Source: Lactococcus sp. S-13
GTDB taxonomy: Bacteria; Bacillota; Bacilli; Lactobacillales; Streptococcaceae
NCBI RefSeq assembly: GCF_004210295.1
Contig: NZ_SDAK01000001.1
Coordinates: 62,001-126,000, forward strand
Direction of reading: 5' to 3'
Length of the DNA stretch: 64,000 nucleotides
Shown here piece by piece: positions 1-64,000 of the stretch; the stretch's first letter is position 1, and each line of letters begins with the position of its first letter. A program made the position numbers and the translations under genes. The notes beneath the pieces were generated by a model that did not search any database, was not told where the DNA came from, and worked only from the letters and a program-made list of their open reading frames with translations.

Positions 1-1
1 G

Positions 2-871
2 CGGAATGTTGCTGTGACTGATGGGGATAAAATTGAAGCACAAATCAAATTTGGTTGGACAGTTGATTACTGGGGTGTTGGAGATTTGGTAGAGTATGTC
101 AATGCTGTATCAGAAGTTGATATTGATAAAGTTTATGAAGAACTTCAAAGCAAATATGACTATGTTCATGGCGACAATAGTGCCGAAAAATTTGAAAAGC
201 ACGTCAAATATCAGTTGCGTGAATATATTGCCATCAAGAAATTCATGGATGAAAAAGGTTATAGTGCTTTTACTACCAATTTTGAAGACTTAGTGGGCTT
301 GGAACAATTGCCAGGACTTGCTGCACAACTGCTTTTGGCTGATGGTTATGGATTTGCTGGTGAAGGAGACTGGAAAACAGCTGCTTTAGTTCGCTTGTTC
401 AAGATTATGTCACATAATCAACAAACTGTTTTTATGGAAGATTACACACTGGATTTGCGTAAAGGACATGAGGCAATTCTTGGGTCGCATATGTTGGAAG
501 TTGATCCTTCTATTGCATCAGATAAGCCACGTGTCGAAGTTCATCCTTTGGATATTGGGGGGGAAGCTGATCCAGCTCGTCTTGTGTTTACTGGTATGGT
601 AGGCGAAGGAGTGGATATTACCATGGCTGATTATGGTGATGAGTTCAAATTGATTTCTTATGATGTACAAGGAAACAAACCAGAAGCAGAAACACCATTT
701 TTACCAGTAGCTAAACAGCTTTGGACGCCTAAATTAGGATTGAAAGCTGGTGCTGAGGAGTGGTTAAGAGCTGGTGGTGGACACCATACCGTTTTGTCGT
801 TTGTTGTGGATGCGGAACAGATTGGTGACTTGTGTGATTTGTTTGGTTTGACTTATGTAAATCTTGGGTAA
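2..871 (+). CDS. araA: L-arabinose isomerase, C-terminal part
   Basis: Converts L-arabinose to L-ribulose in the cytoplasm, the first step of arabinose breakdown. The window opens inside the gene: the frame is open from base 2 and about 289 residues of a protein normally near 475 are present. The four metal/catalytic residues expected in this half are visible: Glu in FMEDYTLD, Glu in HMLEVDPS, His in [10 protein letters not shown] and His in [13 protein letters not shown] at 14 is only an internal codon. A strong hairpin terminator follows. The phosphoketolase gene downstream fits the same pentose route (arabinose to xylulose 5-phosphate to phosphoketolase). Identity is very secure. Confidence 0.95.
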
Positions 872-878
872 AATATTT

Positions 879-899
879 GAGGAGGTTTCCTCCTCTTTT
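879..899 (+). terminator. Terminator of araA
   Basis: GAGGAGG, three-base loop, CCTCCTC, then TTTT, starting 8 bases after the araA stop codon. It ends the arabinose operon. Confidence 0.85.
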
Positions 900-1166
900 A
901 ATGTCACTAAGTGTTAGCGATTGGAATAGAAAAATAGAATTAACGTATCTAAAAGATATCATGAATTTGTTTCGTATTAAGAATTTACAAGAATTAAAAT
1001 TATTTTTCGATACTATTTATTGATGAGGAATCTAGTGCCTTCTGGAAATAGAGAGGGTTGCGGCGAAATAAAAATACGATAGCAACGTTTCCTAGTGAAT
1101 ATATAAACAAATGATTAGAATATCAAATGCAATTGACTTATAATATAGGAAAATCAGGAGGAAAAA
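900..1166. other. Leader/promoter region of the phosphoketolase gene
   Basis: No coding signal seen. A TATAAT at 1139-1144 lies 22 bases before the start codon and is the likely -10 box, but I see no good -35. The start is preceded by CAGGAGG. I found no convincing cre site. Confidence 0.4.
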
Positions 1167-3635
1167 ATGACAAATTATAATTCAGAAGCTTATTTAGAAA
1201 AGCTTGATAAATGGTGGCGTGCAGCGACTTATCTTGGAGCAGGAATGATTTTCTTAAAAGCAAATCCTTTATCTGCTGTAACTGGAACGCCAATCAAGGC
1301 TGAAGATTTGAAAGCGAATCCAATTGGACACTGGGGAACTGTTTCAGGGCAAACTTTCCTTTATGCTCATGCCAATCGTTTGATTAACAAGTATAACCAA
1401 AAGATGTTTTATCTTGGTGGTCCGGGTCATGGGGGACAAGCGATGGTTGTTCCTTCATATCTTGATGGAAGTTATACTGAAGCTTATCCAGAGATTACTC
1501 AAGATTTGGAAGGAATGTCTCGTTTGTTCAAGCGTTTCTCATTTCCTGGAGGAATTGGGTCACACATGACGGCTCAAACGCCGGGTTCACTTCATGAAGG
1601 TGGAGAATTGGGTTACACGCTTTCTCATGCGACTGGGGCGATTCTTGACCAACCTGAGCAAATTGCTTTTGCTGTCGTTGGAGACGGAGAAGCAGAGACT
1701 GGGCCGTTGATGGCAAGTTGGCATTCAATTAAATTTATCAACCCTAAAAATGATGGTGCTGTTTTGCCAATCCTTGATTTGAATGGGTTTAAAATTTCAA
1801 ATCCAACCTTATTTGCTCGGACATCGGATGTGGATATTCGCAAATTCTTTGAAGGGCTAGGTTACTCACCTCGTTATATTGAAAATGATGATATCCATGA
1901 TTATATGGCTTATCATAAATTAGCAGCTGAAGTTTTTGATAAAGCAATTGAAGATATTCATCAAATCCAAGAGGATGCGCGTGAACATGGTCGTTATCAA
2001 AATGGAGAAATTCCGGCTTGGCCTGTTATCATCGCTCGTTTGCCTAAGGGTTGGGGTGGGCCACGCTATAATGACTGGTCTGGCCCTAAATTTGATGGCA
2101 AGGGAATGCCGATTGAACATAGTTTCCGCGCTCACCAAGTGCCATTGCCATTATCTTCTAAAAATATGGAAACACTCCCCGAATTTGAAAAATGGATGGC
2201 TTCTTATCAACCTGAAACGCTTTTCAATGCTGATGGAAGCTTGAAAGAAGAACTGCGTGACTTTGCTCCGAAGGGCGAAATGCGCATGGCATCAAATCCT
2301 GTAACAAATGGAGGGGTTGACCGTTCAAACTTGATTTTGCCAGATTGGAAAAACTTTGCTAATCCAATCACAGCGGAAAACCGTGGAAAATTGCTTCCTG
2401 AAACAAATGATAATATGGACATGAACGTGCTGTCAAAATATTTTGCAGAAATCGTCAAACTCAATCCAACACGTTTCCGTCTTTTTGGGCCAGATGAAAC
2501 CATGTCCAACCGTTTCTGGGAAATGTTTAAGGTGACTAATCGTCAATGGATGCAAGTCATCAAAAATCCAAATGATGAATTTATCGCACCAGAAGGTCGG
2601 ATTATTGATTCACAACTTTCTGAACACCAAGCTGAAGGTTGGCTTGAAGGTTATACGTTGACAGGACGTACGGGTGTTTTTGCAAGTTATGAATCATTCT
2701 TGCGCGTGGTAGATTCAATGTTGACACAACATTTCAAATGGATTCGTCAAGCAGCTGATCAAAAATGGCGCCATGATTATCCTTCGCTCAATGTGGTTTC
2801 AACTTCAACTGTTTTCCAACAAGACCACAATGGTTATACTCACCAAGACCCTGGGATGTTGACTCATTTGGCTGAAAAGAAATCTGATTTTATCCGTCAA
2901 TATCTGCCAGCAGATGCGAATACTTTGCTTGCTGTCTTTGACCGTGCTTTCCAAGATCGGAGCAAGATTAACCACATCGTGGCTTCTAAGCAACCTCGTC
3001 AACAATGGTTTACTAAAGAAGAAGCTGAAAAATTGGCGACTGAAGGAATTGCAACGATTGATTGGGCTTCTACTGTCAAGGAAGGTGAAGAGGTTGATTT
3101 GATTTTTGCTTCGGCAGGGGCTGAACCTACAATCGAAACACTCGCTGCTTTGCATCTCGTTAACGAAGTCTTCCCTCAAGCGAAATTCCGCTATGTCAAC
3201 GTGGTTGAACTTGGTCGTTTGCAAAAGAAAAAAGGGGCTTTAAACCAAGAACGAGAACTTTCGGATGCTGAGTTTGAAAAATATTTTGGTCCTTCAGGAA
3301 CACCAGTAATCTTTGGATTCCACGGTTATGAAGATTTGATCGAATCTATCTTCTATCAAAGAGGACATCAAGGCTTGATTGTTCATGGTTATCGTGAAGA
3401 TGGCGATATTACCACGACCTACGATATGCGTGTTTATTCTGAGCTCGACCGTTTCCACCAAGCGATTGATGCGATGCAAGTGCTTTACGTTGATCGTAAG
3501 GTTAACCAAGCTTTGGCCAAAGCATTCATCGATAAGATGAAACGCATTCTTGACAAACACTTTGAAGTGACACGTAATGAAGGAGTAGATATTCCGGAGT
3601 TCACTGATTGGACTTGGTCTGATTTGAAAAAATAG
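1167..3635 (+). CDS. xfp: Xylulose-5-phosphate (fructose-6-phosphate) phosphoketolase
   Basis: Thiamine-diphosphate enzyme that splits xylulose 5-phosphate (and possibly fructose 6-phosphate) with phosphate into acetyl phosphate and glyceraldehyde 3-phosphate; the central step of heterolactic pentose use. The 822 residues match the usual size of about 790-825. Family signatures are complete: GHWGTVSGQ and GPGHGGQ near the N-terminus, EGGELGYTLSHATGA, and the cofactor loop GDGEAETGPLM. The ATG follows a perfect AGGAGG. It is a single-gene unit closed by a terminator and stands next to araA, as expected for pentose fermentation in Lactococcus. Called ptk in some lactococcal annotations. Confidence 0.95.
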   Translation: MTNYNSEAYLEKLDKWWRAATYLGAGMIFLKANPLSAVTGTPIKAEDLKANPIGHWGTVSGQTFLYAHANRLINKYNQKMFYLGGPGHGGQAMVVPSYLDGSYTEAYPEITQDLEGMSRLFKRFSFPGGIGSHMTAQTPGSLHEGGELGYTLSHATGAILDQPEQIAFAVVGDGEAETGPLMASWHSIKFINPKNDGAVLPILDLNGFKISNPTLFARTSDVDIRKFFEGLGYSPRYIENDDIHDYMAYHKLAAEVFDKAIEDIHQIQEDAREHGRYQNGEIPAWPVIIARLPKGWGGPRYNDWSGPKFDGKGMPIEHSFRAHQVPLPLSSKNMETLPEFEKWMASYQPETLFNADGSLKEELRDFAPKGEMRMASNPVTNGGVDRSNLILPDWKNFANPITAENRGKLLPETNDNMDMNVLSKYFAEIVKLNPTRFRLFGPDETMSNRFWEMFKVTNRQWMQVIKNPNDEFIAPEGRIIDSQLSEHQAEGWLEGYTLTGRTGVFASYESFLRVVDSMLTQHFKWIRQAADQKWRHDYPSLNVVSTSTVFQQDHNGYTHQDPGMLTHLAEKKSDFIRQYLPADANTLLAVFDRAFQDRSKINHIVASKQPRQQWFTKEEAEKLATEGIATIDWASTVKEGEEVDLIFASAGAEPTIETLAALHLVNEVFPQAKFRYVNVVELGRLQKKKGALNQERELSDAEFEKYFGPSGTPVIFGFHGYEDLIESIFYQRGHQGLIVHGYREDGDITTTYDMRVYSELDRFHQAIDAMQVLYVDRKVNQALAKAFIDKMKRILDKHFEVTRNEGVDIPEFTDWTWSDLKK

Positions 3636-3656
3636 TTTTGAATAGGGTTAAAAATG

Positions 3657-3689
3657 CATACATCTCTCTAAAAGGAGGTGTGTGTTTTT
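3657..3689 (+). terminator. Terminator after phosphoketolase
   Basis: An 11-bp stem (3657-3667 with 3674-3684, three G-U pairs) followed by TTTTT. Confidence 0.7.
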
Positions 3690-3700
3690 ATTTGCAAATG

Positions 3701-3787
3701 CGTCAGTAAAAAAGTCAGAGAAAACGCTGATGAATTCTTTTTCAGAGAGAAAAAATGCTGACGTAAATTTTCGTCAGTAAAATCTCT
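3701..3787. repeat. Dispersed GTCAG/CTGAC repeat, locus 1
   Basis: Holds CGTCAG (3701), an inverted CTGACG (3758) and CGTCAG (3772) with the family flanks AGAGAAAAAATG and AAAATCTCT. The last two copies form a stem. No coding content. Confidence 0.75.
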
Positions 3788-3827
3788 AATAAAAAACGAT
3801 GAAAACCCTATCATTTTTATTTGAAAG

Positions 3828-3836
3828 TGTTATAAT
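3828..3836 (+). promoter_or_regulatory. Extended -10 promoter for ROK kinase gene
   Basis: TGTTATAAT, an extended -10 box, lies about 62 bases upstream of the ATG. No clear -35. Confidence 0.6.
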
Positions 3837-3898
3837 AGAATAATGAGAAAAAAATAAGTTTTAACTTCGAAAATCAAATGTTTCTCGGGAGGAATATT

Positions 3899-4768
3899 AT
3901 GGCATTACTTACAATTGATATTGGCGGCACAAGCATTAAATATGCACGTTTTACAGAGGGTAGACTCGGAGATCAGGGAGCTTTTGCAACGCCGGATAAT
4001 TTGGAGGATTTTTATCAGCATCTGACGGCCATTGTTGAGCAATTTAGGGAAAATACAGATATTTGTGGTGTGGCAATCAGCGCGCCTGGTGCGGTAAATA
4101 AGCGTTCGGGAGTGATTGAAGGAGCGAGTGCTTTGCCTTATATTCACAACTTTAATATTCAAGCAGAGCTTGAGAAACGTTTTGGTTTGCCTGTTTCTAT
4201 CGAAAATGATGCGAATTGTGCTGCCCTTGCTGAGGTGAACTTCGGCGTCGCAAAAGGACTTTCGGATGTGCTGTTTTTGGTGCTAGGGACTGGAGTTGGC
4301 GGAGCGGTAGTTGTGGATGGAAAAGTTCACCATGGAAAACACCTTTTTGGTGGAGAATTTGGCTTTATGCTCATGGATGACCGGCATTCATTTTCAGAGC
4401 TGGGGACGACGATTCGCATGGCGGAGCGCTACAACAAGCGGACTGGCGAAAATCTTGATGCGATTGCCATTTTTGAAAAAGCTTTTGCGGGAGATGAAAT
4501 CGCGCAGGAAGAAAGGGATGTTTTTGTGTTCAATGTGGCCAAAGGGATTTTCAACTTGCAATACAGTTTTGATCCGGAGTTAATCATCATTGGTGGTGGT
4601 GTGTCGCAAGCAGACTGGCTGATTCCGACCTTGCAAAAGGAACTTGTGCGTCTGGTTGAACTCAACAAAGATGCTGAAATGTTACCTCAAATTACTGTCT
4701 GTGCATTCAAAAATGATGCCAATTTGATTGGTGCGGCGGCTGATTTTGCTCAAACTTATGCAAAATGA
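3899..4768 (+). CDS. ROK-family sugar kinase, beta-glucoside kinase-like
   Basis: Predicted cytoplasmic ATP-dependent sugar kinase of the ROK family, 289 residues. The ATP-binding DIGGTSIKYA is at residues 6-15, the catalytic region ENDANCAALAE is around residue 105, and GTGVGGAVVVDGK is the second phosphate loop. It lacks the zinc-binding HxCxxHxxC cluster found in many ROK glucokinases and in the next gene, which points to the BglK-like branch; the substrate cannot be read from sequence. The ATG at 3899 is chosen because GGGAGG lies 6 bases upstream; an upstream in-frame start would add seven residues. A repeat-built hairpin follows. Confidence 0.8.
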   Translation: MALLTIDIGGTSIKYARFTEGRLGDQGAFATPDNLEDFYQHLTAIVEQFRENTDICGVAISAPGAVNKRSGVIEGASALPYIHNFNIQAELEKRFGLPVSIENDANCAALAEVNFGVAKGLSDVLFLVLGTGVGGAVVVDGKVHHGKHLFGGEFGFMLMDDRHSFSELGTTIRMAERYNKRTGENLDAIAIFEKAFAGDEIAQEERDVFVFNVAKGIFNLQYSFDPELIIIGGGVSQADWLIPTLQKELVRLVELNKDAEMLPQITVCAFKNDANLIGAAADFAQTYAK

Positions 4769-4782
4769 TGCAAAATAATTTT

Positions 4783-4815
4783 CGTCAGTAAATTCTCTCA
4801 GAGAAAATGCTGACG
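4783..4815. repeat. Dispersed repeat, locus 2: head-to-head inverted pair
   Basis: CGTCAGTAAATTCTCT, one base, then AGAGAAAATGCTGACG. The two 16-mers are inverted copies (13 of 16 complementary) and form a long hairpin 14 bases after the stop codon of the first ROK gene. Confidence 0.85.
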
Positions 4816-4853
4816 AAAACGTATTTTTTAAGAAAATTTTCAAAGGAAACAAA

Positions 4854-5729
4854 ATGACAGAACTTTACGGCTCAATCGAGGCAGGTGGCACAAAATTTGT
4901 GTTGGCTGTCGGCGATGAACAGTTGAATGTTTTAAAAAGAATTCAAATTCCCACCGAAACACCTGAAAAAACGCTGGCGGCAACGCTTAGTTTTTTCCAA
5001 GAAAATCCGGTGACGGCCTTGTCTATTGGCTCGTTTGGGCCGATTGATATCAATCCTGAAAGCCCGACTTACGGCTCAATCACAACAACACCAAAAGCCG
5101 GTTGGGGAAATATCAATCTTTTAGAAATTCTAAAGAAAGAATTGTCCATTCCAATGGCTTTTACTACAGATGTCAACGCCTCGGCCTATGGTGAAATGGT
5201 GAAAACGGGGCAAAAATCACTGATTTATTTCACGATTGGCACGGGAATTGGTGGTGGCGCTGTTCAAAATGGGCAATTTATCGGTGGCTTTTCTCATGCA
5301 GAAATGGGACATCAGTATGTCAAACATCATCCCAAAGACCTTGATTTTGCGGGCGTTTGCCCCTATCACGGCGACTGCATAGAAGGTTTGGCGGCTGGGC
5401 CGTCACTCGAAGCACGCACAGGAATTCGGGGCGAAAATTTGCCAGCAGACAGTGAAATCTGGGACATCCAAGCCTTTTACATTGCTCAGCTCGCGGTCAA
5501 TAGCACCCTTGCTTTTGCGCCAGAAAAGATTGTTTTTGGCGGCGGAGTGATGGCGCAAGAACACATGATGGAGCGAGTTCGTAAGCAATTTAGTCAACTT
5601 CTGGCAGGCTATGTACAACTTTCTTGCGACCTTCAAGACTATTTGGTCAGACCAGCAGTTTTGGAAAATGGTTCGGCAACATTGGGAAATTTTGCGCTCG
5701 CGGCAAATTTACTCAAGAGAAAATACTGA
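4854..5729 (+). CDS. scrK: Fructokinase (ROK family, zinc-binding)
   Basis: Phosphorylates D-fructose to fructose 6-phosphate with ATP. The 291 residues start with the phosphate loop EAGGTKFVLAVGD; IGTGIGGGAV forms the second loop. The zinc motif typical of bacterial fructokinases is intact: H-x7-D-x-A-x-V-C-P-x-H-x-x-C-x-E-G (HPKDLDFAGVCPYHGDCIEG). TTDVNASAYGE holds the catalytic Asp. The ATG follows AAAGGAAAC. The last three codons and the stop codon lie inside a copy of the dispersed repeat. No sucrose PTS is nearby, so it may serve general fructose supply; the symbol rests on family resemblance only. Confidence 0.85.
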   Translation: MTELYGSIEAGGTKFVLAVGDEQLNVLKRIQIPTETPEKTLAATLSFFQENPVTALSIGSFGPIDINPESPTYGSITTTPKAGWGNINLLEILKKELSIPMAFTTDVNASAYGEMVKTGQKSLIYFTIGTGIGGGAVQNGQFIGGFSHAEMGHQYVKHHPKDLDFAGVCPYHGDCIEGLAAGPSLEARTGIRGENLPADSEIWDIQAFYIAQLAVNSTLAFAPEKIVFGGGVMAQEHMMERVRKQFSQLLAGYVQLSCDLQDYLVRPAVLENGSATLGNFALAANLLKRKY

Positions 5730-5784
5730 CGCATTTTTCGTCAGTGTTTTTTCTTATTAAAAAATTTACGTCAGCAAATTCTCT
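5716..5784. repeat. Dispersed repeat, locus 3, overlapping the fructokinase stop codon
   Basis: AGAGAAAATACTGACG (5716-5731) contains the end of the fructokinase gene including its TGA. An inverted copy starts at 5739 and another at 5769. The first pair makes the stem ACTGACG/CGTCAGT followed by GTTTTTTCTT, a good terminator. Confidence 0.85.
5726..5755 (+). terminator. Repeat-built terminator of fructokinase
   Basis: Stem ACTGACG with CGTCAGT, loop of seven T-rich bases, then GTTTTTT. It is made from two inverted copies of the dispersed repeat. Confidence 0.75.
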
Positions 5785-5895
5785 GACTATTTCAAGGAAT
5801 TTTTCAGAGTAAATTTACGTCATTTTCATTTCCGAATAATGAGACCGTTTACGAAGAAAAAACACAAAAATATCTCTGCAAAAATAAATAATTTA

Positions 5896-5904
5896 TGTTA
5901 GAAT
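5896..5904 (+). promoter_or_regulatory. Extended -10 promoter for guaA
   Basis: TGTTAGAAT about 68 bases before the guaA start codon. The leader of about 60 nt shows no recognisable riboswitch. Confidence 0.5.
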
Positions 5905-5971
5905 AAGTCTAATAAAATTTAATTGAACAAAAGCAAGTCACAGCTTTTGCATCTTATTAGAGGAGGGTCCC

Positions 5972-7513
5972 TTGTCAGACAATACACTTGAAAAAATCAT
6001 CGTGCTCGACTACGGTTCACAATATAATCAACTTATCGCGCGCCGTATCCGCGAAATCGGTGTTTTCTCAGAACTTATGAGTCACAAAGTTACAGCCAAC
6101 CAAATCCGTGAGATTAATCCAATCGGTATCATTCTCTCGGGTGGTCCAAATTCCGTTTATGACGAAGGTTCGTTTGACATTGATCCTGAAATCTTTGAAC
6201 TTGGCTTACCTATTTTGGGAATTTGCTACGGAATGCAACTGATGAGCTACAAACTTGGTGGCATGGTTGAAGCAGCAGAAGAACGTGAATATGGCGTTGC
6301 TCCTCTTGAGCTCAAAGCCGATTCAGCCTTGTTTGCTAACACACCAGAAGTTCAAGACGTATTGATGAGTCATGGTGACCGCGTAACTGCCATTCCAGAA
6401 GGCTTCCACGTTGTAGCAACCTCACCAAACAGCCCATTTGCGGCCGTTGAAAATACTCAACGCCGTTTCTACGGTATCCAATTCCACCCAGAAGTGCGCC
6501 ATTCAGTGCATGGTACGGATTTGCTCAGAAACTTCGCCCTTAACATCTGTGGAGCTAAAGGCAACTGGTCAATGGAAAACTTCATTGAGATGCAAATCAA
6601 AGAAATTCGTGAAAAAGTTGGCGACAAAAAAGTCCTCCTTGGACTTTCAGGCGGTGTGGATTCATCAGTTGTCGGTGTGCTTTTACAACGCGCCATCGGT
6701 GACCAATTGACATCAATCTTTGTTGACCACGGCTTCCTGCGTAAAGGAGAAGCTGACCAAGTTATGGAAACATTGGGCGGAAAATTTGGTCTTAATATCA
6801 TCAAAGTGGACGCTCAAAAACGTTTCATGGACAAACTTGTTGGTCTTTCAGACCCAGAAACAAAACGTAAAATTATCGGTAACGAATTTGTTTATGTTTT
6901 TGACGATGAAGCAAACAAATTAGAAGGTGTTGACTTCCTTGCTCAAGGAACTCTTTACACTGACGTCATTGAATCAGGAACAGATACAGCCCAAACCATC
7001 AAATCACACCACAACGTTGGCGGTTTGCCAGAAGATATGCAGTTCCAATTGATTGAGCCACTCAACACACTCTTCAAAGACGAAGTTCGCGCGCTTGGTA
7101 CAGAACTTGGAATGCCAGATGAAATCGTTTGGCGCCAACCCTTCCCAGGTCCAGGACTTGCCATTCGAGTACTTGGCGATTTGAGCGAAGAAAAATTAGA
7201 AACTGTCCGCGAATCAGACGCTATTTTGCGTGAAGAAATCGCAGCAGCAGGTCTTGAGCGTGACGTTTGGCAATATTTCACCGTCAACACAGACGTGAAA
7301 TCAGTCGGAGTCATGGGTGACCAACGGACTTACGATTATACCATTGCTATCCGCGCTATCACCTCAATTGATGGCATGACCGCAGACTTTGCCCAACTTC
7401 CATGGGATATCCTCCAAAAAATCTCAAAACGTATCGTTAATGAGGTGGACCACGTCAACCGTATCGTCTACGATATCACGAGCAAACCACCTGCAACTGT
7501 TGAATGGCAATAG
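5972..7513 (+). CDS. guaA: GMP synthase (glutamine-hydrolysing)
   Basis: Last step of GMP synthesis: XMP + glutamine + ATP to GMP in the cytoplasm. The 513 residues show the amidotransferase domain (nucleophile Cys in GICYGMQLM near residue 87, His and Glu in QFHPEVRHS), then the PP-loop [10 protein letters not shown] near residue 225 and the C-terminal dimerisation domain ending in KPPATVEWQ. The start is TTG, set by AGGAGGG ten to four bases upstream. Single-gene unit with its own promoter and terminator. Confidence 0.98.
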
Positions 7514-7524
7514 AAGTAGAATAG

Positions 7525-7556
7525 AAAAAACAGCATCCCAAAGATGTTGTTTTTTT
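7525..7556 (+). terminator. Terminator after guaA
   Basis: AAAAACAGCATC paired with GATGTTGTTTTT around a CCAAA loop, then a T tract. Confidence 0.85.
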
Positions 7557-7762
7557 CTATATTTCTTGTAAAGACTTTCGTTGATCATCCTCTATTTTTT
7601 TGAAAAAATGCTTGAGAACCCCGAAAACCAATAGGATTGAAAAGGCTTATCTTTAGCTGAGATAGTAAAAATTCTAAGTCATATCTGTTGAATACGGTTT
7701 CTTTCTATGTTAAGCTAAAGATATTAAGACGTATTTTAAAAAATACTAGAAAGAGGTGGCAG

Positions 7763-8005
7763 ATGATTTGGTCATTAATTGTCGGAGCGTTGATTGGTTT
7801 AATTGCAGGAGCAATAACCAATAAAGGAGGCTCAATGGGGTGGATTGCAAATATTGTTGCAGGTCTCATTGGGTCTGTCGTAGGTCAAGCCTTGTTTGGA
7901 AGTTGGGGACCAGCACTTGCTGGTATGGCGATCATCCCATCAATTATTGGGGCTGTTATTGTAGTCATTGTCGCTTCCTTTATACTATCTAGAATGAACC
8001 ACTAG
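7763..8005 (+). CDS. GlsB/YeaQ/YmgE-family small membrane protein
   Basis: An 80-residue integral membrane protein with three hydrophobic segments and glycine-rich turns (GALIGLIAGAI, VAGLIGSVVGQALFG, PSIIGAVIVVIVASFIL), the pattern of the transglycosylase-associated GlsB/YeaQ/YmgE family. The ATG at 7763 is chosen for AGAGGTGG just upstream and because the hydrophobic domain begins right after it; a longer in-frame start would add 25 basic residues. It is first in a four-gene envelope-stress operon with amaP, a DUF2273 gene and asp23. Molecular function of the family is not established. Confidence 0.8.
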   Translation: MIWSLIVGALIGLIAGAITNKGGSMGWIANIVAGLIGSVVGQALFGSWGPALAGMAIIPSIIGAVIVVIVASFILSRMNH

Positions 8006-8031
8006 TTCTAAAATTTAGGAAAGGAGGGATT

Positions 8032-8592
8032 ATGTCAACAGGAAAAAAAATAATTTGGATTATCATTGATTTATTTTTTCTAACCCTTGTTATTCCAACC
8101 GCTTGGGACTACTACAGTATGATGAATTATGGTTGGATGATTAACGATTCTAGCCAACTTCCTTTAGTTGGAGAGTATCTTCCCACTTATCTCTTTGCTG
8201 CTTATACTTCCTTAGCAGTTCTTCTCTTACTGGGTTTGCTATTTATAGCGTTTTATCCAAAGAACTACATCGATATTTCATTAGCTGCTCAGGGTGGTGA
8301 GTTAACCGTAAAACGCTCTGCTATTGAAGGATTTGTAAGAGAAAAAATTAGTGAAACTCAGTATCTCAAAGCGCCAACAATCAATGTTATCTTGCATAAA
8401 AATAGCATTGATATTGAAGTCAGAGGAGAAATTATTCCTCGAGTTCAAATTTCTGAAAAAGCGCAATTTTTAGAAGCGGAAATCAGCCAAGGCTTAAAAA
8501 ATTTCTTTGGTTTAGAACAAAAAGTTAAACTAAATGTCGAAGTAACCACAATCAATACAAAAGATAATACAAAACGTTTACGTGTTGTATAA
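8032..8592 (+). CDS. amaP: Alkaline shock response membrane anchor protein AmaP
   Basis: A 186-residue protein with two N-terminal transmembrane segments (about residues 8-27 and 57-78) and a soluble cytoplasmic domain; in staphylococci AmaP anchors Asp23 to the membrane. The late part VKLNVEVTTINTKDNTKRLRVV is typical of the family. Start ATG follows AAAGGAGGG. It sits between the GlsB-like and DUF2273 genes; the last gene of the set is Asp23, the expected partner. Confidence 0.85.
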   Translation: MSTGKKIIWIIIDLFFLTLVIPTAWDYYSMMNYGWMINDSSQLPLVGEYLPTYLFAAYTSLAVLLLLGLLFIAFYPKNYIDISLAAQGGELTVKRSAIEGFVREKISETQYLKAPTINVILHKNSIDIEVRGEIIPRVQISEKAQFLEAEISQGLKNFFGLEQKVKLNVEVTTINTKDNTKRLRVV

Positions 8593-8602
8593 GGAGGTAT
8601 CA

Positions 8603-8791
8603 ATGGATTATTTTGAAAAGTATAGATACCCAATTGTAGGAGGTCTTGTGGGTGCGCTCGTTGCAATTTGTATCTTCACAATTGGATTTTGGAAAATGAT
8701 TTTACTTTTAATATTAGTAGCTTTAGGTATCTTTGTAGGACTATTCTTAAAAAGTACAGGAATCATTGAACAATTTAAAAAACGTCATTAA
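8603..8791 (+). CDS. DUF2273 small membrane protein
   Basis: A 62-residue protein with two transmembrane helices separated by a short turn (YPIVGGLVGALVAICIFTIG and MILLLILVALGIFVGLF), matching the DUF2273 family that usually lies between amaP and asp23. The ATG at 8603 follows AAGGAGGT; a start ten bases before the amaP stop would give a longer N-terminus but has no ribosome site. Role unknown, probably part of the Asp23 membrane complex. Confidence 0.8.
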   Translation: MDYFEKYRYPIVGGLVGALVAICIFTIGFWKMILLLILVALGIFVGLFLKSTGIIEQFKKRH

Positions 8792-8810
8792 AAAATAAAA
8801 GGAGAAAATT

Positions 8811-9377
8811 ATGGTAGAAGAAAACATGAAACCGTTTGGCACAATGGCAGAACAAGAGAAACCAGTACCTCATCATCCCGGCCCAAAAGACGAAAATCAC
8901 GAAATTAAAGGGATGCTGACTTATGAGGACAAAGTCGTCCAAAAAATTGTCGGCCTTGCTTTGGAGTCTGTGGATGGTCTTCTTTCGATTGAAGGTGGAT
9001 TCTTCTCTAATTTGACAGGAAAATTGATCAACACTGATGACGTCACATCTGGAGTTGATGTAGAAGTAGGTAAAACACAAGTTGCTGTGGACTTAAAAGT
9101 CGTGACTGAGTACCGTAAAAATGTACCAGACATTTATGAAAAAATTAAAGAAGTTATCAGCAAAGAAGTAAGTACAATGACTGAGCTGGAAGTTGTGGAA
9201 GTCAATGTCACAGTAACGGACATCAAGACTAAGGAACAGCAAAAAGAAGATGAAGTGAGCTTGCAAGATCGAGTGGTCAATGCTGCTCAAACTACAGGAA
9301 AATTTACCTCTAACCAAGTAGATAAAGTCAAAGAGAAGGTTGATGATAGCACTTCTCAAGAACCACGAGTTCACTGA
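8811..9377 (+). CDS. asp23: Asp23/Gls24 family envelope stress protein
   Basis: A soluble 188-residue alkaline-shock protein that lines the inner membrane face through AmaP. The Asp23 core runs about residues 38-140: GMLTYEDKVVQKIVGLALESVDG, then the GVDVEVGKTQVAVDLKVV strand and ELEVVEVNVTVTDI. The tail of about 45 residues is charged and probably disordered. The ATG follows AAAAGGAG. Last gene of the operon; a strong terminator follows. Confidence 0.9.
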   Translation: MVEENMKPFGTMAEQEKPVPHHPGPKDENHEIKGMLTYEDKVVQKIVGLALESVDGLLSIEGGFFSNLTGKLINTDDVTSGVDVEVGKTQVAVDLKVVTEYRKNVPDIYEKIKEVISKEVSTMTELEVVEVNVTVTDIKTKEQQKEDEVSLQDRVVNAAQTTGKFTSNQVDKVKEKVDDSTSQEPRVH

Positions 9378-9401
9378 TTTTAACAGTTAGGCCATTGTAT
9401 T

Positions 9402-9424
9402 AGACCTCTTTATGAGGTCTTTTA
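9402..9424 (+). terminator. Terminator of the asp23 operon
   Basis: AGACCTC, five-base loop, GAGGTCT, then TTTT. Confidence 0.9.
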
Positions 9425-9540
9425 TTAAACAATGCGTTTTAACTTTAGTGTTTCAGAAAAACTCTCTATTTTCTTACTCGAAGTCATTTGGAGCTAAGAG
9501 CCACAAATAGAATTTAACATTTAGAATAAAGGAGAATTTA

Positions 9541-10482
9541 ATGATTATAGGTTTAATTAAGGCGAACTTCCCAGGGGAAAGACGAGTTCCTTTGCTTCCG
9601 GAAGATATCAATAACTTTAACAATGAACTACTCGTAGAATCTGGATTTGGTGAGTTTTTAGATATTACTGATCAAGAATACATTGATAAAGGCTGCAAGA
9701 TTCTGCCAAGAGCAGAAATTTTTGAACAAGCAGAAGCCATTTTCTCCCTAAAACTCATACAGCCCAGCGACTATTCCAACATCAAAAAAGGTCAAATGAT
9801 TATCGGTTGGACTCACCCATATGGTTCAGGGAAAACTTTTATGAAAGAGCAGGCACTTCCGAAAGATTTGGTTGTTGTTGACTTAGATAGTAACTCACCT
9901 TCTATCTATTACAAAAATGAAGTGGTGGAATCGGGAATTCCTAAAGGCTTATTATATCGAAATAGTTTTTACGCAGGATTTTCAGGTGTGCTTGATGCCC
10001 TTTTGCATTATGGCTTGATTCCAAATGAGAAGACAAAAATCGCAATTCTAGGCTCAGGAAACGTCGCCCAAGGAGCATTTAGTAGTATTTCTAAATTTTC
10101 TACAAATGTGAGAATGTATTATCGTAAAACCATACCAATTTTTAAAAAGCATTATTTAGATTATGATATTATTATCAATGGCATCGAAATTGCTAAGGAT
10201 GATGATCCCATCTTAACTCTTTCCGAACAAAAGCAACTGAAAGATGGAACCTTAATTATTGACGTTGCTGCAGATGCAGGAAATAGTATTGAAGGTACTC
10301 ATTTTACTACGATGGCGGAACCGATGTACAAAGAAGATGGAAAATATTATTATGTTTTACCTAATACCCCCTCACTTACCTATCGAAATGTGAGTAAAAT
10401 CTTGAGCAAGGTCTTGAGTGAGCATTTATTTACAGAGGACAGCTCAAGGTTTAACAAAATTAAAAACAACAAAAAAGAATGA
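9541..10482 (+). CDS. ceo: N5-(L-1-carboxyethyl)-L-ornithine synthase
   Basis: NADPH-dependent enzyme that condenses pyruvate with ornithine (or lysine) to N5-carboxyethyl-ornithine, an opine-like amino acid known from Lactococcus. Length 313 residues equals the known lactococcal enzyme. The N-terminus GLIKANFPGERRVPLLPEDI follows the alanine-dehydrogenase-like fold; the nucleotide-binding loop ILGSGNVAQGAF is near residue 175. ATG after AAAGGAG. It has its own promoter region and a terminator, and converges on the putrescine/polyamine operon. In some strains this gene is reported on a nisin-type transposon; here no mobile-element genes are adjacent. Confidence 0.9.
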   Translation: MIIGLIKANFPGERRVPLLPEDINNFNNELLVESGFGEFLDITDQEYIDKGCKILPRAEIFEQAEAIFSLKLIQPSDYSNIKKGQMIIGWTHPYGSGKTFMKEQALPKDLVVVDLDSNSPSIYYKNEVVESGIPKGLLYRNSFYAGFSGVLDALLHYGLIPNEKTKIAILGSGNVAQGAFSSISKFSTNVRMYYRKTIPIFKKHYLDYDIIINGIEIAKDDDPILTLSEQKQLKDGTLIIDVAADAGNSIEGTHFTTMAEPMYKEDGKYYYVLPNTPSLTYRNVSKILSKVLSEHLFTEDSSRFNKIKNNKKE

Positions 10483-10504
10483 AAAAATGGTAAAAAGAGA
10501 CTTA

Positions 10505-10529
10505 AAGCTTGCTGAGCAGGCTTTTTTAT
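10505..10529 (+). terminator. Terminator of ceo
   Basis: AAGCTTGC, TGA loop, GCAGGCTT, then TTTTATT. Confidence 0.85.
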
Positions 10530-10769
10530 TATGGTTTTAGCCAGTTGAACACGCGAGGTGTACAAAACAGAAAAACCACCCGCTATGCGAGTGGAAATCA
10601 AGTGATTATAGCATAAGTTCTCAAATGTAATGAGAAACTCAGCAATAATCAAAAAGTAAAAATACAGCAAACAAAGCGAATCGGCTACCGTACGCCTAGA
10701 TTGGTCGAAAGAGTGAAGAATGTGGGGTTTGTTTTAGCGATAATACTTTTTATTTATAATAAGGAATTA
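10530..10769. other. Convergent intergenic region between ceo and patA
   Basis: No gene seen. It holds a near-perfect hairpin at about 10575-10593 (CCAC-C-CGC, TAT, GCG-A-GTGG) without a T tract, and TTATAATAA/TTATTATAA at 10754-10775 overlapping the patA stop codon. The second hairpin has no T tract in either direction, so it is not a clear terminator. Confidence 0.4.
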
Positions 10770-12137
10770 TTATAACCCTTTTGAAACTTCTTCAAGCGTT
10801 TCTCCAAAGCGTTCCAGGACAGTATCGATTTGTTCATAAGTAACAATTGCTGGTGGTTCCATCCGCACTGTTTTGGCATTAACAAGCGTCCCTGCAGTCA
10901 TTACCCCGCGGGAGAAAAGCCCTTTGGAAACAGCGTAACCAATATCTGTCGTGTTAAACTCTATCCCAATCATCAAACCAATTCCACGCACTTCCTGAAT
11001 TAATTCAGGATATTTCTTAGCATATTCTTTTAACTTTGGAATGAGGTATTCTCCTTTTTCAAAAGCTTGTTTTGGAATATCATATTTAATCATATACCGA
11101 ATTGCAGCAAGAGCGGCAGAACAAGCCAGCGGATTCCCGCCAAATGTTGGAGAACCAAGGAGCCAAGGATTATCAATGAGTTGTTGAACCCACATTTTTT
11201 TGGTGAAAACAATCCCAGTAATTGGCATAATTCCACCACCGAAAGCTTTTCCAAAAGTCATAATATCGGGGGTGACACCAGACCACTCAGAAGCCCAAAT
11301 TTTACCAGTTCGTCCCATACCGGTCTGAATCTCATCAAAAATCAATGCTACGCCAAATTCGTCAGCAATTTTTCGGACTTCTTGCAAATAACCTTTAGGA
11401 GGGAGTTTAATTCCAGCTTCACCTTGCACAGGTTCTAAGATAATTGCAGCCACTTTTTCGCCAACAGCTTGTAAATTAGCAATGGCTTTTCTCATATCTT
11501 CGGCATTACCATACTCAACGTGCTGAACTTGTTGAACCATTGGAAGGTAAGGCTCTCGGTAAGTTCCTTTGCCACCAACAGAGATAGCACCCATTGATTT
11601 ACCATGAAAAGCTCCAACAGTTGAAATATACCAACGACCACCTGTTGCAATTCGAGCAAGCTTTAAAGACATTTCCACTGCTTCAGCGCCACCATTTGTG
11701 AAAAAGGAATATTGTAAATCCCCTGGTGTGATATCAGATACAGCTTTTGCAAGATAAGAACGAAGGGGGTCAAGTAATTCTTGAGAATGAAGGGCTTGAT
11801 GTTTTAATTGTGCTTGTACCGTTTCTAAAATCTCTTTATTACGATGACCAAAAGTATAAATTCCAAAGCCACCTAAAAAATCAATAAATTCTTCACCATT
11901 TAAACCATAGTCAATAGAACCCTCATCATGCCATTCAAGAACAGCAACATCAGTAGAAACTGACTTACGATATTTTAACCATCCAGGACTGACATAGTTG
12001 TCGAATCCTTCAAGGGTATCGTTGGTAATTTTTTTGATTGTTTCAGAATCAAAATGATCCTTCTTAATGTAGCTGAGAACTTCATCTAATTTTGCAATCG
12101 TTTCTTTTTTATCATATTTAAAATCTTCTTGTGTCAT
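10770..12137 (-). CDS. patA: Putrescine aminotransferase (class III, PLP)
   Basis: Predicted to transfer the amino group of putrescine to 2-oxoglutarate, giving 4-aminobutanal. The 455 residues carry the class III signature: FTNGGAEAVEMSLKLAR, GAFHGKSMGAIS, then LIFDEIQTGMGRTG with the cofactor Asp and the PLP lysine in MTFGKAFGGGI. Length and sequence style match the E. coli YgjG/PatA branch rather than ornithine or acetylornithine aminotransferases, though a related omega-amine substrate is possible. It is the last gene of the pot operon, 19 bases after potC, so import and first catabolic step are coupled. Confidence 0.8.
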   Translation of the reverse strand: MTQEDFKYDKKETIAKLDEVLSYIKKDHFDSETIKKITNDTLEGFDNYVSPGWLKYRKSVSTDVAVLEWHDEGSIDYGLNGEEFIDFLGGFGIYTFGHRNKEILETVQAQLKHQALHSQELLDPLRSYLAKAVSDITPGDLQYSFFTNGGAEAVEMSLKLARIATGGRWYISTVGAFHGKSMGAISVGGKGTYREPYLPMVQQVQHVEYGNAEDMRKAIANLQAVGEKVAAIILEPVQGEAGIKLPPKGYLQEVRKIADEFGVALIFDEIQTGMGRTGKIWASEWSGVTPDIMTFGKAFGGGIMPITGIVFTKKMWVQQLIDNPWLLGSPTFGGNPLACSAALAAIRYMIKYDIPKQAFEKGEYLIPKLKEYAKKYPELIQEVRGIGLMIGIEFNTTDIGYAVSKGLFSRGVMTAGTLVNAKTVRMEPPAIVTYEQIDTVLERFGETLEEVSKGL

Positions 12138-12156
12138 AATTTTTTCTCTTTTCTAG

Positions 12157-12945
12157 CTATTGAGCATTTTTTTGTATTTTTCTTACTTGCCGTAATCCGT
12201 TGGAGAAAACTAATGCGACCGTAACGATTAATATTAAAGTTGCCAAAGCGTTAACGTCGGGAGTGACGGCCACTCTAACCATACTCAAGATGGCAAGAGG
12301 GAGGGTTTGAGAATCTGGCCCGACGACGAAGAATGAAATGATGACATCGTCGAGTGATAGCGTAAAGCTTAAAAGAGCTCCAGATATGATTGCAGGCCAG
12401 AGCGCAGGAAGCGTTACTTTTGTAAAAGTTTCTCGTTTGTTAGCTCCTAAATCCATTGCTGCTTCTTCAAGTGCCAATGTTTCTTCGGTAAATCCTGCTC
12501 TCACTGAGACAACAACGAAAGGAACCGAAAAGGTAACGTGTGCAATAAACAAAGTCAAAAGTCCCAAAGGAATACTAAAGAATGAAAAAATGGATAATAA
12601 AGCAATTCCTAAGACAACCTCAGGGATAACAATCGGAACATACACGATTTGATTAACAATATTTTTACCTATAAAATTATATTTAGTAAGTCCAACAGCA
12701 CCTAAAGTTCCGATAATTGTAGCAATAAAAGTTGCAGAAAGTCCAACGACAAGAGAATTTAAGAGTCCAGTAATCAAGGCCTGATTGTTCCAAAGCCTTC
12801 CATACCAATCAATTGTGAATCCTGTAAAAATGATATTTTGGCGAGACTGATTAAATGAAAATATAATCATAACAAGAATTGGGAGGTATAGGAAAACAAA
12901 TAAGGCAATAATATAGAGTGATTTATACCATCTTTTCTCTTCCAT
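12157..12945 (-). CDS. potC: Polyamine ABC transporter permease, PotC type
   Basis: Inner-membrane permease of a spermidine/putrescine importer, 262 residues and six predicted helices. The EAA loop contacting the ATPase is clear: EEAAMDLGANKRETFTKVTLP near residue 160. The start ATG lies one base after the potB stop codon. Part of a six-gene operon potD-potN-potA-potB-potC-patA read on the minus strand. Confidence 0.9.
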   Translation of the reverse strand: MEEKRWYKSLYIIALFVFLYLPILVMIIFSFNQSRQNIIFTGFTIDWYGRLWNNQALITGLLNSLVVGLSATFIATIIGTLGAVGLTKYNFIGKNIVNQIVYVPIVIPEVVLGIALLSIFSFFSIPLGLLTLFIAHVTFSVPFVVVSVRAGFTEETLALEEAAMDLGANKRETFTKVTLPALWPAIISGALLSFTLSLDDVIISFFVVGPDSQTLPLAILSMVRVAVTPDVNALATLILIVTVALVFSNGLRQVRKIQKNAQ

Positions 12946-12946
12946 A

Positions 12947-13828
12947 TCAATTCCCTCCTAAATCTTCAAGTCTACCGCCCATTTTTTTGTAAATCCAAAG
13001 AATTAGAAAAGTAAAGGCGATAATGGCTACCGACAAAGCAGAACCAAGGGGCCAATTATGAGCTGAGATAAACTGGTCTCGTACCAGATTACCAATAAAA
13101 ATCGACTTTGAACCGCCCATAATATCAGATACGAAAAAGTAGCCTAAAGTCGGAATGAAAACCATAATCGAACCCGAAAATATGGCTGGTAGTGTTGTTG
13201 GTAAGTAGACATACTTGAAAATCTCCCATTTTTTACCACCTAAATCTTGGGTTGCCTCAACTAAACTGATATCAACATTACGAAAGCCAGAAATCAAGGG
13301 GAGGAGCATGAAGGGGATAAGGGTATAAACCATACCGAGCACAACAGCAAAATTATTATAAACTAGATCTAAAGGTTTTCCTATAATGTGGATTTTCATC
13401 AAAGAAGAATTGAGAATCCCATTGGTTCTCAAGATGGTAATCCATGCATAAAGGCGTAGAACGGATGAAATCATGAAAGGAGTCGTAATCAAAGCGGTTA
13501 TGACAGATAATATCGCCTTTGATTTGTTGGCAACAAACATTGCGAATGGATAGGCCATCACAATACAAATTAAGGTAACAACCAGTGCTAAGACAAAAGA
13601 AAGAATGATGATTCTGCCATAAAGTGCTGAAAAGAGGCTACCATAATTATTTAAAGAAAAACCAAGTTCGACCCCGCCATAAGTCCCTGATTTCATAAAA
13701 GACATCAGAGTGACGTCCAACAATGGGAAGGCAACAAAGAGTCCCAACCAAACAATGAGTGGTAAAAGCAAAATATATTTAAACCAGTCAACAGAGGTTC
13801 TTAGCTTAAAGTTAGCTATCAAATACAT
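12947..13828 (-). CDS. potB: Polyamine ABC transporter permease, PotB type
   Basis: Partner permease to potC, about 293 residues with six helices; the EAA-type loop VEATQDLGGKKWEIFKYVYLP lies near residue 195. The gene overlaps the end of potA, indicating translational coupling. Start is uncertain: AGGAGG is followed by GTGATG, with the ATG at 13828 only two bases from the ribosome site; a TTG six bases further in would have better spacing. Confidence 0.88.
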   Translation of the reverse strand: MYLIANFKLRTSVDWFKYILLLPLIVWLGLFVAFPLLDVTLMSFMKSGTYGGVELGFSLNNYGSLFSALYGRIIILSFVLALVVTLICIVMAYPFAMFVANKSKAILSVITALITTPFMISSVLRLYAWITILRTNGILNSSLMKIHIIGKPLDLVYNNFAVVLGMVYTLIPFMLLPLISGFRNVDISLVEATQDLGGKKWEIFKYVYLPTTLPAIFSGSIMVFIPTLGYFFVSDIMGGSKSIFIGNLVRDQFISAHNWPLGSALSVAIIAFTFLILWIYKKMGGRLEDLGGN

Positions 13829-14933
13829 CACCTCCTAAAAAACTGAAGTTAGGGTGGGAGATGGCATTGTAAATTTCATTGCCCTCGTTTTGGAGGAGTA
13901 CAACTTTTTCAGGTTTGAAGCTGATAAAAACCATCTCTCCATTTTTAAATTCTGCGATATGACCGGTTGTTGTTTTTTGAACAGAACCATTGGCAATGGA
14001 AATTATCAGTTGAGTGCTCCCGCCGACAAAAATTTGATCAGAGATAATCCCCGGAATTCCATGATCACGAGAAAGTTCAATGTATTCAGGTCTTACAGCA
14101 AATGAAATTAAATCACCCACACGGATATGAGTAGGTCTTGGGATAATAAATTCACCTGCTTCGACAGCTACATGGACAGTATCTTTCCCAAGTTTTTTGA
14201 CCTGACCATTCCAAACATTACTTTCACCAATGAAGTCTGACACAAATTCAGTTGCAGGTTTTTCGTAAATTTTATAAGGATAGTCAATTTGATCAATCTT
14301 TCCATTATTTATAACAGCAATTCGGTCGGAAATTGTCATAGCTTCCTCTTGGTCATGTGTGACAAAAATGAAAGTTAAACCAAGCCTTTTTTGGATTTTG
14401 CGTAATTCAAGTTGCATGGATTTACGTAATTTCCTATCTAACGCAGATAAAGGTTCGTCTAAAATAAGAACTTTAGGTTGATTGATTAGTGCTCGCGCAA
14501 TTGCCACTCGCTGTTTTTGTCCCCCAGAAAGCTGGTGAGGCATTCTATTTTCAAAACCAGAAAGTTGCACCAGATGAAGCATCTGGGAAACTCTTTCTGA
14601 TTTCTCTTTTTGAGGGAATTTTTTTAAAGTCAAACCAAAGGCAACATTTTCAGCTATTGTTAGATTTGGGAAAAGCGCATACTGCTGGAACACAGTATTA
14701 ACTGCCCGCTCATAAGCAGGAACGCCTGCGATATTTTTTCCATCAAGGAAAATTTGACCTGAGGTTGGCTGCTCAAACCCTGCAATCATTCGGAGTAGGG
14801 TTGTTTTTCCAGAACCTGACGGTCCAAGAATAGAAATAAACTCTCCTTCCTTAATATCCAAATCTAAATTTTTTAAAATATAGTTTTTTCCGTAATATTT
14901 GTCAAGATTACGGATTTTTATGATATCGACCAT
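13812..14933 (-). CDS. potA: Spermidine/putrescine ABC transporter ATPase
   Basis: Cytoplasmic ATPase of the polyamine importer, 373 residues. Walker A GPSGSGKTT (about 36-44), signature LSGGQKQR (about 137), Walker B VLILDEP (about 157), switch His in FVTHDQEEA, then a C-terminal TOBE regulatory domain (SFAVRPEYIELS onward). ATG after GGAGGACTCTT. It lies directly behind the PII-like gene, which is a candidate regulator of this ATPase. Confidence 0.93.
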   Translation of the reverse strand: MVDIIKIRNLDKYYGKNYILKNLDLDIKEGEFISILGPSGSGKTTLLRMIAGFEQPTSGQIFLDGKNIAGVPAYERAVNTVFQQYALFPNLTIAENVAFGLTLKKFPQKEKSERVSQMLHLVQLSGFENRMPHQLSGGQKQRVAIARALINQPKVLILDEPLSALDRKLRKSMQLELRKIQKRLGLTFIFVTHDQEEAMTISDRIAVINNGKIDQIDYPYKIYEKPATEFVSDFIGESNVWNGQVKKLGKDTVHVAVEAGEFIIPRPTHIRVGDLISFAVRPEYIELSRDHGIPGIISDQIFVGGSTQLIISIANGSVQKTTTGHIAEFKNGEMVFISFKPEKVVLLQNEGNEIYNAISHPNFSFLGGDVFDS

Positions 14934-14960
14934 AAGAGTCCTCCAAGCATTTGCTGAACG

Positions 14961-15308
14961 CTATAAAGCTTTTGAACCACTCTCTCCCGTTCGAATGCGG
15001 ACGACAGTTTCAAGTGGTACGACTGCAATTTTACCATCTCCAACGTTTCCTGTTGAAATTTCCTTGACAATTTCAGAGAGGAGTTTTTCGCTCTGTTCAT
15101 CTTCAATATAAGTGACAACAGCAATTTTGGGGAGAAGATTGACGTGAAATTGTCCGCTATTAAGTTCCGTTACTTTTGATATGTCGCTATTTTGGTTTCC
15201 TGCACCCATTGCGGAATAAACAGTCATCCCATGGACGCCATTTTTTGCAAGAATATCGTTTAACTTTTCAAGAGATTTTGGACGTATTGTAATTTCCAAT
15301 TTTTTCAT
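14961..15308 (-). CDS. potN: PII-like signal protein of the polyamine operon (PotN type)
   Basis: A 115-residue PII superfamily protein. Seen: the PII opening KKLEITIRPKSLEKLNDIL, GMTVYSAMG, the B-loop GNVGDGKIAVVPLE and the C-loop RIRTGESGSKAL, which form the nucleotide site. The T-loop is altered: GAGNQNSD keeps the Gln that binds 2-oxoglutarate in true PII, but the stretch TELNSGQFHVNLLPK is one residue short and lacks both tyrosines, so no uridylylation is expected. Known: a PII subfamily called PotN that senses adenylate energy state has been described next to potABCD in Firmicutes. Position between potD and potA fits this. A canonical glnB role with AmtB is unlikely, since no amtB is nearby. 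Confidence 0.85.
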   Translation of the reverse strand: MKKLEITIRPKSLEKLNDILAKNGVHGMTVYSAMGAGNQNSDISKVTELNSGQFHVNLLPKIAVVTYIEDEQSEKLLSEIVKEISTGNVGDGKIAVVPLETVVRIRTGESGSKAL

Positions 15309-15354
15309 TAGTAATCCTCATTTCTTATTTTTATATTGCATTTGGAAAGCTACA

Positions 15355-15387
15355 TCATGGAATTTTCTGCCTTTTTCTTTTTTTCAT
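15355..15387 (-). CDS. Possible 10-residue basic leader peptide (MKKRKRQKIP)
   Basis: In the 119-base gap between potD and potN, reading on the minus strand, ATG is preceded by AGAGGTGA at eight bases and opens a frame of ten codons, MKKRKRQKIP, closed by TGA. Seven of ten residues are Lys, Arg or Gln-like polar. It ends about 47 bases before potN. A translated leader peptide is possible but a chance frame in A-rich DNA cannot be excluded. Confidence 0.3.
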   Translation of the reverse strand: MKKRKRQKIP

Positions 15388-15427
15388 ATCATCTTCACCT
15401 CTTTTTTATGCTTATTTTATTTGTTGA

Positions 15428-16468
15428 TTATTGATTGACGAAATTGTTCCATATTCTATCAATATCTCGTGTTTTCGTACCGACATCAAGTGGCATTTGT
15501 GCTTTTTTTATCTGATCAGATGTTAAATTGCGCATCGAATCTTTTTTCCATTCGCTTGGCAAGTAAGCCCAGGATGCTTTATTTGGATTGAGATAGGGAT
15601 ACTTTTTCACGATGCTAGCAAAAACTTTTGGGTCTTCTATATAGTTGATAAATTTTTCAACATTTTTTCCACCTTTTGCGTGTTTAAACTTCATAAAATT
15701 ATCAAGCTGTAAATCAACGCCTGAACTTGGATAAACACCTACAATGTCCTTGTTACTTGCTTGTGCCATTGTTATTTCAGCGTTGTAGACAAGACCAATA
15801 TTAGCTTCACCATTCGCAAGCAAAGCATGCGGAGCATCAGAATCAATTGCTTTAATATTTGGACGTAGATTTGATAGAAAATTCTTAGAAAATCCTAGAC
15901 TTTTTGGTGTAAGCTGATTGATGTTCATGTTGGAATTGATTAATGAAGAATCAATTATAGCCCTCTGGTCAGAAACGATAACGATTGAATCCTTGAATTT
16001 TGGATTGAGCAAGTCAGAATAATTACTAATAGGAGCGACCTTAGCTTTATTGTAAGCCAAAGCTAGATAAGAACCTAGGTAGGGCAAAGAGTAACTATTT
16101 GTTTTATCATAAGAAAGTTTCAACCAAGACTTTGCATAATTTTTTATATTTGGAATTTCTTGTTTATCTAATTTATCTAGCAATCCTACTTTCTTTAAAA
16201 TTTCGACATCATTTCCTGGAGCGACCACGAGGTCGTAGGTTCCAGGAGAAACAGCCCGTACTTTAGCAATCATTTCATCTGGTGAGGAAAAAGTAGTCAT
16301 ATTAATATGAGTACCAGTTTTCTTCTCGTAATTATCTAATACCGACTGTGGCATATAGGAGGACCAAATAATTAAATTGAGCTGTTTTTTTGGTTTTCTA
16401 ACCTGATAGGCGATGATAAGTGCCGCCAGAATCAAGAAAGCTATAGTTGTTATAAAAATTTTTTTCAT
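15428..16468 (-). CDS. potD: Polyamine ABC transporter substrate-binding protein
   Basis: Extracellular binding protein of the spermidine/putrescine importer, 346 residues. After the N-terminal membrane segment comes LNLIIWSSYMPQSVLDNYEKKTG, the usual PotD/PotF start of the mature domain, then DLVVAPGNDVEIL and GLVYNAEITMAQA. The N-terminus KKIFITTIAFLILAALIIAYQV has no lipobox cysteine, so the protein is probably held by an uncleaved helix rather than a lipid. ATG at 16468 chosen for AAAGGAAACC six bases upstream; a TTG further up adds five residues. First gene of the operon, behind a strong promoter. Confidence 0.88.
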   Translation of the reverse strand: MKKIFITTIAFLILAALIIAYQVRKPKKQLNLIIWSSYMPQSVLDNYEKKTGTHINMTTFSSPDEMIAKVRAVSPGTYDLVVAPGNDVEILKKVGLLDKLDKQEIPNIKNYAKSWLKLSYDKTNSYSLPYLGSYLALAYNKAKVAPISNYSDLLNPKFKDSIVIVSDQRAIIDSSLINSNMNINQLTPKSLGFSKNFLSNLRPNIKAIDSDAPHALLANGEANIGLVYNAEITMAQASNKDIVGVYPSSGVDLQLDNFMKFKHAKGGKNVEKFINYIEDPKVFASIVKKYPYLNPNKASWAYLPSEWKKDSMRNLTSDQIKKAQMPLDVGTKTRDIDRIWNNFVNQ

Positions 16469-16556
16469 TAGGTTTCCTTTCAAATAAATATCATTTTATA
16501 GAAATCTGCGGAAATGTATTCTTAAAAATAAACACATCTGTGTCACTTTTTATTAC

Positions 16557-16585
16557 ATGATATACTTTTAAAAGAAATTTGTCAA
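16557..16585 (-). promoter_or_regulatory. Promoter of the pot-patA operon
   Basis: On the minus strand TTGACA, 17 bases, TATCAT. The leader of about 80 nt contains ACACAGATGTGT followed by TTTATTTTT, a small hairpin with a T-rich tail that might attenuate. Confidence 0.75.
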
Positions 16586-16730
16586 TAAAAAAATTGGAAT
16601 TTTATATCCAATTTTAAATTTTTTATAATATAAAAGCTAGTTCGTGTTAGAATTCGTTACATTGAACTGTTTGATTCCTTTTGATATATTCGTAGAAATT
16701 ATAAAAAATACGAAATGAATCCAAAAAAAG

Positions 16731-16775
16731 TTGACATCCACGACTGTACTGTGTATAATAGTACACGTGGTACAC
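16731..16775 (+). promoter_or_regulatory. Promoter and probable GntR operator of the ytrA-type operon
   Basis: Consensus promoter TTGACA (16731), 17 bases, TATAAT (16754). The inverted repeat TGTACT (16745-16750) / AGTACA (16760-16765) surrounds the -10 box and is followed by a direct GTACAC pair (16761 and 16770). Placement suggests repression by the first gene product. Confidence 0.8.
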
Positions 16776-16800
16776 GAAATTGAAAAAGAGAAAGGTTATT

Positions 16801-17184
16801 ATGCATTTAGACCCTAATCACCCGAAACCAATCTATGAGCAGATTATTCTGAATATCAAAAAAGAGGTTCTTCAAGGCATATTATTGCCTGGAGAGAAGC
16901 TGCCATCGGTTAGAACGTTGGCAAAAGATTTAAGTATCAATCCAAATACTATTAGTAAAGCTTACAAAGAGTTAGAAAATCAGGAAGTTATTATTAGTGT
17001 GAAAGGAAAAGGTTCTTTTGTTAGAAACATAGAGCCTGAAAATACAAGATCTGTCCAAGATGAAAAAAAATTAAAGCAGCAACTGAGGGAATGGCTTGTT
17101 GAAGCACATTATTTGCAAGTCCCTCTGAAAACCATTTATCAATGGATTGATGAGGAAGCGCAGGAGAATTTACATGGAAATTAG
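16801..17184 (+). CDS. GntR-family regulator, YtrA subfamily
   Basis: A 127-residue repressor: winged helix-turn-helix at about residues 10-75 (PIYEQIILNIKKEVLQG, LPSVRTLAKDLSINPNTISKAYKELENQ) and only a short helical tail, the hallmark of the YtrA subfamily that controls neighbouring ABC transporters. ATG at 16801 chosen for GAGAAAGG five bases away; a TTG at 16780 would add seven residues. It overlaps the ATPase gene by 11 bases. Likely autoregulated through the palindrome over its -10 box. Confidence 0.88.
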   Translation: MHLDPNHPKPIYEQIILNIKKEVLQGILLPGEKLPSVRTLAKDLSINPNTISKAYKELENQEVIISVKGKGSFVRNIEPENTRSVQDEKKLKQQLREWLVEAHYLQVPLKTIYQWIDEEAQENLHGN

Positions 17185-18043
17185 AAATTTAGGAAAAACA
17201 ATCAATCAAAAACAAATTTTAAAAAATATCAACCTTGATATTCCAAAAGGAATCATCTATGGTATTGTCGGGCGTATTGGTTCTGGAAAAACAACATTGT
17301 TTAGAACAATTGCTAGCCATTATCTTATGGATGAGGGGAAAATTTTAATTGATCAACAAGATATTAATCAAGAAACTTACTTGAAAAATGATATTTTCTA
17401 CCTTGACACTCAATTTCGGTATCTAGATCCGCTCAATCCTAAACAAATCTCAAAATATTTGGGCCTTATCTATCCTTTGTTTGATAATGGTACTTTTGAG
17501 CGTCTCGTTGCTCAATATGAACTTCCTAATCAACGTTTTCATACTTACTCCAAGGGAATGCAGGCTTTGATGGTCATTATTTTGGCCTTGTGTTCTAATT
17601 GTAGCTATGTTATTTTGGATGAACCGCTTGATGGTTTGGATGTGATTGTTCGCAAACAAGTTAGAGATTTGATGTTTGACATGATTGATGGACAAGAACG
17701 GACAATTATTTTGGCGTCGCACAATCTTAATGAGTTAGAAAAATTGGTTGATCAAATTGCCTTTATCAGAGATCAAACGATTGTTTCCACTTTTTCGTTA
17801 GAAGATGAAAAAGAAAATGCGAGAAAATTACAGTTAGTATTTCAGAATGAAAAAATTCCAGCAGAAGTCATGACGGCTGGTAAAATTCTCAATATTCAAG
17901 GGAGAGTCGTCACAGCGCTTTTTGAGCAGTATGATGCGTCTCTAAAAGAAATGCTCCTTCAACATCAACCGCTTCTCATGGAAGAACTTCCCATCACTCT
18001 CGAAGATTTATTTTTGAGTAAATTTTCAAATAAAGTATTGTAG
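17174..18043 (+). CDS. ABC transporter ATPase of the YtrA-type module
   Basis: A 289-residue ATPase. Walker A GRIGSGKTT near residue 35, a divergent signature YSKGMQ instead of LSGGQ near residue 130, Walker B YVILDEPLDGLD, and His in LASHNLNEL. This divergent signature is usual in the YtrB-like/EcsA-like group of exporters. ATG at 17174 lies inside the end of the regulator gene behind CAGGAG. Works with the following permease; substrate unknown, with envelope stress or peptide antibiotics as the usual context. Confidence 0.85.
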   Translation: MEIRNLGKTINQKQILKNINLDIPKGIIYGIVGRIGSGKTTLFRTIASHYLMDEGKILIDQQDINQETYLKNDIFYLDTQFRYLDPLNPKQISKYLGLIYPLFDNGTFERLVAQYELPNQRFHTYSKGMQALMVIILALCSNCSYVILDEPLDGLDVIVRKQVRDLMFDMIDGQERTIILASHNLNELEKLVDQIAFIRDQTIVSTFSLEDEKENARKLQLVFQNEKIPAEVMTAGKILNIQGRVVTALFEQYDASLKEMLLQHQPLLMEELPITLEDLFLSKFSNKVL

Positions 18044-18062
18044 TATAAGGAAAAACAAAAAT

Positions 18063-19364
18063 ATGAACACAAGTCATCTTATCAAAATCACTTGGCAGCG
18101 CTCCAAGGCAATCGTCCTGATTTTAGGTTTTCTCTTAGTCTTTTTTAGTGTGGTATACAGCACTCAACAAACAAATGCTTGGATAAGAAATCAAAACTAT
18201 GCTAAATCTAAAGTGGCAAAACAATCCTATCAAAATTATCTCCAAGCTCAAAAAAGCACGGAAAAGAAGATTAATCAAAAATATAAAGAAAGTCAAAATC
18301 AAGCAGATATTTGGAAATATATCTCATCGATTAGTGATAGCAGTCAAGTCACTTTCGACCAAAAAACAAATCATTTCAATGTAAAAGCAGACTCATATAA
18401 GTCATTTACTGGCGATGGTTCCCAATATCTATTTACTCAATATTCTCTAGATGGAAATCACACAGTGCGCAATCCTCAGAAAATCACAGTGACGACAGTA
18501 GAGCATTCAGGCTTTATCTTTGCTCTGAAAGCTAGTTTGGGTCAAGCGTTTACTTTTAATCTCTTTACCATTTTCTTTATTATTGCTGGCTTTGCGCTTT
18601 GTTTTTGGGATTATAAATCAAATTTTACTCTTTTACTTTTTTCTTCGGGTTATTGTCGGAAAGATTTGCTCAAGAGCAAGATTAAGACTTCTTTATTCCC
18701 ATTGCTTGCTTTTTCAGTCGTGGCTATGGGTGTAAATCTTGCGATTTTATATGCTCGAATTCCACACCAGTATATCAATTATCCATTTGAAAAACTGCTT
18801 GCTTTGCATTTGTGTGTGTTAGTGATTGCAACTGTGAATTATTTCATTGGTTTATTTGTTGGGTTGATTGTTGGACAAGTGTTGACAGGACTCTTGTCAT
18901 TGTGTGGATTTTATTTTGGACTTACGCTTATATTAGAAAATATTTTAAATTTGGCTGGATATTTGTCGGGGCAGAAGCAGGGTACTGCTGATAATTTGTA
19001 TGGGATTTTTGATTCTTACGCAGGGTGGCTAGTAATAAGTATAATCTTACTCATTATTGGTATAATTTTATACTTTGCAGCTCAGAAAGCTTACCAACAT
19101 CTGAGTTTGGAAGAACGTAATAATTATCTTCTTTTTCCAAAATTGCGGATCCCTTTAATTGTTTTTGCGACTTTATTTGTACCCTTGGCAATTTTTGGAA
19201 ATTTGTCTTATCTTTACTATCCAGAGTTTTATCCGATTGATCCTCCGTTTATAGGACATCGAATTATTAAAATCCTTATTACTATGGGAATTACAGCATT
19301 CGCAATGATTCTATTAAATAATCAGCAAAAAGTGTATCAATGGATTTCTAAAATGAGTAAATAA
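18063..19364 (+). CDS. ABC transporter permease of the YtrA-type module
   Basis: A 433-residue membrane protein. One helix near residues 15-35, then an extracytoplasmic domain of about 120 mostly polar residues (many Gln, Lys, Ser), followed by about six helices from residue 165 on. This resembles YtrC/ABC-2 type permeases. It follows the ATPase by 19 bases and is closed by a terminator. No specific substrate can be inferred. Confidence 0.75.
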   Translation: MNTSHLIKITWQRSKAIVLILGFLLVFFSVVYSTQQTNAWIRNQNYAKSKVAKQSYQNYLQAQKSTEKKINQKYKESQNQADIWKYISSISDSSQVTFDQKTNHFNVKADSYKSFTGDGSQYLFTQYSLDGNHTVRNPQKITVTTVEHSGFIFALKASLGQAFTFNLFTIFFIIAGFALCFWDYKSNFTLLLFSSGYCRKDLLKSKIKTSLFPLLAFSVVAMGVNLAILYARIPHQYINYPFEKLLALHLCVLVIATVNYFIGLFVGLIVGQVLTGLLSLCGFYFGLTLILENILNLAGYLSGQKQGTADNLYGIFDSYAGWLVISIILLIIGIILYFAAQKAYQHLSLEERNNYLLFPKLRIPLIVFATLFVPLAIFGNLSYLYYPEFYPIDPPFIGHRIIKILITMGITAFAMILLNNQQKVYQWISKMSK

Positions 19365-19366
19365 TC

Positions 19367-19398
19367 AAAAAATTGTCAGTCATTAACTGGCAATTTTT
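19367..19398 (+). terminator. Terminator of the ABC module
   Basis: AAAATTGTCAGT, short loop, ACTGGCAATTTTTTT. A TATAAT at 19403-19408 right behind it may be the -10 box of the methyltransferase gene. Confidence 0.8.
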
Positions 19399-19440
19399 TT
19401 GATATAATGGGAATTGGAAATTTCTGGAAAAGGGATGAAA

Positions 19441-20178
19441 ATGCAAAGTGAAAATCAAGAAATTGAAAAATTTTGGGATGAGTTTTCTGGTGAATATGAG
19501 GAGATTCAAAGCGAAAGTGTGCTGAATATTGCAGAGGATGTAGCTAAATTTTTACTTTCGAAAAAAATTTTCCCTTGTGAGTATTTGCTTGATCTGGCTG
19601 GAGGAAGCGGGAAGTATTTACCCGCTTTTTCGGCGTTTAGTCGTGCCTATGATTTGGTGGATATTTCACAAAAAATGCTGAATTATGCACGAAAAAAAGA
19701 TGTGCTGGAAAATGTCAGATTTATTCATCAAAATCAAGCCCAGTTTTTGCAAAGTACTGCAAGTGATACGTATGATTTTGTTTTTTCAGCGATGAATCCG
19801 GCGCTTTTTAGAAAAGCTGATTTGGTTGAACTAAATCGAATAAGCAAGGGCACTGTTGGAATTTTACGTCTGAAATCAGATACGGATTTGTTCGCTCAAG
19901 TGGAAAAAATGGAATTGACTGTGACTGAGGAGGATCAGCCGTTAAGGGAGTACAAAAAGTGGCTAAAAGAGTTGGCTTATCCATTTAGTGTTGAAAGGTT
20001 CAGTTTTAATCAAGCAGAGATCATTTCTGCGGATTTTTTTTCGGAGTATTTTTCAATGGATTTTTCTAAAGAAAAGCTGGCAGACTTGTTACAGACTTTT
20101 TTTGAGGGGAAAGAGGAAATCAGCAGCTCAAGAAGGATTGTTTTTGAATTGCTTTATTGGGAAAAAGGGAAGTCATGA
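19441..20178 (+). CDS. Class I SAM-dependent methyltransferase
   Basis: A 245-residue cytoplasmic methyltransferase. Motif I LLDLAGGSGKYLP near residue 50, post-I YDLVDISQKML, and YDFVFSAMNPALF as the catalytic-region motif. N-terminus FWDEFSGEYEE is common in small-molecule methyltransferases. Two ATGs (19435 and 19441) are in frame; the second has AAAGGG at better spacing. Substrate unknown. Stands alone between two regulated modules. Confidence 0.75.
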   Translation: MQSENQEIEKFWDEFSGEYEEIQSESVLNIAEDVAKFLLSKKIFPCEYLLDLAGGSGKYLPAFSAFSRAYDLVDISQKMLNYARKKDVLENVRFIHQNQAQFLQSTASDTYDFVFSAMNPALFRKADLVELNRISKGTVGILRLKSDTDLFAQVEKMELTVTEEDQPLREYKKWLKELAYPFSVERFSFNQAEIISADFFSEYFSMDFSKEKLADLLQTFFEGKEEISSSRRIVFELLYWEKGKS

Positions 20179-20208
20179 GCGTTTAAAAGTTTTTTTGAGT
20201 TTTTATGG

Positions 20209-20262
20209 TTGCAATATTTCTCTAAAATGTTATACTTGATAAGTCAATGATTGAGCTATCAA
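20209..20262 (+). promoter_or_regulatory. Promoter and possible MarR operator
   Basis: TTGCAA (20209), 16 bases, TGTTATACT with TATACT at 20231. Just downstream, TTGATA (20236-20241) and TATCAA (20257-20262) form an inverted repeat, and TTGATAAGTCAA is a shorter one inside it. Position fits autorepression by the MarR protein. Confidence 0.55.
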
Positions 20263-20287
20263 TTGTTGGAGAAAGGAGCAGAGCGGT

Positions 20288-20716
20288 ATGGAGCTTAAGG
20301 AAATCAGTCAATTACTTTATCAGTTAAAACTTGCGAATCAAGAAATGACATCAATTTTTGAGAAAGCGACGGGTTTTAGTTTGACGCGTTATGAGTTGAT
20401 GCGGATTTTGGTTTGTAAGGGTAAATGCTCTCAAACTCAATTGCAAGTGGCCTTGCGGATTGATAGTGCAGCGGTGACGAGACATTTAAAACAGCTCGAG
20501 GAAAAAAATTATGTTGTGCGCAAACGTAATGAGAAAAATAATCGAGAAGTTTTTGTGGAAGTCACTACAAAAGCTCAAGAGGAGCTAGAGCGTTGTGCTC
20601 ATGCACGGCATTCGGAGCAAGATGGCTTGGATATCGGATTGACTGAGGATGAAGAAGAACAGCTTTTGAGTCTGCTTACAAAATTAACTAATAATAGAGG
20701 AAAAAATGGCGAATAA
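20288..20716 (+). CDS. MarR-family transcriptional regulator
   Basis: A 142-residue dimeric repressor: recognition region SQTQLQVALRIDSAAVTRHLKQLEEKNYVVRKRNEKNNREVFVEVT, with the conserved wing arginines and NREVF, then a dimerisation helix rich in Glu. ATG after AAAGGAG. It overlaps the nitroreductase start by 11 bases, so it most likely controls that gene in response to a quinone, phenolic or nitro compound. Confidence 0.9.
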   Translation: MELKEISQLLYQLKLANQEMTSIFEKATGFSLTRYELMRILVCKGKCSQTQLQVALRIDSAAVTRHLKQLEEKNYVVRKRNEKNNREVFVEVTTKAQEELERCAHARHSEQDGLDIGLTEDEEEQLLSLLTKLTNNRGKNGE

Positions 20717-21344
20717 ATTTATAAATAATGACTTTTCAGAACTTGTGTTTGGACGAAAATCAGTTCGACTTTATGATGAAACTTATAAAATCTCTCATGA
20801 AGAAATGCTAGAAATGATTCAAGAAGCAACGACGGCTCCTTCATCAGTGAATTTGCAGCCTTGGCGTTTTGTGGTCGTGGAAACAGAGGCTGAGAAAGCT
20901 AAATTGAAACCTTTGATTCGTTTTAATACCCGACAAAATGACAGTTCGTCAGCGATGGTTTTGATTTTTGGTGATTTGGAGTCTTATGAATACACTGAGG
21001 AAATTTACAGCCAAGCTGTTCATGAAGGCAAGATGCCCCAAGAAGTCAAAGAGCAACACGTAGGTGCGATTGTGTCAAGTTATGGTAAGATGGATCGGGC
21101 TGAAAGAAGTGATATTGTCAAGATTGATGGTGGTTTGGCGGCCATGCAATTGATGTTGATCGCGCGTGCGCATGGTTATGAAACGAATCCAATTGGTGGG
21201 TTCGAGCATGATCAGTTGGCTGAAGCTTTTGGTTTGGACAAGGAACGCTATGTCCCTGTTTTGATTTTGGCAATTGGTAAGGCGGTTGAGAAAGGCTATG
21301 AGTCTGTTCGTTTAGCTCCTGAAAAGATTACAACTTTTAAATAA
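20706..21344 (+). CDS. Nitroreductase family protein
   Basis: Predicted FMN-dependent NAD(P)H oxidoreductase, 212 residues. FGRKSVRLYD at residues 15-24 and TTAPSSVNLQPWRFVVVE at about 45-62 form the FMN site; GGLAAMQLMLIARAHGYETNPIGGF is the conserved central helix and second FMN contact. Likely reduces quinones or nitroaromatics. Co-transcribed with the MarR gene and followed by a terminator. Confidence 0.88.
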   Translation: MANKFINNDFSELVFGRKSVRLYDETYKISHEEMLEMIQEATTAPSSVNLQPWRFVVVETEAEKAKLKPLIRFNTRQNDSSSAMVLIFGDLESYEYTEEIYSQAVHEGKMPQEVKEQHVGAIVSSYGKMDRAERSDIVKIDGGLAAMQLMLIARAHGYETNPIGGFEHDQLAEAFGLDKERYVPVLILAIGKAVEKGYESVRLAPEKITTFK

Positions 21345-21362
21345 AAAAGAAAAATAGTGTTG

Positions 21363-21400
21363 AAAAGTAAAGTTTTTTAAAGAAATTTTACTTTTTTTGT
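21363..21400 (+). terminator. Terminator after nitroreductase
   Basis: AAAAGTAAA paired with TTTACTTTTTTT around an A-rich loop. Confidence 0.7.
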
Positions 21401-21410
21401 GTAATAGCTC

Positions 21411-21439
21411 TTGACAAGTCGCGTGAAAAGTTTTAAAAT
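21411..21439 (+). promoter_or_regulatory. Promoter of the trp operon
   Basis: TTGACA (21411), 17 bases, TAAAAT (21434). The start point near 21446 gives a leader of about 410 nt holding the T-box. Confidence 0.85.
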
Positions 21440-21445
21440 TATCAT

Positions 21446-21740
21446 CAACATCAGAAAAGTAACTCTTTATTAGGATTTTTCAGGAAGTCTGCGGTTGTGC
21501 GAGCAGATAAGTTCGAAAGGGTGAATGGGCTGATTTGAAAGGCGAGAACTATGGTTTTTCGCAAAAATTGATTTGAAATGATAAAAATCACGGCTGCTTC
21601 CGATACCAAGCGACTCGTTGTTAGACGAGGATAAGATAAGGCTTTTTGGGACATTTTTTTTGCTCCTTGGAAAGTTTTAAATTACGGTGGCACCGCGTGG
21701 AATACGTCCGTAGAGTAGTTGATACTCTGCGGGCTTTTTT
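21446..21740 (+). ncRNA. T-box leader of the trp operon
   Basis: Riboregulator that binds uncharged tRNA and prevents termination. The T-box sequence TGGCACCGCG is at 21688-21697. The terminator stem CCGTAGAGTA (21708-21717) with TACTCTGCGG (21723-21732) is followed by CTTTTTT. A TGG in GAATGGGC (21526-21528) is the likely specifier codon, consistent with tRNA-Trp and the downstream genes. The stem I boundaries are inferred; the rest is directly visible. Confidence 0.93.
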
Positions 21741-21855
21741 GTATTTTGAGAAAAGGAATCCTTAGACATGATGAAACGATGGCGATAATTTTATTTTTTT
21801 AAAGTTGGAAATTGCAGGGGAATTTTCCCCAAAAAAGAAAGTATAGAGATAAAAA

Positions 21856-23232
21856 ATGAGAAAAATAAAAGAAATTTCTGCGGATACCTTGACGCCTATT
21901 TCGGTTTATCTGCGATTGTCAGGTCAAAATAAAGTGATTTTGGAGTCTATTCCACGTGAAAATGACCAATCGCGTTTTTCGATTCTTGCTGTCAATCCGG
22001 TCAAAACGGTCAAATTTGCTGACGGAATTTTGAGCGTTGATGATCAAGTCATTGCTACTGACGAACCGCTCAAAGTGTTGGAAGATTTAGTGGTTGAGGC
22101 AGGAGAAAATGCTGACGAAACTGAACTGGATTTACCTTTTGTTAGTGGAGCGATTGGTTATGCGGGATTTGATACTTACGGAATCGTAGAGAAGATTCAG
22201 CCAGAACTTGTGGACAGCATTGGTACGCCAGATATTTATTTTATGCTTTATGAAAATGCGGTGATTTTTGATCATAAGCGTGAGAAATTGATTTTGATTG
22301 AGGATAATGTTTACAGCAAACGTAGCGAAGAGGAATTGCTGACGGCTTTGTCTGAGAAAATCGCAACTTTGTCCGTGCTGACGGAAGCTGAAAAAAGTGT
22401 TCCTCCGCTTGAAAAATTGACTTTTAAGAGTAACATGAGCCAAATTGATTTTGAGGAAAAAGTTGCTCGGGCGCAAGAATTGATTAAAAATGGCGATATG
22501 TTTCAAATCGTTCTGTCACAACGCTTGACGGCTGATTTTAATCAAGATCCTTTTGCTTATTACCGTCAATTACGAGTGGAAAATCCATCATCTTATATGT
22601 ATTTTCTCGAGTTTGATGATTTTCATGTCATTGGAAGCTCGCCGGAGCGCTTGGTGGCTGTTCATGGCAATCAGGTTTCGACAAATCCGATTGCTGGAAC
22701 AAGAAAACGTGGCGCAAATGAATTTGAAGATCAAGCCTTGATTGAAGAGCTGGAAAATGATCAAAAAGAATTAGCCGAACATAAAATGCTGGTGGATTTA
22801 GGTCGCAATGATCTTGGGAAAATTTCAAAATACGGATCAATTGAAGTACCTGTCTTTATGAAAGTCGAAAAATATCGTTACGTCATGCACATCACAAGTG
22901 AGGTGACAGGCGAGCTACGACCTGAATTTAGCGCAATGGATGCACTTGTCGCGACTTTGCCAGCAGGGACTTTGTCTGGAGCGCCAAAACATAGGGCTTA
23001 TCAGCGGATTTACGAGTTTGAAAATGAAAAACGTGGCATTTATGGTGGAGCTATCGGTTATCTGACTAAAAACGGAAATTGCGATTTTGCGATTGCGATT
23101 CGAACAATGGTGCTGAAAAATCAAAAGGCTCATGTTCAAGCGGGAGCGGGAATTGTTTTTGATTCGGTGCCTGAGCAGGAGTATCAAGAAACGTTAAATA
23201 AGGCACGTGGCTTACTGGAAATCGGCAAATAA
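21856..23232 (+). CDS. trpE: Anthranilate synthase component I
   Basis: Makes anthranilate from chorismate with ammonia supplied by TrpG; 458 residues. The chorismate-binding domain is complete: IKNGDMFQIVLSQRL, SPERLV, NPIAGTRKRG, HKMLVDLGRNDLGKIS, TLPAGTLSGAPKHRA, YGGAIGY, IAIRTM and QAGAGIV. The feedback-site region near the N-terminus reads LRLSGQNKVILES. First gene after the T-box. The N-terminal half carries five CTGACG sequences, one of them within an exact 15-base match to the dispersed repeat (22103-22117). Confidence 0.97.
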   Translation: MRKIKEISADTLTPISVYLRLSGQNKVILESIPRENDQSRFSILAVNPVKTVKFADGILSVDDQVIATDEPLKVLEDLVVEAGENADETELDLPFVSGAIGYAGFDTYGIVEKIQPELVDSIGTPDIYFMLYENAVIFDHKREKLILIEDNVYSKRSEEELLTALSEKIATLSVLTEAEKSVPPLEKLTFKSNMSQIDFEEKVARAQELIKNGDMFQIVLSQRLTADFNQDPFAYYRQLRVENPSSYMYFLEFDDFHVIGSSPERLVAVHGNQVSTNPIAGTRKRGANEFEDQALIEELENDQKELAEHKMLVDLGRNDLGKISKYGSIEVPVFMKVEKYRYVMHITSEVTGELRPEFSAMDALVATLPAGTLSGAPKHRAYQRIYEFENEKRGIYGGAIGYLTKNGNCDFAIAIRTMVLKNQKAHVQAGAGIVFDSVPEQEYQETLNKARGLLEIGK

Positions 23233-23303
23233 GAGGCCGAGGTTGCTGCTAGGGGCGGATGATTCTATTTTGCCCAATGGTTTCAACACTTGAAGGAGAA
23301 AAA

Positions 23304-23888
23304 ATGATTTTAATAATTGATAACTACGATAGTTTTACATACAATTTGGTGCAGTATGTCGGGGCTTTGAGTGAGGTTGCGGTTGTTCGTAATGATGATG
23401 AGCAGTTGTATGAGATGGCGCAAAAAGCGGAGGCTTTGATTTTTTCTCCTGGGCCTGGTTGGCCAGCAGATGCGGGGAAAATGGAGGCGCTGATTCGGGA
23501 ATTTGCTGGTCAAAAACCAATCTTAGGGATTTGTCTTGGTTTTCAAGCGATTGTGGAAGTTTTTGGTGGAAAATTGCGATTGGCACATCAGGTTATGCAT
23601 GGTAAAAATTCGCAGGTGCGCCAGACCTCAGGCAATCTCCTTTTCGGACAGTTGCCTTCAAAATTTTTGGTCATGCGTTATCATTCGATTGTTATGGATG
23701 AAAATGTTGCTTTGCCTGATTTTGCAATTACGGCTGTGGCCAATGATGATGGTGAAATTATGGCCATTGAAAATGAACGTGAGCAGATTTATGGTCTGCA
23801 ATTTCATCCAGAGTCCATTGGGACGTTGGATGGGATGGTGATGATTGAGAATTTTGTGAAACACGTGAAAGCGAATGGGGTGAAATAA
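23304..23888 (+). CDS. trpG: Anthranilate synthase component II (glutamine amidotransferase)
   Basis: Supplies ammonia to TrpE; 194 residues of class I glutamine amidotransferase. N-terminus ILIIDNYDSFTYNLVQY, nucleophile Cys in ILGICLGFQAI, and His-Glu in LQFHPESIGT. ATG at 23304 chosen for GAAGGAG five bases upstream; an in-frame start further up would add 15 residues. Its stop codon directly abuts the trpD ATG. A second paralogue, pabA, lies at 47162. Confidence 0.95.
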   Translation: MILIIDNYDSFTYNLVQYVGALSEVAVVRNDDEQLYEMAQKAEALIFSPGPGWPADAGKMEALIREFAGQKPILGICLGFQAIVEVFGGKLRLAHQVMHGKNSQVRQTSGNLLFGQLPSKFLVMRYHSIVMDENVALPDFAITAVANDDGEIMAIENEREQIYGLQFHPESIGTLDGMVMIENFVKHVKANGVK

Positions 23889-24896
23889 ATGAAAAATGAA
23901 CTTGAAAAAGTGATGTCAGGTCGTGATATGACGGACAATGAAATGAATATGCTTGCGAACTCGATTATTCAAGGGGAGTTGAGCGAGGTGCAAATTGCTG
24001 CTTTCTTGATTGCTTTGCATATGAAGGGGGAGGCGGCCAGCGAATTGACTGGACTTGCTCGCGCTTTGCAAACAGCGGCAGTAAGGATTCCAACGGGAAT
24101 TGTGGATGCCATGGACAATTGTGGCACTGGAGGCGATCGTTCTTTTAGTTTCAATATTTCAACGACGGCGGCTTTTGTTTTGGCGGCTGGTGGTGTTCAT
24201 ATGGCCAAACATGGGAATCGTTCGATTACATCAAAATCTGGTTCGGCAGATGTCCTCGAGGCGCTGGGAATCAATTTGTATTTGCCGGCAGAGCGCTTGG
24301 CTGAGGTGTTTGACAAGGTGGGCTTGGTTTTCCTTTTTGCTCAAAATTTGCATCCAGCCATGAAATATTTCACGCCGGTGCGCAGACAACTGGAAATTCC
24401 AACCATTATGAATTTGACAGGGCCTTTGATTAATCCCATCGCTCTCAAAACACAGCTTTTAGGAACATCACGTCCTGATTTGCTTGAATTGACCGCCAAT
24501 GTCCTGAAAGGATTGGGTCGCGAAAGAGCGCTGGTTATTACAGGAGAGGGAGGAATGGACGAGGCAGCGCTTTTCGGAACGAACCATTATGCCCTTTTGG
24601 AAAATGGCGAAGTGAGTTTGCATCAGTTTACAGCAGCTGATGTGGGCATGAAAGAAGTTCAACTCAATGAAATCCGTGGTGGCGAAGCGCCCGAAAATGC
24701 TGACATTTTGGTCAAAGTCCTTGAAAATGAACCGTCAGCATTTTTGGAGACCACTGTGCTGAATGCTGGCCTCGGCTTTTATGCTAACGGCAAAGTGGAA
24801 TCCATCCAAGCCGGAATTGAGCTGGCTCGCTACATCATCTCTTCTGGACAAGCCCTTGCCAAATTGCACGAATTGCAAGCAGAACAAGTCGGCTGA
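23889..24896 (+). CDS. trpD: Anthranilate phosphoribosyltransferase
   Basis: Joins anthranilate and PRPP; 335 residues. The glycine-rich PRPP site [20 protein letters not shown] and [21 protein letters not shown] are intact, as is [19 protein letters not shown]. The start is coupled to trpG with no gap. Directly after its stop codon begins a 41-bp tandem repeat array. Confidence 0.96.
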
Positions 24897-24902
24897 GGAG
24901 AA

Positions 24903-25101
24903 ATTACTGACGCAAAGTAGAGAAAATGCTGACGCAACTGAAAACTTGGCGTCAGCGCCAGAAAAAATGCTGACGCAACTGCAAACTAGGCGTCAGTGCC
25001 AGAGAAAATGCTGACGCAACTGCAAACTAGGCATCAGTGCCAGAGAAAATGCTGACGCAACTGCAAACTAGGCGTCAACGCTAGAAAAAATGCTGACGCA
25101 A
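24903..25101. repeat. 41-bp tandem array A of the dispersed repeat (trpD-trpC gap)
   Basis: AAAATGCTGACGCAAC recurs at 24923, 24964, 25005, 25046 and 25087 (fifth copy ends in ACTA), exactly 41 bases apart; a looser copy precedes at 24903. Each unit also holds the inverted arm GCGTCAG, so it can fold as CTGACGC with GCGTCAG around a 13-base loop. Internal units are nearly identical. Confidence 0.95.
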
Positions 25102-25113
25102 CTATTTTTACAT

Positions 25114-25138
25114 AAAAAAATCGCCAAAAAGTTGGCGA
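25114..25138 (-). terminator. Terminator of the antisense gene in the trp operon
   Basis: On the minus strand TCGCCAA, CTTT loop, TTGGCGA followed by TTTTTTT. It lies downstream of the 82-residue gene and faces against the trp operon. Confidence 0.85.
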
Positions 25139-25165
25139 AAGTTAGAAAATTAGTTTTAACAAAAT

Positions 25166-25414
25166 TTATTTTTTAAGATGTGATTTTTGATAATCCCAGC
25201 GGAAAAGTTGTACGAAAAATGATAGCGCCCCAAGGATCCAAAGGACAAAAAGCCAGTTGGGCATCCAGTATTTTTGCAACAATATCATGGAAAAATTAAG
25301 CAAGGAAAAAATAAATAGCCATCGACGTTCTTGGAGCCGAATCTGCTCAATTTGATGTAGATTTTCTTCAGAATAACCCTGGTTGCTCCAATATTTCTTC
25401 TCTTTATCGTTCAT
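25166..25414 (-). CDS. Small membrane protein of unknown function, antisense inside the trp operon
   Basis: 82 residues, not recognised. N-terminal half is charged and aromatic (KEKKYWSNQGYSEENLHQIEQIRLQERRW), followed by two membrane helices (LFIFSLLNFSMILLQKYW and LFVLWILGALSFFVQLF) and a basic tail. ATG at 25414 has AAGGAG at seven bases. It has its own promoter and terminator, lies opposite to trp transcription and is bracketed by copies of the 41-bp repeat on both sides. Low-level homologues in lactococci are likely; function unknown. Confidence 0.65.
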   Translation of the reverse strand: MNDKEKKYWSNQGYSEENLHQIEQIRLQERRWLFIFSLLNFSMILLQKYWMPNWLFVLWILGALSFFVQLFRWDYQKSHLKK

Positions 25415-25447
25415 CGCATTCTCCTTTTCGTTCAAGTTGATACGTTT

Positions 25448-25476
25448 ATTATAACTCTAAAATAACCTAATCGCAA
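25448..25476 (-). promoter_or_regulatory. Promoter of the antisense small membrane protein gene
   Basis: On the minus strand TTGCGA, 17 bases, TATAAT, about 30 bases upstream of the start codon. Confidence 0.65.
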
Positions 25477-25537
25477 CAAAAGATATAGTTCAGAAAAAAC
25501 TCAACATTTACACCGAATCTTATGCTAAAATAAAAGC

Positions 25538-25596
25538 AGAAAAAATGCTGACGCAACTGCAAACTAGGCGTCAGCGCTAGAAAAAATGCTGACGCA
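25538..25596. repeat. 41-bp repeat array B (before trpC)
   Basis: Two copies of AAAATGCTGACGCAA, at 25542 and 25583, again exactly 41 bases apart, with the same inner arm GCGTCAG. It ends 34 bases before the trpC start codon. Confidence 0.9.
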
Positions 25597-25629
25597 AATC
25601 CCATTCGTCCTTAAAGAAAAGAGCAACCC

Positions 25630-26427
25630 ATGAAAATTCCCAAAGCCAAATTTTTAGAAACTATTCTTGCCCAAAAACGCCAAGAAGTCGCGCAGATGCC
25701 GGCAGAAAAGCCCCAAAAAGTGCGCCAAACTTACAAACTTTATGATTTTTTGAAACAGCATGAAAATCAGTTGCAAATCATCGCCGAAGTCAAAAAAGCC
25801 AGTCCTAGTCTGGGTGACATCAATCTTGACGTGGACATCACGGTGCAGGCGAAAACTTACGAAAAAGCAGGCGCAGCCATGATTTCGGTGCTGACCGACC
25901 CCGTGTTTTTCAAAGGTGACATTGCCTATCTGCGTGAAATTTCCGAAAAAGTGAAAATTCCGACTTTAAACAAAGATTTTATCATTGACCAAAAGCAAAT
26001 TGATCGAGCGATTAACGCAGGAGCCACGGTGATTTTACTGATTGTTGCTTGCTTTGAAAATGATTTTGCCGGCTTGAAAAAACTGTATACTTATGCCATA
26101 CAGCAAGGATTAGAGGTACTGGTTGAAACGCACAATAAGGCAGAACTTGACCTTGCTCACGCACTTGGCGCAAAAATCATCGGTGTCAACAATCGTAACC
26201 TCAAAACCTTTGAGGTCAGTCTGCAAAATTCACTGGATTTAGTAAAAGATTTTCAAGCGGAAAATGTCTATATTTCAGAAAGTGGCATCTTTGGAACACA
26301 AGAAGCTGAGCGCGTCGCCCCATATTTCAATGCAATTTTGGTAGGGACAGCACTGATGCAAGCCAAAAACGTAGAGAAAATGCTGACGCAACTGAAAACG
26401 AAGCGTCAGTGCGAGAAAAAATGCTGA
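25630..26427 (+). CDS. trpC: Indole-3-glycerol phosphate synthase
   Basis: Ring closure giving indole-glycerol phosphate; TIM barrel of 265 residues. Catalytic motifs are present: EVKKASPSLGDI (Lys, Ser), LNKDFIID (Lys), VETHNKAELD (Glu), GVNNRNLKTFEV (Asn) and SESGIFG (Ser). The barrel ends at VGTALMQAKN; the last 18 residues, VEKMLTQLKTKRQCEKKC, are encoded by the 41-bp repeat array that has run into the gene. The ribosome site is weak (AAGAAAAGAG). Confidence 0.95.
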   Translation: MKIPKAKFLETILAQKRQEVAQMPAEKPQKVRQTYKLYDFLKQHENQLQIIAEVKKASPSLGDINLDVDITVQAKTYEKAGAAMISVLTDPVFFKGDIAYLREISEKVKIPTLNKDFIIDQKQIDRAINAGATVILLIVACFENDFAGLKKLYTYAIQQGLEVLVETHNKAELDLAHALGAKIIGVNNRNLKTFEVSLQNSLDLVKDFQAENVYISESGIFGTQEAERVAPYFNAILVGTALMQAKNVEKMLTQLKTKRQCEKKC

Positions 26428-26516
26428 CGCAACTGAAACTTAGGCGTCAGTGCCAGAAAAAATGCTGACGCAACTGAAACTTAGGCATCAGTGCCAGAGA
26501 AAATACTGACGGATTT
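26373..26516. repeat. 41-bp repeat array C (end of trpC to trpF)
   Basis: Copies of AAAATGCTGACG at 26377, 26418, 26459 and AAAATACTGACG at 26500, all 41 bases apart. The first copy and a half are translated as the TrpC tail. Confidence 0.95.
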
Positions 26517-26574
26517 GAAAATAGTCCGCTTATGATGTTCAAACTTTACTCGAAGAAAAATGGAACTCAAAAAA

Positions 26575-27162
26575 ATGAAAATTAAAATCTGTGGTCTCTC
26601 CACAAAAGCAGCCGTTGACACAGCCTGCCAAGCTGGCGCCACTCATTTAGGATTTATTTTATCAAAATCTCGACGGCAAATTTCCCCAGAAAAAATTGCA
26701 GAAATCACGTGCGACGTTCCTCAAAACATCCAAAAAGTCGGTGTCTTTGTCAACGAGCCTCTTGTCTTCGTCAAAAATGCGGTCAAACTTGGCAAACTTG
26801 ACATCGTGCAACTGCATGGCAGTGAAGACATGACCTACATTTCCGCGCTCGACCTTCCCGTGATTAAAGCAATTTCTAGCCTTCAACAAAGCAAAAAATA
26901 CGAAGGCGTAACCCTTCTGTTTGATAGCCCAAAAGGCGGAAGCGGTGAAACATTTGATTGGAAGACCGATTTATCAGCCGTCGAAACTCCCTATTTTATT
27001 GCCGGCGGTTTGACACCTGAAAATGTAGCCACTGCCCTTCACCACTACCCAAACGCCTACGGTGTCGACGTATCAAGCGGTGTGGAAACAAAAGGCGTGA
27101 AAGATTTATCAAAGATAGAAGCTTTCATAAAAAATGCAAACTTCGTCGCATCCCAAAGCTGA
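26575..27162 (+). CDS. trpF: Phosphoribosylanthranilate isomerase
   Basis: Amadori rearrangement step; about 195 residues, TIM barrel. [14 protein letters not shown] holds the catalytic Cys, FVNEPL and VQLHGSED are conserved, and [15 protein letters not shown] holds the catalytic Asp and phosphate loop; [10 protein letters not shown] and [15 protein letters not shown] close the site. ATG at 26575 gives the usual MKIKICGL start; an ATG at 26560 would add five residues. Neither has a good ribosome site. The final Ser-Gln-Ser tail precedes trpB by 64 bases. Confidence 0.93.
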
Positions 27163-27226
27163 AAAAAGTGGGAGAGTCAAGGCAGCCACTCAAAGTAAGA
27201 AAATCAAAAGAATAAAAGGAGAAAAC

Positions 27227-28480
27227 ATGACCTATAACCAACCCAACGAAAAAGGATTTTACGGCAAATTTGGCGGACAATTCGTCCCAGAAACCTTGAT
27301 GACAGCTGTCAAGGAACTTGAAGTTGCCTATGAAGAAAGTAAAAACGACCCCGCTTTTCAAGCAGAGTTTGAAAATCTCCTTAAAGATTATGTAGGACGA
27401 GAAAGTCCGCTTTATTTGGCGCAACGATTGACGGACTATGCCGGCGGAGCCAAAATTTACCTTAAACGTGAAGATTTAAATCACACTGGCGCCCACAAAA
27501 TTAACAATGCTTTGGGACAAGTTCTCCTTGCTAAAAAAATGGGTAAAAACAAAGTCATTGCCGAAACAGGTGCGGGACAACACGGTGTTGCCACAGCCAC
27601 AGCAGCCGCTCTTTTTGGCATGGAATGTACGATTTATATGGGAGAAGAAGACGTAAAACGTCAAGCACTGAATGTTTTTCGGATGGAATTATTGGGTGCC
27701 AAAGTCCACAGTGTTGTAGACGGTTCGCGCGTGCTCAAAGATGCCGTTAATGCCGCTTTGCGCGCTTGGGTGGCCAATGTTGAAGACACTCATTATGTGA
27801 TGGGTTCCGTTCTTGGCCCACATCCCTATCCCCAAATTGTCCGAGATTATCAAGCCGTTATTGGGCGGGAGGCGCGCGCGCAATTTTTGGACAAAGAAGG
27901 AAAACTCCCCGATGCACTTGTCGCTTGTGTGGGCGGAGGCTCAAATTCTATGGGGCTTTTCTATCCCTTTGTTAATGATGAAAAAGTAGAAATGTACGGT
28001 GTAGAAGCTGCAGGCTTAGGCGTTGACACTCCATATAACGCAGCAACAATTACTAGTGGACGCCCCGGAATTTTGCATGGTCAACTTATGGATGTTTTAC
28101 AAGATGAAAATGGTCAAATCCTAGAAGCTTTCAGTATCTCGGCAGGTCTTGATTATCCGGGAATTGGCCCAGAACACAGTTATTTCAATGCCATTGGACG
28201 AGCAAAATACGTTGATATCACCGATGATGAAGCCGTTGAAGCCTTTCAACTCCTTTGTAAACTTGAAGGCATTATTCCAGCACTAGAAAGTTCACACGCG
28301 ATTGCCTATGCTATCAAATTAGCCAAAGAACTTGGCAAAGACAAAACAATGATTGTCTGCTTATCAGGGCGTGGCGATAAAGATGTAAACCAAATCAAAG
28401 AACGACTAGAATCAGGAGAAACGAGCTTAGAACATTACATTAAAAACCAACAACGCCTCGATGCCTTGGAACAAGACTGA
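27227..28480 (+). CDS. trpB: Tryptophan synthase beta chain
   Basis: PLP enzyme joining indole and serine; 417 residues. [13 protein letters not shown] at the start, PLP lysine in [37 protein letters not shown], the phosphate cup [10 protein letters not shown] and [15 protein letters not shown] are all present. ATG at 27227 follows AAAAGGAG; upstream in-frame starts would add a 31-residue basic extension and are unlikely. Confidence 0.97.
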
Positions 28481-28513
28481 GCTTGCTCTTTTCTATTTAA
28501 AAAAGGAAAAAAT

Positions 28514-29275
28514 ATGAAAACATTAGAAAAACATTTGAAAAAATTGGATAAAATCTTCATTCCTTACATTATGGCTGGAGATCATGAACGAGGACTTGAG
28601 GGTTTGCAAGAAACTGTTGATTTGTTAGCAAATGCAGGCGCTTCAGCTATTGAAATCGGCGTTCCCTTTTCTGACCCTGTCGCTGATGGCCCAGTCATCG
28701 AACAAGCAGGATTACGTGCTTTGGCAAATCAAGTCAGCTTGACAGGAATTGTTAAAAGCTTGCAAACATTGAAAGCGACCGTGCCGCTGATTATCATGAC
28801 CTATATGAATCCTGTTTATCAATATGGGACAGAAAAATTCTTAGCCGATTTGGCAGACACCGCAGTTAAAGGGTTGATTGTACCCGATTTGCCAATGGAA
28901 GCCCAAAACTTCATCACCGATTATTTGGCAGAAAAAGATTTGGCTTTGATTCAATTGGTTAGTTTGACCACAGGTTTAGAACGACAAAAAGCGTTGATTA
29001 AGAATGCCGAAGGTTTTGTTTATGCGGTGGCAGTCAATGGCGTGACCGGTAAGGAGAATGCTTATTCAGATACACTTGATGAACATTTGAAAGTTCTGTC
29101 AGGACTGAGCACAGTCCCTGTATGTGTTGGTTTTGGGGTGTCTAATTTGGCGGATGTTGAGCGTTTCAATAAAGTTTCTTCGGGTGTTATCGTTGGCTCT
29201 AAGATTGTTCGTGATTTGCATGAGGGTAAAAAAGCAGAGGTTATCTCCTTTATCAAAGCCGCTTCACAAAAATAA
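28514..29275 (+). CDS. trpA: Tryptophan synthase alpha chain
   Basis: Releases indole from indole-glycerol phosphate; 253 residues. Catalytic Glu in [20 protein letters not shown] and catalytic Asp in [11 protein letters not shown], with [10 protein letters not shown] and VCVGFGVSN as phosphate-site loops. ATG after AAAAGGA. Last gene of the trp operon; no hairpin terminator is seen before the bglR promoter 20 bases downstream, so read-through into the bgl leader is possible. Confidence 0.96.
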
Positions 29276-29295
29276 AAAAAAGAAAGAAAAAAGAC

Positions 29296-29324
29296 TTGAC
29301 AGCGTTTTCCATAAATGCTATAAT
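29296..29324 (+). promoter_or_regulatory. Promoter of bglR with possible cre site
   Basis: TTGACA (29296), 17 bases, TGCTATAAT (TATAAT at 29319). TGACAGCGTTTTCC over the -35 matches the catabolite-responsive element consensus with about two mismatches. Confidence 0.8.
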
Positions 29325-29353
29325 CAAATTAAATAAAACGGTTACACAAATAC

Positions 29354-29382
29354 GGATGGTGATTATTAAGTTAAGCTAGACC
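29354..29382 (+). promoter_or_regulatory. Ribonucleic antiterminator (RAT) before bglR
   Basis: A 29-base element starting GGATGGTGAT and ending GCTAGACC matches the BglG/LicT-type RAT layout. Its last bases are the first bases of the terminator stem, so BglR binding excludes termination. Confidence 0.8.
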
Positions 29383-29431
29383 TTATCGTGCCCTATATAC
29401 GTCTGTATAGGGAGATAAGGTCTATTTTTTT
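29377..29431 (+). terminator. Leader terminator controlled by BglR
   Basis: Perfect 11-bp stem TAGACCTTATC/GATAAGGTCTA with an inner CCCTATA/TATAGGG stem, followed by seven T. Confidence 0.93.
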
Positions 29432-29450
29432 GGAAAAAATGGAGTAAAGC

Positions 29451-30296
29451 GTGAAGATCAAAAAAGTTCTGAACAACAACGTCGTCATTGCAAAAAATAA
29501 TAATGAGGAAGAAACCATTCTAATGGGTTTGGGCTTGGGTTTTGGGAAAAGAGCTGGCGAGTGTGTCGAAGACAAAAAGATTGAAAAAATCTTTGCCTTG
29601 AAAGTTACCTCTGCTCAGCAAAATTTTTCAGAGCTACTCTCGGAGATTCCAGGAAGTATTATTGAGCTTTCAATGGTGACGCTGGCTGAAGCGAAAACGA
29701 CATTCAATAAGGAAATATCCGATACAATCCTCGTGGCTTTTGCCGATCACTTGGACGCTGCGATTAAGCGGGCAGAAAAAAAGATTGCGGTTAAAAATTT
29801 CTTGCTTTGGGATATCAAGCGCTTCTTCCCTGAAGAATTTAAGATCTGTCTGACAACTTTAGAGAAAGTTAATCAACAATTTTCTATCTCATTACCAGAA
29901 GATGAGGCGGGATTTTTGGCGATGCACATCGTCAATGGAACCTTGGGAAGCGGACATGAATATGCCACAGAGTTGACCAAACTGATGGAAGAAATTTTGA
30001 CCACTTTAAAGTACACCTTGCAGGTCAATTTTAATGAGCAGGATGCTTATTTCCAGCGCTTCATCACTCATTTGAAATTTTTTACAGAACGAGTGTTTTC
30101 GCAGACTGTGACAGATGAGGTGGCTGATGAAGATTTATTTACCTTGATTATTCGTAAATATCCTAGGGCTTATCTTGGAACGTCGAAAGTGAGCGACTTT
30201 TTGAAACAAACGAAAAATTATCAAGTTTCACAAAGTGAGCAGATTTATATGACGGTGCATTTAGCACGAATTTTGGAGAAAATCCAAAAAACTTAA
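29451..30296 (+). CDS. bglR: Transcriptional antiterminator, BglG/LicT family
   Basis: RNA-binding antiterminator for beta-glucoside genes; 281 residues. The N-terminal co-antiterminator domain (residues 1-57, KIKKVLNNNVVIAKNNNEEETILMG) is followed by two PTS regulation domains, PRD1 around 70-170 (FADHLDAAIKRA, AGFLAMHIVNG) and PRD2 around 175-281 (TLIIRKYPRAY, IYMTVHLARIL). GTG start set by GGAG at six bases. Controls its own leader and probably the RAT before the EII gene; expected to be inhibited by EII phosphorylation when sugar is absent. Confidence 0.92.
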   Translation: MKIKKVLNNNVVIAKNNNEEETILMGLGLGFGKRAGECVEDKKIEKIFALKVTSAQQNFSELLSEIPGSIIELSMVTLAEAKTTFNKEISDTILVAFADHLDAAIKRAEKKIAVKNFLLWDIKRFFPEEFKICLTTLEKVNQQFSISLPEDEAGFLAMHIVNGTLGSGHEYATELTKLMEEILTTLKYTLQVNFNEQDAYFQRFITHLKFFTERVFSQTVTDEVADEDLFTLIIRKYPRAYLGTSKVSDFLKQTKNYQVSQSEQIYMTVHLARILEKIQKT

Positions 30297-30358
30297 CTTA
30301 AAATCTAAGTTGGATTTTAAAAACAGACGCTCAGCGTCAATTAACTTTGGTAACAATT

Positions 30359-30412
30359 GGATCGTGACATTAGGTTGGCGAGACCTCTAAAAAATATTAT
30401 ATTTTGGAGGTT
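30359..30412 (+). promoter_or_regulatory. Second RAT overlapping a hairpin that hides the EII ribosome site
   Basis: GGATCGTGAC...GGCGAGACC (30359-30385) resembles a RAT. Its 3' end is the start of a second stem: ACCTCTAAAA (30383-30392) pairs with TTTTGGAGGT (30402-30411), which contains the EII ribosome site GGAGG. No U tract follows, so the switch would act on translation rather than termination. Confidence 0.6.
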
Positions 30413-30416
30413 TGTA

Positions 30417-32339
30417 ATGGGCAAATATGAAGCTCTTGCAAAAGACATTGTAGCAAACGTGGGTGGCAAAGAAAATGTCATTTCCGTTATTAACTGTATC
30501 ACGCGCTTGCGTTTTAAACTCAGAGATGAGAAGAAGGCAAATACGGAAGCGTTGAAAAAGATGGATGGCGTAGTAACGGTCATGAAATCTGGCGGACAGT
30601 ATCAAGTCGTGATTGGAAATCATGTTCCTGACGTGCGTGCAGACGTGGATGCCGTTTTGGGCGTCCTTGAGACTTCAGAGGAAGATGCGGGGAAAAAAGG
30701 AAATCTCTTTGACCAGTTTGTAGATATGATTTCTGGAATCTTCCAACCGATTCTTGCACCGCTTTCTGCAGCAGGTATGCTCAAAGGGGTGAATGCCATC
30801 CTTTCGTTCTCACTAGGGCAAGGTTATCAGGCGTCATCAACTTATGCCGTCCTTAATGCAATGGGCGATGGTTTATTCCTCTTTTTACCAATTTTCATAG
30901 GCTTTGCGGCGATGAAAAAATTTAGAGGGTCACCTTTTGTAGGGATGATGATTGCGACTGCTTTGGTTTATCCTGGTTTCCTAGATGGTTCAATCACTGC
31001 GACATTTGCTAAAAGTGGTGGATTGGATTTGTTTGGCATTCCGTTTTCGGTGCCTGCGGCAGGTTACGGCTCAACTGTGATGCCAATTATTGCGATTACA
31101 GCTTTTGCAGCATTTCTAGAGCGACAATTGAAAAAGATTATTCCTGACGTGGTGAAACTTTTCTTGGTGCCATTCTTTACAGCAATCATCTCTGTTCCTC
31201 TTGGATTTTTGGTGATTGGGCCAGTGATGAACGTGGCTTCGGATGCGTTGGGTAAAGGATTGATGGCTTTACAAGGCTTTAATCCGATTATCTTTGGACT
31301 GGTGCTTGGTTTTGCTTGGCAAGTCTTGGTAATGTTTGGACTGCACTGGGCAATTGTTCCTTTTGCGATTATTTCTTTGGCCAAAGGAGAGCCTACGGCA
31401 CTCTTAACAGCAGCTGGGGTAGCTTCTTTTGCTCAAACGGGTGCTGTTGGTGCGGTGATGTTGAAAACGAAGGATAAAAAACTTCGCGAAATGGCCATTC
31501 CAGCCTTTATCTCTGGTTGGTTTGGGGTAACGGAGCCTGCGATTTACGGGATTACCCTTCCTAAGAAACGTCCATTCTGGATTTCTTGTGCGGTCAGTGG
31601 TGTTCTTGCTGCGGTAGCAATGGGAATGGGAATTAAAGCTTACACAATGGGAGCACTTGGTATTTTCAGCTTCACTTCAAATATCTCATTGGATGGTGAT
31701 GTCTCTGGTGCTGTGAAGATGATGATTTTGGCAGGGATTGCGGTTATTGCAGGATTTATCGTAACCTACATCGTAGGTTTTGAAGATGAAATCGTGGAAG
31801 TGAGCGAAGATGTAGTGGCAACACCTGTTAATTTTGCTAAACAAAAGACTAATAAAGAAGTGATTTTCACTCCAATTGAAGGTCATGTGATTCCTTTGTC
31901 AGAAGTGAAAGATGCTGCCTTTTCAGCGGAAATCATGGGTAAAGGAGTAGCAATTGAGCCTACTATCGGTGAAGTACGCGCCCCTTTTGATGGGATGGTC
32001 ATGATTTTATTCCCAACGAAGCACGCGATTGGTCTGGTTTCAGATCAGGGTTCTGAGGTATTGGTGCATATCGGTATTGATACGGTGCAACTTGAGGGAC
32101 AATACTTTGAGACTTTTGTCAAACAAGGGCAAATGGTCAAAAAAGGTGATTTGTTGATTAAATTTGATATTGAAAGCATCCAAAATGCAGGTTATAGTAC
32201 ACAGGTGCCGATTATCGTGACTAATTCACAAGATTATATGGATGTGCTTGCGACGGATAAAGCTTATGTGAAAAAAGATGAAATGCTTTTGACAGCTATT
32301 GGAGCTCAGACGACGGAACTTGTGGCAAATCCAGTATAA
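30417..32339 (+). CDS. Beta-glucoside PTS enzyme IIBCA
   Basis: Imports and phosphorylates beta-glucosides; 640 residues in B-C-A order. EIIB residues 1-90 with the phospho-Cys in VINCITRLRF; EIIC about 105-470 with about ten helices and the GxTEP-type motif FGVTEPAIYGITLPKK; EIIA about 490-640 with the phospho-His in LVHIGIDTVQLEG. ATG at 30417 chosen for TTGGAGG at five bases. Lies between bglR and the phospho-beta-glucosidase, as in known lactic bgl operons. Confidence 0.94.
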   Translation: MGKYEALAKDIVANVGGKENVISVINCITRLRFKLRDEKKANTEALKKMDGVVTVMKSGGQYQVVIGNHVPDVRADVDAVLGVLETSEEDAGKKGNLFDQFVDMISGIFQPILAPLSAAGMLKGVNAILSFSLGQGYQASSTYAVLNAMGDGLFLFLPIFIGFAAMKKFRGSPFVGMMIATALVYPGFLDGSITATFAKSGGLDLFGIPFSVPAAGYGSTVMPIIAITAFAAFLERQLKKIIPDVVKLFLVPFFTAIISVPLGFLVIGPVMNVASDALGKGLMALQGFNPIIFGLVLGFAWQVLVMFGLHWAIVPFAIISLAKGEPTALLTAAGVASFAQTGAVGAVMLKTKDKKLREMAIPAFISGWFGVTEPAIYGITLPKKRPFWISCAVSGVLAAVAMGMGIKAYTMGALGIFSFTSNISLDGDVSGAVKMMILAGIAVIAGFIVTYIVGFEDEIVEVSEDVVATPVNFAKQKTNKEVIFTPIEGHVIPLSEVKDAAFSAEIMGKGVAIEPTIGEVRAPFDGMVMILFPTKHAIGLVSDQGSEVLVHIGIDTVQLEGQYFETFVKQGQMVKKGDLLIKFDIESIQNAGYSTQVPIIVTNSQDYMDVLATDKAYVKKDEMLLTAIGAQTTELVANPV

Positions 32340-32356
32340 AAAGAAATGATGATTAA

Positions 32357-33820
<1,464 letters not shown>

Positions 33821-33842
33821 AAGAAGTGAGAGAATTTATTTT

Positions 33843-33930
33843 CGTCAGCAAATTCTCTGACGTTTACGGTAAAAAATAAATTCCGTCAGTAAATTCTCTG
33901 GCTTTTAGTGAAATAAAAAGATTCCGTCAG
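33843..33930. repeat. Dispersed repeat, locus with three copies at 41-bp spacing
   Basis: CGTCAGCAAATTCTCT at 33843, CGTCAGTAAATTCTCT at 33884 and CGTCAG at 33925: exactly 41 bases apart, with unrelated 25-base sequences between them. Confidence 0.9.
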
Positions 33931-33945
33931 CGTGGCGGAATTTTT
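33921..33945 (+). terminator. Terminator of the bgl operon
   Basis: ATTCCGT with GCGGAAT, then TTTT. The last repeat copy forms its 5' arm and loop. Confidence 0.75.
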
Positions 33946-33990
33946 GCTTGAAAAAATGGATAGTGGTAAGGCTTAAAGTGCGGAGAATTT

Positions 33991-33999
33991 TGCTATAAT
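33991..33999 (+). promoter_or_regulatory. Extended -10 promoter for cation efflux gene
   Basis: TGCTATAAT, 32 bases upstream of the start codon; no clear -35. Confidence 0.6.
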
Positions 34000-34031
34000 A
34001 GGGATAAATCTTAATGGAAATGAGTTAATTT

Positions 34032-34967
34032 ATGGCAGAAGAAAAGAAAAGCTCGGGAATGTTTGCGGTTCTTGCGGCTTTGGGTGCGAATGTTTTGGTG
34101 GCAATCAGTAAATTTATTGGTTTTGGTTTGTCAGGCTCAGCTGCGATGCTTAATGAGAGTATTCACTCGGTGGTCGATTGTGGGAACCAGATTTTGCTAT
34201 TGTTTGGTGATCGGCGCTCGCGTCAAGCAAGTTCCAATTTACACCAATTTGGCGAGGCACGAGCGAAATACTTTTTTAGTATGATTGTGGCGACTTTTCT
34301 CTTTTTTGGGGGTGGTGTGATCGGGGTCATGGAGGCCTACGACAAGTTGGTGCATCCTGCGCACTCGGTGGAAAATCCGTGGATTGTGATTGGAATTTTG
34401 CTGATTGGGATGCTGATTGAAGGGTCATCTTTACGGGTTGCGTTCAAGGAAATTGCTGAGTTGAACACAGAGAAATTGCCGATTTTTAAATTTTTGCATG
34501 AGAGTCGACATAGCGAAATTCTAGTGATTTTCGCTGAGGATTTATGTGCAATCATTGGTTTAATTTTGGCACTTTTGGGCACGGCTCTGACGATGATTAC
34601 TGGAAATCCAATGTTTGACGCCATCAGTGGACTTATGATTGGTCTTTTGTTGATGGCGGCTGCGATTTTCTTAACACGTGAATTTTACAGTTTGATTGTT
34701 GGTGAGCGCGTGACAGATAGTGATTTGGTGAAGATTCTGCGGCCTTTTGAGCGTTCAGAAATTGAGCGGGTCATCAATGTGAGAACCGTTCATCTGGGGC
34801 CTACGGAGATTTTGATTGCTGCTAAAATTGATTTGGTGAATGAACTTGTCTTAGAAGATTATGAGATTGTCAACCAGATTGAAGCAGAAATCCGGCGGAG
34901 TTTACCAGATAAAAAATGTTACATTTATATCGAAATTGATGAATTTGACGAGCACTATCAAAGATAA
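34032..34967 (+). CDS. Cation diffusion facilitator family transporter
   Basis: Membrane exporter of divalent metal (zinc, manganese or iron class), 311 residues. About five to six helices; ALGANVLVAISKFIGFGLSGSAAMLNESIHSVVDCGNQILLL carries the family signature with the metal-site residues in helices 2 and 5 (EDLCAIIGLILALLG), and a cytoplasmic C-terminal domain starts near residue 230. Start ATG has only a weak ribosome site. Metal specificity cannot be read with confidence. Confidence 0.88.
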   Translation: MAEEKKSSGMFAVLAALGANVLVAISKFIGFGLSGSAAMLNESIHSVVDCGNQILLLFGDRRSRQASSNLHQFGEARAKYFFSMIVATFLFFGGGVIGVMEAYDKLVHPAHSVENPWIVIGILLIGMLIEGSSLRVAFKEIAELNTEKLPIFKFLHESRHSEILVIFAEDLCAIIGLILALLGTALTMITGNPMFDAISGLMIGLLLMAAAIFLTREFYSLIVGERVTDSDLVKILRPFERSEIERVINVRTVHLGPTEILIAAKIDLVNELVLEDYEIVNQIEAEIRRSLPDKKCYIYIEIDEFDEHYQR

Positions 34968-35013
34968 TTTACTGACGGAATCGGATTAAAAGTTTCATCA
35001 GTAAAAATGAGAA
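34968..35013. repeat. Degenerate copy pair of the dispersed repeat
   Basis: TTTACTGACGG right after the stop codon and CATCAGTAAAAATGAGAAA some 24 bases later, in inverted orientation. Confidence 0.55.
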
Positions 35014-35035
35014 AAAAATAAAAGGAGGACTATTT

Positions 35036-35467
35036 TTGAAAGATTACTTTAATTGTATTGAAGAAAAAATGATAAAATTCTTAACCAAAATCAGCTTTTT
35101 ATCCTTGATTATTGTCGGTTTAGTCATCGTCTATCTTCTATTTCGCGAAATTTATTCGTTGATTATTTTAGCGATGCAGCCTGAAACGGGTGGGAATTAC
35201 TATGATAGTTTGAAAGGAATTTTATCCTTCTTTATCTTCTTTGAATTTTTAACATTAATCATCACCTCCTTACGAAATCGTGGACACGTTTCTCTCATCT
35301 TTTTATTATCTTTGGGGATTACATCACTGATTCGACTTTTACTCACTTATCACGAGCATCTGATGGGCGTCATGTTGATTTCCAGCGCCATCCTGCTGCT
35401 GATTATAAGTGTGGTGATTTTGAAAAAATTTATTTTTCCAAATGATGACACTGATGAGCATCTCTAA
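35036..35467 (+). CDS. PsiE-like membrane protein
   Basis: 143 residues, four predicted helices (about 18-40, 58-80, 88-105, 112-133) in the arrangement of the phosphate-starvation-inducible PsiE family; LKGILSFFIFFEFLTLIITSL and GITSLIRLLLTYHEH fit that family. TTG start chosen because AAAGGAGGA lies six bases before it; an ATG eleven codons later lacks a site. Function of PsiE proteins is not established. Confidence 0.7.
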   Translation: MKDYFNCIEEKMIKFLTKISFLSLIIVGLVIVYLLFREIYSLIILAMQPETGGNYYDSLKGILSFFIFFEFLTLIITSLRNRGHVSLIFLLSLGITSLIRLLLTYHEHLMGVMLISSAILLLIISVVILKKFIFPNDDTDEHL

Positions 35468-35474
35468 CCGTTTG

Positions 35475-35540
35475 CGTCAGTAAAAATTCTACTGACGAAA
35501 CAAGAAAAAATGCTGACGGAATTTTCGTCAGCATTTTTTC
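35475..35540. repeat. Dispersed repeat cluster between convergent genes
   Basis: CGTCAGTAAAAATTCT (35475), CTGACG (35492) and the inverted pair 35504-35518 / 35526-35540. Confidence 0.85.
35504..35540. terminator. Bidirectional repeat-built terminator
   Basis: Perfect 15-bp stem GAAAAAATGCTGACG / CGTCAGCATTTTTTC with a seven-base loop. It lies between the PsiE-like gene and coaA, with T runs at the 3' end on both strands. Confidence 0.9.
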
Positions 35541-36461
35541 TTAGAATTTTTTAAGATAAATTTTATCAATATAATGTTTTTCTGATTTATGAAGAATAAC
35601 TTCGGCACGGTTGCGGGTCGGCTCAATGTATTCGCGTAAATTGACACGATTGACGCGCGCCCAAGTTTCACGGGCCAAATTAACGACTTTGTCCGCAGGC
35701 ATTTTTGTAAATTGATGATAAAAATTTGTTTCGTCAGATTTTGCCAACTTTAAGAGACTGTCAAATCGTTCTAAATACCATTTCTCAATCAATTTTTCGT
35801 CAGCATCAACGTAGATTGAAAAATCGTAAAAATCGCTGATGTAAAGCATTTGATTTTGCGGATTTTGCAACACATTGATCCCTTCGACGATGAGGATGTC
35901 TGGGCTGTCGATGAGTTGATTTTGATCAGGCAAAATATCATAAGTTTCGTGCGAATAAATCGGAACTTGACATTTTTCGCCCTCCTTGACATGGTAGAGA
36001 AAATCGGTCAAGCGCTCCATATCGTAGCTTTCAGGAAAACCTTTGCGATCAAGAATACCGCGGTCTTTCAGTTCTTTTGTTGTAAAAAGAAAGCCATCCG
36101 TCGTGACCAAATCAACCGTCAACTTTGGAAAAGCACGTGAAAGAAGCACCTGAACGAGCCGTGCCGTCGTTGATTTCCCAACAGCCACAGAACCCGAAAT
36201 TCCAATAATTAAAGGCGGTGTTTTCACGATTTTTTGCAAGAAAAGTCCCTTAGAAAAGCTCATATCTTCCAAGTTCTTCTTGTAGAGGCGCAGCAGGTGA
36301 ACCAGCGGCAAATAGACATCTTGAACATCCTGTAAGCTAATTTCGTCGTTGAGCGAGCGGATGGATTCAAGCTCATCATGCGTCAAAGGCGCAATTGATG
36401 TTTTATAAAGGTTTTGCCAAGTTTCACGGCTAATTTCGTCAAAATTGATGAATTCATTCAT
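35541..36461 (-). CDS. coaA: Pantothenate kinase, type I
   Basis: First step of coenzyme A synthesis: pantothenate + ATP to 4'-phosphopantothenate. 306 residues with P-loop GISGSVAVGKSTTAR (about 93-107), LVTTDGFLFT, ESYDMERLTDFL and ILIVEGINVLQ, all typical of bacterial CoaA. No ribosome site precedes the ATG; instead TGGTAAAAT ends seven bases upstream, so the mRNA is probably leaderless. Divergent from a methyltransferase gene that has the same arrangement. Confidence 0.95.
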   Translation of the reverse strand: MNEFINFDEISRETWQNLYKTSIAPLTHDELESIRSLNDEISLQDVQDVYLPLVHLLRLYKKNLEDMSFSKGLFLQKIVKTPPLIIGISGSVAVGKSTTARLVQVLLSRAFPKLTVDLVTTDGFLFTTKELKDRGILDRKGFPESYDMERLTDFLYHVKEGEKCQVPIYSHETYDILPDQNQLIDSPDILIVEGINVLQNPQNQMLYISDFYDFSIYVDADEKLIEKWYLERFDSLLKLAKSDETNFYHQFTKMPADKVVNLARETWARVNRVNLREYIEPTRNRAEVILHKSEKHYIDKIYLKKF

Positions 36462-36468
36462 GAGAAAT

Positions 36469-36477
36469 ATTTTACCA
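36469..36477 (-). promoter_or_regulatory. Extended -10 box directly before coaA
   Basis: On the minus strand TGGTAAAAT, seven bases (ATTTCTC), then ATG. Transcription should start at or next to the start codon. Confidence 0.6.
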
Positions 36478-36622
36478 CATTTTTGCTCGAAGCAGGCAAA
36501 AGAAGTCGTCTTTTTGTAAGCGGCTTAATCTATTGATAGCAGACCTAGCGAGAAATACGTAAGTGTTTACATTCGAAAAAAGACATTCAGAAAAATTTTT
36601 CGGGGCGAAAAGAAGGGTTTTG

Positions 36623-36631
36623 TGTTAAAAT
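36623..36631 (+). promoter_or_regulatory. Extended -10 box directly before the methyltransferase gene
   Basis: TGTTAAAAT, seven bases (AAACCTA), then ATG. No ribosome site in between. Confidence 0.6.
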
Positions 36632-36638
36632 AAACCTA

Positions 36639-37238
36639 ATGGTAAAAACAAATATGTATTATGAAGACAATCGTGATTTAGCACACGATTTGCAAAAATT
36701 GACTGTCGAACTCTTGGACTTGCCGATGCATTTCCTGACCGACCGCGGTGTTTTTTCTAAAAATGCAATTGACTACGGGTCGCGTGTCTTATTAGAAAAT
36801 TATGAGCCAGAAATGGCAAAAACTTTACTTGATGTCGGCTGCGGCTACGGAACCTTGGGACTGACTCTGGCCAAAAAATTTGATTTAGCAGTGACCATGG
36901 TTGATGTCAACGGTCGGGCCTTAGAATTGTGCCAGCAAAATGCTCAAAATAATGCGGTAAGCCCTGTTGAAATCAAACGTTCTGACCGCTATGAAAACAT
37001 CAGCGAAAGCTACGATGCCATCATTTCCAACCCGCCTATTCGAGCAGGAAAAGAAGTTGTGCATGGCATTTTGACAGGCGCTTTTGACCACCTGAATACA
37101 GGAGGGCATTTGACCATTGTTATTCAGAAAAAACAAGGTGCTCCCTCGGCCCAAAAGAAAATGGAAGAAGTTTTTGGAAATTGTGAAATCATTGCCAAAG
37201 ATAAGGGCTACTTCATTTTACGGAGCTACAAAAAGTGA
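36639..37238 (+). CDS. RsmC-like class I methyltransferase
   Basis: 199 residues, similar in layout to the small RsmC-type proteins (YbxB) often found near translation genes. Motif I LLDVGCGYGTLGLTLAK near residue 67, acidic loop VDVNGRALELC, and the N6/N2-methylase motif NPPIRAGK near residue 130. Likely modifies guanine in 16S rRNA, but the target is inferred. First of a group with a GNAT gene, pdp, a small membrane gene, deoC and cdd. ATG at 36639 or 36654; the first fits the promoter spacing. Confidence 0.8.
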   Translation: MVKTNMYYEDNRDLAHDLQKLTVELLDLPMHFLTDRGVFSKNAIDYGSRVLLENYEPEMAKTLLDVGCGYGTLGLTLAKKFDLAVTMVDVNGRALELCQQNAQNNAVSPVEIKRSDRYENISESYDAIISNPPIRAGKEVVHGILTGAFDHLNTGGHLTIVIQKKQGAPSAQKKMEEVFGNCEIIAKDKGYFILRSYKK

Positions 37239-37245
37239 GGAAAAA

Positions 37246-37689
37246 ATGAGGAGAATAAAATCAGTTTCAGCTACAAGTTCCATTGAAGAACTTGAACTCG
37301 AAGAATTAGTAAAGGCTTGGCCGGTCGTCAAGCAACTCCGTAGTCAGTTAACTTTGGAAAAATTTTGTGAAACCGCTACAAAAATGCCAGCTTATCGAGC
37401 ATTTGTTTTCCAAGAAAATGGCACAATTCTTGCTTATGCTGGCTTTAGTGAACAACTCAATCTTTATGAAGGACATCATCTTTTTGTTTATGAACTCGTT
37501 GTTGATGCTACGAAACGCCATCGAGGGCTTGGAAAAATACTCTTAGACGAGGTGGCCAACGAAGGAAAAAAACAAGGCTGTGAACAGCTTGTCTTGACAT
37601 CTGGTTTAGAAAAAGCAGCAGCACATCAATTTTATGAGAAAAAAATGAAATTAACAAAAACAAGTTTTGTTTTTAGAAAGGCTTTATAA
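37246..37689 (+). CDS. GNAT-family acetyltransferase
   Basis: 147 residues. The acetyl-CoA loop RHRGLGKILLDEV (Q/RxxGxG/A) lies about residue 88 and the closing helix EKAAAHQFYEKKMKL near residue 130. ATG at 37246 has GTGAGG at six bases; the upstream frame overlaps the methyltransferase and is not used. Ends one base before pdp. Substrate unknown. Confidence 0.8.
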   Translation: MRRIKSVSATSSIEELELEELVKAWPVVKQLRSQLTLEKFCETATKMPAYRAFVFQENGTILAYAGFSEQLNLYEGHHLFVYELVVDATKRHRGLGKILLDEVANEGKKQGCEQLVLTSGLEKAAAHQFYEKKMKLTKTSFVFRKAL

Positions 37690-38982
37690 ATGAGCTATCG
37701 TATGGTTGACCTCATCCAAAAAAAACGAGAAGGCGGCGCTTTTAGCAAGCCTGAAATCAATTGGATTATTGAAAATTATGTCAGTGGTGCAGTACCTGAT
37801 TATCAAATGTCAGCACTGGCTATGGCGATTTATTTTAAAGGAATGACGACAGAAGAAACAGCAGCGCTCACCATGGCGATGGTGCACTCAGGTAAAGAGT
37901 TTGATCTGAGCAGTATTGCTGGCGTTAAAGTGGATAAACATTCTACTGGCGGCGTGGGGGATAAAGTGACCTTGATTTTAGCCCCACTCGTTGCTTCATT
38001 TGGCGTTCCAGTGGCTAAAATGTCTGGGCGGGGTCTCGGGCATACCGGCGGGACTCTGGATAAATTAGAATCCATCCCCGGCTTTAATATTGAAAAAACA
38101 GAAGCAGGTTTCATTGAGCAAGTGAAGGAAACAGGAATCGCGGTTATTGGCCAATCTGATGAACTCGTCAAGGCGGATAAACTCCTCTATGCCCTGCGTG
38201 ATGTGACGGCGACTGTTGATATCATCCCGCTGATTGCAAGTTCAGTCATGTCCAAAAAAATTGCTGCGGGCTCAGACGCCATCTTGCTTGATGTGACCGT
38301 CGGTGATGGAGCTTTCATGAAATCAGTAGAAGATGCGCGCGTCCTTGCTCGCACAATGGTTGATTTGGGACGCTCTGTTGGTCGCGAAACCGTTGCAGTC
38401 ATCACCAATATGAGTCAACCACTTGGTTTTGCGATTGGTAATCGAAATGAAATCACAGAAGCTGTTCAGACCTTGAAAGGACAAGCACCACAGGCTTTTC
38501 AAGAATTTATTGCTGAATTAGCTCAAATTATGCTACAATTGGCAGGGGTTGAAAAGACAATCCCTGAGATTCTTGAACATCTACATAATGGGGCAGCCTA
38601 TGCAAAATTTGTCGCAATGGTCAAAGCTCAAGGCGGAGACCCAAGCGCTTTTGAAAATTTGACAGCTCCTTTGAAAGTTAAAAATACATTAGAAATTCGA
38701 GCTGACAAAGCAGGTTTCATTTCTTGTGAAAAAGCATTAGGTATTGGGATTGTTGCCATGAAACTTGGCGCTGGACGCGCAACAAAAGCAGATAAAATTG
38801 ACTTTGAAGCGGGTGTAACCTTAGCTAAAAAGGTTGGCGATGCTGTTGCTGTCGGTGATTTAATCGCTACGCTTTATTCCAATCAAGCCATTACTGAAGA
38901 GCTGGTTCGTGAATTTACGGATAATTTGGTCATTAGTGACGAGCAAGTTCATCAAAAAGAAATCTTAGAAATCGTTAGATAA
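37690..38982 (+). CDS. pdp: Pyrimidine-nucleoside phosphorylase
   Basis: Splits uridine/thymidine/deoxyuridine with phosphate; 430 residues. The signature VDKHSTGGVGDKVTLILAP and SGRGLGHTGGTLDKLESIPGF is complete, with LYALRDVTATVDIIPLIASSVMSKK. The ATG directly follows the GNAT stop codon. Heads a nucleoside-salvage group with deoC and cdd; bmpA lies downstream. Confidence 0.95.
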   Translation: MSYRMVDLIQKKREGGAFSKPEINWIIENYVSGAVPDYQMSALAMAIYFKGMTTEETAALTMAMVHSGKEFDLSSIAGVKVDKHSTGGVGDKVTLILAPLVASFGVPVAKMSGRGLGHTGGTLDKLESIPGFNIEKTEAGFIEQVKETGIAVIGQSDELVKADKLLYALRDVTATVDIIPLIASSVMSKKIAAGSDAILLDVTVGDGAFMKSVEDARVLARTMVDLGRSVGRETVAVITNMSQPLGFAIGNRNEITEAVQTLKGQAPQAFQEFIAELAQIMLQLAGVEKTIPEILEHLHNGAAYAKFVAMVKAQGGDPSAFENLTAPLKVKNTLEIRADKAGFISCEKALGIGIVAMKLGAGRATKADKIDFEAGVTLAKKVGDAVAVGDLIATLYSNQAITEELVREFTDNLVISDEQVHQKEILEIVR

Positions 38983-38984
38983 AA

Positions 38985-39173
38985 ATGAAAGAAGACTTAA
39001 AACTTCCAACGCCAATCATTGCCTTACAAGTGATTTTGGCTGCTTTATCTGGGGCAATTAGCAAATTATATTTGCAAAACCAAGCTTGGTTTATTCAACT
39101 CCTTGCGTTCATTGTCATCTTCTCCATTGTTTATGCACTTGTCGGGATGATTTATTTAAAAATAAAAAAATAG
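38985..39173 (+). CDS. Small membrane protein in the nucleoside operon
   Basis: 62 residues with two helices ([21 protein letters not shown] and [23 protein letters not shown]) and a Lys-rich end. It starts two bases after pdp and ends 13 before deoC, so it is surely co-transcribed. Not recognised. Confidence 0.6.
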
Positions 39174-39186
39174 AAAGAATTTTAAA

Positions 39187-39849
39187 ATGCAAATTAACAA
39201 ATACATCGATCACACTATCCTTAAAGCTGACGCACCAAAGTCAAAAGTACAACAAATCATTGATGAAGCTAAAAAATATGACTTCATGAGTGTTTGTATC
39301 AACCCAACTTGGGTGAGCTATGCGGCTGAAGAATTGAAAGACACAGACGTTAAAGTCTGCACAGTCATTGGTTTCCCTCTTGGTGCAAATACTTCAGAAG
39401 TCAAAGCGTTTGAAGCGAAAAATGCGCTTGAAAATGGAGCAGATGAGATTGACATGGTTATCAACATTGGTGCTGCTAAAGCTGGAGATTGGGATCTTGT
39501 TGAAGCTGACATTGCCGCTGTTAACGCAGTCAAGGCTGATAAATTGCTCAAAGTCATCATCGAAACAAGTCTTTTGACTGATGAAGAAAAAGTCAAAGCC
39601 TGTGAAGCTTGTGTCCGTGTTGGTGTTGATTTTGTTAAAACATCAACTGGTTTTTCAACAGGTGGTGCAACAGTGGCTGATGTCAAATTGATGCGTCAAA
39701 CAGTAGGGCCTGATATGGGAGTTAAAGCTTCTGGTGGCGTTCATAATTTGGCAGAAGCACAAGCGATGATTGATGCTGGCGCAACACGTTTAGGGGTGTC
39801 TGCTGGTGTGGCTATCATGGAAGGACTTACTTCGGATGCCAGCTACTAA
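39187..39849 (+). CDS. deoC: Deoxyribose-phosphate aldolase
   Basis: Cleaves deoxyribose 5-phosphate to acetaldehyde and glyceraldehyde 3-phosphate; 220 residues. Schiff-base lysine in [13 protein letters not shown] (about residue 151) and second catalytic lysine in [11 protein letters not shown]-terminus [14 protein letters not shown] is typical. Overlaps cdd by 14 bases. Confidence 0.96.
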
Positions 39850-40228
39850 AGAAATGATTGCAGCAGCACGTCAAGCAGCAAGTCGAGCTTATGTGCCTTA
39901 TTCTCATTTCCCAGTGGGGGCTGCTTTTCATACGACTTCAGGTCAGATTATCCAAGGTTGTAATATTGAAAATGCGAGTTTTGGTCTGACGAACTGTGCG
40001 GAACGCACGGCGATTTTTAAGGCAGTGTCAGAGGGAATAAGGGATTTTGATGCGCTTTATATCTTTGGCGAAACGAAGGCTCCGATTAGCCCTTGTGGAG
40101 CTTGCCGACAAGTACTTGCGGAGTTTTGTCCTGCTGAAATGCCTGTTTTCTTGATTTCAAAAGATGATGAGGTCATGGAAACTTCTGTAGGCGAGCTTTT
40201 GCCGTATTCATTTACGGAATTGAATTAG
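39836..40228 (+). CDS. cdd: Cytidine deaminase
   Basis: Deaminates cytidine and deoxycytidine; 130 residues. Zinc site NCAERTAIF (Cys, catalytic Glu) and PCGACRQVL (two Cys); [14 protein letters not shown] binds the ribose. ATG at 39836 chosen over an upstream GTG because MPATKEMI gives the normal length and AAGGA lies ten bases before. Confidence 0.95.
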
Positions 40229-40543
40229 GTTAAAAATTTTATGTGCTGACTTCGGTCAGTATATAAAATAGTGAAAAAGTAAGCGCTACAGTAATTGAGC
40301 TTATTTATTTTTTTACAGATGGAAGCCTTCTAAAAATTGGAACTAGAGTTACTGAAAAGAAGAGGAAACGACCTGTATTCCGATTGAAAAAATTAAGAAT
40401 TTTATAAAATGGAGCTATTTCCGAACGTTTGGAAAATAAATACCTTCCTTTAGGTACAACGCTTGCAAAAAGAAACAATATATCTTAAAATGGTCTTAAG
40501 CTAAAAAGTTTAGCCACAAAAATATTCGGAGGAAACCCTTTCC
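40229..40543. other. Intergenic region before bmpA
   Basis: No gene seen. A tight hairpin CTGAC-TTCG-GTCAG (40245-40258) closes the nucleoside operon but lacks a T tract. TACCT/AGGTA (40441-40456) forms another small hairpin. The bmpA promoter is TTGCAA (40463), 17 bases, TAAAAT (40486). Confidence 0.6.
40463..40491 (+). promoter_or_regulatory. Promoter of bmpA
   Basis: TTGCAA, 17 bases, TAAAAT, 52 bases upstream of the start codon. Confidence 0.75.
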
Positions 40544-41602
40544 ATGAAAAAACGTGTATTCGCAGTTGGTGCTATCGCACTTGCATCAGTCGCAGTCCTT
40601 GCAGGATGTCGCTCACATGACGCAGCTGGAGGATCAACTGGTAAAGCTAAAACAGATCTCAAAGCAGCAATCATCACTGATACTGGTGGGATTAACGACC
40701 GCTCATTCAACCAATCGGCTTGGGAAGGTCTTCAAAAATGGGGTAAAGAAAATAACCTCAAGAAAGGTGCTGGTTTCACTTATTTCCAATCAAACTCAGC
40801 ATCAGACTACACAACAAATTTCAACTCTGCTGAGCAACAAGGCTACAAACTTTTGTTTGGTATTGGTTTCTCACTTCAAGATGCAACAGCTTCAGCAGCT
40901 AAAAATAATCCAAAATCTAACTTTGTGATTATTGACTCTATCATCGAAAATCAAAAGAACGTTGCTTCAGCAACATTTGCTGATAACGAAGGTGCTTATC
41001 TTGCTGGGGTTGCTGCGGCTAAAGCAACTAAAACCAACAAAATTGGTTTCATCGGCGGAATGCAATCAGACGTTATCACACGTTTTGAAAAAGGTTACGA
41101 AGCTGGAGCTAAATCTGTAAATCCAAACATCAAAGTTGATGTGCAATATGCAGGATCATTTACAGATGCTGCGAAAGGTAAAACAATTGCTTCTGCAATG
41201 TACGGTGCTGGTGATGATGTCGTTTACCAATGTGCTGGTGGTGTAGGTGTAGGTGCATTCTCTGAAGCAAAAGCCTTGAACTCAACTAAAAATGAAGCTG
41301 ACAAAGTTTGGCTCATTGGTGTTGACCAAGACCAAAAATACCTTGGTGGTTACACTTCTAAAGATGGTAAAAAATCTAACTTCGTGCTTGTTTCAACAAT
41401 CAAAGAAGTTGGTAAAGTCGTTCAAGATATCGCTGATAAGACTAAAGATGGTAAATTCCCTGGCGGAACTACTGTTACTTACAACCTCAAAAACGGTGGG
41501 GTTGACCTTGGTCTTGACAACGTTACTCCAGAAATCAAAACAGCTGTCGCTACTGCAAAAGCTGACATCATCTCTGGAAAAATCACTGTTCCTTCAAAAT
41601 AA
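40544..41602 (+). CDS. bmpA: Nucleoside-binding lipoprotein BmpA
   Basis: Cell-surface lipoprotein of a nucleoside ABC importer, 352 residues. Signal peptide KKRVFAVGAIALASVAVLAGC with lipobox LAGC (Cys22). Mature part follows the Bmp/PnrA fold: AIITDTGGINDRSFNQSAWEGLQ, IGFIGGMQSDVITRFEKGYEAG, YQCAGGVGVGAFSEA and LIGVDQDQKYL. Start after GGAGGAAAC. Permease and ATPase genes are not beside it, as known for lactococci where nup genes lie elsewhere. Close codon bias toward preferred codons suggests high expression. Confidence 0.9.
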   Translation: MKKRVFAVGAIALASVAVLAGCRSHDAAGGSTGKAKTDLKAAIITDTGGINDRSFNQSAWEGLQKWGKENNLKKGAGFTYFQSNSASDYTTNFNSAEQQGYKLLFGIGFSLQDATASAAKNNPKSNFVIIDSIIENQKNVASATFADNEGAYLAGVAAAKATKTNKIGFIGGMQSDVITRFEKGYEAGAKSVNPNIKVDVQYAGSFTDAAKGKTIASAMYGAGDDVVYQCAGGVGVGAFSEAKALNSTKNEADKVWLIGVDQDQKYLGGYTSKDGKKSNFVLVSTIKEVGKVVQDIADKTKDGKFPGGTTVTYNLKNGGVDLGLDNVTPEIKTAVATAKADIISGKITVPSK

Positions 41603-41611
41603 TTGTCTTTT

Positions 41612-41637
41612 AACTAGCAGAAATGCTAGTTTTTTTG
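41612..41637 (+). terminator. Terminator of bmpA
   Basis: AACTAGC, AGAAAT loop, GCTAGTT, then TTTTTT. Confidence 0.9.
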
Positions 41638-41657
41638 TAATTTTAAGATGAAATATT

Positions 41658-41702
41658 TTCTCCCCTATTTTCTGCTGAAAATAGGGGAGAATGTGCTATA
41701 AT
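41658..41702 (+). promoter_or_regulatory. Perfect 15-bp inverted repeat and -10 box before the GntR gene
   Basis: TTCTCCCCTATTTTC (41658-41672), TGCT, GAAAATAGGGGAGAA (41677-41691): 15 perfect pairs. It covers the expected -35 position of TGCTATAAT (TATAAT at 41697). No T tract follows, so an operator is more likely than a terminator. Confidence 0.65.
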
Positions 41703-41743
41703 TAATGAAATGGTATAGATTGTGAGAAAAGTGCGGAGAAGTT

Positions 41744-42451
41744 ATGGTCAGAAAATCAGTTCCAAATTATATTATTATTCATGATGCACTCAAAGATGAG
41801 GTTGAAAAAGAGGTCTGGAAGATTGGGCAACGCTTGCCGAGCGAGCGAGATTTGGCGGAGCGTTTTAATGTGAGCCGGATGACAGCTAGACAGGCAGTTA
41901 CTGCTTTGGTTGATGAAGGTATTTTAGATCGTCGTGTGGGGTCGGGGACTTATGTCGCTAGCCGCCGTGTACGAGAAAAAATGCGCGGAACGACGTCTTT
42001 CACTGAAATTATCACTTCACAAGGTAAAGTGCCGTCCACAGAGGTTTTGAGTTATATCAAGACAGCACCTAACGAGGTGGAGTGCGAACGCTTGAACATC
42101 AGTAAGAAAGATTCAATCATTCGGATGGAGCGGATTCGTTATGCGGACAAGTTGCCGATTTGTTTTGAGGTCGCGAGTATTCCTTATGATTTGGTCAAAA
42201 ATTTTAATAAAAAGGAAATTACGAGCAATTTCTTTAAAACCTTGGAAAACCATGGGTATGAAATTGCCCGAAGTGAGCAAATCGTATCGGCGAAACGCGT
42301 CAGTACTGAAGTAGCGGATTATTTGGCAATACGGGTCGGCTCAGCTATTTTGGGTCTGACACAGGTGTCTTATTTGGCAGACGGACGAGCTTTTGAATAC
42401 GTGCTTTCACAATATGTCGGTGAGCGGTTCGAATTCTACTTGGAACGTTGA
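41744..42451 (+). CDS. GntR-family regulator, HutC/UTRA subfamily
   Basis: 235 residues: winged helix at about 10-75 (LPSERDLAERFNVSRMTARQAVTALVDEGILDRRVGSGTYVA) and a UTRA effector domain from about 90 (TTSFTEIITSQGKVPSTEVL, IIRMERIRYADKLPICFE, LGLTQVSYLADGRAFEYVLSQY). Such domains often sense sugar phosphates or related ligands. Single gene; the large palindrome upstream is the likely autoregulatory site. Target genes unknown; bmpA upstream is a candidate only by position. Confidence 0.85.
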   Translation: MVRKSVPNYIIIHDALKDEVEKEVWKIGQRLPSERDLAERFNVSRMTARQAVTALVDEGILDRRVGSGTYVASRRVREKMRGTTSFTEIITSQGKVPSTEVLSYIKTAPNEVECERLNISKKDSIIRMERIRYADKLPICFEVASIPYDLVKNFNKKEITSNFFKTLENHGYEIARSEQIVSAKRVSTEVADYLAIRVGSAILGLTQVSYLADGRAFEYVLSQYVGERFEFYLER

Positions 42452-42458
42452 TTTCCGC

Positions 42459-42516
42459 CAGAGAAAATGCTGACGTAAGTGAAATTTGGTGTTTAAAAAT
42501 AGAAAAAATGCTGACG
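42459..42516. repeat. Dispersed repeat, two copies at 41-bp spacing
   Basis: AGAGAAAATGCTGACG (CTGACG at 42470) and AGAAAAAATGCTGACG (CTGACG at 42511), separated by an unrelated 25-base stretch, right after the GntR gene. Confidence 0.88.
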
Positions 42517-42520
42517 AAAA

Positions 42521-42548
42521 TGAAAAAGGGCTCAATTGAGTCCTTTTT
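42521..42548. terminator. Bidirectional terminator between convergent genes
   Basis: AAAAAGGGCTCAA paired with TTGAGTCCTTTTT; contains the stop codon of the DUF4395 gene. Confidence 0.75.
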
Positions 42549-42975
42549 TTGTTTTGTGGCGATATTGAAATTGTTTGAGTTGAAAGTGTAGCCAACAGCC
42601 CACGCAGAAGCCACTGAGAGCGACAGCAGCTGCGAGAAAAACGAAAGCAGCAAAGACAATTGCCAAGATAAAATGTCCGCTCAGACCGGCCACTAAACTA
42701 GCAGTTAAGAGGCTACTGGCGATGATTTGGTTAAAACGCAGATCAGACCGATCTTCAAGAAGGTACTCAGACGGCTTTTTTCGAAGGAATTTTTTGGCAA
42801 GGAGAATGACAAAATTGCGTTCAAAGAAAATTCCGCCAATGCCCGCCAAAATGGGCAGAAGAAGAATCCAAAAGTTCTGGCTGAATACAGCAAGAAGGAT
42901 ACTTAGCAAAATAACGACCTGATTGGTGCGCACGAGAGGACGAGGAACACCAGAAGTTCTAATTTTTTTAGTCAT
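42532..42975 (-). CDS. DUF4395-like membrane protein
   Basis: 147 residues with about four helices; the end ALSGFCVGCWLHFQLKQF holds the GxCxGC pair of cysteines that marks the DUF4395 family. N-terminus is basic (TKKIRTSGVPRPLVRTNQ) and precedes the first helix. ATG at 42975 chosen for GGAG at six bases; a TTG four codons up is also open. Function unknown, possibly thiol-related given the cysteines. Confidence 0.7.
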   Translation of the reverse strand: MTKKIRTSGVPRPLVRTNQVVILLSILLAVFSQNFWILLLPILAGIGGIFFERNFVILLAKKFLRKKPSEYLLEDRSDLRFNQIIASSLLTASLVAGLSGHFILAIVFAAFVFLAAAVALSGFCVGCWLHFQLKQFQYRHKTKKGLN

Positions 42976-43089
42976 AATTTTCTCCAAATCAAATTTTGAT
43001 AAGTTGATTTTAACGCAACTTCGATGCTTTGGACTTAAAAATTTTTAATGACCAAGCTGAATTTTGACAAAGCACCACTGAAAGCGCAG

Positions 43090-43166
43090 AGAAATTACTG
43101 ACGTAATTAAAAAAAGCATTTTACAACAAAAAAACCGCTGACTTAGGTTTCGTCAGCGATTTCTCT
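43090..43166. repeat. Dispersed repeat, three copies (40-bp spacing, then inverted)
   Basis: AGAGAAATTACTGACG (CTGACG at 43098), CTGACT at 43138 and inverted CGTCAGCGATTTCTCT at 43151. The last two form a hairpin that can terminate the histidine kinase operon on the minus strand. Confidence 0.8.
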
Positions 43167-43176
43167 AAAATAATCA

Positions 43177-44727
43177 TTAAAAAGTAACAGTAAAAGTCGT
43201 TCCTTTACCCAAAATGGACACAACGTCAATGGTTCCTTGCAATTCTTGGACATTTTTCTCCACAATCGCAAGTCCCAAGCCAGTTCCTGTCTCGCTGCGA
43301 CTTTCGTCCACTCGATAAAAACGATCAAAAATCCGTTCTTTTTCGATTTCGCTCAAACCAGGGCCATTATCTGAGACGCTGAAAATAATTTGCGAACGGC
43401 AAGCCTGCAAGCTGACAAAAATCTGTCCCTTTTCAGGTGTATATTTGATTGCATTTTCGATAAGATTTTCAAAAATACTGTGCATCATGCGCTCATTTGT
43501 CCGCATACTGACTTTCTCAACCTGCTGAGTGAGGACAAGATTTTTCTCAGAAATTTGTGGCATTGAACTTGTGAGAATATTTTCAATCATCACGGAGAGA
43601 TCAAGATTTTTCTTCTCAATTTGCCGATTTTGCTTAGTCAAAAGAAGGGTATCTTGCACCAAATTCATCAAACGTTTGCTTTCTTTGTGAATGATTGTCG
43701 CAAAATTCTTCGTTTCTTCAGGAGAAACAGGCTGAGCCTCCAGCAACTCGGCAAATCCTCTGATTGACGTCAATGGGGTCTTCAATTCGTGAGAAATGTT
43801 GGCAATAAAGGCATTGTGGGCATCTAAAGTTCGACGATAGCTGGTCACATCCATCATCGTCACCAAAAATCGACTGTCTAAATCTGGCAACGGCGTGATG
43901 CGCACTTGGTAATAAGCGGCAATTTTTTCAAAATAAAACAATTTTTCCTGAATATCAGGATTCAGCATTTTGTCCACCAAAAAACTCAAGAAATCAGCAA
44001 AAGGACTGAAAACATCAAGGTTTGCGGTATCCGCAAATTCATTTTTGAAAGAAGCATTTGTCCGCCGAATCTTCCCTTTGGAATTATAAATGAAAATCGG
44101 AAATTGGAAAAATTCAATAAATTCATAGAGATTTTCTTTTTTCTCGGTGTGCGACAAGGCTTGCATCTGAATACTTTCGCCCAATTTGTTCAATTCCGTT
44201 GTGATTTTGTCGTCATCTTCATTGATTAGATAGCTTTGGGTCAAGGGACTGCGCTCAATATTTTTGATTTTAGCCACGGTATTCTCGCGGAAAAGATAGC
44301 TCCGCTGGGCCGCACGCACCACCTGCACCGCCACTCCCAAATAAAACAAAAGGGCAAAAGCGATAATGGAAAAATTCACAAAGAAAGAAGGCGTACGCTC
44401 TTCACTCACTCGCAAATAACCGCGAATCTGCCCCTCATCAAAAAGGGGACTGGTAATCGTGATGCGTTCAGACGTTAAACTGCGCGCATAAGCCGCACCC
44501 TGCCCAATTTTGCGTGTCTCCTCATTATTTGTACTAGCCGCCAGATGCTCAAAATTGGTAGGAAGTTCGCCATTCGGGTGTTTTTCCAAAAAAAGTTGCA
44601 CCTTATCTGCGGTTTCCAAAACGCGCTTCGTGTCGTTGCTCAGGATATTTTGGGTGACTAAAATCACCAAAACAAGCGTTGCAATGCAATAAAGAATCGT
44701 CAACAGGACGATATTTTTAAGTTTCAT
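43177..44727 (-). CDS. Sensor histidine kinase, PhoR/WalK-like
   Basis: Membrane kinase of 516 residues: first helix about 5-28, extracytoplasmic sensor of about 90 residues, second helix about 118-140, PAS-like domain about 195-290 (FQFPIFIYNSKGKIRRTNASF), then HisKA with NISHELKTPLTSIRGF (phospho-His), N box ENLIENAIKYTP, G1 DNGPGLSE and G2 GTGLGLAI. ATG at 44727 overlaps the regulator gene by 11 bases; a TTG at 44748 is possible. Forms a pair with the upstream response regulator; phosphate or envelope signals are usual for this layout, but the stimulus is unknown. Confidence 0.9.
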   Translation of the reverse strand: MKLKNIVLLTILYCIATLVLVILVTQNILSNDTKRVLETADKVQLFLEKHPNGELPTNFEHLAASTNNEETRKIGQGAAYARSLTSERITITSPLFDEGQIRGYLRVSEERTPSFFVNFSIIAFALLFYLGVAVQVVRAAQRSYLFRENTVAKIKNIERSPLTQSYLINEDDDKITTELNKLGESIQMQALSHTEKKENLYEFIEFFQFPIFIYNSKGKIRRTNASFKNEFADTANLDVFSPFADFLSFLVDKMLNPDIQEKLFYFEKIAAYYQVRITPLPDLDSRFLVTMMDVTSYRRTLDAHNAFIANISHELKTPLTSIRGFAELLEAQPVSPEETKNFATIIHKESKRLMNLVQDTLLLTKQNRQIEKKNLDLSVMIENILTSSMPQISEKNLVLTQQVEKVSMRTNERMMHSIFENLIENAIKYTPEKGQIFVSLQACRSQIIFSVSDNGPGLSEIEKERIFDRFYRVDESRSETGTGLGLAIVEKNVQELQGTIDVVSILGKGTTFTVTF

Positions 44728-45430
44728 TTTCTTCAAAATAGTAGCCAAATCCTCGTTTTGTTTTGATATAGCGGTTATCTAATTTTTTTCTTATTTTGGA
44801 AATGAGAACATCAATTGTACGCGTTTCGGCAACATCAGAAATTCCCCAGAAATGTTGCAGCAAACGCTCACGACTGACAACATTGCCTTTACGTTGAGCC
44901 AAAAACTCCAATATCTCAAATTCACGTTTGGTTAAGTCCAAGATTTTTCCATCAAAATAAATTTCTTTTTTGTCAAAATCAAGCACCAAATGTTCAGTGA
45001 TGAGCGGCTCAGGTCGCTCGATTACCTCTTCTTGGAGGGCCGAATCGCTTAGCGGTTGATTATACAGCTGACTGCGACGAATCAATCCAGAACAGCGCGC
45101 CAAAATTTCCTTCATCGGCGTTGTTTTATCTAAATATTCATCTGAACCAGCCTCAAGACCAACCAGTTTCATTTCATCATCATCACGCGCCGTCAAAATC
45201 AAAATCGGTGTGAAATTTCCCATTTTTCGGAGCATCTGCGTGACCTCAATACCAGAAAATTCAGGCATCATCAAATCCAGCAAAATCAAATCAAAAGGAT
45301 TTTTGCGTGCTTTATCATAAGCTTTTTTACCATCATCTACAATCGTCACTTCAAAATCATTTTGCCGAAAATGGTAAGACAGAAGGGTCAAAATAGACCG
45401 ATCATCATCAGCAATTAAAATTTTTTTCAT
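44717..45430 (-). CDS. OmpR/PhoB-family response regulator
   Basis: 237 residues. Receiver domain with acidic pocket Asp8-Asp10 (ILIADDD), phospho-acceptor Asp52 in LILLDLMMPE and Lys in DKTTPMKE (the usual switch region is DEYLDKTTP). C-terminal winged helix from about 145 (LDLTKREFEILEFLAQRKGNVVSRERLL, RTIDVLISKIRKKL, TKRGFGYYF). The start codon has AGGTGGT directly touching it and TGTTATAAT seven bases upstream, which suggests a leaderless transcript. Confidence 0.92.
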   Translation of the reverse strand: MKKILIADDDRSILTLLSYHFRQNDFEVTIVDDGKKAYDKARKNPFDLILLDLMMPEFSGIEVTQMLRKMGNFTPILILTARDDDEMKLVGLEAGSDEYLDKTTPMKEILARCSGLIRRSQLYNQPLSDSALQEEVIERPEPLITEHLVLDFDKKEIYFDGKILDLTKREFEILEFLAQRKGNVVSRERLLQHFWGISDVAETRTIDVLISKIRKKLDNRYIKTKRGFGYYFEENET

Positions 45431-45437
45431 ACCACCT

Positions 45438-45446
45438 ATTATAACA
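45438..45446 (-). promoter_or_regulatory. Extended -10 box directly before the response regulator gene
   Basis: On the minus strand TGTTATAAT, seven bases (AGGTGGT), then ATG. The ribosome-site-like AGGTGG is too close to the ATG to act normally. Confidence 0.6.
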
Positions 45447-45522
45447 AAATGCGAGCCGCTTTGGCTAGATTTCTAAACAATTTTTAAGCTAGAATCAAGA
45501 AAATTCTCAAAATTGGGACATC

Positions 45523-45578
45523 CGTCAGTAAAAATGCTAAATTTTCATGACAAACCAATTTCCGTCAGCAAAATCTCT
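45523..45578. repeat. Dispersed repeat, two copies at 40-bp spacing
   Basis: CGTCAGTAAAAATGCT (45523) and CGTCAGCAAAATCTCT (45563) in the divergent region between the response regulator and ylxM; the only locus of the family that lies between two promoters. Confidence 0.8.
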
Positions 45579-45611
45579 ACCGTAAGCCCCCCTCAAAATA
45601 AGTTAAACTTA

Positions 45612-45620
45612 TGCTATAAT
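45612..45620 (+). promoter_or_regulatory. Extended -10 box directly before ylxM
   Basis: TGCTATAAT, six bases (TAAACT), then ATG. No ribosome site. Confidence 0.65.
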
Positions 45621-45626
45621 TAAACT

Positions 45627-45962
45627 ATGCAAATTGAAAAAACCAACCGCATGAATACACTTTTTGAATTTTATGCCACCCTTCTGACCGACAAACAGAT
45701 GAATTATATTGAACTTTATTACGCCGATAACTACAGTCTCGCTGAAATCGCCGAGGAGTTTGATGTCAGCCGTCAAGCCGTTTACGACAATATCAAGCGC
45801 ACCGAAAAAGTTCTGGAAAGTTACGAAGAAAAATTGCACCTTTTTAGCAATTATGTTGTCCGTAATCAAATGCTTGAGAGTTTGATGAAAACTTACGCCG
45901 CTGACGAACAATTGGTCAGCAAATTACAAGAAATCCAACAAATTGACGAAGAAGAATTTTGA
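45627..45962 (+). CDS. ylxM: YlxM family sigma-like helix-turn-helix protein (UPF0122)
   Basis: 111 residues; [59 protein letters not shown] is the sigma-region-4-like fold of YlxM, a protein linked to the signal recognition particle. In most Firmicutes ylxM precedes ffh; here the next gene is ssrA and ffh is absent. The ATG is six bases after the -10 box, so translation is probably leaderless. Confidence 0.9.
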
Positions 45963-45973
45963 TAAAAGCTTTC

Positions 45974-46029
45974 CGTCAGTAAATTCTCTAACTTAAACCA
46001 TGCAAAATTGAAATTCGTCAGCAAATTCT
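45974..46029. repeat. Dispersed repeat, two copies at 42-bp spacing
   Basis: CGTCAGTAAATTCTCT (45974) and CGTCAGCAAATTCTCC (46016), separated by 26 unrelated bases, between ylxM and the ssrA promoter. Confidence 0.85.
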
Positions 46030-46049
46030 CCACTACTCCAGCCCAAAAA

Positions 46050-46078
46050 CTGACAGAAATCTGAAAATATGCTATAAT
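46050..46078 (+). promoter_or_regulatory. Promoter of ssrA
   Basis: CTGACA (46050), 17 bases, TGCTATAAT (TATAAT at 46073). The 39 bases to the mature RNA would be removed by processing. Confidence 0.8.
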
Positions 46079-46117
46079 TAACTTTCGAAAGAGTGCCAAA
46101 AAGCAACCTCAAAACTT

Positions 46118-46473
46118 GGGGGCGTTACGGATTCGACAGGCACTGTCGCGCATGAACTGCAACTGCTGAGGGATCAGGATAATCATCCGCAGATAAATAT
46201 AACTGCTAAAAATAATACACAAACTTACGCAATGGCAGCCTAAACAGCACCATGCGTGCCTGATATTTGCTCACTGATGGCAATTTGACGGCCTAAACCT
46301 TTAGTCAGATACGTTGCTGTGGTGGCTTGATGCAGCAAAAGAGATTTAAAGCCCCGCTAAATATTGCTGTTTGAGACTGGCTTTGGTATTTAGTTAGATT
46401 TGAGAAAGTCCTATGGTTGTAGACGTTGATGTAGCAAGGTGTTTGGACGCGGGTTCGACTCCCGCCGCCTCCA
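46118..46473 (+). ncRNA. ssrA: tmRNA
   Basis: Rescues stalled ribosomes by tagging the nascent peptide. The 5' end GGGGGCGTTACGGATTCGAC and the 3' end GGGTTCGACTCCCGCCGCCTCC form the tRNA-like half (acceptor GGGGGCG/CGCCTCC). The tag frame starts at 46205 with GCT and reads AKNNTQTYAMAA, stop TAA at 46241, which is the lactococcal tag. The CCA tail is not encoded (CCATAAATC follows), so it must be added. Own promoter and strong terminator. Confidence 0.97.
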
Positions 46474-46506
46474 TAAATCAGTTTATATAGAATTTTATAA
46501 ACTAAC

Positions 46507-46530
46507 AAACCGCTCTGTTGAGCGGTTTTT
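46507..46530 (+). terminator. Terminator of ssrA
   Basis: AAACCGCTC, TGTT loop, GAGCGGTTT, then TT and a further T-rich tail. Confidence 0.93.
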
Positions 46531-46539
46531 GTTTTTTTA

Positions 46540-47161
46540 AAATAGTTATGAAAAGATATAAATATAAAAAAACAGACCCTAAAAAAATAGGTACAGATGT
46601 AAAAAAGGAGAAAAGAGCTACTTCGATAGTGCATTGTATTGAAGGAATATACAGTTTGAAAAAAATAATTCTGGTTTTTCAGTAATAGTTTGTCACCAGC
46701 TGAAGTATAGAGTTGAATTTCAACCAAGAGTATCAGATTCTTCATTTGATTAGACATAAAAATAAAAAAGACTTGCGCTAACAAATACTAATGTACCCGC
46801 CTAAAAGTCGGTGTCAGAATTGATTCAAAAAGCCACTTTCTCTACCAAATTTGAAGACAATGTTGTAGGAGATTTTGGTAAAATTTATGATAAAATAGAG
46901 GAAGAGAAAAAACTCAATATGAACAGGAAAAGTTAGAAATTATGTGTATAATATTTTGGTATTTTACCTCTTGAACATACGCACGAAGGATTTTTAGGAC
47001 CATATCTAGGTATGTTTAGCTCCTTTTTTCAAATGATGTCACATAGGAAATTTGAGTTATAGATTAAAATCTCGGTCTTGAAATATATTTCGTTCAAATA
47101 TATTTTCTCACTCTTATAATTTGGGTGAGCGTTTTAATATAATCAAATAGGAGAGGTTAAA
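46540..47161. other. Gene-poor region between ssrA and pabA
   Basis: No intact gene. A frame at 46820-46935 reads LIQKATFSTKFEDNVVGDFG and continues to a stop without a usable start, with protein-like composition, so it may be a gene remnant. Near the end lie AAATATATTT repeats (about 47078-47106) and a CTCAC/GTGAG hairpin (47108-47130). TATAAT at 47138 is a likely -10 box for pabA. Confidence 0.4.
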
Positions 47162-47743
47162 ATGAGATTACTTTTGATTGATAATTATGACTCCTTCACT
47201 TATCTACTGGTACAGTATTTTGAGGAATTAGATTGTAGGGTAACAGTCGTTAGTGAGGAGAATGAACTGAGCCAGAAAGTCAAATTTTCCCCAGATTTCG
47301 TTGAGGAGTCTTATAATGCAATTATCATTTCTCCAGGCCCTAAAACACCAAAAGAAGCAGTATTCAGTCAGGAAGTTGTTAATCTTTATGCAGGAAAACT
47401 TCCTATCTTGGGAATCTGCTTGGGACAACAAGTTATTGCTGAGTGTTTTGGAGGAACAGTTGTTCTTGGTGAAAAGCCAATGCATGGTAAAATTTCTAAA
47501 ATTACTCATAATGGTCAAGGAATTTTTGAAGGGCTACCTCAAGACCTGAAAATTGCACGTTATCATTCATTAATTGTTAATCATTTACCTGATGATTTTG
47601 TAATTGATGCTTTGAGCGAGGATGGGGTTATTCAGGCCATTCATCAGCCAAATTTAAAACTGTGGGCTTTACAATTTCATCCGGAAAGTTTGGCGGCAGA
47701 TTATGGTCATGAAATGTTAAACAATTTTTTGAAGCAGGTATAG
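47162..47743 (+). CDS. pabA: Aminodeoxychorismate synthase, glutamine amidotransferase subunit
   Basis: Provides ammonia for p-aminobenzoate (folate) synthesis; 193 residues. LLLIDNYDSFTYLLVQYF at the start, nucleophile Cys in LGICLGQQVIAECFGG, His and Glu in LQFHPESLA. Very like trpG but its partner gene follows within four bases, which assigns it to the PabB-PabC protein. ATG after AGGAGAGG. Confidence 0.93.
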   Translation: MRLLLIDNYDSFTYLLVQYFEELDCRVTVVSEENELSQKVKFSPDFVEESYNAIIISPGPKTPKEAVFSQEVVNLYAGKLPILGICLGQQVIAECFGGTVVLGEKPMHGKISKITHNGQGIFEGLPQDLKIARYHSLIVNHLPDDFVIDALSEDGVIQAIHQPNLKLWALQFHPESLAADYGHEMLNNFLKQV

Positions 47744-47747
47744 TTTT

Positions 47748-49634
47748 TTGAGAGAATTTATAAGAAAAAATGTAGATATTTGGAAAATTTTTCTAAAATA
47801 TTATCGTCCAAATGAAGAAATTGTTTTTTTACATACTAGTCAAGTGACTGAAAATGAGCATTACAGTATTTTAGCTCATAAACCTTATAAAAAGGTTTCA
47901 AAATATCATAATGAACTACTTGTAAATGGTGAAAAAAGGAATCTTTCTTTTTCCGAAGCAGTAGATTTGCTGAAAGACGACTTAGTTGAACGACCTAAAA
48001 ATTGGCCATTTTATCCAGAATTGATGGGTTTTGTAAGCTATGAGCAAGAGCCTGCTTGTTTTGCAACCTATGATGAAGTTTTACTTTTTGACCATGAAAC
48101 CAAACTGTTACGGGTCGTGCAATTTGAACAAACTGATGGCGAGTATTGGCTGACTGAATCTGAAGAAATTAAAGTTGATATTGAGATTGAGTCTGATTTT
48201 CCGAAGGGCATAGGGGCTGTTTTTGTTGACCAAACAAGGCAAGAATATATGGCTTCAATTAAGAAATTACAAGATTATCTGAAGGCTGGCGATATTTATG
48301 TTGCCAATTTGACGCAACAATTTGAAATTTGGTCTGATCAAAAACCTATTGATGTTTTTAAGAAAACAACCAAACAGATTCCTGCACCTTTTTCATCATT
48401 TTTACAATATCCTGAATGGAAAATGACGCAGATTTCAAGTTCAGTAGAACGTTTTGTGTCCATTCATGATGGGGAATTAATTTCAAAACCAATCAAAGGA
48501 ACAATTGCTAGAGGAGAAAATTCAGTAGCTGATAGATTACAAAAGAAAACACTTTCTGACAGTAGCAAAGAGCGCTCTGAGTTACTGATGGTGACGGATT
48601 TATTGCGCAATGATATTGCCCGAATTAGTCAACCTTTTTCTTTGTCAGTCCCTAAATTTGCAGAAATTGAAACTTTTTCTCATGTTCATCAATTGGTGAC
48701 TTCAATAAAAAGTAGAATTAAAGAAGATTTGACTTTTTCCGAATTTATGACGGCTTTGTTTCCAGGTGGTTCAATCACAGGTACACCTAAAAAGCGAGCA
48801 ATGGAAATTATTAAGGAAGTTGAAAAACAATCCAGAGGAATCTATACAGGGATGCAAGGTTGGTTAAGCCGAGAAATGGATTTGGATATGAACATCGTGA
48901 TTCGGACATTAGTTCATTATGGTGAGCGTTATCAGCTTGGTGTAGGCGGCGGAATCACTTTTGAGAGTGAAGCAGAAGTAGAGTTTGCTGAGATTTTACT
49001 AAAAGCAAAACCCTTTTTAGATATTTTTGGTGTGAAAGATGTTCCAAGTATTTTATTTACAACAGGTCTTGTCAAAAATGGTGAATTGTTAAATTTAGAG
49101 GGTCATATCAATCGCTTGAAAAAACAATACCATCATCCAGATTTGGAAGAAAAATTGAGAATAATTGCTCAAAAAGTTACTGACGGGGTTTTACGTGTCA
49201 GCACTGATGGAGATTCCTTGACTCCTGAGACTCGTCAGTTGACGCATTCAAATGAGTCTTATCGAGTTAAGCTGGCGCCTATTAGTGACAAACCTAGCCC
49301 TTTGTCTAACTTTAAACTTTCAGGTCCAGATTTTCAAAAGGTCTTTCGTCAGGAAGTCTTGGAAGCGAAAAAAGAAGGGTTTCAAGATATTCTATTTCAT
49401 ACAGATGGTTTGGTCAGTGAATTATCAATCGGAAATTTTGTGGCAAAAAAAGGTGAACACTATGAAACACCAGCCCAATATGCCCTAAAGGGAACTTTTT
49501 TAGACTTATTTGCAAAAAAACATACTCTAGTTTATAAAGATATTGCAATTTCTGATTTGAAAACTTACGATCGTTTTTATATGACAAATGCTGCCAGAGG
49601 ATTAGTAGAAATTAAAATTGACGGTATTTCCTAA
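47748..49634 (+). CDS. pabBC: Fused aminodeoxychorismate synthase I / aminodeoxychorismate lyase
   Basis: 628 residues. PabB domain about 1-440: DYLKAGDIYVANLTQQFE, SKPIKGTIARG (Lys marking PabB), ERSELLMVTDLLRNDIARI, FPGGSITGTPKKRA, GGGITFESEAE. PabC domain about 450-628, PLP fold class IV: LLNLEGHINRLKKQYHHP, candidate PLP lysine in SNFKLSG, DGLVSELSIGNFV and TNAARGLVEI. Together they turn chorismate into p-aminobenzoate. TTG start with AGCAGGT upstream; no other start exists in the first hundred codons. Confidence 0.9.
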   Translation: MREFIRKNVDIWKIFLKYYRPNEEIVFLHTSQVTENEHYSILAHKPYKKVSKYHNELLVNGEKRNLSFSEAVDLLKDDLVERPKNWPFYPELMGFVSYEQEPACFATYDEVLLFDHETKLLRVVQFEQTDGEYWLTESEEIKVDIEIESDFPKGIGAVFVDQTRQEYMASIKKLQDYLKAGDIYVANLTQQFEIWSDQKPIDVFKKTTKQIPAPFSSFLQYPEWKMTQISSSVERFVSIHDGELISKPIKGTIARGENSVADRLQKKTLSDSSKERSELLMVTDLLRNDIARISQPFSLSVPKFAEIETFSHVHQLVTSIKSRIKEDLTFSEFMTALFPGGSITGTPKKRAMEIIKEVEKQSRGIYTGMQGWLSREMDLDMNIVIRTLVHYGERYQLGVGGGITFESEAEVEFAEILLKAKPFLDIFGVKDVPSILFTTGLVKNGELLNLEGHINRLKKQYHHPDLEEKLRIIAQKVTDGVLRVSTDGDSLTPETRQLTHSNESYRVKLAPISDKPSPLSNFKLSGPDFQKVFRQEVLEAKKEGFQDILFHTDGLVSELSIGNFVAKKGEHYETPAQYALKGTFLDLFAKKHTLVYKDIAISDLKTYDRFYMTNAARGLVEIKIDGIS

Positions 49635-49685
49635 TGTATCGTTGGAAATGTTGTGATAAGTTAGGAATACCGTTAAGAGAATAGT

Positions 49686-49813
49686 AGAAATGTTGATTCT
49701 AAAATTTATCACGTTTCAGGACAAGCTGGATATTATGTGAAATCAAAAATACTGTATATTTTAATACTGAAGAAAAGGCTCAGGCTGCAGGATATAGAAA
49801 ATCTCTACGCTAA
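49686..49813 (+). pseudogene. Fragment of a protein with a C-terminal sunset-type domain
   Basis: RNVDSKIYHVSGQAGYYVKSK in one frame continues after one frameshift as NTVYFNTEEKAQAAGYRKSL and stop. SKIYHVxGQAxYY and FNTEEEAQAAGYRKS are hallmarks of the short C-terminal domain found on secreted nucleases and competence-type proteins. Only the end of the gene remains. Confidence 0.65.
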
Positions 49814-49986
49814 ATTTACGCTTTTTAATGACAAAACCCTATAAGAATAGTCACTGTTTTATCTATTTAATCTAGAGGTCTTGTTTTATAAATCCCAATT
49901 TTCCTTAAGTAACAATTACACTTTGAGTATGTGATAAAGCTGAAACTAATCCTATTATAAATCACATAACCCTAAGGGAGGTAGAT

Positions 49987-50076
49987 GTTAACTACTATCG
50001 AAAATAATGCACCAGTATAGTTTGGAGAAGTTAAGGCAAGCAATTTCGGTTTTGGGGATAGAGTGGTTATACAATG
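49987..50076 (+). pseudogene. Start of an unrecognised gene interrupted by TAG
   Basis: AAGGGAGGTAG precedes ATG; the frame reads MLTTIENNAPV, TAG, then FGEVKASNFGFGDRVVIQ and TGA. The good ribosome site and protein-like text on both sides of the TAG suggest a broken gene; a terminator-like hairpin follows at 50106. Function not recognised. Confidence 0.35.
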
Positions 50077-50105
50077 ACAAGAAATATCACAATAAAATGA
50101 ATAAT

Positions 50106-50137
50106 AAAAAAGGCTTAGAAAAATCTAATCCTTTTTT
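50106..50137. terminator. Bidirectional terminator hairpin
   Basis: AAAAAAGG-C-TTAGA, AAAA loop, TCTAA-T-CCTTTTTT. It would serve the broken gene on the left and the minus-strand remnant on the right. Confidence 0.8.
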
Positions 50138-50182
50138 ATTATCCTGCGAAATCTTACTAGTCAATCTTCCAGCTGAAGGGTA

Positions 50183-50254
50183 TTACTTACGGACTTCTTT
50201 TTTAAATATTTCGTAGTAAGAAGTTTCATAAATATGCTGGATTTCTAATCACAG
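50183..50254 (-). pseudogene. Tail of an unrecognised minus-strand gene
   Basis: On the minus strand LEIQHIYETSYYEIFKKEVRK and stop, with an in-frame TGA just before it. It ends 46 bases from the shared terminator. Too short for assignment. Confidence 0.3.
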
Positions 50255-50536
50255 CAATGTTGGTCGTGGTGCCCCAGATTCCGTGATATTTAGGTTGATA
50301 TAGTCTTTAATCTTACTGCACTCGACAAGGTATTCGTCGTCACATTTAGGGCATTCCGTGAAGGAGTTAACAGGAACATACAAACATTGTTGTCAGAAAC
50401 TCGTGACATAGGATTTAAAAGGATAAAAGAGCTATAGCAAAGTATGCATATATTAATGGGGCAAATTCTGGGGCAGAACAAAATAAAACCTCTTATTAAG
50501 TTAATAATAGGAGGAAAAGGAGCATCTATGTTATAA

Positions 50537-50617
50537 GGAGGAGATGGGAATCGAACCCATTCACTTAATAGTTTAAATGGCAATATATTGCTTCCCCCGC
50601 ACTACTGGGTGTCCTCC
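50537..50617 (-). pseudogene. tRNA-like remnant, serine type
   Basis: On the minus strand the ends GGAGGAC and CTCCTCC form six of seven acceptor pairs; the T arm ATGGG-TTCGATT-CCCAT is perfect; a D-arm-like CCC...GGG and a short variable arm ACT-ATTA-AGT suggest a class II tRNA such as tRNA-Ser. The anticodon arm is replaced by GCAA-TATA-TTGC, a four-base loop, so it cannot decode normally. Probably a pseudo-tRNA. Confidence 0.55.
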
Positions 50618-50835
50618 ATAAGTTTATACTCTCATAATACCAGAAACCGAAATCGTAATCAAAAGAATAGTTTGCTATTTTTAGATAAACGAGAAATTTT
50701 TCCAGTTCCATGACCACTCTGCACTAGCTAGCTCAAATTTATCAGAGGCATCCATATCTTATCCCCGACAAAATAAAAAACTCCAAATATATGCTATAAT
50801 ATTCAAAGAAAAAGCTAGCTCAAAGGATAAAAATT

Positions 50836-51558
50836 ATGGAAAATAGCCTCAATATTATCGAAAAGATGAACCCCAATCAAAAAATTAACTACGACCGCGT
50901 TTTTCAAAAGGTTCGTGAAAGTTGGCGCAAAGAAGAAGTTCGTCCCAAAATCTTACTCCATAGTTGCTGTGCCCCTTGTAGCACCTATTCACTTGAGTAC
51001 CTTGCCGAATCTGCCGATGTTACAATTTATTTTGCCAATTCTAACATTCATCCATCAAGCGAGTACACACGTCGAAAAATCGTACAAGAACAATTTGTCC
51101 AAGCTTTTAACGAGCGGACAGGTCATCAGGTTCAATTTATTGCTGCCGAATACGAACCAAACGTTTTTCTCCAAATGGTGCGTCAAAAGCACCTTGAAAA
51201 CGAACCAGAGGGCGGAAAACGGTGCAGCGCTTGTTTTGAATTACGCCTTGATTTAGTCGCCGAAAAAGCCGTGGAACTTGGTTTTGACTACTTTGGGAGC
51301 GCCTTAACCCTATCTCCAAAGAAAAATAGCCAGCTCATCAACGAAATTGGCTTAGATATACAAAAAATTTATTCCGTCAACTACCTCCCGAGCGACTTTA
51401 AGAAAAACAACGGCTACAAACGCTCAATTGAAATGTGCCGCGAATATGATGTCTATCGTCAATGTTATTGCGGTTGTATTTATGCAGCCAAAGAACAAGG
51501 AGTTGATCTTAAAGAACAAAACCGTGCAGCCATCAATTTTATCCGCAATCAAAAATAA
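50836..51558 (+). CDS. queH: Epoxyqueuosine reductase QueH
   Basis: Last step of queuosine synthesis in tRNA; 240 residues of the former DUF208 family. Metal/Fe-S cysteines: LLHSCCAPCSTYSLEYL (Cys44, Cys45, Cys48 region), RCSACFELRLDL and QCYCGCIYAA near the end; FANSNIHPSSEY and GSALTLSPKKNSQLIN are conserved. ATG after AAAGGAT, TGCTATAAT (50793) upstream. Single gene with terminator. Confidence 0.93.
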   Translation: MENSLNIIEKMNPNQKINYDRVFQKVRESWRKEEVRPKILLHSCCAPCSTYSLEYLAESADVTIYFANSNIHPSSEYTRRKIVQEQFVQAFNERTGHQVQFIAAEYEPNVFLQMVRQKHLENEPEGGKRCSACFELRLDLVAEKAVELGFDYFGSALTLSPKKNSQLINEIGLDIQKIYSVNYLPSDFKKNNGYKRSIEMCREYDVYRQCYCGCIYAAKEQGVDLKEQNRAAINFIRNQK

Positions 51559-51562
51559 AATA

Positions 51563-51592
51563 AAAAAAGCTCAAAATTAGAGCTTTTTTTAT
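51563..51592 (+). terminator. Terminator of queH
   Basis: AAAAAAAGCTC, loop, GAGCTTTTTTT. Confidence 0.9.
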
Positions 51593-51681
51593 TTTTACAA
51601 AAAACAAAAAAAGCAACATTTCCACTGATAAAAGTATAAAATACGAATGTTTTGATTTAGGAAAAGTAGTATAACTTTCAT

Positions 51682-51748
51682 TGTAAACGTTTTCGTATAA
51701 AAATAAAAAGTAAAGGGTACCCTTTCTCTTGTTCTTGAACAAGAGAAA
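51682..51748 (+). promoter_or_regulatory. cre site and double palindrome before the xylo-oligosaccharide operon
   Basis: TGTAAACGTTTTCG (51682-51695) matches the cre consensus at 13 of 14 positions, so CcpA repression is expected. TATAAA (51696) may be the -10 box. Then follow a perfect palindrome AAAGGGTACCCTTT (51712-51725) and a perfect inverted repeat with 12-base arms, TTTCTCTTGTTC and GAACAAGAGAAA (51723-51748, two-base centre). These are likely operators or a leader hairpin. Confidence 0.75.
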
Positions 51749-51783
51749 CACTATTAGCTTAATAATGTAAGGAGAAAACAATA

Positions 51784-53088
51784 ATGAATAAATTCAAAAA
51801 AGTAGCACTAGCAAGTGTCGCAGCGCTTGCTATTATCTCTCTCGCTGCTTGTGGAAAATCAACAAGTACAAGTTCTAAAGCTGTCAACGCAAGCTCTAAT
51901 TTGGACAAAAAGCAGACGATTAATGTGTGGACGTTTACAGATTTAAAACCTCAGCTTACAGAACTCAAAAAGCTAAAACCCAATCTGACTATTAAAGAAG
52001 TTGTCCTTCCCTATGCTAATTTTCAAACGAAGCTTGACCAAGTTATTGGGACAAGCAAAGGTCCTGATATGATTGCCTTGGATGCAGGATTTGTTGAAAA
52101 ATATGTTGAGTCGGGTAAGCTAACAGATTTGGCACCTTATGGTGTTGCAAAAGCTGCCAAGGCTAATTACAAGTATACCCTTGATATGGGTAAAAATAGC
52201 AAAGGGCAACAAGTTTCAATTTCTTACCAAGCAGCTCCCGGAGCGTATTTTTACAACACGCAAGTTTTCTCAAAATATTTAGGAATCCAACCAGATGATA
52301 TCGCCTCTGCCCAAAAAGCCCTTTCTAGCTGGGATCAAATTGAAAAGACCGCCCAAACGATTAAAGAAAAATCTGGCGGTCAAGCCTACCTTTTTAGCTC
52401 ACTTGAAGAAATTTATAATCCAGTCATTGGAGCACGTAAAGAAGGATGGGTTTCTAAAGATAACAAATTACAAATTGATAGCTCAATGTTGAAGTCATTA
52501 GATGTGATGAAAGACTTTGTTGCTAATAAATGGACGCAAAATACCTCAGCACAATCTGGCGACTGGTTTACAGGGATGTCTAACAACACCATTGGTACTT
52601 ATGCACTTCCTTCATGGGGTATGTTTTACTGGCTAAAAGATGACTCTAAAGGGACTTTTGGTAATTGGCGTATGACGCAAGGCCCTGTTTCGTACTCTTG
52701 GGGTGGTACTTGGCTTTCTGCTGTTAAAGGTTCTGCTAATGAAAAAGGTGCAGCAGCACTCTCTGTCTATATGAGTACAGATAAAACTTTCCAAACTTGG
52801 GAAGCGAAAACTCAAAGTGACTTTGTGGCTGTAAGTACTGTTAACAACACTGTAGGTAAAGATGCCTCTGTCAAACTTCTGGGTGGACAAAATCCATATC
52901 CTATCTTCAATAAAGTTGCAAAAGGAATCAATGGTAAAAATCAAACACAATATGACCAAAATATCCAATCCCTTTGGATTAACGATGTTGTTAACCCATA
53001 TGCCAATGGTAAAGTCTCTAAAGATAAAGCACTTAAAAACTTCAAGAATGATGTGAAGTCAGCTTATCCTTCTATGACTGTTAACTAA
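51784..53088 (+). CDS. Sugar ABC transporter substrate-binding lipoprotein
   Basis: 434 residues, family 1 (MalE-like) binding protein. Signal peptide NKFKKVALASVAALAIISLAAC with lipobox LAAC (Cys23). Mature part QTINVWTFTDLKPQLTELKKL and SKGPDMIALDAGFVEKYVESGKLTDL, with later LPSWGMFYWLKDD and SWGGTWLSAVKGSAN. Context with GH43, GH8 and CE4 enzymes suggests xylo-oligosaccharides as ligand. ATG after AAGGAG. A leaky terminator separates it from the permeases, as usual for binding proteins needed in excess. Confidence 0.85.
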   Translation: MNKFKKVALASVAALAIISLAACGKSTSTSSKAVNASSNLDKKQTINVWTFTDLKPQLTELKKLKPNLTIKEVVLPYANFQTKLDQVIGTSKGPDMIALDAGFVEKYVESGKLTDLAPYGVAKAAKANYKYTLDMGKNSKGQQVSISYQAAPGAYFYNTQVFSKYLGIQPDDIASAQKALSSWDQIEKTAQTIKEKSGGQAYLFSSLEEIYNPVIGARKEGWVSKDNKLQIDSSMLKSLDVMKDFVANKWTQNTSAQSGDWFTGMSNNTIGTYALPSWGMFYWLKDDSKGTFGNWRMTQGPVSYSWGGTWLSAVKGSANEKGAAALSVYMSTDKTFQTWEAKTQSDFVAVSTVNNTVGKDASVKLLGGQNPYPIFNKVAKGINGKNQTQYDQNIQSLWINDVVNPYANGKVSKDKALKNFKNDVKSAYPSMTVN

Positions 53089-53099
53089 TTTTAGAAATA

Positions 53100-53136
53100 G
53101 AGGTGGTGAATAGTAATATTTCCCTCCTCATTTTTT
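53100..53136 (+). terminator. Intra-operon attenuating terminator
   Basis: Stem 53100-53112 with 53117-53129 (two mismatches, one G-U), then ATTTTTT. Likely lowers permease expression relative to the binding protein. Confidence 0.6.
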
Positions 53137-53150
53137 GAAAGGAAACTTTT

Positions 53151-54110
53151 ATGGAAAATACAACTAAAAAATCATCAAAGAAAAAACTTTTTGAGAGATA
53201 TAATCATTTTGGATATTATTTCTTGATTCCTTTCTTTGCTGGTTTCCTTGTTTTTCAACTTTATCCAATCATCTATTCTATTGCTATCAGTTTTACTAGT
53301 ATGAATGGTTTTCAAACTTTCTCTGATGCAACAAATGTTGGCTTACAAAATTTTATAACTTTATTTAAAAATACTCCTTTGTTCATTACGAGTATAGGCA
53401 ATACCTTGCTTTTATGGGTTCTTAACTTTGTCCCTCAAATTCTTATGGCGCTTATTCTTGCCGCTTGGTGGACAAATCGTAAGCTTAATTTGAAAGGGAA
53501 CAGTTTTTGGAAAACAGTTTTTTACTTACCAAATATGATTATGGCAGCCTCTATCGCAGCACTATTCTTGGGGATTTTTGGGTATCCAAATGGTCCTGCT
53601 AATCTGTTGTTAACACATTTACACATTCTCAGTCAGCCTTTTAACTTTTTCCAATCTATTTGGGGAACACGTAGTATTATTATCTTCCTTCAATTTTGGA
53701 TGTGGTATGGCTCCACAGCAATCGTATTAGTTGCGGGAATTTCCTCAATTGATGATAGCTTATTTGAAGCGGCAAGGATTGATGGAGCTTCTGATGGACA
53801 AATTTTCCGAAGAATTACGATGCCTTTGCTTCGCCCAATCATCATGTATACATTCGTTACAAGCTTCGTGGGAGGACTACAGGTCTTTGATATTCCTTAT
53901 TTGCTATCTCAAGGAGCTGGAGGACCACAAAACTCAACTTATACGCTTGCGATGTTTATTTACAATCAAGCTTTCCAATATCGCAATTATGGAATTGCTG
54001 CTGCAGCTTCAGTTATCCTTTTAATCATCGCTGCTGTTGTTTCTATTGCGCTCTTTAGATTCTTCCGTGAACGTACGAGCAACAAAGATTTAATAGGAGG
54101 TAAAAACTGA
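53151..54110 (+). CDS. Sugar ABC transporter permease, MalF/UgpA type
   Basis: 319 residues, six core helices; N-terminus basic (KKSSKKKLFERYNHFGYYF). EAA loop DSLFEAARIDGASDGQIFRRITMPLLRP near residue 205. ATG after AAAGGAAAC. The stop overlaps the start of the next permease. Confidence 0.9.
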   Translation: MENTTKKSSKKKLFERYNHFGYYFLIPFFAGFLVFQLYPIIYSIAISFTSMNGFQTFSDATNVGLQNFITLFKNTPLFITSIGNTLLLWVLNFVPQILMALILAAWWTNRKLNLKGNSFWKTVFYLPNMIMAASIAALFLGIFGYPNGPANLLLTHLHILSQPFNFFQSIWGTRSIIIFLQFWMWYGSTAIVLVAGISSIDDSLFEAARIDGASDGQIFRRITMPLLRPIIMYTFVTSFVGGLQVFDIPYLLSQGAGGPQNSTYTLAMFIYNQAFQYRNYGIAAAASVILLIIAAVVSIALFRFFRERTSNKDLIGGKN

Positions 54111-54964
54111 TGAAGCAAAGTTATCAAAATTCCCTGAGAGCACGGCGTATCTTAATTTACATCTGCTTTGGAATCCTTACTCTACTAAGCCTCCTGCCTT
54201 TTGCTGTCATGTTAGTAGATTCAACTCGTTCAGTTGTTCAATTATATAGTGGCGTCTCCCTCTTGCCGGGTAGCTCTTTAGCCCATAATTTGCGTGTCCT
54301 ATTTGGTTACGATTTTAACCTGGCGCGTGGGATGTTTAACTCTACTTTTGTAGCTGTTATTTCTACAGTACTCTCTCTTTATTGTTCTGCATTGGGAGCT
54401 TACGCTCTGGTAGCCTATGATTTTAAAGGCAAACGGCTTGTCTATGCTTTTGTCGTTGCGCTCATTATGATTCCTGGGCAAGTTTCTATGATTGGATTTT
54501 ATCAATTCATGATTCAATTAAATTTGCTCAATAATTATATCCCTTTGATTCTTCCAGGGATATGTGCACCGACTACAGTATTCTTCCTCGTCGAATATAT
54601 GGGAACAGTTTATAATAAAGATTATGCAGATTCTGCACGGCTAGATGGCGCTAGTGAAATTAAAATTTTCCACTCTGTGATGTTACCAATGATGAAACCA
54701 GGTCTCGCCACAATGGCAATTTTTGGCTTTGTCTTTAGCTGGAATAATTTCCTCATGCCTTTAATGCTCATTTCTGATAAACATCTTTATACCTTACCCA
54801 TGATGGTACAAACAATGACTGCACTTGGAGCAGGAGGAAAGACAGTTGAATGGGGTGCTGTTTATTCAGGACTTTCAATTGCGATTGCACCAATTATTAT
54901 TGTTTATCTTATTCTATCACGTCTAATTGTCGGTGGTGGAACAGCAGGAGGGGTGAAAGGTTGA
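54110..54964 (+). CDS. Sugar ABC transporter permease, MalG/UgpE type
   Basis: 284 residues, six helices, EAA loop DYADSARLDGASEIKIFHSVMLPMMKPG near residue 175 and the C-terminal ILSRLIVGGGTAGGVKG. Start ATG overlaps the previous stop; AGGAGG upstream. No ATPase gene is present in the cluster, so a shared MsmK-type ATPase encoded elsewhere is needed. Confidence 0.9.
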   Translation: MKQSYQNSLRARRILIYICFGILTLLSLLPFAVMLVDSTRSVVQLYSGVSLLPGSSLAHNLRVLFGYDFNLARGMFNSTFVAVISTVLSLYCSALGAYALVAYDFKGKRLVYAFVVALIMIPGQVSMIGFYQFMIQLNLLNNYIPLILPGICAPTTVFFLVEYMGTVYNKDYADSARLDGASEIKIFHSVMLPMMKPGLATMAIFGFVFSWNNFLMPLMLISDKHLYTLPMMVQTMTALGAGGKTVEWGAVYSGLSIAIAPIIIVYLILSRLIVGGGTAGGVKG

Positions 54965-55034
54965 TACGCGCTGTTTTCCACGACATATTAGAGAAATAAG
55001 TACTTTCTTCTGATAATTAACAATAAGATTTACT

Positions 55035-55077
55035 AAAAATTAAGCCTTACGAGGAAACTCAGAAGGTTTAATTTTTT
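55035..55077 (+). terminator. Terminator between transport and catabolic genes
   Basis: AAAAATTAAGCCTT paired with AAGGTTTAATTTTTT around a 14-base loop, a strong intrinsic terminator. The downstream enzymes therefore need their own promoter or read-through. Confidence 0.8.
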
Positions 55078-55147
55078 AGACTAACTCTTATATTTATTAT
55101 TTTAGGGGGGGAGTTAAAAAAGTCAAAATTTATAGGAGGTTAAAATA

Positions 55148-56563
55148 ATGAATCAAAGAAAAGAGAGGGTAGATTCAGTTTTCAATCCGATTATTCCTGG
55201 ATTTTCGCCAGACCCATCAATTTGTCGAGTAGTGAATGACTATTATCTTTGCAATTCCAGCTTTTCTTATTTTCCAGGCTTGCCGATTTATCATTCGACG
55301 GACCTGATTCATTGGGAATTTTTGAGTTTCGCTATTAACCGTAGTGAACAAATGGATTTTTCAGGAGGAGATACATCACGCGGACTCTTTGCTCCAACGC
55401 TTCGCTACCATAATGGAACTTTCTATATTGTCTGTACAAATATATCACATGGCGGGAATTTTCTAATTTACTCGTCCAACTTGAAAGAATGGTCAGATCC
55501 AGTTTGGTTAGAGGCTGATGGGATTGATCCAAGCCTATATTTTGAAAAGGATAAAGTTTATTATTGCGGGACGCATGCACCGAATGGTGCAGAAATGGAT
55601 GGTTTAAACAATCGAATCTTTTTGGCAGAACTTGATATCAAGACAGGCAATTTGTCTAATTCGACAGATATTTGGCAAGCAGTGATGCGGGGGGCGGTTT
55701 GGCCTGAGGGACCGCATATTTATCGGATTAAAGATTATTACTACTTGCTTTATGCCGAGGGTGGAACCTCAACAGAGCATGCGGTCATGGTGGCACGTAG
55801 TCATGAGCTATTTGGTCCTTATGAAAATTGCCCTCATAATCCTATTTTGACCCATCGCCATTTGGGGCCACATTTTCCTTTGCGTAATGTGGGGCATGGC
55901 GATTTGGTTGATGACAGTACAGAAAATTGGTGGATGGTTTGCCTAGCAAGTCGTTTTCGGGAAAATGCGGATAATATGGGACGTGAGACTTTTTTGGTGA
56001 AGATTGAATTTATCAGTGGCTGGCCCTATGCTTGTTTGGGAAAAGGAATGTTATCTGAGCAAACACGAGGTGAGCGGATTATTGTAGATTTTAATAAAAG
56101 TTCTGAGCTTTTACAATTAAAGACCACGAATCAAGAGTGGTGGTCTTTGAAAGATGACAAATGGATACTTGATGGCGGAACTGAGGTTGGTTCAGACGGA
56201 CCACATTTGTTAGTGATACGACAACAATCCTTTGATTTTGAGTTAGAAGCGAGTGTGAATGTTTCATCTGATGCAGGATTAATTCTCTATCAAAATGAAG
56301 AAAATTATCTCACTTATACAGAGCGGGAAATCGAAATTGTCAAAGCAGCTAGAGTTGAAAAAATTTTATCTTCTAGTAGGAACCCTTTTCTAAGAATTAA
56401 TGTCAAAAATCAGATTGCCACATTCAATGGTGAAAATCCTATTAACATTAGCTTCTTGGGGAGTACACAAGCTGGAGGATTTGTTGGAACAATGATTGGG
56501 ATTTTTAACCGAGGAGATGCACGAGCGATTTTCTGCAATATTAAGGCTCAGTTTGATATATAG
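55148..56563 (+). CDS. Glycoside hydrolase family 43, beta-xylosidase-like
   Basis: 471 residues, no signal peptide, so cytoplasmic. Five-bladed propeller with catalytic base Asp22 in PGFSPDPSI, modulator Asp127 in DGIDPSLYF and acid Glu187 in WPEGPHIYR. C-terminal beta-sandwich from about 330 as in GH43 xylosidase/arabinofuranosidase enzymes. Acts on imported xylo-oligosaccharides, releasing xylose or arabinose. ATG after ATAGGAGG. Shorter than the usual 530-540 residues of the XynB group, so the side domain is reduced. Confidence 0.85.
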   Translation: MNQRKERVDSVFNPIIPGFSPDPSICRVVNDYYLCNSSFSYFPGLPIYHSTDLIHWEFLSFAINRSEQMDFSGGDTSRGLFAPTLRYHNGTFYIVCTNISHGGNFLIYSSNLKEWSDPVWLEADGIDPSLYFEKDKVYYCGTHAPNGAEMDGLNNRIFLAELDIKTGNLSNSTDIWQAVMRGAVWPEGPHIYRIKDYYYLLYAEGGTSTEHAVMVARSHELFGPYENCPHNPILTHRHLGPHFPLRNVGHGDLVDDSTENWWMVCLASRFRENADNMGRETFLVKIEFISGWPYACLGKGMLSEQTRGERIIVDFNKSSELLQLKTTNQEWWSLKDDKWILDGGTEVGSDGPHLLVIRQQSFDFELEASVNVSSDAGLILYQNEENYLTYTEREIEIVKAARVEKILSSSRNPFLRINVKNQIATFNGENPINISFLGSTQAGGFVGTMIGIFNRGDARAIFCNIKAQFDI

Positions 56564-56687
56564 AGAGGTTTAAATTGAGAAAAGAGACAGTATCAATCTT
56601 GTTTTTAAAAACTGTGGGACCTTAATTTTTTAAGGGGTTTGGAAAAAGTATAGCATTTATAAAATGATGAGATAAAGAAAGGATAAT
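56564..56687. other. Gap between GH43 and GH8 genes
   Basis: 124 bases. CCTTAA-TTTT-TTAAGG near 56622-56637 forms a short AT-rich hairpin with no T tract. No gene; nothing else recognised. Confidence 0.4.
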
Positions 56688-57818
56688 ATGGAAAATTTAT
56701 TATTACAGGTTGCTCCTGCAGAAGAAATTCAAGAGAAGCTGGAAAAGGTCTTTGAAACACTTTTTGGACAAAATTCTTCTGAACGTATTTACTATGAAGC
56801 AACAGATACAGCCTATATTGTTGATACAGGCAACGATGATGTTCGAACTGAGGGAATGTCTTATGGGATGATGATTGCTCTCCAACTAGACAAACCTAAG
56901 ATGTTTTCTCGTCTGTGGAATTGGGTAAAAAGATATATGACCGTTCCAAAAGGACATGAGAATGAAGGTTATTTTATCTGGTCCTGTGCGCGTGATGGGA
57001 GTCCCAATAGTGATGGAGCGGCACCAGATGGAGAGGAATACTTTGCTGCGACATTGTTGCTGGCTGAGCAAAAATGGAAAATCAAAGCGTATGGAGATGA
57101 AGCGAGAGCTTTGCTTCACGCGATGGTCCATAAGGGAGAAAAAGAGGATGGTTACCCGATGTTTGAACCAGACAATACTTATATTAAATTTGTCGCTCAG
57201 CTCCATATAACCGACCCTTCCTATCATTTGCCCCATTTCTACAAGCTCTATGCAAAATATGGAAATCCAGAAGATGCGGACTTCTTTTTAAAAGCTGAGG
57301 AAGAATCTCGAAAGTTTTGGCTAAAGTCAGCGGACGCTAAGACGGGACTCACACCAGAATATGCTGATTATGAAGGCAAACCTTATGATATTGACGGGCA
57401 TTGGACTTTCTTTAGTGATGCTTATCGGACGGTTGCCAATATCGGGCTAGATTATGTCTGGGAGAAAAAAGATATTGGGCAAAGTCAGATTGCCTTAAAT
57501 ATTCAAAAATTCTTCAAACCTTATCTTGAAAATGGAGAAGAAATTCCTGTTTTTAAAATAAATGGGGAAGCTTTGACTAAAGAAGAACAGAATGCACAGG
57601 ATTTTCCACCTTTGAAAGTACATCATCCAGTTGGACTTTGGGCAACTTTGGCGCAGGCTTCACTCGTCACTATTGATTTTGACAAAGATCTAGCTTTGAA
57701 ATACCTTAATTATTTTTGGAATTTAGAGCCTAGGAAGGGGAAATATCGTTATTACGATAATTTACTTTACTTTTTTGCTCTGCTTGCTCTGAGTGGAAAT
57801 TATAGAAAAGGGTGGTAA
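56688..57818 (+). CDS. GH8 reducing-end xylose-releasing exo-oligoxylanase
   Basis: 376 residues, (alpha/alpha)6 barrel, no signal peptide. Acid Glu55 in VRTEGMSYGMM, Asp114 in PNSDGAAPDGEEYFA and base Asp244 in HWTFFSDAYRT; this arrangement and the length match Rex-type enzymes that cut xylose from the reducing end of xylo-oligosaccharides with three or more units. It complements the GH43 enzyme, which acts from the other end. ATG after AGAAAGGA. Four bases separate it from the CE4 gene. Confidence 0.88.
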   Translation: MENLLLQVAPAEEIQEKLEKVFETLFGQNSSERIYYEATDTAYIVDTGNDDVRTEGMSYGMMIALQLDKPKMFSRLWNWVKRYMTVPKGHENEGYFIWSCARDGSPNSDGAAPDGEEYFAATLLLAEQKWKIKAYGDEARALLHAMVHKGEKEDGYPMFEPDNTYIKFVAQLHITDPSYHLPHFYKLYAKYGNPEDADFFLKAEEESRKFWLKSADAKTGLTPEYADYEGKPYDIDGHWTFFSDAYRTVANIGLDYVWEKKDIGQSQIALNIQKFFKPYLENGEEIPVFKINGEALTKEEQNAQDFPPLKVHHPVGLWATLAQASLVTIDFDKDLALKYLNYFWNLEPRKGKYRYYDNLLYFFALLALSGNYRKGW

Positions 57819-57821
57819 GAG

Positions 57822-58439
57822 ATGACAAAAGAAATTGCGTTGACTTTTGATGATGGGCCATGGGGTGCGACAACACCTCGAGTACTTGACATATTGATAA
57901 AACGGAAAATCCCCGCAACATTTATGATTTGGGGAGAGCATGCGAAAAAATATCCAGAGGTTTTAAAACGTGTTGCGACTAGTGGGTTATTCGCTTTGGG
58001 AAATCATACCTACACTCACCCACAGCTGAATGATTTGTCTGAAAGTGAAATTCGTCAGGAGTTGTTAGAAACAGACAAGATTGTTCAAGAGTTGACGGGC
58101 TTATCCCTTGACTTTGTGAGACCTCCTTTTGGCGATTGTGATTCCGAGCTTTTAGCAATGATTAACCGTCCAGTGATTTGCTGGTCGCTTGATACGATGA
58201 GCTGGAAACATGGAGATGCGGCCAAGTGCGTGGAGCAAATTTATTTGGCTAAGGATGGCGATATTTTGCTCATGCATGATATGCAGGAAGCTGATGCAAA
58301 GGCTCTACCTCAAATTTTGGATTATCTTGAAGAAGAAAAATTTATTTTTAAGACTATTCCAGGATTATTAAAAAAACAAGGATTAGATGAGCCTTATATC
58401 TATTATTCACGTGATAGACGAAATAAATCAGGATTTTGA
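57822..58439 (+). CDS. Cytoplasmic polysaccharide deacetylase (CE4)
   Basis: 205 residues, NodB-type deacetylase. Motif 1 TFDDGP (8-13), motif 2 HTYTH (62-66) for metal binding, motif 3 RPPFGD (100-105), motif 4 DTMSW and motif 5 ILLMHD. No signal peptide or helix at the N-terminus (TKEIALTFDDGPWG), so it should work inside the cell. Neighbours suggest removal of acetyl groups from imported xylo-oligosaccharides; most CE4 enzymes are extracellular, which makes this arrangement unusual. Confidence 0.85.
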   Translation: MTKEIALTFDDGPWGATTPRVLDILIKRKIPATFMIWGEHAKKYPEVLKRVATSGLFALGNHTYTHPQLNDLSESEIRQELLETDKIVQELTGLSLDFVRPPFGDCDSELLAMINRPVICWSLDTMSWKHGDAAKCVEQIYLAKDGDILLMHDMQEADAKALPQILDYLEEEKFIFKTIPGLLKKQGLDEPYIYYSRDRRNKSGF

Positions 58440-58481
58440 AATTTCATATACTGCGACTAACTATAGCTATGCCAAGCCCAA

Positions 58482-58507
58482 ACTACCCTTCAGCTAAAAA
58501 AGGGTAA
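58482..58507 (+). other. Hairpin after the CE4 gene
   Basis: TACCCTT and AAGGGTA form a seven-bp stem about 45 bases after the stop codon. Without a T tract its role as a terminator is uncertain. Confidence 0.4.
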
Positions 58508-58524
58508 TCTGGTAAATCAATAGC

Positions 58525-58553
58525 TTGACAAGATGAGAAAATTTTAATAAAAT
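58525..58553 (+). promoter_or_regulatory. Promoter of the riboswitch-controlled ATPase gene
   Basis: TTGACA (58525), 17 bases, TAAAAT (58548). Confidence 0.85.
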
Positions 58554-58573
58554 AAAGGTAAGTTAAATATTCC

Positions 58574-58671
58574 AAAGGGGAGTAGCGTCGGTATAAACCG
58601 AAATAAAGTCGTCAGTTCGTGAGTTTCTCACCGGCTTTATTGACATACAATGTATGTATAGCAAGACCTTT
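58574..58671 (+). ncRNA. Manganese (yybP-ykoY) riboswitch
   Basis: AAAGGGGAGTAGCGTCGG opens the element, and GCAAGACCTTT closes it, with P1 formed by AAAGG and CCTTT. The internal stem CAGTTCGTGAG...CTCACCGG and the loop GACATACAATGTATGTATAGC are those of the yybP-ykoY family. A lactococcal member in front of yoaB is a structurally studied Mn2+ sensor. P1 shares bases with the terminator, so metal binding should prevent termination and turn the ATPase on. Confidence 0.95.
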
Positions 58672-58707
58672 GCCAGTTTTTGATATCTGGCAGAGGTCTT
58701 TTTTTAT
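58663..58707 (+). terminator. Riboswitch expression-platform terminator
   Basis: AAGACCT and GCCAG pair with CTGGC and AGGTCTT, followed by TTTTTT. The 5' arm overlaps P1 of the riboswitch. Confidence 0.93.
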
Positions 58708-58776
58708 AACAGTCAGCTCATAAAGTTGATTTTATAAAAAATCCTCTGGAAAACACTTAGAAAAAGGAGAACGCTC

Positions 58777-61449
58777 GTGCAGTATTACAACCAATCAAGT
58801 CAAGAAACCCTTAAATTGACAACAAGTTCGACACAAGGTTTGAGCAACAAAGAGGTCGAACAGCGTCAATCAAGAGATGGTTTCAACGAACTCAAAGAAA
58901 AAGAAAAAACATCTACTTGGCAACTTTTTATTGAAACGCTGAAAGACCCAATGGTTATCATCTTACTTTTAGTTGCTTTTGTGCAACTCTTTCTGGGTGA
59001 ATTTATTGAATCTTTGGTTATTTTTATCGTTTTGATGATTAATTCTGCAGTAGCAGTTATTCAAACTAAACGAGCTGAAAGCTCCTTGGATGCTTTAAGA
59101 CAGATGTCAGCACCCTCAGCAAAGGTATTGCGCCAAGGAGAGAAAAAAGCGATTCCTGCCCGTGAACTCGTAGTGGGCGATATCGTTTCTCTTGAAGCTG
59201 GTGATTTCATTCCTGCCGATGGTCGCTTGATAGAAGTCCAAAATCTTCGCGTTGAAGAAGGAATGCTGACAGGAGAATCTGAACCAGTCGAAAAAATTTC
59301 GGACTCTATTGAGGGTGAAGTTGGGCTTGGGGATCGTAAAAATATGGTCTTTAGCTCAAGTCTTGTCGTTTATGGACGAGCAGACTTTGTCGTTACTGCC
59401 ATTGCCACTCAAACAGAGATTGGTAAAATCGCACAACTTTTAGAAACAGCCGAAGCGAAACAAACTCCACTCCAACAAAAATTAGAAAAATTCGGTAAAC
59501 AATTAGGATGGGCAATCTTAGCGCTTTGTGCCTTGATATTTGCAGTCCAAATCTTGCGTTTATTTACATCAAATCAAGTTGTAGATATGCAAAAAGCAAT
59601 CCTTGATTCTTTCATGTTTGCTGTCGCTGTCGCCGTCGCTGCTATTCCTGAGGCGCTCTCTTCAGTAGTTACCATTGTTCTTTCGGTTGGTACTAATAAA
59701 ATGGCAAAACAACACGCGATTATGCGTAATCTTCCAGCTGTTGAAACACTAGGTTCAACTTCAGTCATTTGTACTGATAAGACAGGAACATTGACACAAA
59801 ATAAAATGACCGTAGTCGAAACGTTTTTACCTTCAGCATCGACAAACCAACTGACTGATTTGAAGCAAGCCGATCAAAAACTTTTGCTTAACGCAATGGT
59901 ATTGTGTAATGACTCTAGCTTTTCTAATGAAGGACAAGCACTTGGTGATCCGACCGAAGTTGCGCTAATTGCTTATAGCGATAAAATCGGCCACCCTTAT
60001 CAAAGTTTACGTAATGCATCAGCACGCTTAGCTGAGTTTCCATTTGACTCAGAAAGAAAATTGATGAGCACGCTCAATGATTTTGAGGGTGAAAAAACAA
60101 TTTTTGTTAAAGGTGGTCCAGATGTCCTATTCACTCGCTGCAATCGGATTTTCTTAGACGGTCAAGTTCAATCCTTAACGCCTGAATTAAAAGCAAAATT
60201 TCAAGAGCAGAATGAGATTTTTAGTCGAAAAGCTTTACGTGTTCTGGCTTATGCTTATAAACCAGCTGCAAAAGCACAGGATGAGTTAACACTTGAAGAC
60301 GAACAAGATTTGATTCTGATTGGCTTATCAGCTATGATTGATCCACCACGTGAAGCTGTTTATGATTCGATTGCCGAGGCCAAAAAAGCAGGTATCCGAA
60401 CAATTATGATTACAGGAGATCACAAGACAACAGCTCAGGCTATTGCAAAAGATATTGGTTTGATGGACGAGGATGATCGGGCAGTTACTGGTCAAGAATT
60501 AGACGCAATGTCTGACGAAGAATTGCGCCGCGAGTTATCAAATATTTCTGTCTATGCGCGAGTTTCTCCTGAAAATAAAATCAGAATCGTTCGTGCTTGG
60601 CAACAAGATCACCAAGTAACTGCAATGACCGGGGATGGTGTCAACGATGCCCCTGCCTTGAAACAAGCTGATATTGGTATTGCGATGGGGTCAGGTACAG
60701 ACGTGGCAAAGGATGCTTCAAGTATGATTTTAACGGATGATAACTTTGTATCAATTGTCACAGCAGTAGGTATCGGACGAACAGTTTATGATAATATTAA
60801 AAAATCAATAAGTTATCTTTTCTCAGGAAATTTGGGGGCAATCATTGCTATTGTCTTTGCTTTAATTGTAGGTTGGGTTAATCCCTTTACCGCCTTGCAA
60901 TTGCTCTTTATCAACTTAGTCAATGACTCTGTGCCAGCGATTGCATTAGGTATGGAAAAAGCAGAACCGGATGTTATGGCTAAACCACCACGTCGCTTGG
61001 ACGAAGGGATTTTTGCGAATGGTTTGATGCGAATTATCTTAATCCGCGGTTCATTGATTGGGGTCGCAGCCATTATCTCTCAATATATTGGACAAAAAAC
61101 TTCTGTTGAGATGGGTGTTGCGATGGCCTTTACCACTTTGATTTTGGCGCGAACACTGCAAACTTTTGCTGCACGTTCAAACTCACAAAATATTTTGCGA
61201 TTAGGCCTTACAACGAACAAATATGTACTGGGTGCAGTTACTTTCTGTTTGGCTTTGTATAGTTTGACAACTCTTCCTTTCTTGCGTGAAATCTTCTCAA
61301 TTCCCGCAAGCTTTGGTTGGACAGAATGGGTATGCGCAGCAGGACTTGCAGTTGGAGCCGTGATTTTCATGGAAATCTTTAAATCACTCAATGGAATCAT
61401 CGAGCGTCGTCGTGCAAAACTTGTTTTTGATAAAAAATATCCAAAATAA
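58777..61449 (+). CDS. yoaB: P-type cation-transporting ATPase, manganese export type
   Basis: 890-residue P2-type ATPase. Phosphorylation motif ICTDKTGTLTQN near residue 330, TGES in MLTGESEPVEK, KGGPDVLF for nucleotide binding, hinge TGDGVNDAPALKQADIGIAMG; about ten helices, with PEAL in helix 4 (VAAIPEALSSVVTI). Resembles Ca2+ ATPases, but control by a Mn2+ riboswitch indicates manganese (possibly also calcium) efflux. GTG start after AAAAGGAG. Confidence 0.93.
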   Translation: MQYYNQSSQETLKLTTSSTQGLSNKEVEQRQSRDGFNELKEKEKTSTWQLFIETLKDPMVIILLLVAFVQLFLGEFIESLVIFIVLMINSAVAVIQTKRAESSLDALRQMSAPSAKVLRQGEKKAIPARELVVGDIVSLEAGDFIPADGRLIEVQNLRVEEGMLTGESEPVEKISDSIEGEVGLGDRKNMVFSSSLVVYGRADFVVTAIATQTEIGKIAQLLETAEAKQTPLQQKLEKFGKQLGWAILALCALIFAVQILRLFTSNQVVDMQKAILDSFMFAVAVAVAAIPEALSSVVTIVLSVGTNKMAKQHAIMRNLPAVETLGSTSVICTDKTGTLTQNKMTVVETFLPSASTNQLTDLKQADQKLLLNAMVLCNDSSFSNEGQALGDPTEVALIAYSDKIGHPYQSLRNASARLAEFPFDSERKLMSTLNDFEGEKTIFVKGGPDVLFTRCNRIFLDGQVQSLTPELKAKFQEQNEIFSRKALRVLAYAYKPAAKAQDELTLEDEQDLILIGLSAMIDPPREAVYDSIAEAKKAGIRTIMITGDHKTTAQAIAKDIGLMDEDDRAVTGQELDAMSDEELRRELSNISVYARVSPENKIRIVRAWQQDHQVTAMTGDGVNDAPALKQADIGIAMGSGTDVAKDASSMILTDDNFVSIVTAVGIGRTVYDNIKKSISYLFSGNLGAIIAIVFALIVGWVNPFTALQLLFINLVNDSVPAIALGMEKAEPDVMAKPPRRLDEGIFANGLMRIILIRGSLIGVAAIISQYIGQKTSVEMGVAMAFTTLILARTLQTFAARSNSQNILRLGLTTNKYVLGAVTFCLALYSLTTLPFLREIFSIPASFGWTEWVCAAGLAVGAVIFMEIFKSLNGIIERRRAKLVFDKKYPK

Positions 61450-61455
61450 GGTGGT

Positions 61456-61491
61456 AAAAAGAGTGTGAAGATAAAATTTCGCACTCTTTTT
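61456..61491 (+). terminator. Terminator of the ATPase gene
   Basis: AAAAGAGTGTG paired with CGCACTCTTTT, then TT. Confidence 0.85.
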
Positions 61492-61533
61492 TAAGCAGTG
61501 AATGAGAGCGTTTAACTTTAGAAAGAAATTAGG

Positions 61534-62820
61534 ATGGAAAATAAAAAAGAAGAGATTAAAAGGGAACATTCTCCAACGGGAAAATCTCCTTGGCGTAAAA
61601 ATTTTTATTTATTTTTAATTGGTCAGCTTTTAACTGGAGTCACGTCAATGGTGGTTCAATATGCAATCATTTGGTACCTTACTTTAGAGTCAGGAAAAGA
61701 GTCGGTGCTTGCAATCGCTACCCTAATTGGGATGATTCCAATGGTTATTTTATCACCTTTTGTGGGACCATTTATTGATCGCGTTAATAAGAAGGTGCTT
61801 TTGATTTCGTACGATGCTATTGCAGCAATTGTAGCTTTAGGACTGTTTGTTTATGGAGTCACTCATAGTGTCTACCCGCTTTGGCTAGTATTTATAACCA
61901 TTGGTATTCGTGCTGTGGCGCAAACGGCTCAAATGCCTACGGTGCAGTCGATTATTCCTACAATGGTACCAGAAGATGAAATAACACGAATCAATGGACA
62001 ATTTGGGATGATGCAATCTTTAGTTTATATTTTATCGCCTGCTTTAGGCGCCTGGATGGTTGCGGCTTTCCCCATTCACTGGGTTATTCTCTTAGATGTC
62101 ATTGGTTTTATTTTAGGCGCTGGAATGCTTTTACTAGTGAAAATTCCTGAAGTCTTATCTTTAGGTGAGAAAATTCAAGTGCTTGCGGATACTAAAGAAG
62201 CTTTCAAAATTTTATATGCTAATAAAGGAATTTGGAAGATTACATTGATTGGTACTTTATTTATGCTTCTTTTCATGCCTGGCATTAGTCTATATCCACT
62301 AGTAACAACAAAGTATTTTGGGGGAACTATTGTAGATGCGGGATGGGTCGAGGTCATTTACGCAGGAGCAATGCTTTTGGGAGGCTTCTTTGTAGGATTT
62401 TTTGGGAATGTCAAAAATCGAATGCCGTGGATCATCATGGCTTATCTGGTAGTTGGATTAACCATTGGCTTTTCAGGACTACTGCCAGGAACGATGGACA
62501 GTTTTGGCATTTTCCTCTTTCTAAACCTCTTAGCAGGTTTAGTGAGTCCTGTTTTTAATTCAATGAATATGGCAATGACTCAACAATCTTTTGAACCTCA
62601 ATATTTAGGAAGGGTTATGAGTTTGGTTTCAGCTCTAATGGGCTTAGCAGGCCCTGTTGGGCTCGTTTTTGCGGCACCACTTGCTGGTTGGTTGGGTGTC
62701 CAAAATATGTTAGTAATTGCCGGAATTGGAGGAGTGGTCGCTGCATTTTTACTGTGGGTTATTCCTCAGGTGAGAAACTATGACAAAGTACTTCAGAAAC
62801 GCTTAAATTTGGAAAAATAA
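61534..62820 (+). CDS. MFS transporter, macrolide-efflux (Mef)-like
   Basis: 428 residues, twelve helices; N-terminus charged then NFYLFLIGQLLTGVTSMVVQYAIIWYL, GPFIDRVNKKVLL as the loop 2-3 motif, and QMPTVQSIIPTMVPEDEITRINGQFGMMQSL, typical of the Mef/MdfA-like drug exporters in Firmicutes. Could export macrolides or other hydrophobic compounds; actual substrate unknown. ATG after AGAAATTAGG. Terminator follows. Confidence 0.8.
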   Translation: MENKKEEIKREHSPTGKSPWRKNFYLFLIGQLLTGVTSMVVQYAIIWYLTLESGKESVLAIATLIGMIPMVILSPFVGPFIDRVNKKVLLISYDAIAAIVALGLFVYGVTHSVYPLWLVFITIGIRAVAQTAQMPTVQSIIPTMVPEDEITRINGQFGMMQSLVYILSPALGAWMVAAFPIHWVILLDVIGFILGAGMLLLVKIPEVLSLGEKIQVLADTKEAFKILYANKGIWKITLIGTLFMLLFMPGISLYPLVTTKYFGGTIVDAGWVEVIYAGAMLLGGFFVGFFGNVKNRMPWIIMAYLVVGLTIGFSGLLPGTMDSFGIFLFLNLLAGLVSPVFNSMNMAMTQQSFEPQYLGRVMSLVSALMGLAGPVGLVFAAPLAGWLGVQNMLVIAGIGGVVAAFLLWVIPQVRNYDKVLQKRLNLEK

Positions 62821-62824
62821 AAGA

Positions 62825-62857
62825 AAAATTACTGATCGATAGGGTCAGTAATTTTTT
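62825..62857. terminator. Bidirectional terminator between MFS gene and acmC
   Basis: AAAATTACTGATC paired with GGTCAGTAATTTT, then TT. The ATTACTGA core recalls the dispersed repeat but lacks its CTGACG core. Confidence 0.88.
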
Positions 62858-63482
62858 AATATGAGTCATATTTATCTAATTGATAAGTCTCAATCATCTG
62901 AATGAGTTTTTCAGCGTAGGTAGGATCAGTCGCATATCCAGAGGTTTGAACAGCTCTAGCGGCCGTTTTATAATCTTTGGCAGCAAGAACACTTTTATAT
63001 TGATTAGGATTCCAAGTCGTTCCATTGAGAAATAGTTTCGTATGGCCAGAAACAGAGGCTTGGAAATTATCATAAACTCTAAACTCTCCTTGAATTGTAA
63101 TCCACTGTCCATTTTCATATTCTTTTGTGTTTAATTTGACAGTTGGCACATTTCCACTTGCTTTGACACCAAAAAGATTGTGATACTTGCTTGCAAGGGT
63201 ACTTTGTCCAAAATCAGACTCAAGGCAAGCTTGAGCCAAGGTGATTGAAGCTAGAACTTTATCTTCTGATTGTGCCTTTTGGGCAAGGGGAGCGATTTCA
63301 TCGATAAAATTATATTGAATCATTTTATTTAGACGAGTTTCTAAAGCAGTTTTACTCACTGTTTGGTCAGTGAAAGTACGACCGAAAATAAGTGCACCGC
63401 CGATGATTAAAAGGAGGAGTAAAAGCTTTGCAAAAAAGGGAGCGATCCGATGTTTATTTTTTCGCCGAGTTTTTTTCTTCAT
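62856..63482 (-). CDS. acmC: N-acetylglucosaminidase (GH73) without LysM, AcmC-like
   Basis: Peptidoglycan hydrolase of 208 residues: basic N-terminus (KKKTRRKNKHR), one membrane segment/signal (FFAKLLLLLLIIGGALIFG), then the glucosaminidase domain with catalytic Glu in ITLAQACLESDFGQSTLASKYHNLFG and the YDSxxxS-type stretch FRVYDNFQASVSGHTKLF and AVQTSGYATDPTYAEKLIQMIE. No cell-wall repeats, as known for lactococcal AcmC. No ribosome site; TGTTAAACT lies six bases before the ATG. Confidence 0.85.
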   Translation of the reverse strand: MKKKTRRKNKHRIAPFFAKLLLLLLIIGGALIFGRTFTDQTVSKTALETRLNKMIQYNFIDEIAPLAQKAQSEDKVLASITLAQACLESDFGQSTLASKYHNLFGVKASGNVPTVKLNTKEYENGQWITIQGEFRVYDNFQASVSGHTKLFLNGTTWNPNQYKSVLAAKDYKTAARAVQTSGYATDPTYAEKLIQMIETYQLDKYDSY

Positions 63483-63809
63483 AGAGATAGTTTAACATAA
63501 AAAATTGATTTCTTGGTTAAAAAATAAATATTTGTTATACTGAAAATAGGCTAAATTGATAATAACATATGAGTAAATCATTAGCGTAAAATTAGTGTAA
63601 AATGTCAAAAAATTAATTTTTCATAGAGAAAATTAGCAGAATTTACACAGAAAGTTTTGCTTCATGCTAAATCGCGTTTAAAGGGGCAGGCGGATTTGCC
63701 CAGGCGACAAATATGGGAAATGAATATTTTAGCTGATCAAATCGAACATCTATCCCAAAATATTGATAGAGAGATGAAAAAGGTTAAGAATACCTTTGGA
63801 GGTAAAAAA
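63483..63809. other. Region between acmC and gpo, with an open frame joined to gpo
   Basis: The frame of gpo is open from 63627 (after a TAG) and reads protein-like: [20 protein letters not shown], then [24 protein letters not shown] at 63657 is the only plausible start and has no clear ribosome site. It could be a remnant or a small gene whose stop codon has been lost. AAATTTTCATAG-type AT-rich DNA precedes. Confidence 0.35.
63489..63497 (-). promoter_or_regulatory. Possible extended -10 box directly before acmC
   Basis: On the minus strand TGTTAAACT, six bases (ATCTCT), then ATG. The -10 hexamer itself matches four of six positions, so this is the weakest of the five leaderless candidates. 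Confidence 0.4.
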
Positions 63810-64000
63810 ATGAATTTTTATGATTTTAGTGCTGTTAAAATGAACGGCCAAGTCGCAAAAATGAGCGATTACAAAGGAAAAGTAGTGGTTGTGGTAAATA
63901 CAGCCAGCAAATGCGGGTTGACACCACAGTTTGAAGGCTTAGAAAGCCTCTATGAAACTTATAAAGATCAAGGGTTGGAAATTCTTGGCTTTCCTTGTAA
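63810..64000 (+). CDS. gpo: Glutathione peroxidase, N-terminal part
   Basis: Peroxide-reducing enzyme of the glutathione/thioredoxin peroxidase family. The first 63 codons are in the window: [20 protein letters not shown], then [20 protein letters not shown] with the catalytic Cys in place of selenocysteine, and [13 protein letters not shown] at 63810 chosen for GGAGGT at six bases and because the family starts here. The gene runs beyond the end of the window. Confidence 0.92.

Follow-up and report, generated by a model that had tools for sequence, protein, structure and literature searches.

The RAT located in front of the EII gene of Lactococcus sp. S-13 (RAT2) is very probably a BglG/LicT-family RNA target with a translational output, standing beside an ordinary antitermination site in the same operon; the binding of BglR to this site and the effect on translation are inferred. 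The sequence of the element, its conservation, its mutually exclusive folds in silico, the absence of a U tract and its gene context are observed. Protein-directed antitermination is classically exemplified by the BglG-family proteins, which are phosphorylated by EII and HPr and bind RNA as a CAT dimer.

The window, i.e. the whole 64,000-nucleotide stretch of DNA that was analysed, contains in this order trp genes, a promoter, a leader RAT with an overlapping terminator, bglR, a 120-nt gap, the EII gene and a gene for a GH1 glycosidase. The features relevant to this work are the following.

29296..29324, forward strand: bglR promoter, TTGACA-17-TATAAT with a TG before the -10, a perfect sigma-70-type promoter (12/12 consensus match)
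29354..29382, forward strand: RAT1, the leader RAT, GGATGGTGATTATTAAGTTAAGCTAGACC, conserved in 10 Lactococcus species
29379..29431, forward strand: intrinsic terminator overlapping RAT1 (stem 29379-29422, then TATTTTTTT)
29451..30296, forward strand: bglR, BglG/LicT-family protein with CAT_RBD and two PRD (Pfam PF03123, PF00874; NCBIfam LicT)
30359..30385, forward strand: RAT2, GGATCGTGACATTAGGTTGGCGAGACC, a 27-nt RAT with a UUNRGU-type loop (from pattern and covariation of position 5-22)
30383..30392, forward strand: anti-SD arm ACCTCTAAAA, whose ACC (30383-30385) is common with the 3' end of RAT2 (from folding)
30402..30411, forward strand: 3' arm TTTTGGAGGT, containing the SD GGAGG at 30406-30410 (from folding)
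30417..32339, forward strand: EII gene, beta-glucoside PTS transporter IIABC (TIGR01995 above cut-off; Pfam EIIB, EIIC, EIIA)
32384..33820, forward strand: bglA, GH1 glycosidase (Pfam PF00232)

BglR has the architecture that defines BglG/LicT-family antiterminators, an N-terminal CAT RNA-binding domain (PF03123, 1.5e-22) followed by two PRD domains (PF00874, 4.2e-36 in two stretches), and scores 307 bits against NCBIfam LicT (cut-off 300). The product of bglA is probably a 6-phospho-beta-glucosidase. The EII gene starts at ATG 30417-30419; a TTG at 30357, in frame with EII, was considered as an alternative start and ruled out by stops there in relatives (e.g. L045). A cre-like sequence (29295-29312, opposite strand, one mismatch, found by eye) lies across the -35 of the bglR promoter, suggesting that this promoter may be subject to catabolite repression. 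Two small inverted repeats, AAAATC-TAAGTTG-GATTTT and GACGC-TCA-GCGTC, are located between bglR and RAT2 (30300-30338); they lack a good U tract and are kept in some but not all Lactococcus. A tmRNA gene is present elsewhere in the window (46118-46476, Rfam RF00023).

The first-pass annotation had described the bglR leader as a classic RAT overlapping an intrinsic terminator, and the coordinates bear this out. RAT1 (29354-29382) overlaps a stem at 29379-29422 with a folding energy of -22.8 kcal/mol, which is followed by the U tract TATTTTTTT; overlap with an intrinsic terminator and a U tract are what we take to define an antitermination site. RAT2 fails the same definition, as its hairpin ends at the SD and no proper U tract follows, either in the window or in relatives of the same type. 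It was also claimed that the second RAT overlaps a hairpin with the ribosome site as its 3' arm and without a U tract, and every detail of this description proved right by position and folding. The SD stands 6 nt before the EII ATG, the tail 3' of the hairpin is TTTGTAATGGG, and the 40-nt SD hairpin has an energy of -12.3 kcal/mol (z -4.7) that was equalled by none of 200 shuffles. RAT2 thus has, in silico, an SD-masking layout, in which the SD hairpin and the RAT fold are mutually exclusive and the start codon is normally spaced. An Rfam scan of the window detected no RNA family at the RAT2 site.

Conservation was examined by searching 19 Lactococcus genomes with the EII protein. A close EII (74-100% identical) behind bglR and both RATs was found in 10 of the 19 species, and in all 10 a terminator ending in a U-rich tail accompanies the leader RAT, whereas the second RAT is associated with an SD hairpin that lacks such a tail. 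EII homologues that are 66-67% identical and have no RAT (L011, L012) also lack the SD hairpin. A conventional long RAT pattern was too strict for use, with no matches in 59 relatives. We scanned about 85,000 species genomes with the pattern RAT + ACCTCY + GGAGG. This gave 32 loci, most of them in Enterococcus, the other taxa being Lactococcus, Vagococcus, Granulicatella, Breznakia, a Turicibacter MAG and Lactobacillales or Streptococcaceae MAGs. In all 32, GGAGG is followed within a few bases by an ATG, at which a PTS EII protein begins; neither of these was required by the pattern. Dozens more sites came from unselected order- and phylum-level searches, for a total of 75 distinct SD sites with RAT, GGAGG and start codon (Lactococcus, Enterococcus, Vagococcus, Granulicatella and others). 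The RAT is 27 nt long in 71 of these 75, and nearly all have the adjacent anti-SD. Since 10 of 19 Lactococcus species have retained the RAT pair and 75 distinct homologous SD sites exist, the layout is not due to chance; the initial observation is confirmed as real.

The pairing itself was left free in a further search of 396 Lactobacillales genomes, where only a RAT followed by GGAGG within 40 nt was required. This search gave 66 sites, and a start codon follows in 62 of them. In 59 of the 62, the RAT runs straight into T-Y-Y, which allows CC-T-Y-Y to pair with GGAGG (G-U included); the remaining three also pair with the SD region, but the pairing contains a mismatch or is shifted in register. 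The four sites that lack a start codon appear from their sequence to be of the terminator type, and none has T-Y-Y. When only the 27-nt RAT was searched and nothing was required downstream, about 69 sites were found, 62 of the SD type and seven ordinary terminators (types counted by eye from lists). One new case from this search, in a single species (L146), has CCTCC opposite an altered SD, GGGGG. The 27-nt element is therefore a genuine RAT whose competing hairpin is exchangeable, because it overlaps true terminators at seven other sites. At L142, L143, L144 and L145, a 27-nt RAT with an ordinary terminator precedes a 6-phospho-beta-glucosidase-like gene.

Folding predictions were made for the 75 distinct sites. 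In the free fold, the mean probability of the SD being unpaired is 0.035 (below 0.1 in 64 sites); it rises to 0.57 when the RAT pairs are forced and to 0.56 when the spacer alone is shuffled. The mean energy of the SD hairpin changes from -7.2 to -1.6 kcal/mol once the RAT takes CC, and that of the window hairpin from -10.6 to -1.6 kcal/mol. With a forced RAT, the mean SD-unpaired probability of the window sequence is only 0.27 because a weak residual hairpin of 7 bp (-1.6 kcal/mol) persists. According to these models, the switch would be less complete in the window than in most Enterococcus sites.

The downstream tails bear on the possibility that RAT2 is an ordinary antitermination site, its hairpin being a weak intrinsic terminator in which the SD is included by coincidence. 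The same type of RAT does overlap terminators elsewhere, and the second RAT of E. coli bgl does so as well. The second RAT of the C. acetobutylicum operon also overlaps a terminator, which is U-tailed (PMC12628678). In the window, 5 T are found among the 8 nt after GGAGG, and the tail contains TTTGT; some termination at RAT2 is therefore not strictly excluded for Lactococcus alone, whose tail TTTGTAAT is the least clear case among those of the SD hairpins. However, 36 of the 75 sites have no T in these 8 nt and most tails are A-rich, so that in the absence of a U tract intrinsic termination is not credible at T-free, A-rich sites. In addition, the stems are short and rich in A-U pairs, averaging -7.2 kcal/mol versus -22.8 kcal/mol for the window leader terminator, and both the anti-SD register and the spacing of 5-10 nt between GGAGG and ATG are fixed. 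Distinct leader-type RATs from the same loci all keep a terminator with a U-rich tail (60/60), and none has the anti-SD letters (0/60). Ordinary antitermination at RAT2 is consequently unlikely. The proposal that RAT2 controls translation is favoured both by these tails and by the comparative evidence, in which an anti-SD next to the RAT has been conserved in several families along with the SD and the start codon.

It is also conceivable, though with still less to recommend it, that BglR at RAT2 mainly affects how stable the mRNA is or how it is processed, for instance through the access of RNase III or RNase Y, masking of the SD being a by-product. In E. faecalis, NagY acts together with RNase III at the RAT of its leader (PMC12502629). 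An action on stability would not, however, need a conserved anti-SD in a fixed register that ends at GGAGG with a start codon behind it.

Covariation was evaluated in 49 distinct sequences, without correction for relatedness. All seven pairs of the RAT consensus GGAT-N-GTKAC...GGC-N-ARACC, with its paired ends and two internal loops, form in 49/49. The RAT pair 5-22 is C-G, A-U, G-C or G-U in every sequence (shuffle mean 22), and the hairpin pair 31-37, which varies between A-U, G-U and U-A, is formed in 48/49, with none of 2000 shuffles as good. The other letters of the RAT consensus are mostly fixed by the search pattern, and the three bottom SD pairs give no covariation support because CC and GGAGG are invariant, partly by the search. 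We consider it very improbable that RAT2 has lost its function and merely remains from an older antitermination site while the SD hairpin dampens EII translation constitutively. BglG-family operons do commonly have a second RAT in this position, but RAT2 is conserved above its surroundings, its variable pair covaries in 49/49 sequences, no clear SD hairpin without a RAT was seen, and the RAT-less Lactococcus EII homologues have no such hairpin.

A BglG-family gene lies directly upstream of 68 of the 75 SD sites. In four of the seven exceptions the upstream sequence is shorter than 450 bp, and a fifth lies behind another gene of the operon. A leader RAT is also present at nearly all SD sites with long enough upstream DNA, which implies that one regulator meets two RATs, with two outputs, on one transcript. 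Gene adjacency only suggests that the cognate BglG-family protein may bind RAT2, and there are no binding data.

The RAT-SD module is not tied to EII genes. A phylum sample of 299 genomes added three genomes beyond Lactobacillales (G726, G834 and G689). In G834, a porin-like gene and an EII gene form one operon in which each has its own RAT-SD element. In G689, one element (L155, RAT at about 1475) precedes a leader ORF of 10 codons, MFREMKAKFT, upstream of a bglG-family gene, and another precedes a porin-like gene; the same genome has tandem RATs before an EII gene (L157, about 1992 and 2070), the first apparently with a terminator and the second masking the SD. These tandem RATs stand directly after a promoter-like site. 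In the Lactobacillales genome G629 (L105), the element is located before a gene for a carboxylesterase-family lipoprotein. The porin-like proteins (L156 of G834 and L155 of G689) have about 460 aa and carry at their N terminus a stretch that resembles an SLH domain. The one that was tested had no Pfam or NCBIfam match, and the porin label therefore rests on sequence appearance only. In Enterococcus-like genomes with several elements (e.g. G534, G569), paralogous operons differ at RAT pair 5-22, C-G versus A-U, a difference that might keep paralogous antiterminators apart.

The following mechanism can be proposed for RAT2 as a translational switch. By default, the last bases of the RAT, CC, and the adjacent anti-SD would pair with GGAGG and thereby keep ribosomes from entering the EII mRNA; the pairing is predicted by folding and its occurrence in the cell is inferred. 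Inducer would leave BglR active, as can be inferred from the known biology of the family, and active BglR would hold the RAT hairpin. The closing pairs of this hairpin, G1-C27 and G2-C26, claim the same CC, and the masking hairpin would lose its two strong bottom pairs and open the SD. That BglR binds RAT2, that binding opens the SD and that translation follows are all inferred steps. A single protein could then control a double gate, antitermination at RAT1 for transcription of the operon and unmasking at RAT2 for translation of EII. EII proteins of the beta-glucoside type inactivate their own antiterminator, and confining EII translation to the induced state would for this reason reduce leakage.

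The operon resembles the BglG/LicT/SacY systems (E. coli bglGFB, B. subtilis licT-bglPH, C. acetobutylicum bglGTH) in its CAT_RBD + PRD protein, its RATs with paired G1-G2/CC ends and internal loops, the order regulator-EII-glucosidase with a RAT both in the leader and in front of the EII gene, and mutually exclusive folds that share the RAT 3' end. In contrast to these systems, the competing hairpin of RAT2 masks an SD instead of forming a transcription terminator, and the RAT is of a short 27-nt form with a UUNAGU loop. Translational versions are known for other attenuation regulators, namely mycobacterial ANTAR proteins, PyrR of Mycobacterium smegmatis, T-boxes of Actinobacteria and TRAP at trpE. 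As in these cases, an attenuation-type regulator or sensor would be re-used for SD access; however, the proteins or RNAs are unrelated and several repress on binding, whereas BglR at RAT2 should activate.

One review describes the Bgl/Sac family solely as antiterminators (PMC4347634). Our search of the open-access full-text literature yielded no description of an SD masked by a RAT-coupled hairpin, or of RAT-controlled translation; as the search covered this literature only, the absence of reports does not prove novelty. RATs that do not overlap terminators, for which roles other than antitermination were proposed, had been noted earlier by Gordon et al. 2015, as cited in PMC12502629. According to the citing paper, these were genome-scan candidates in B. 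subtilis and E. coli, with SD masking unmentioned in the citing passage, whereas a defined and conserved SD-masking layout is described here. The claim that translational control by this switch would be new, made in the first-pass annotation, thus holds for SD masking within the literature searched, and not for terminator-free RATs as such.

The data support the RAT-coupled translational switch as a conserved class, which generalizes the interpretation initially given for a single operon. It appears likely that BglG/LicT-family proteins are also translational activators, acting through a widespread and undescribed class of RAT-coupled SD switches in Bacillota that provides dual gating, is reversible on finished mRNA and is portable as a module before EII, porin-like and esterase genes. 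If this is true, a BglG-family protein and its RNA target would form a module able to serve a transcriptional or a translational output and, unlike antitermination, the translational RAT switch could act after transcription. It would account for RATs without terminators, the double gate would suppress leaky synthesis of the transporter, and the element would be a compact translational activator for use in lactic acid bacteria.
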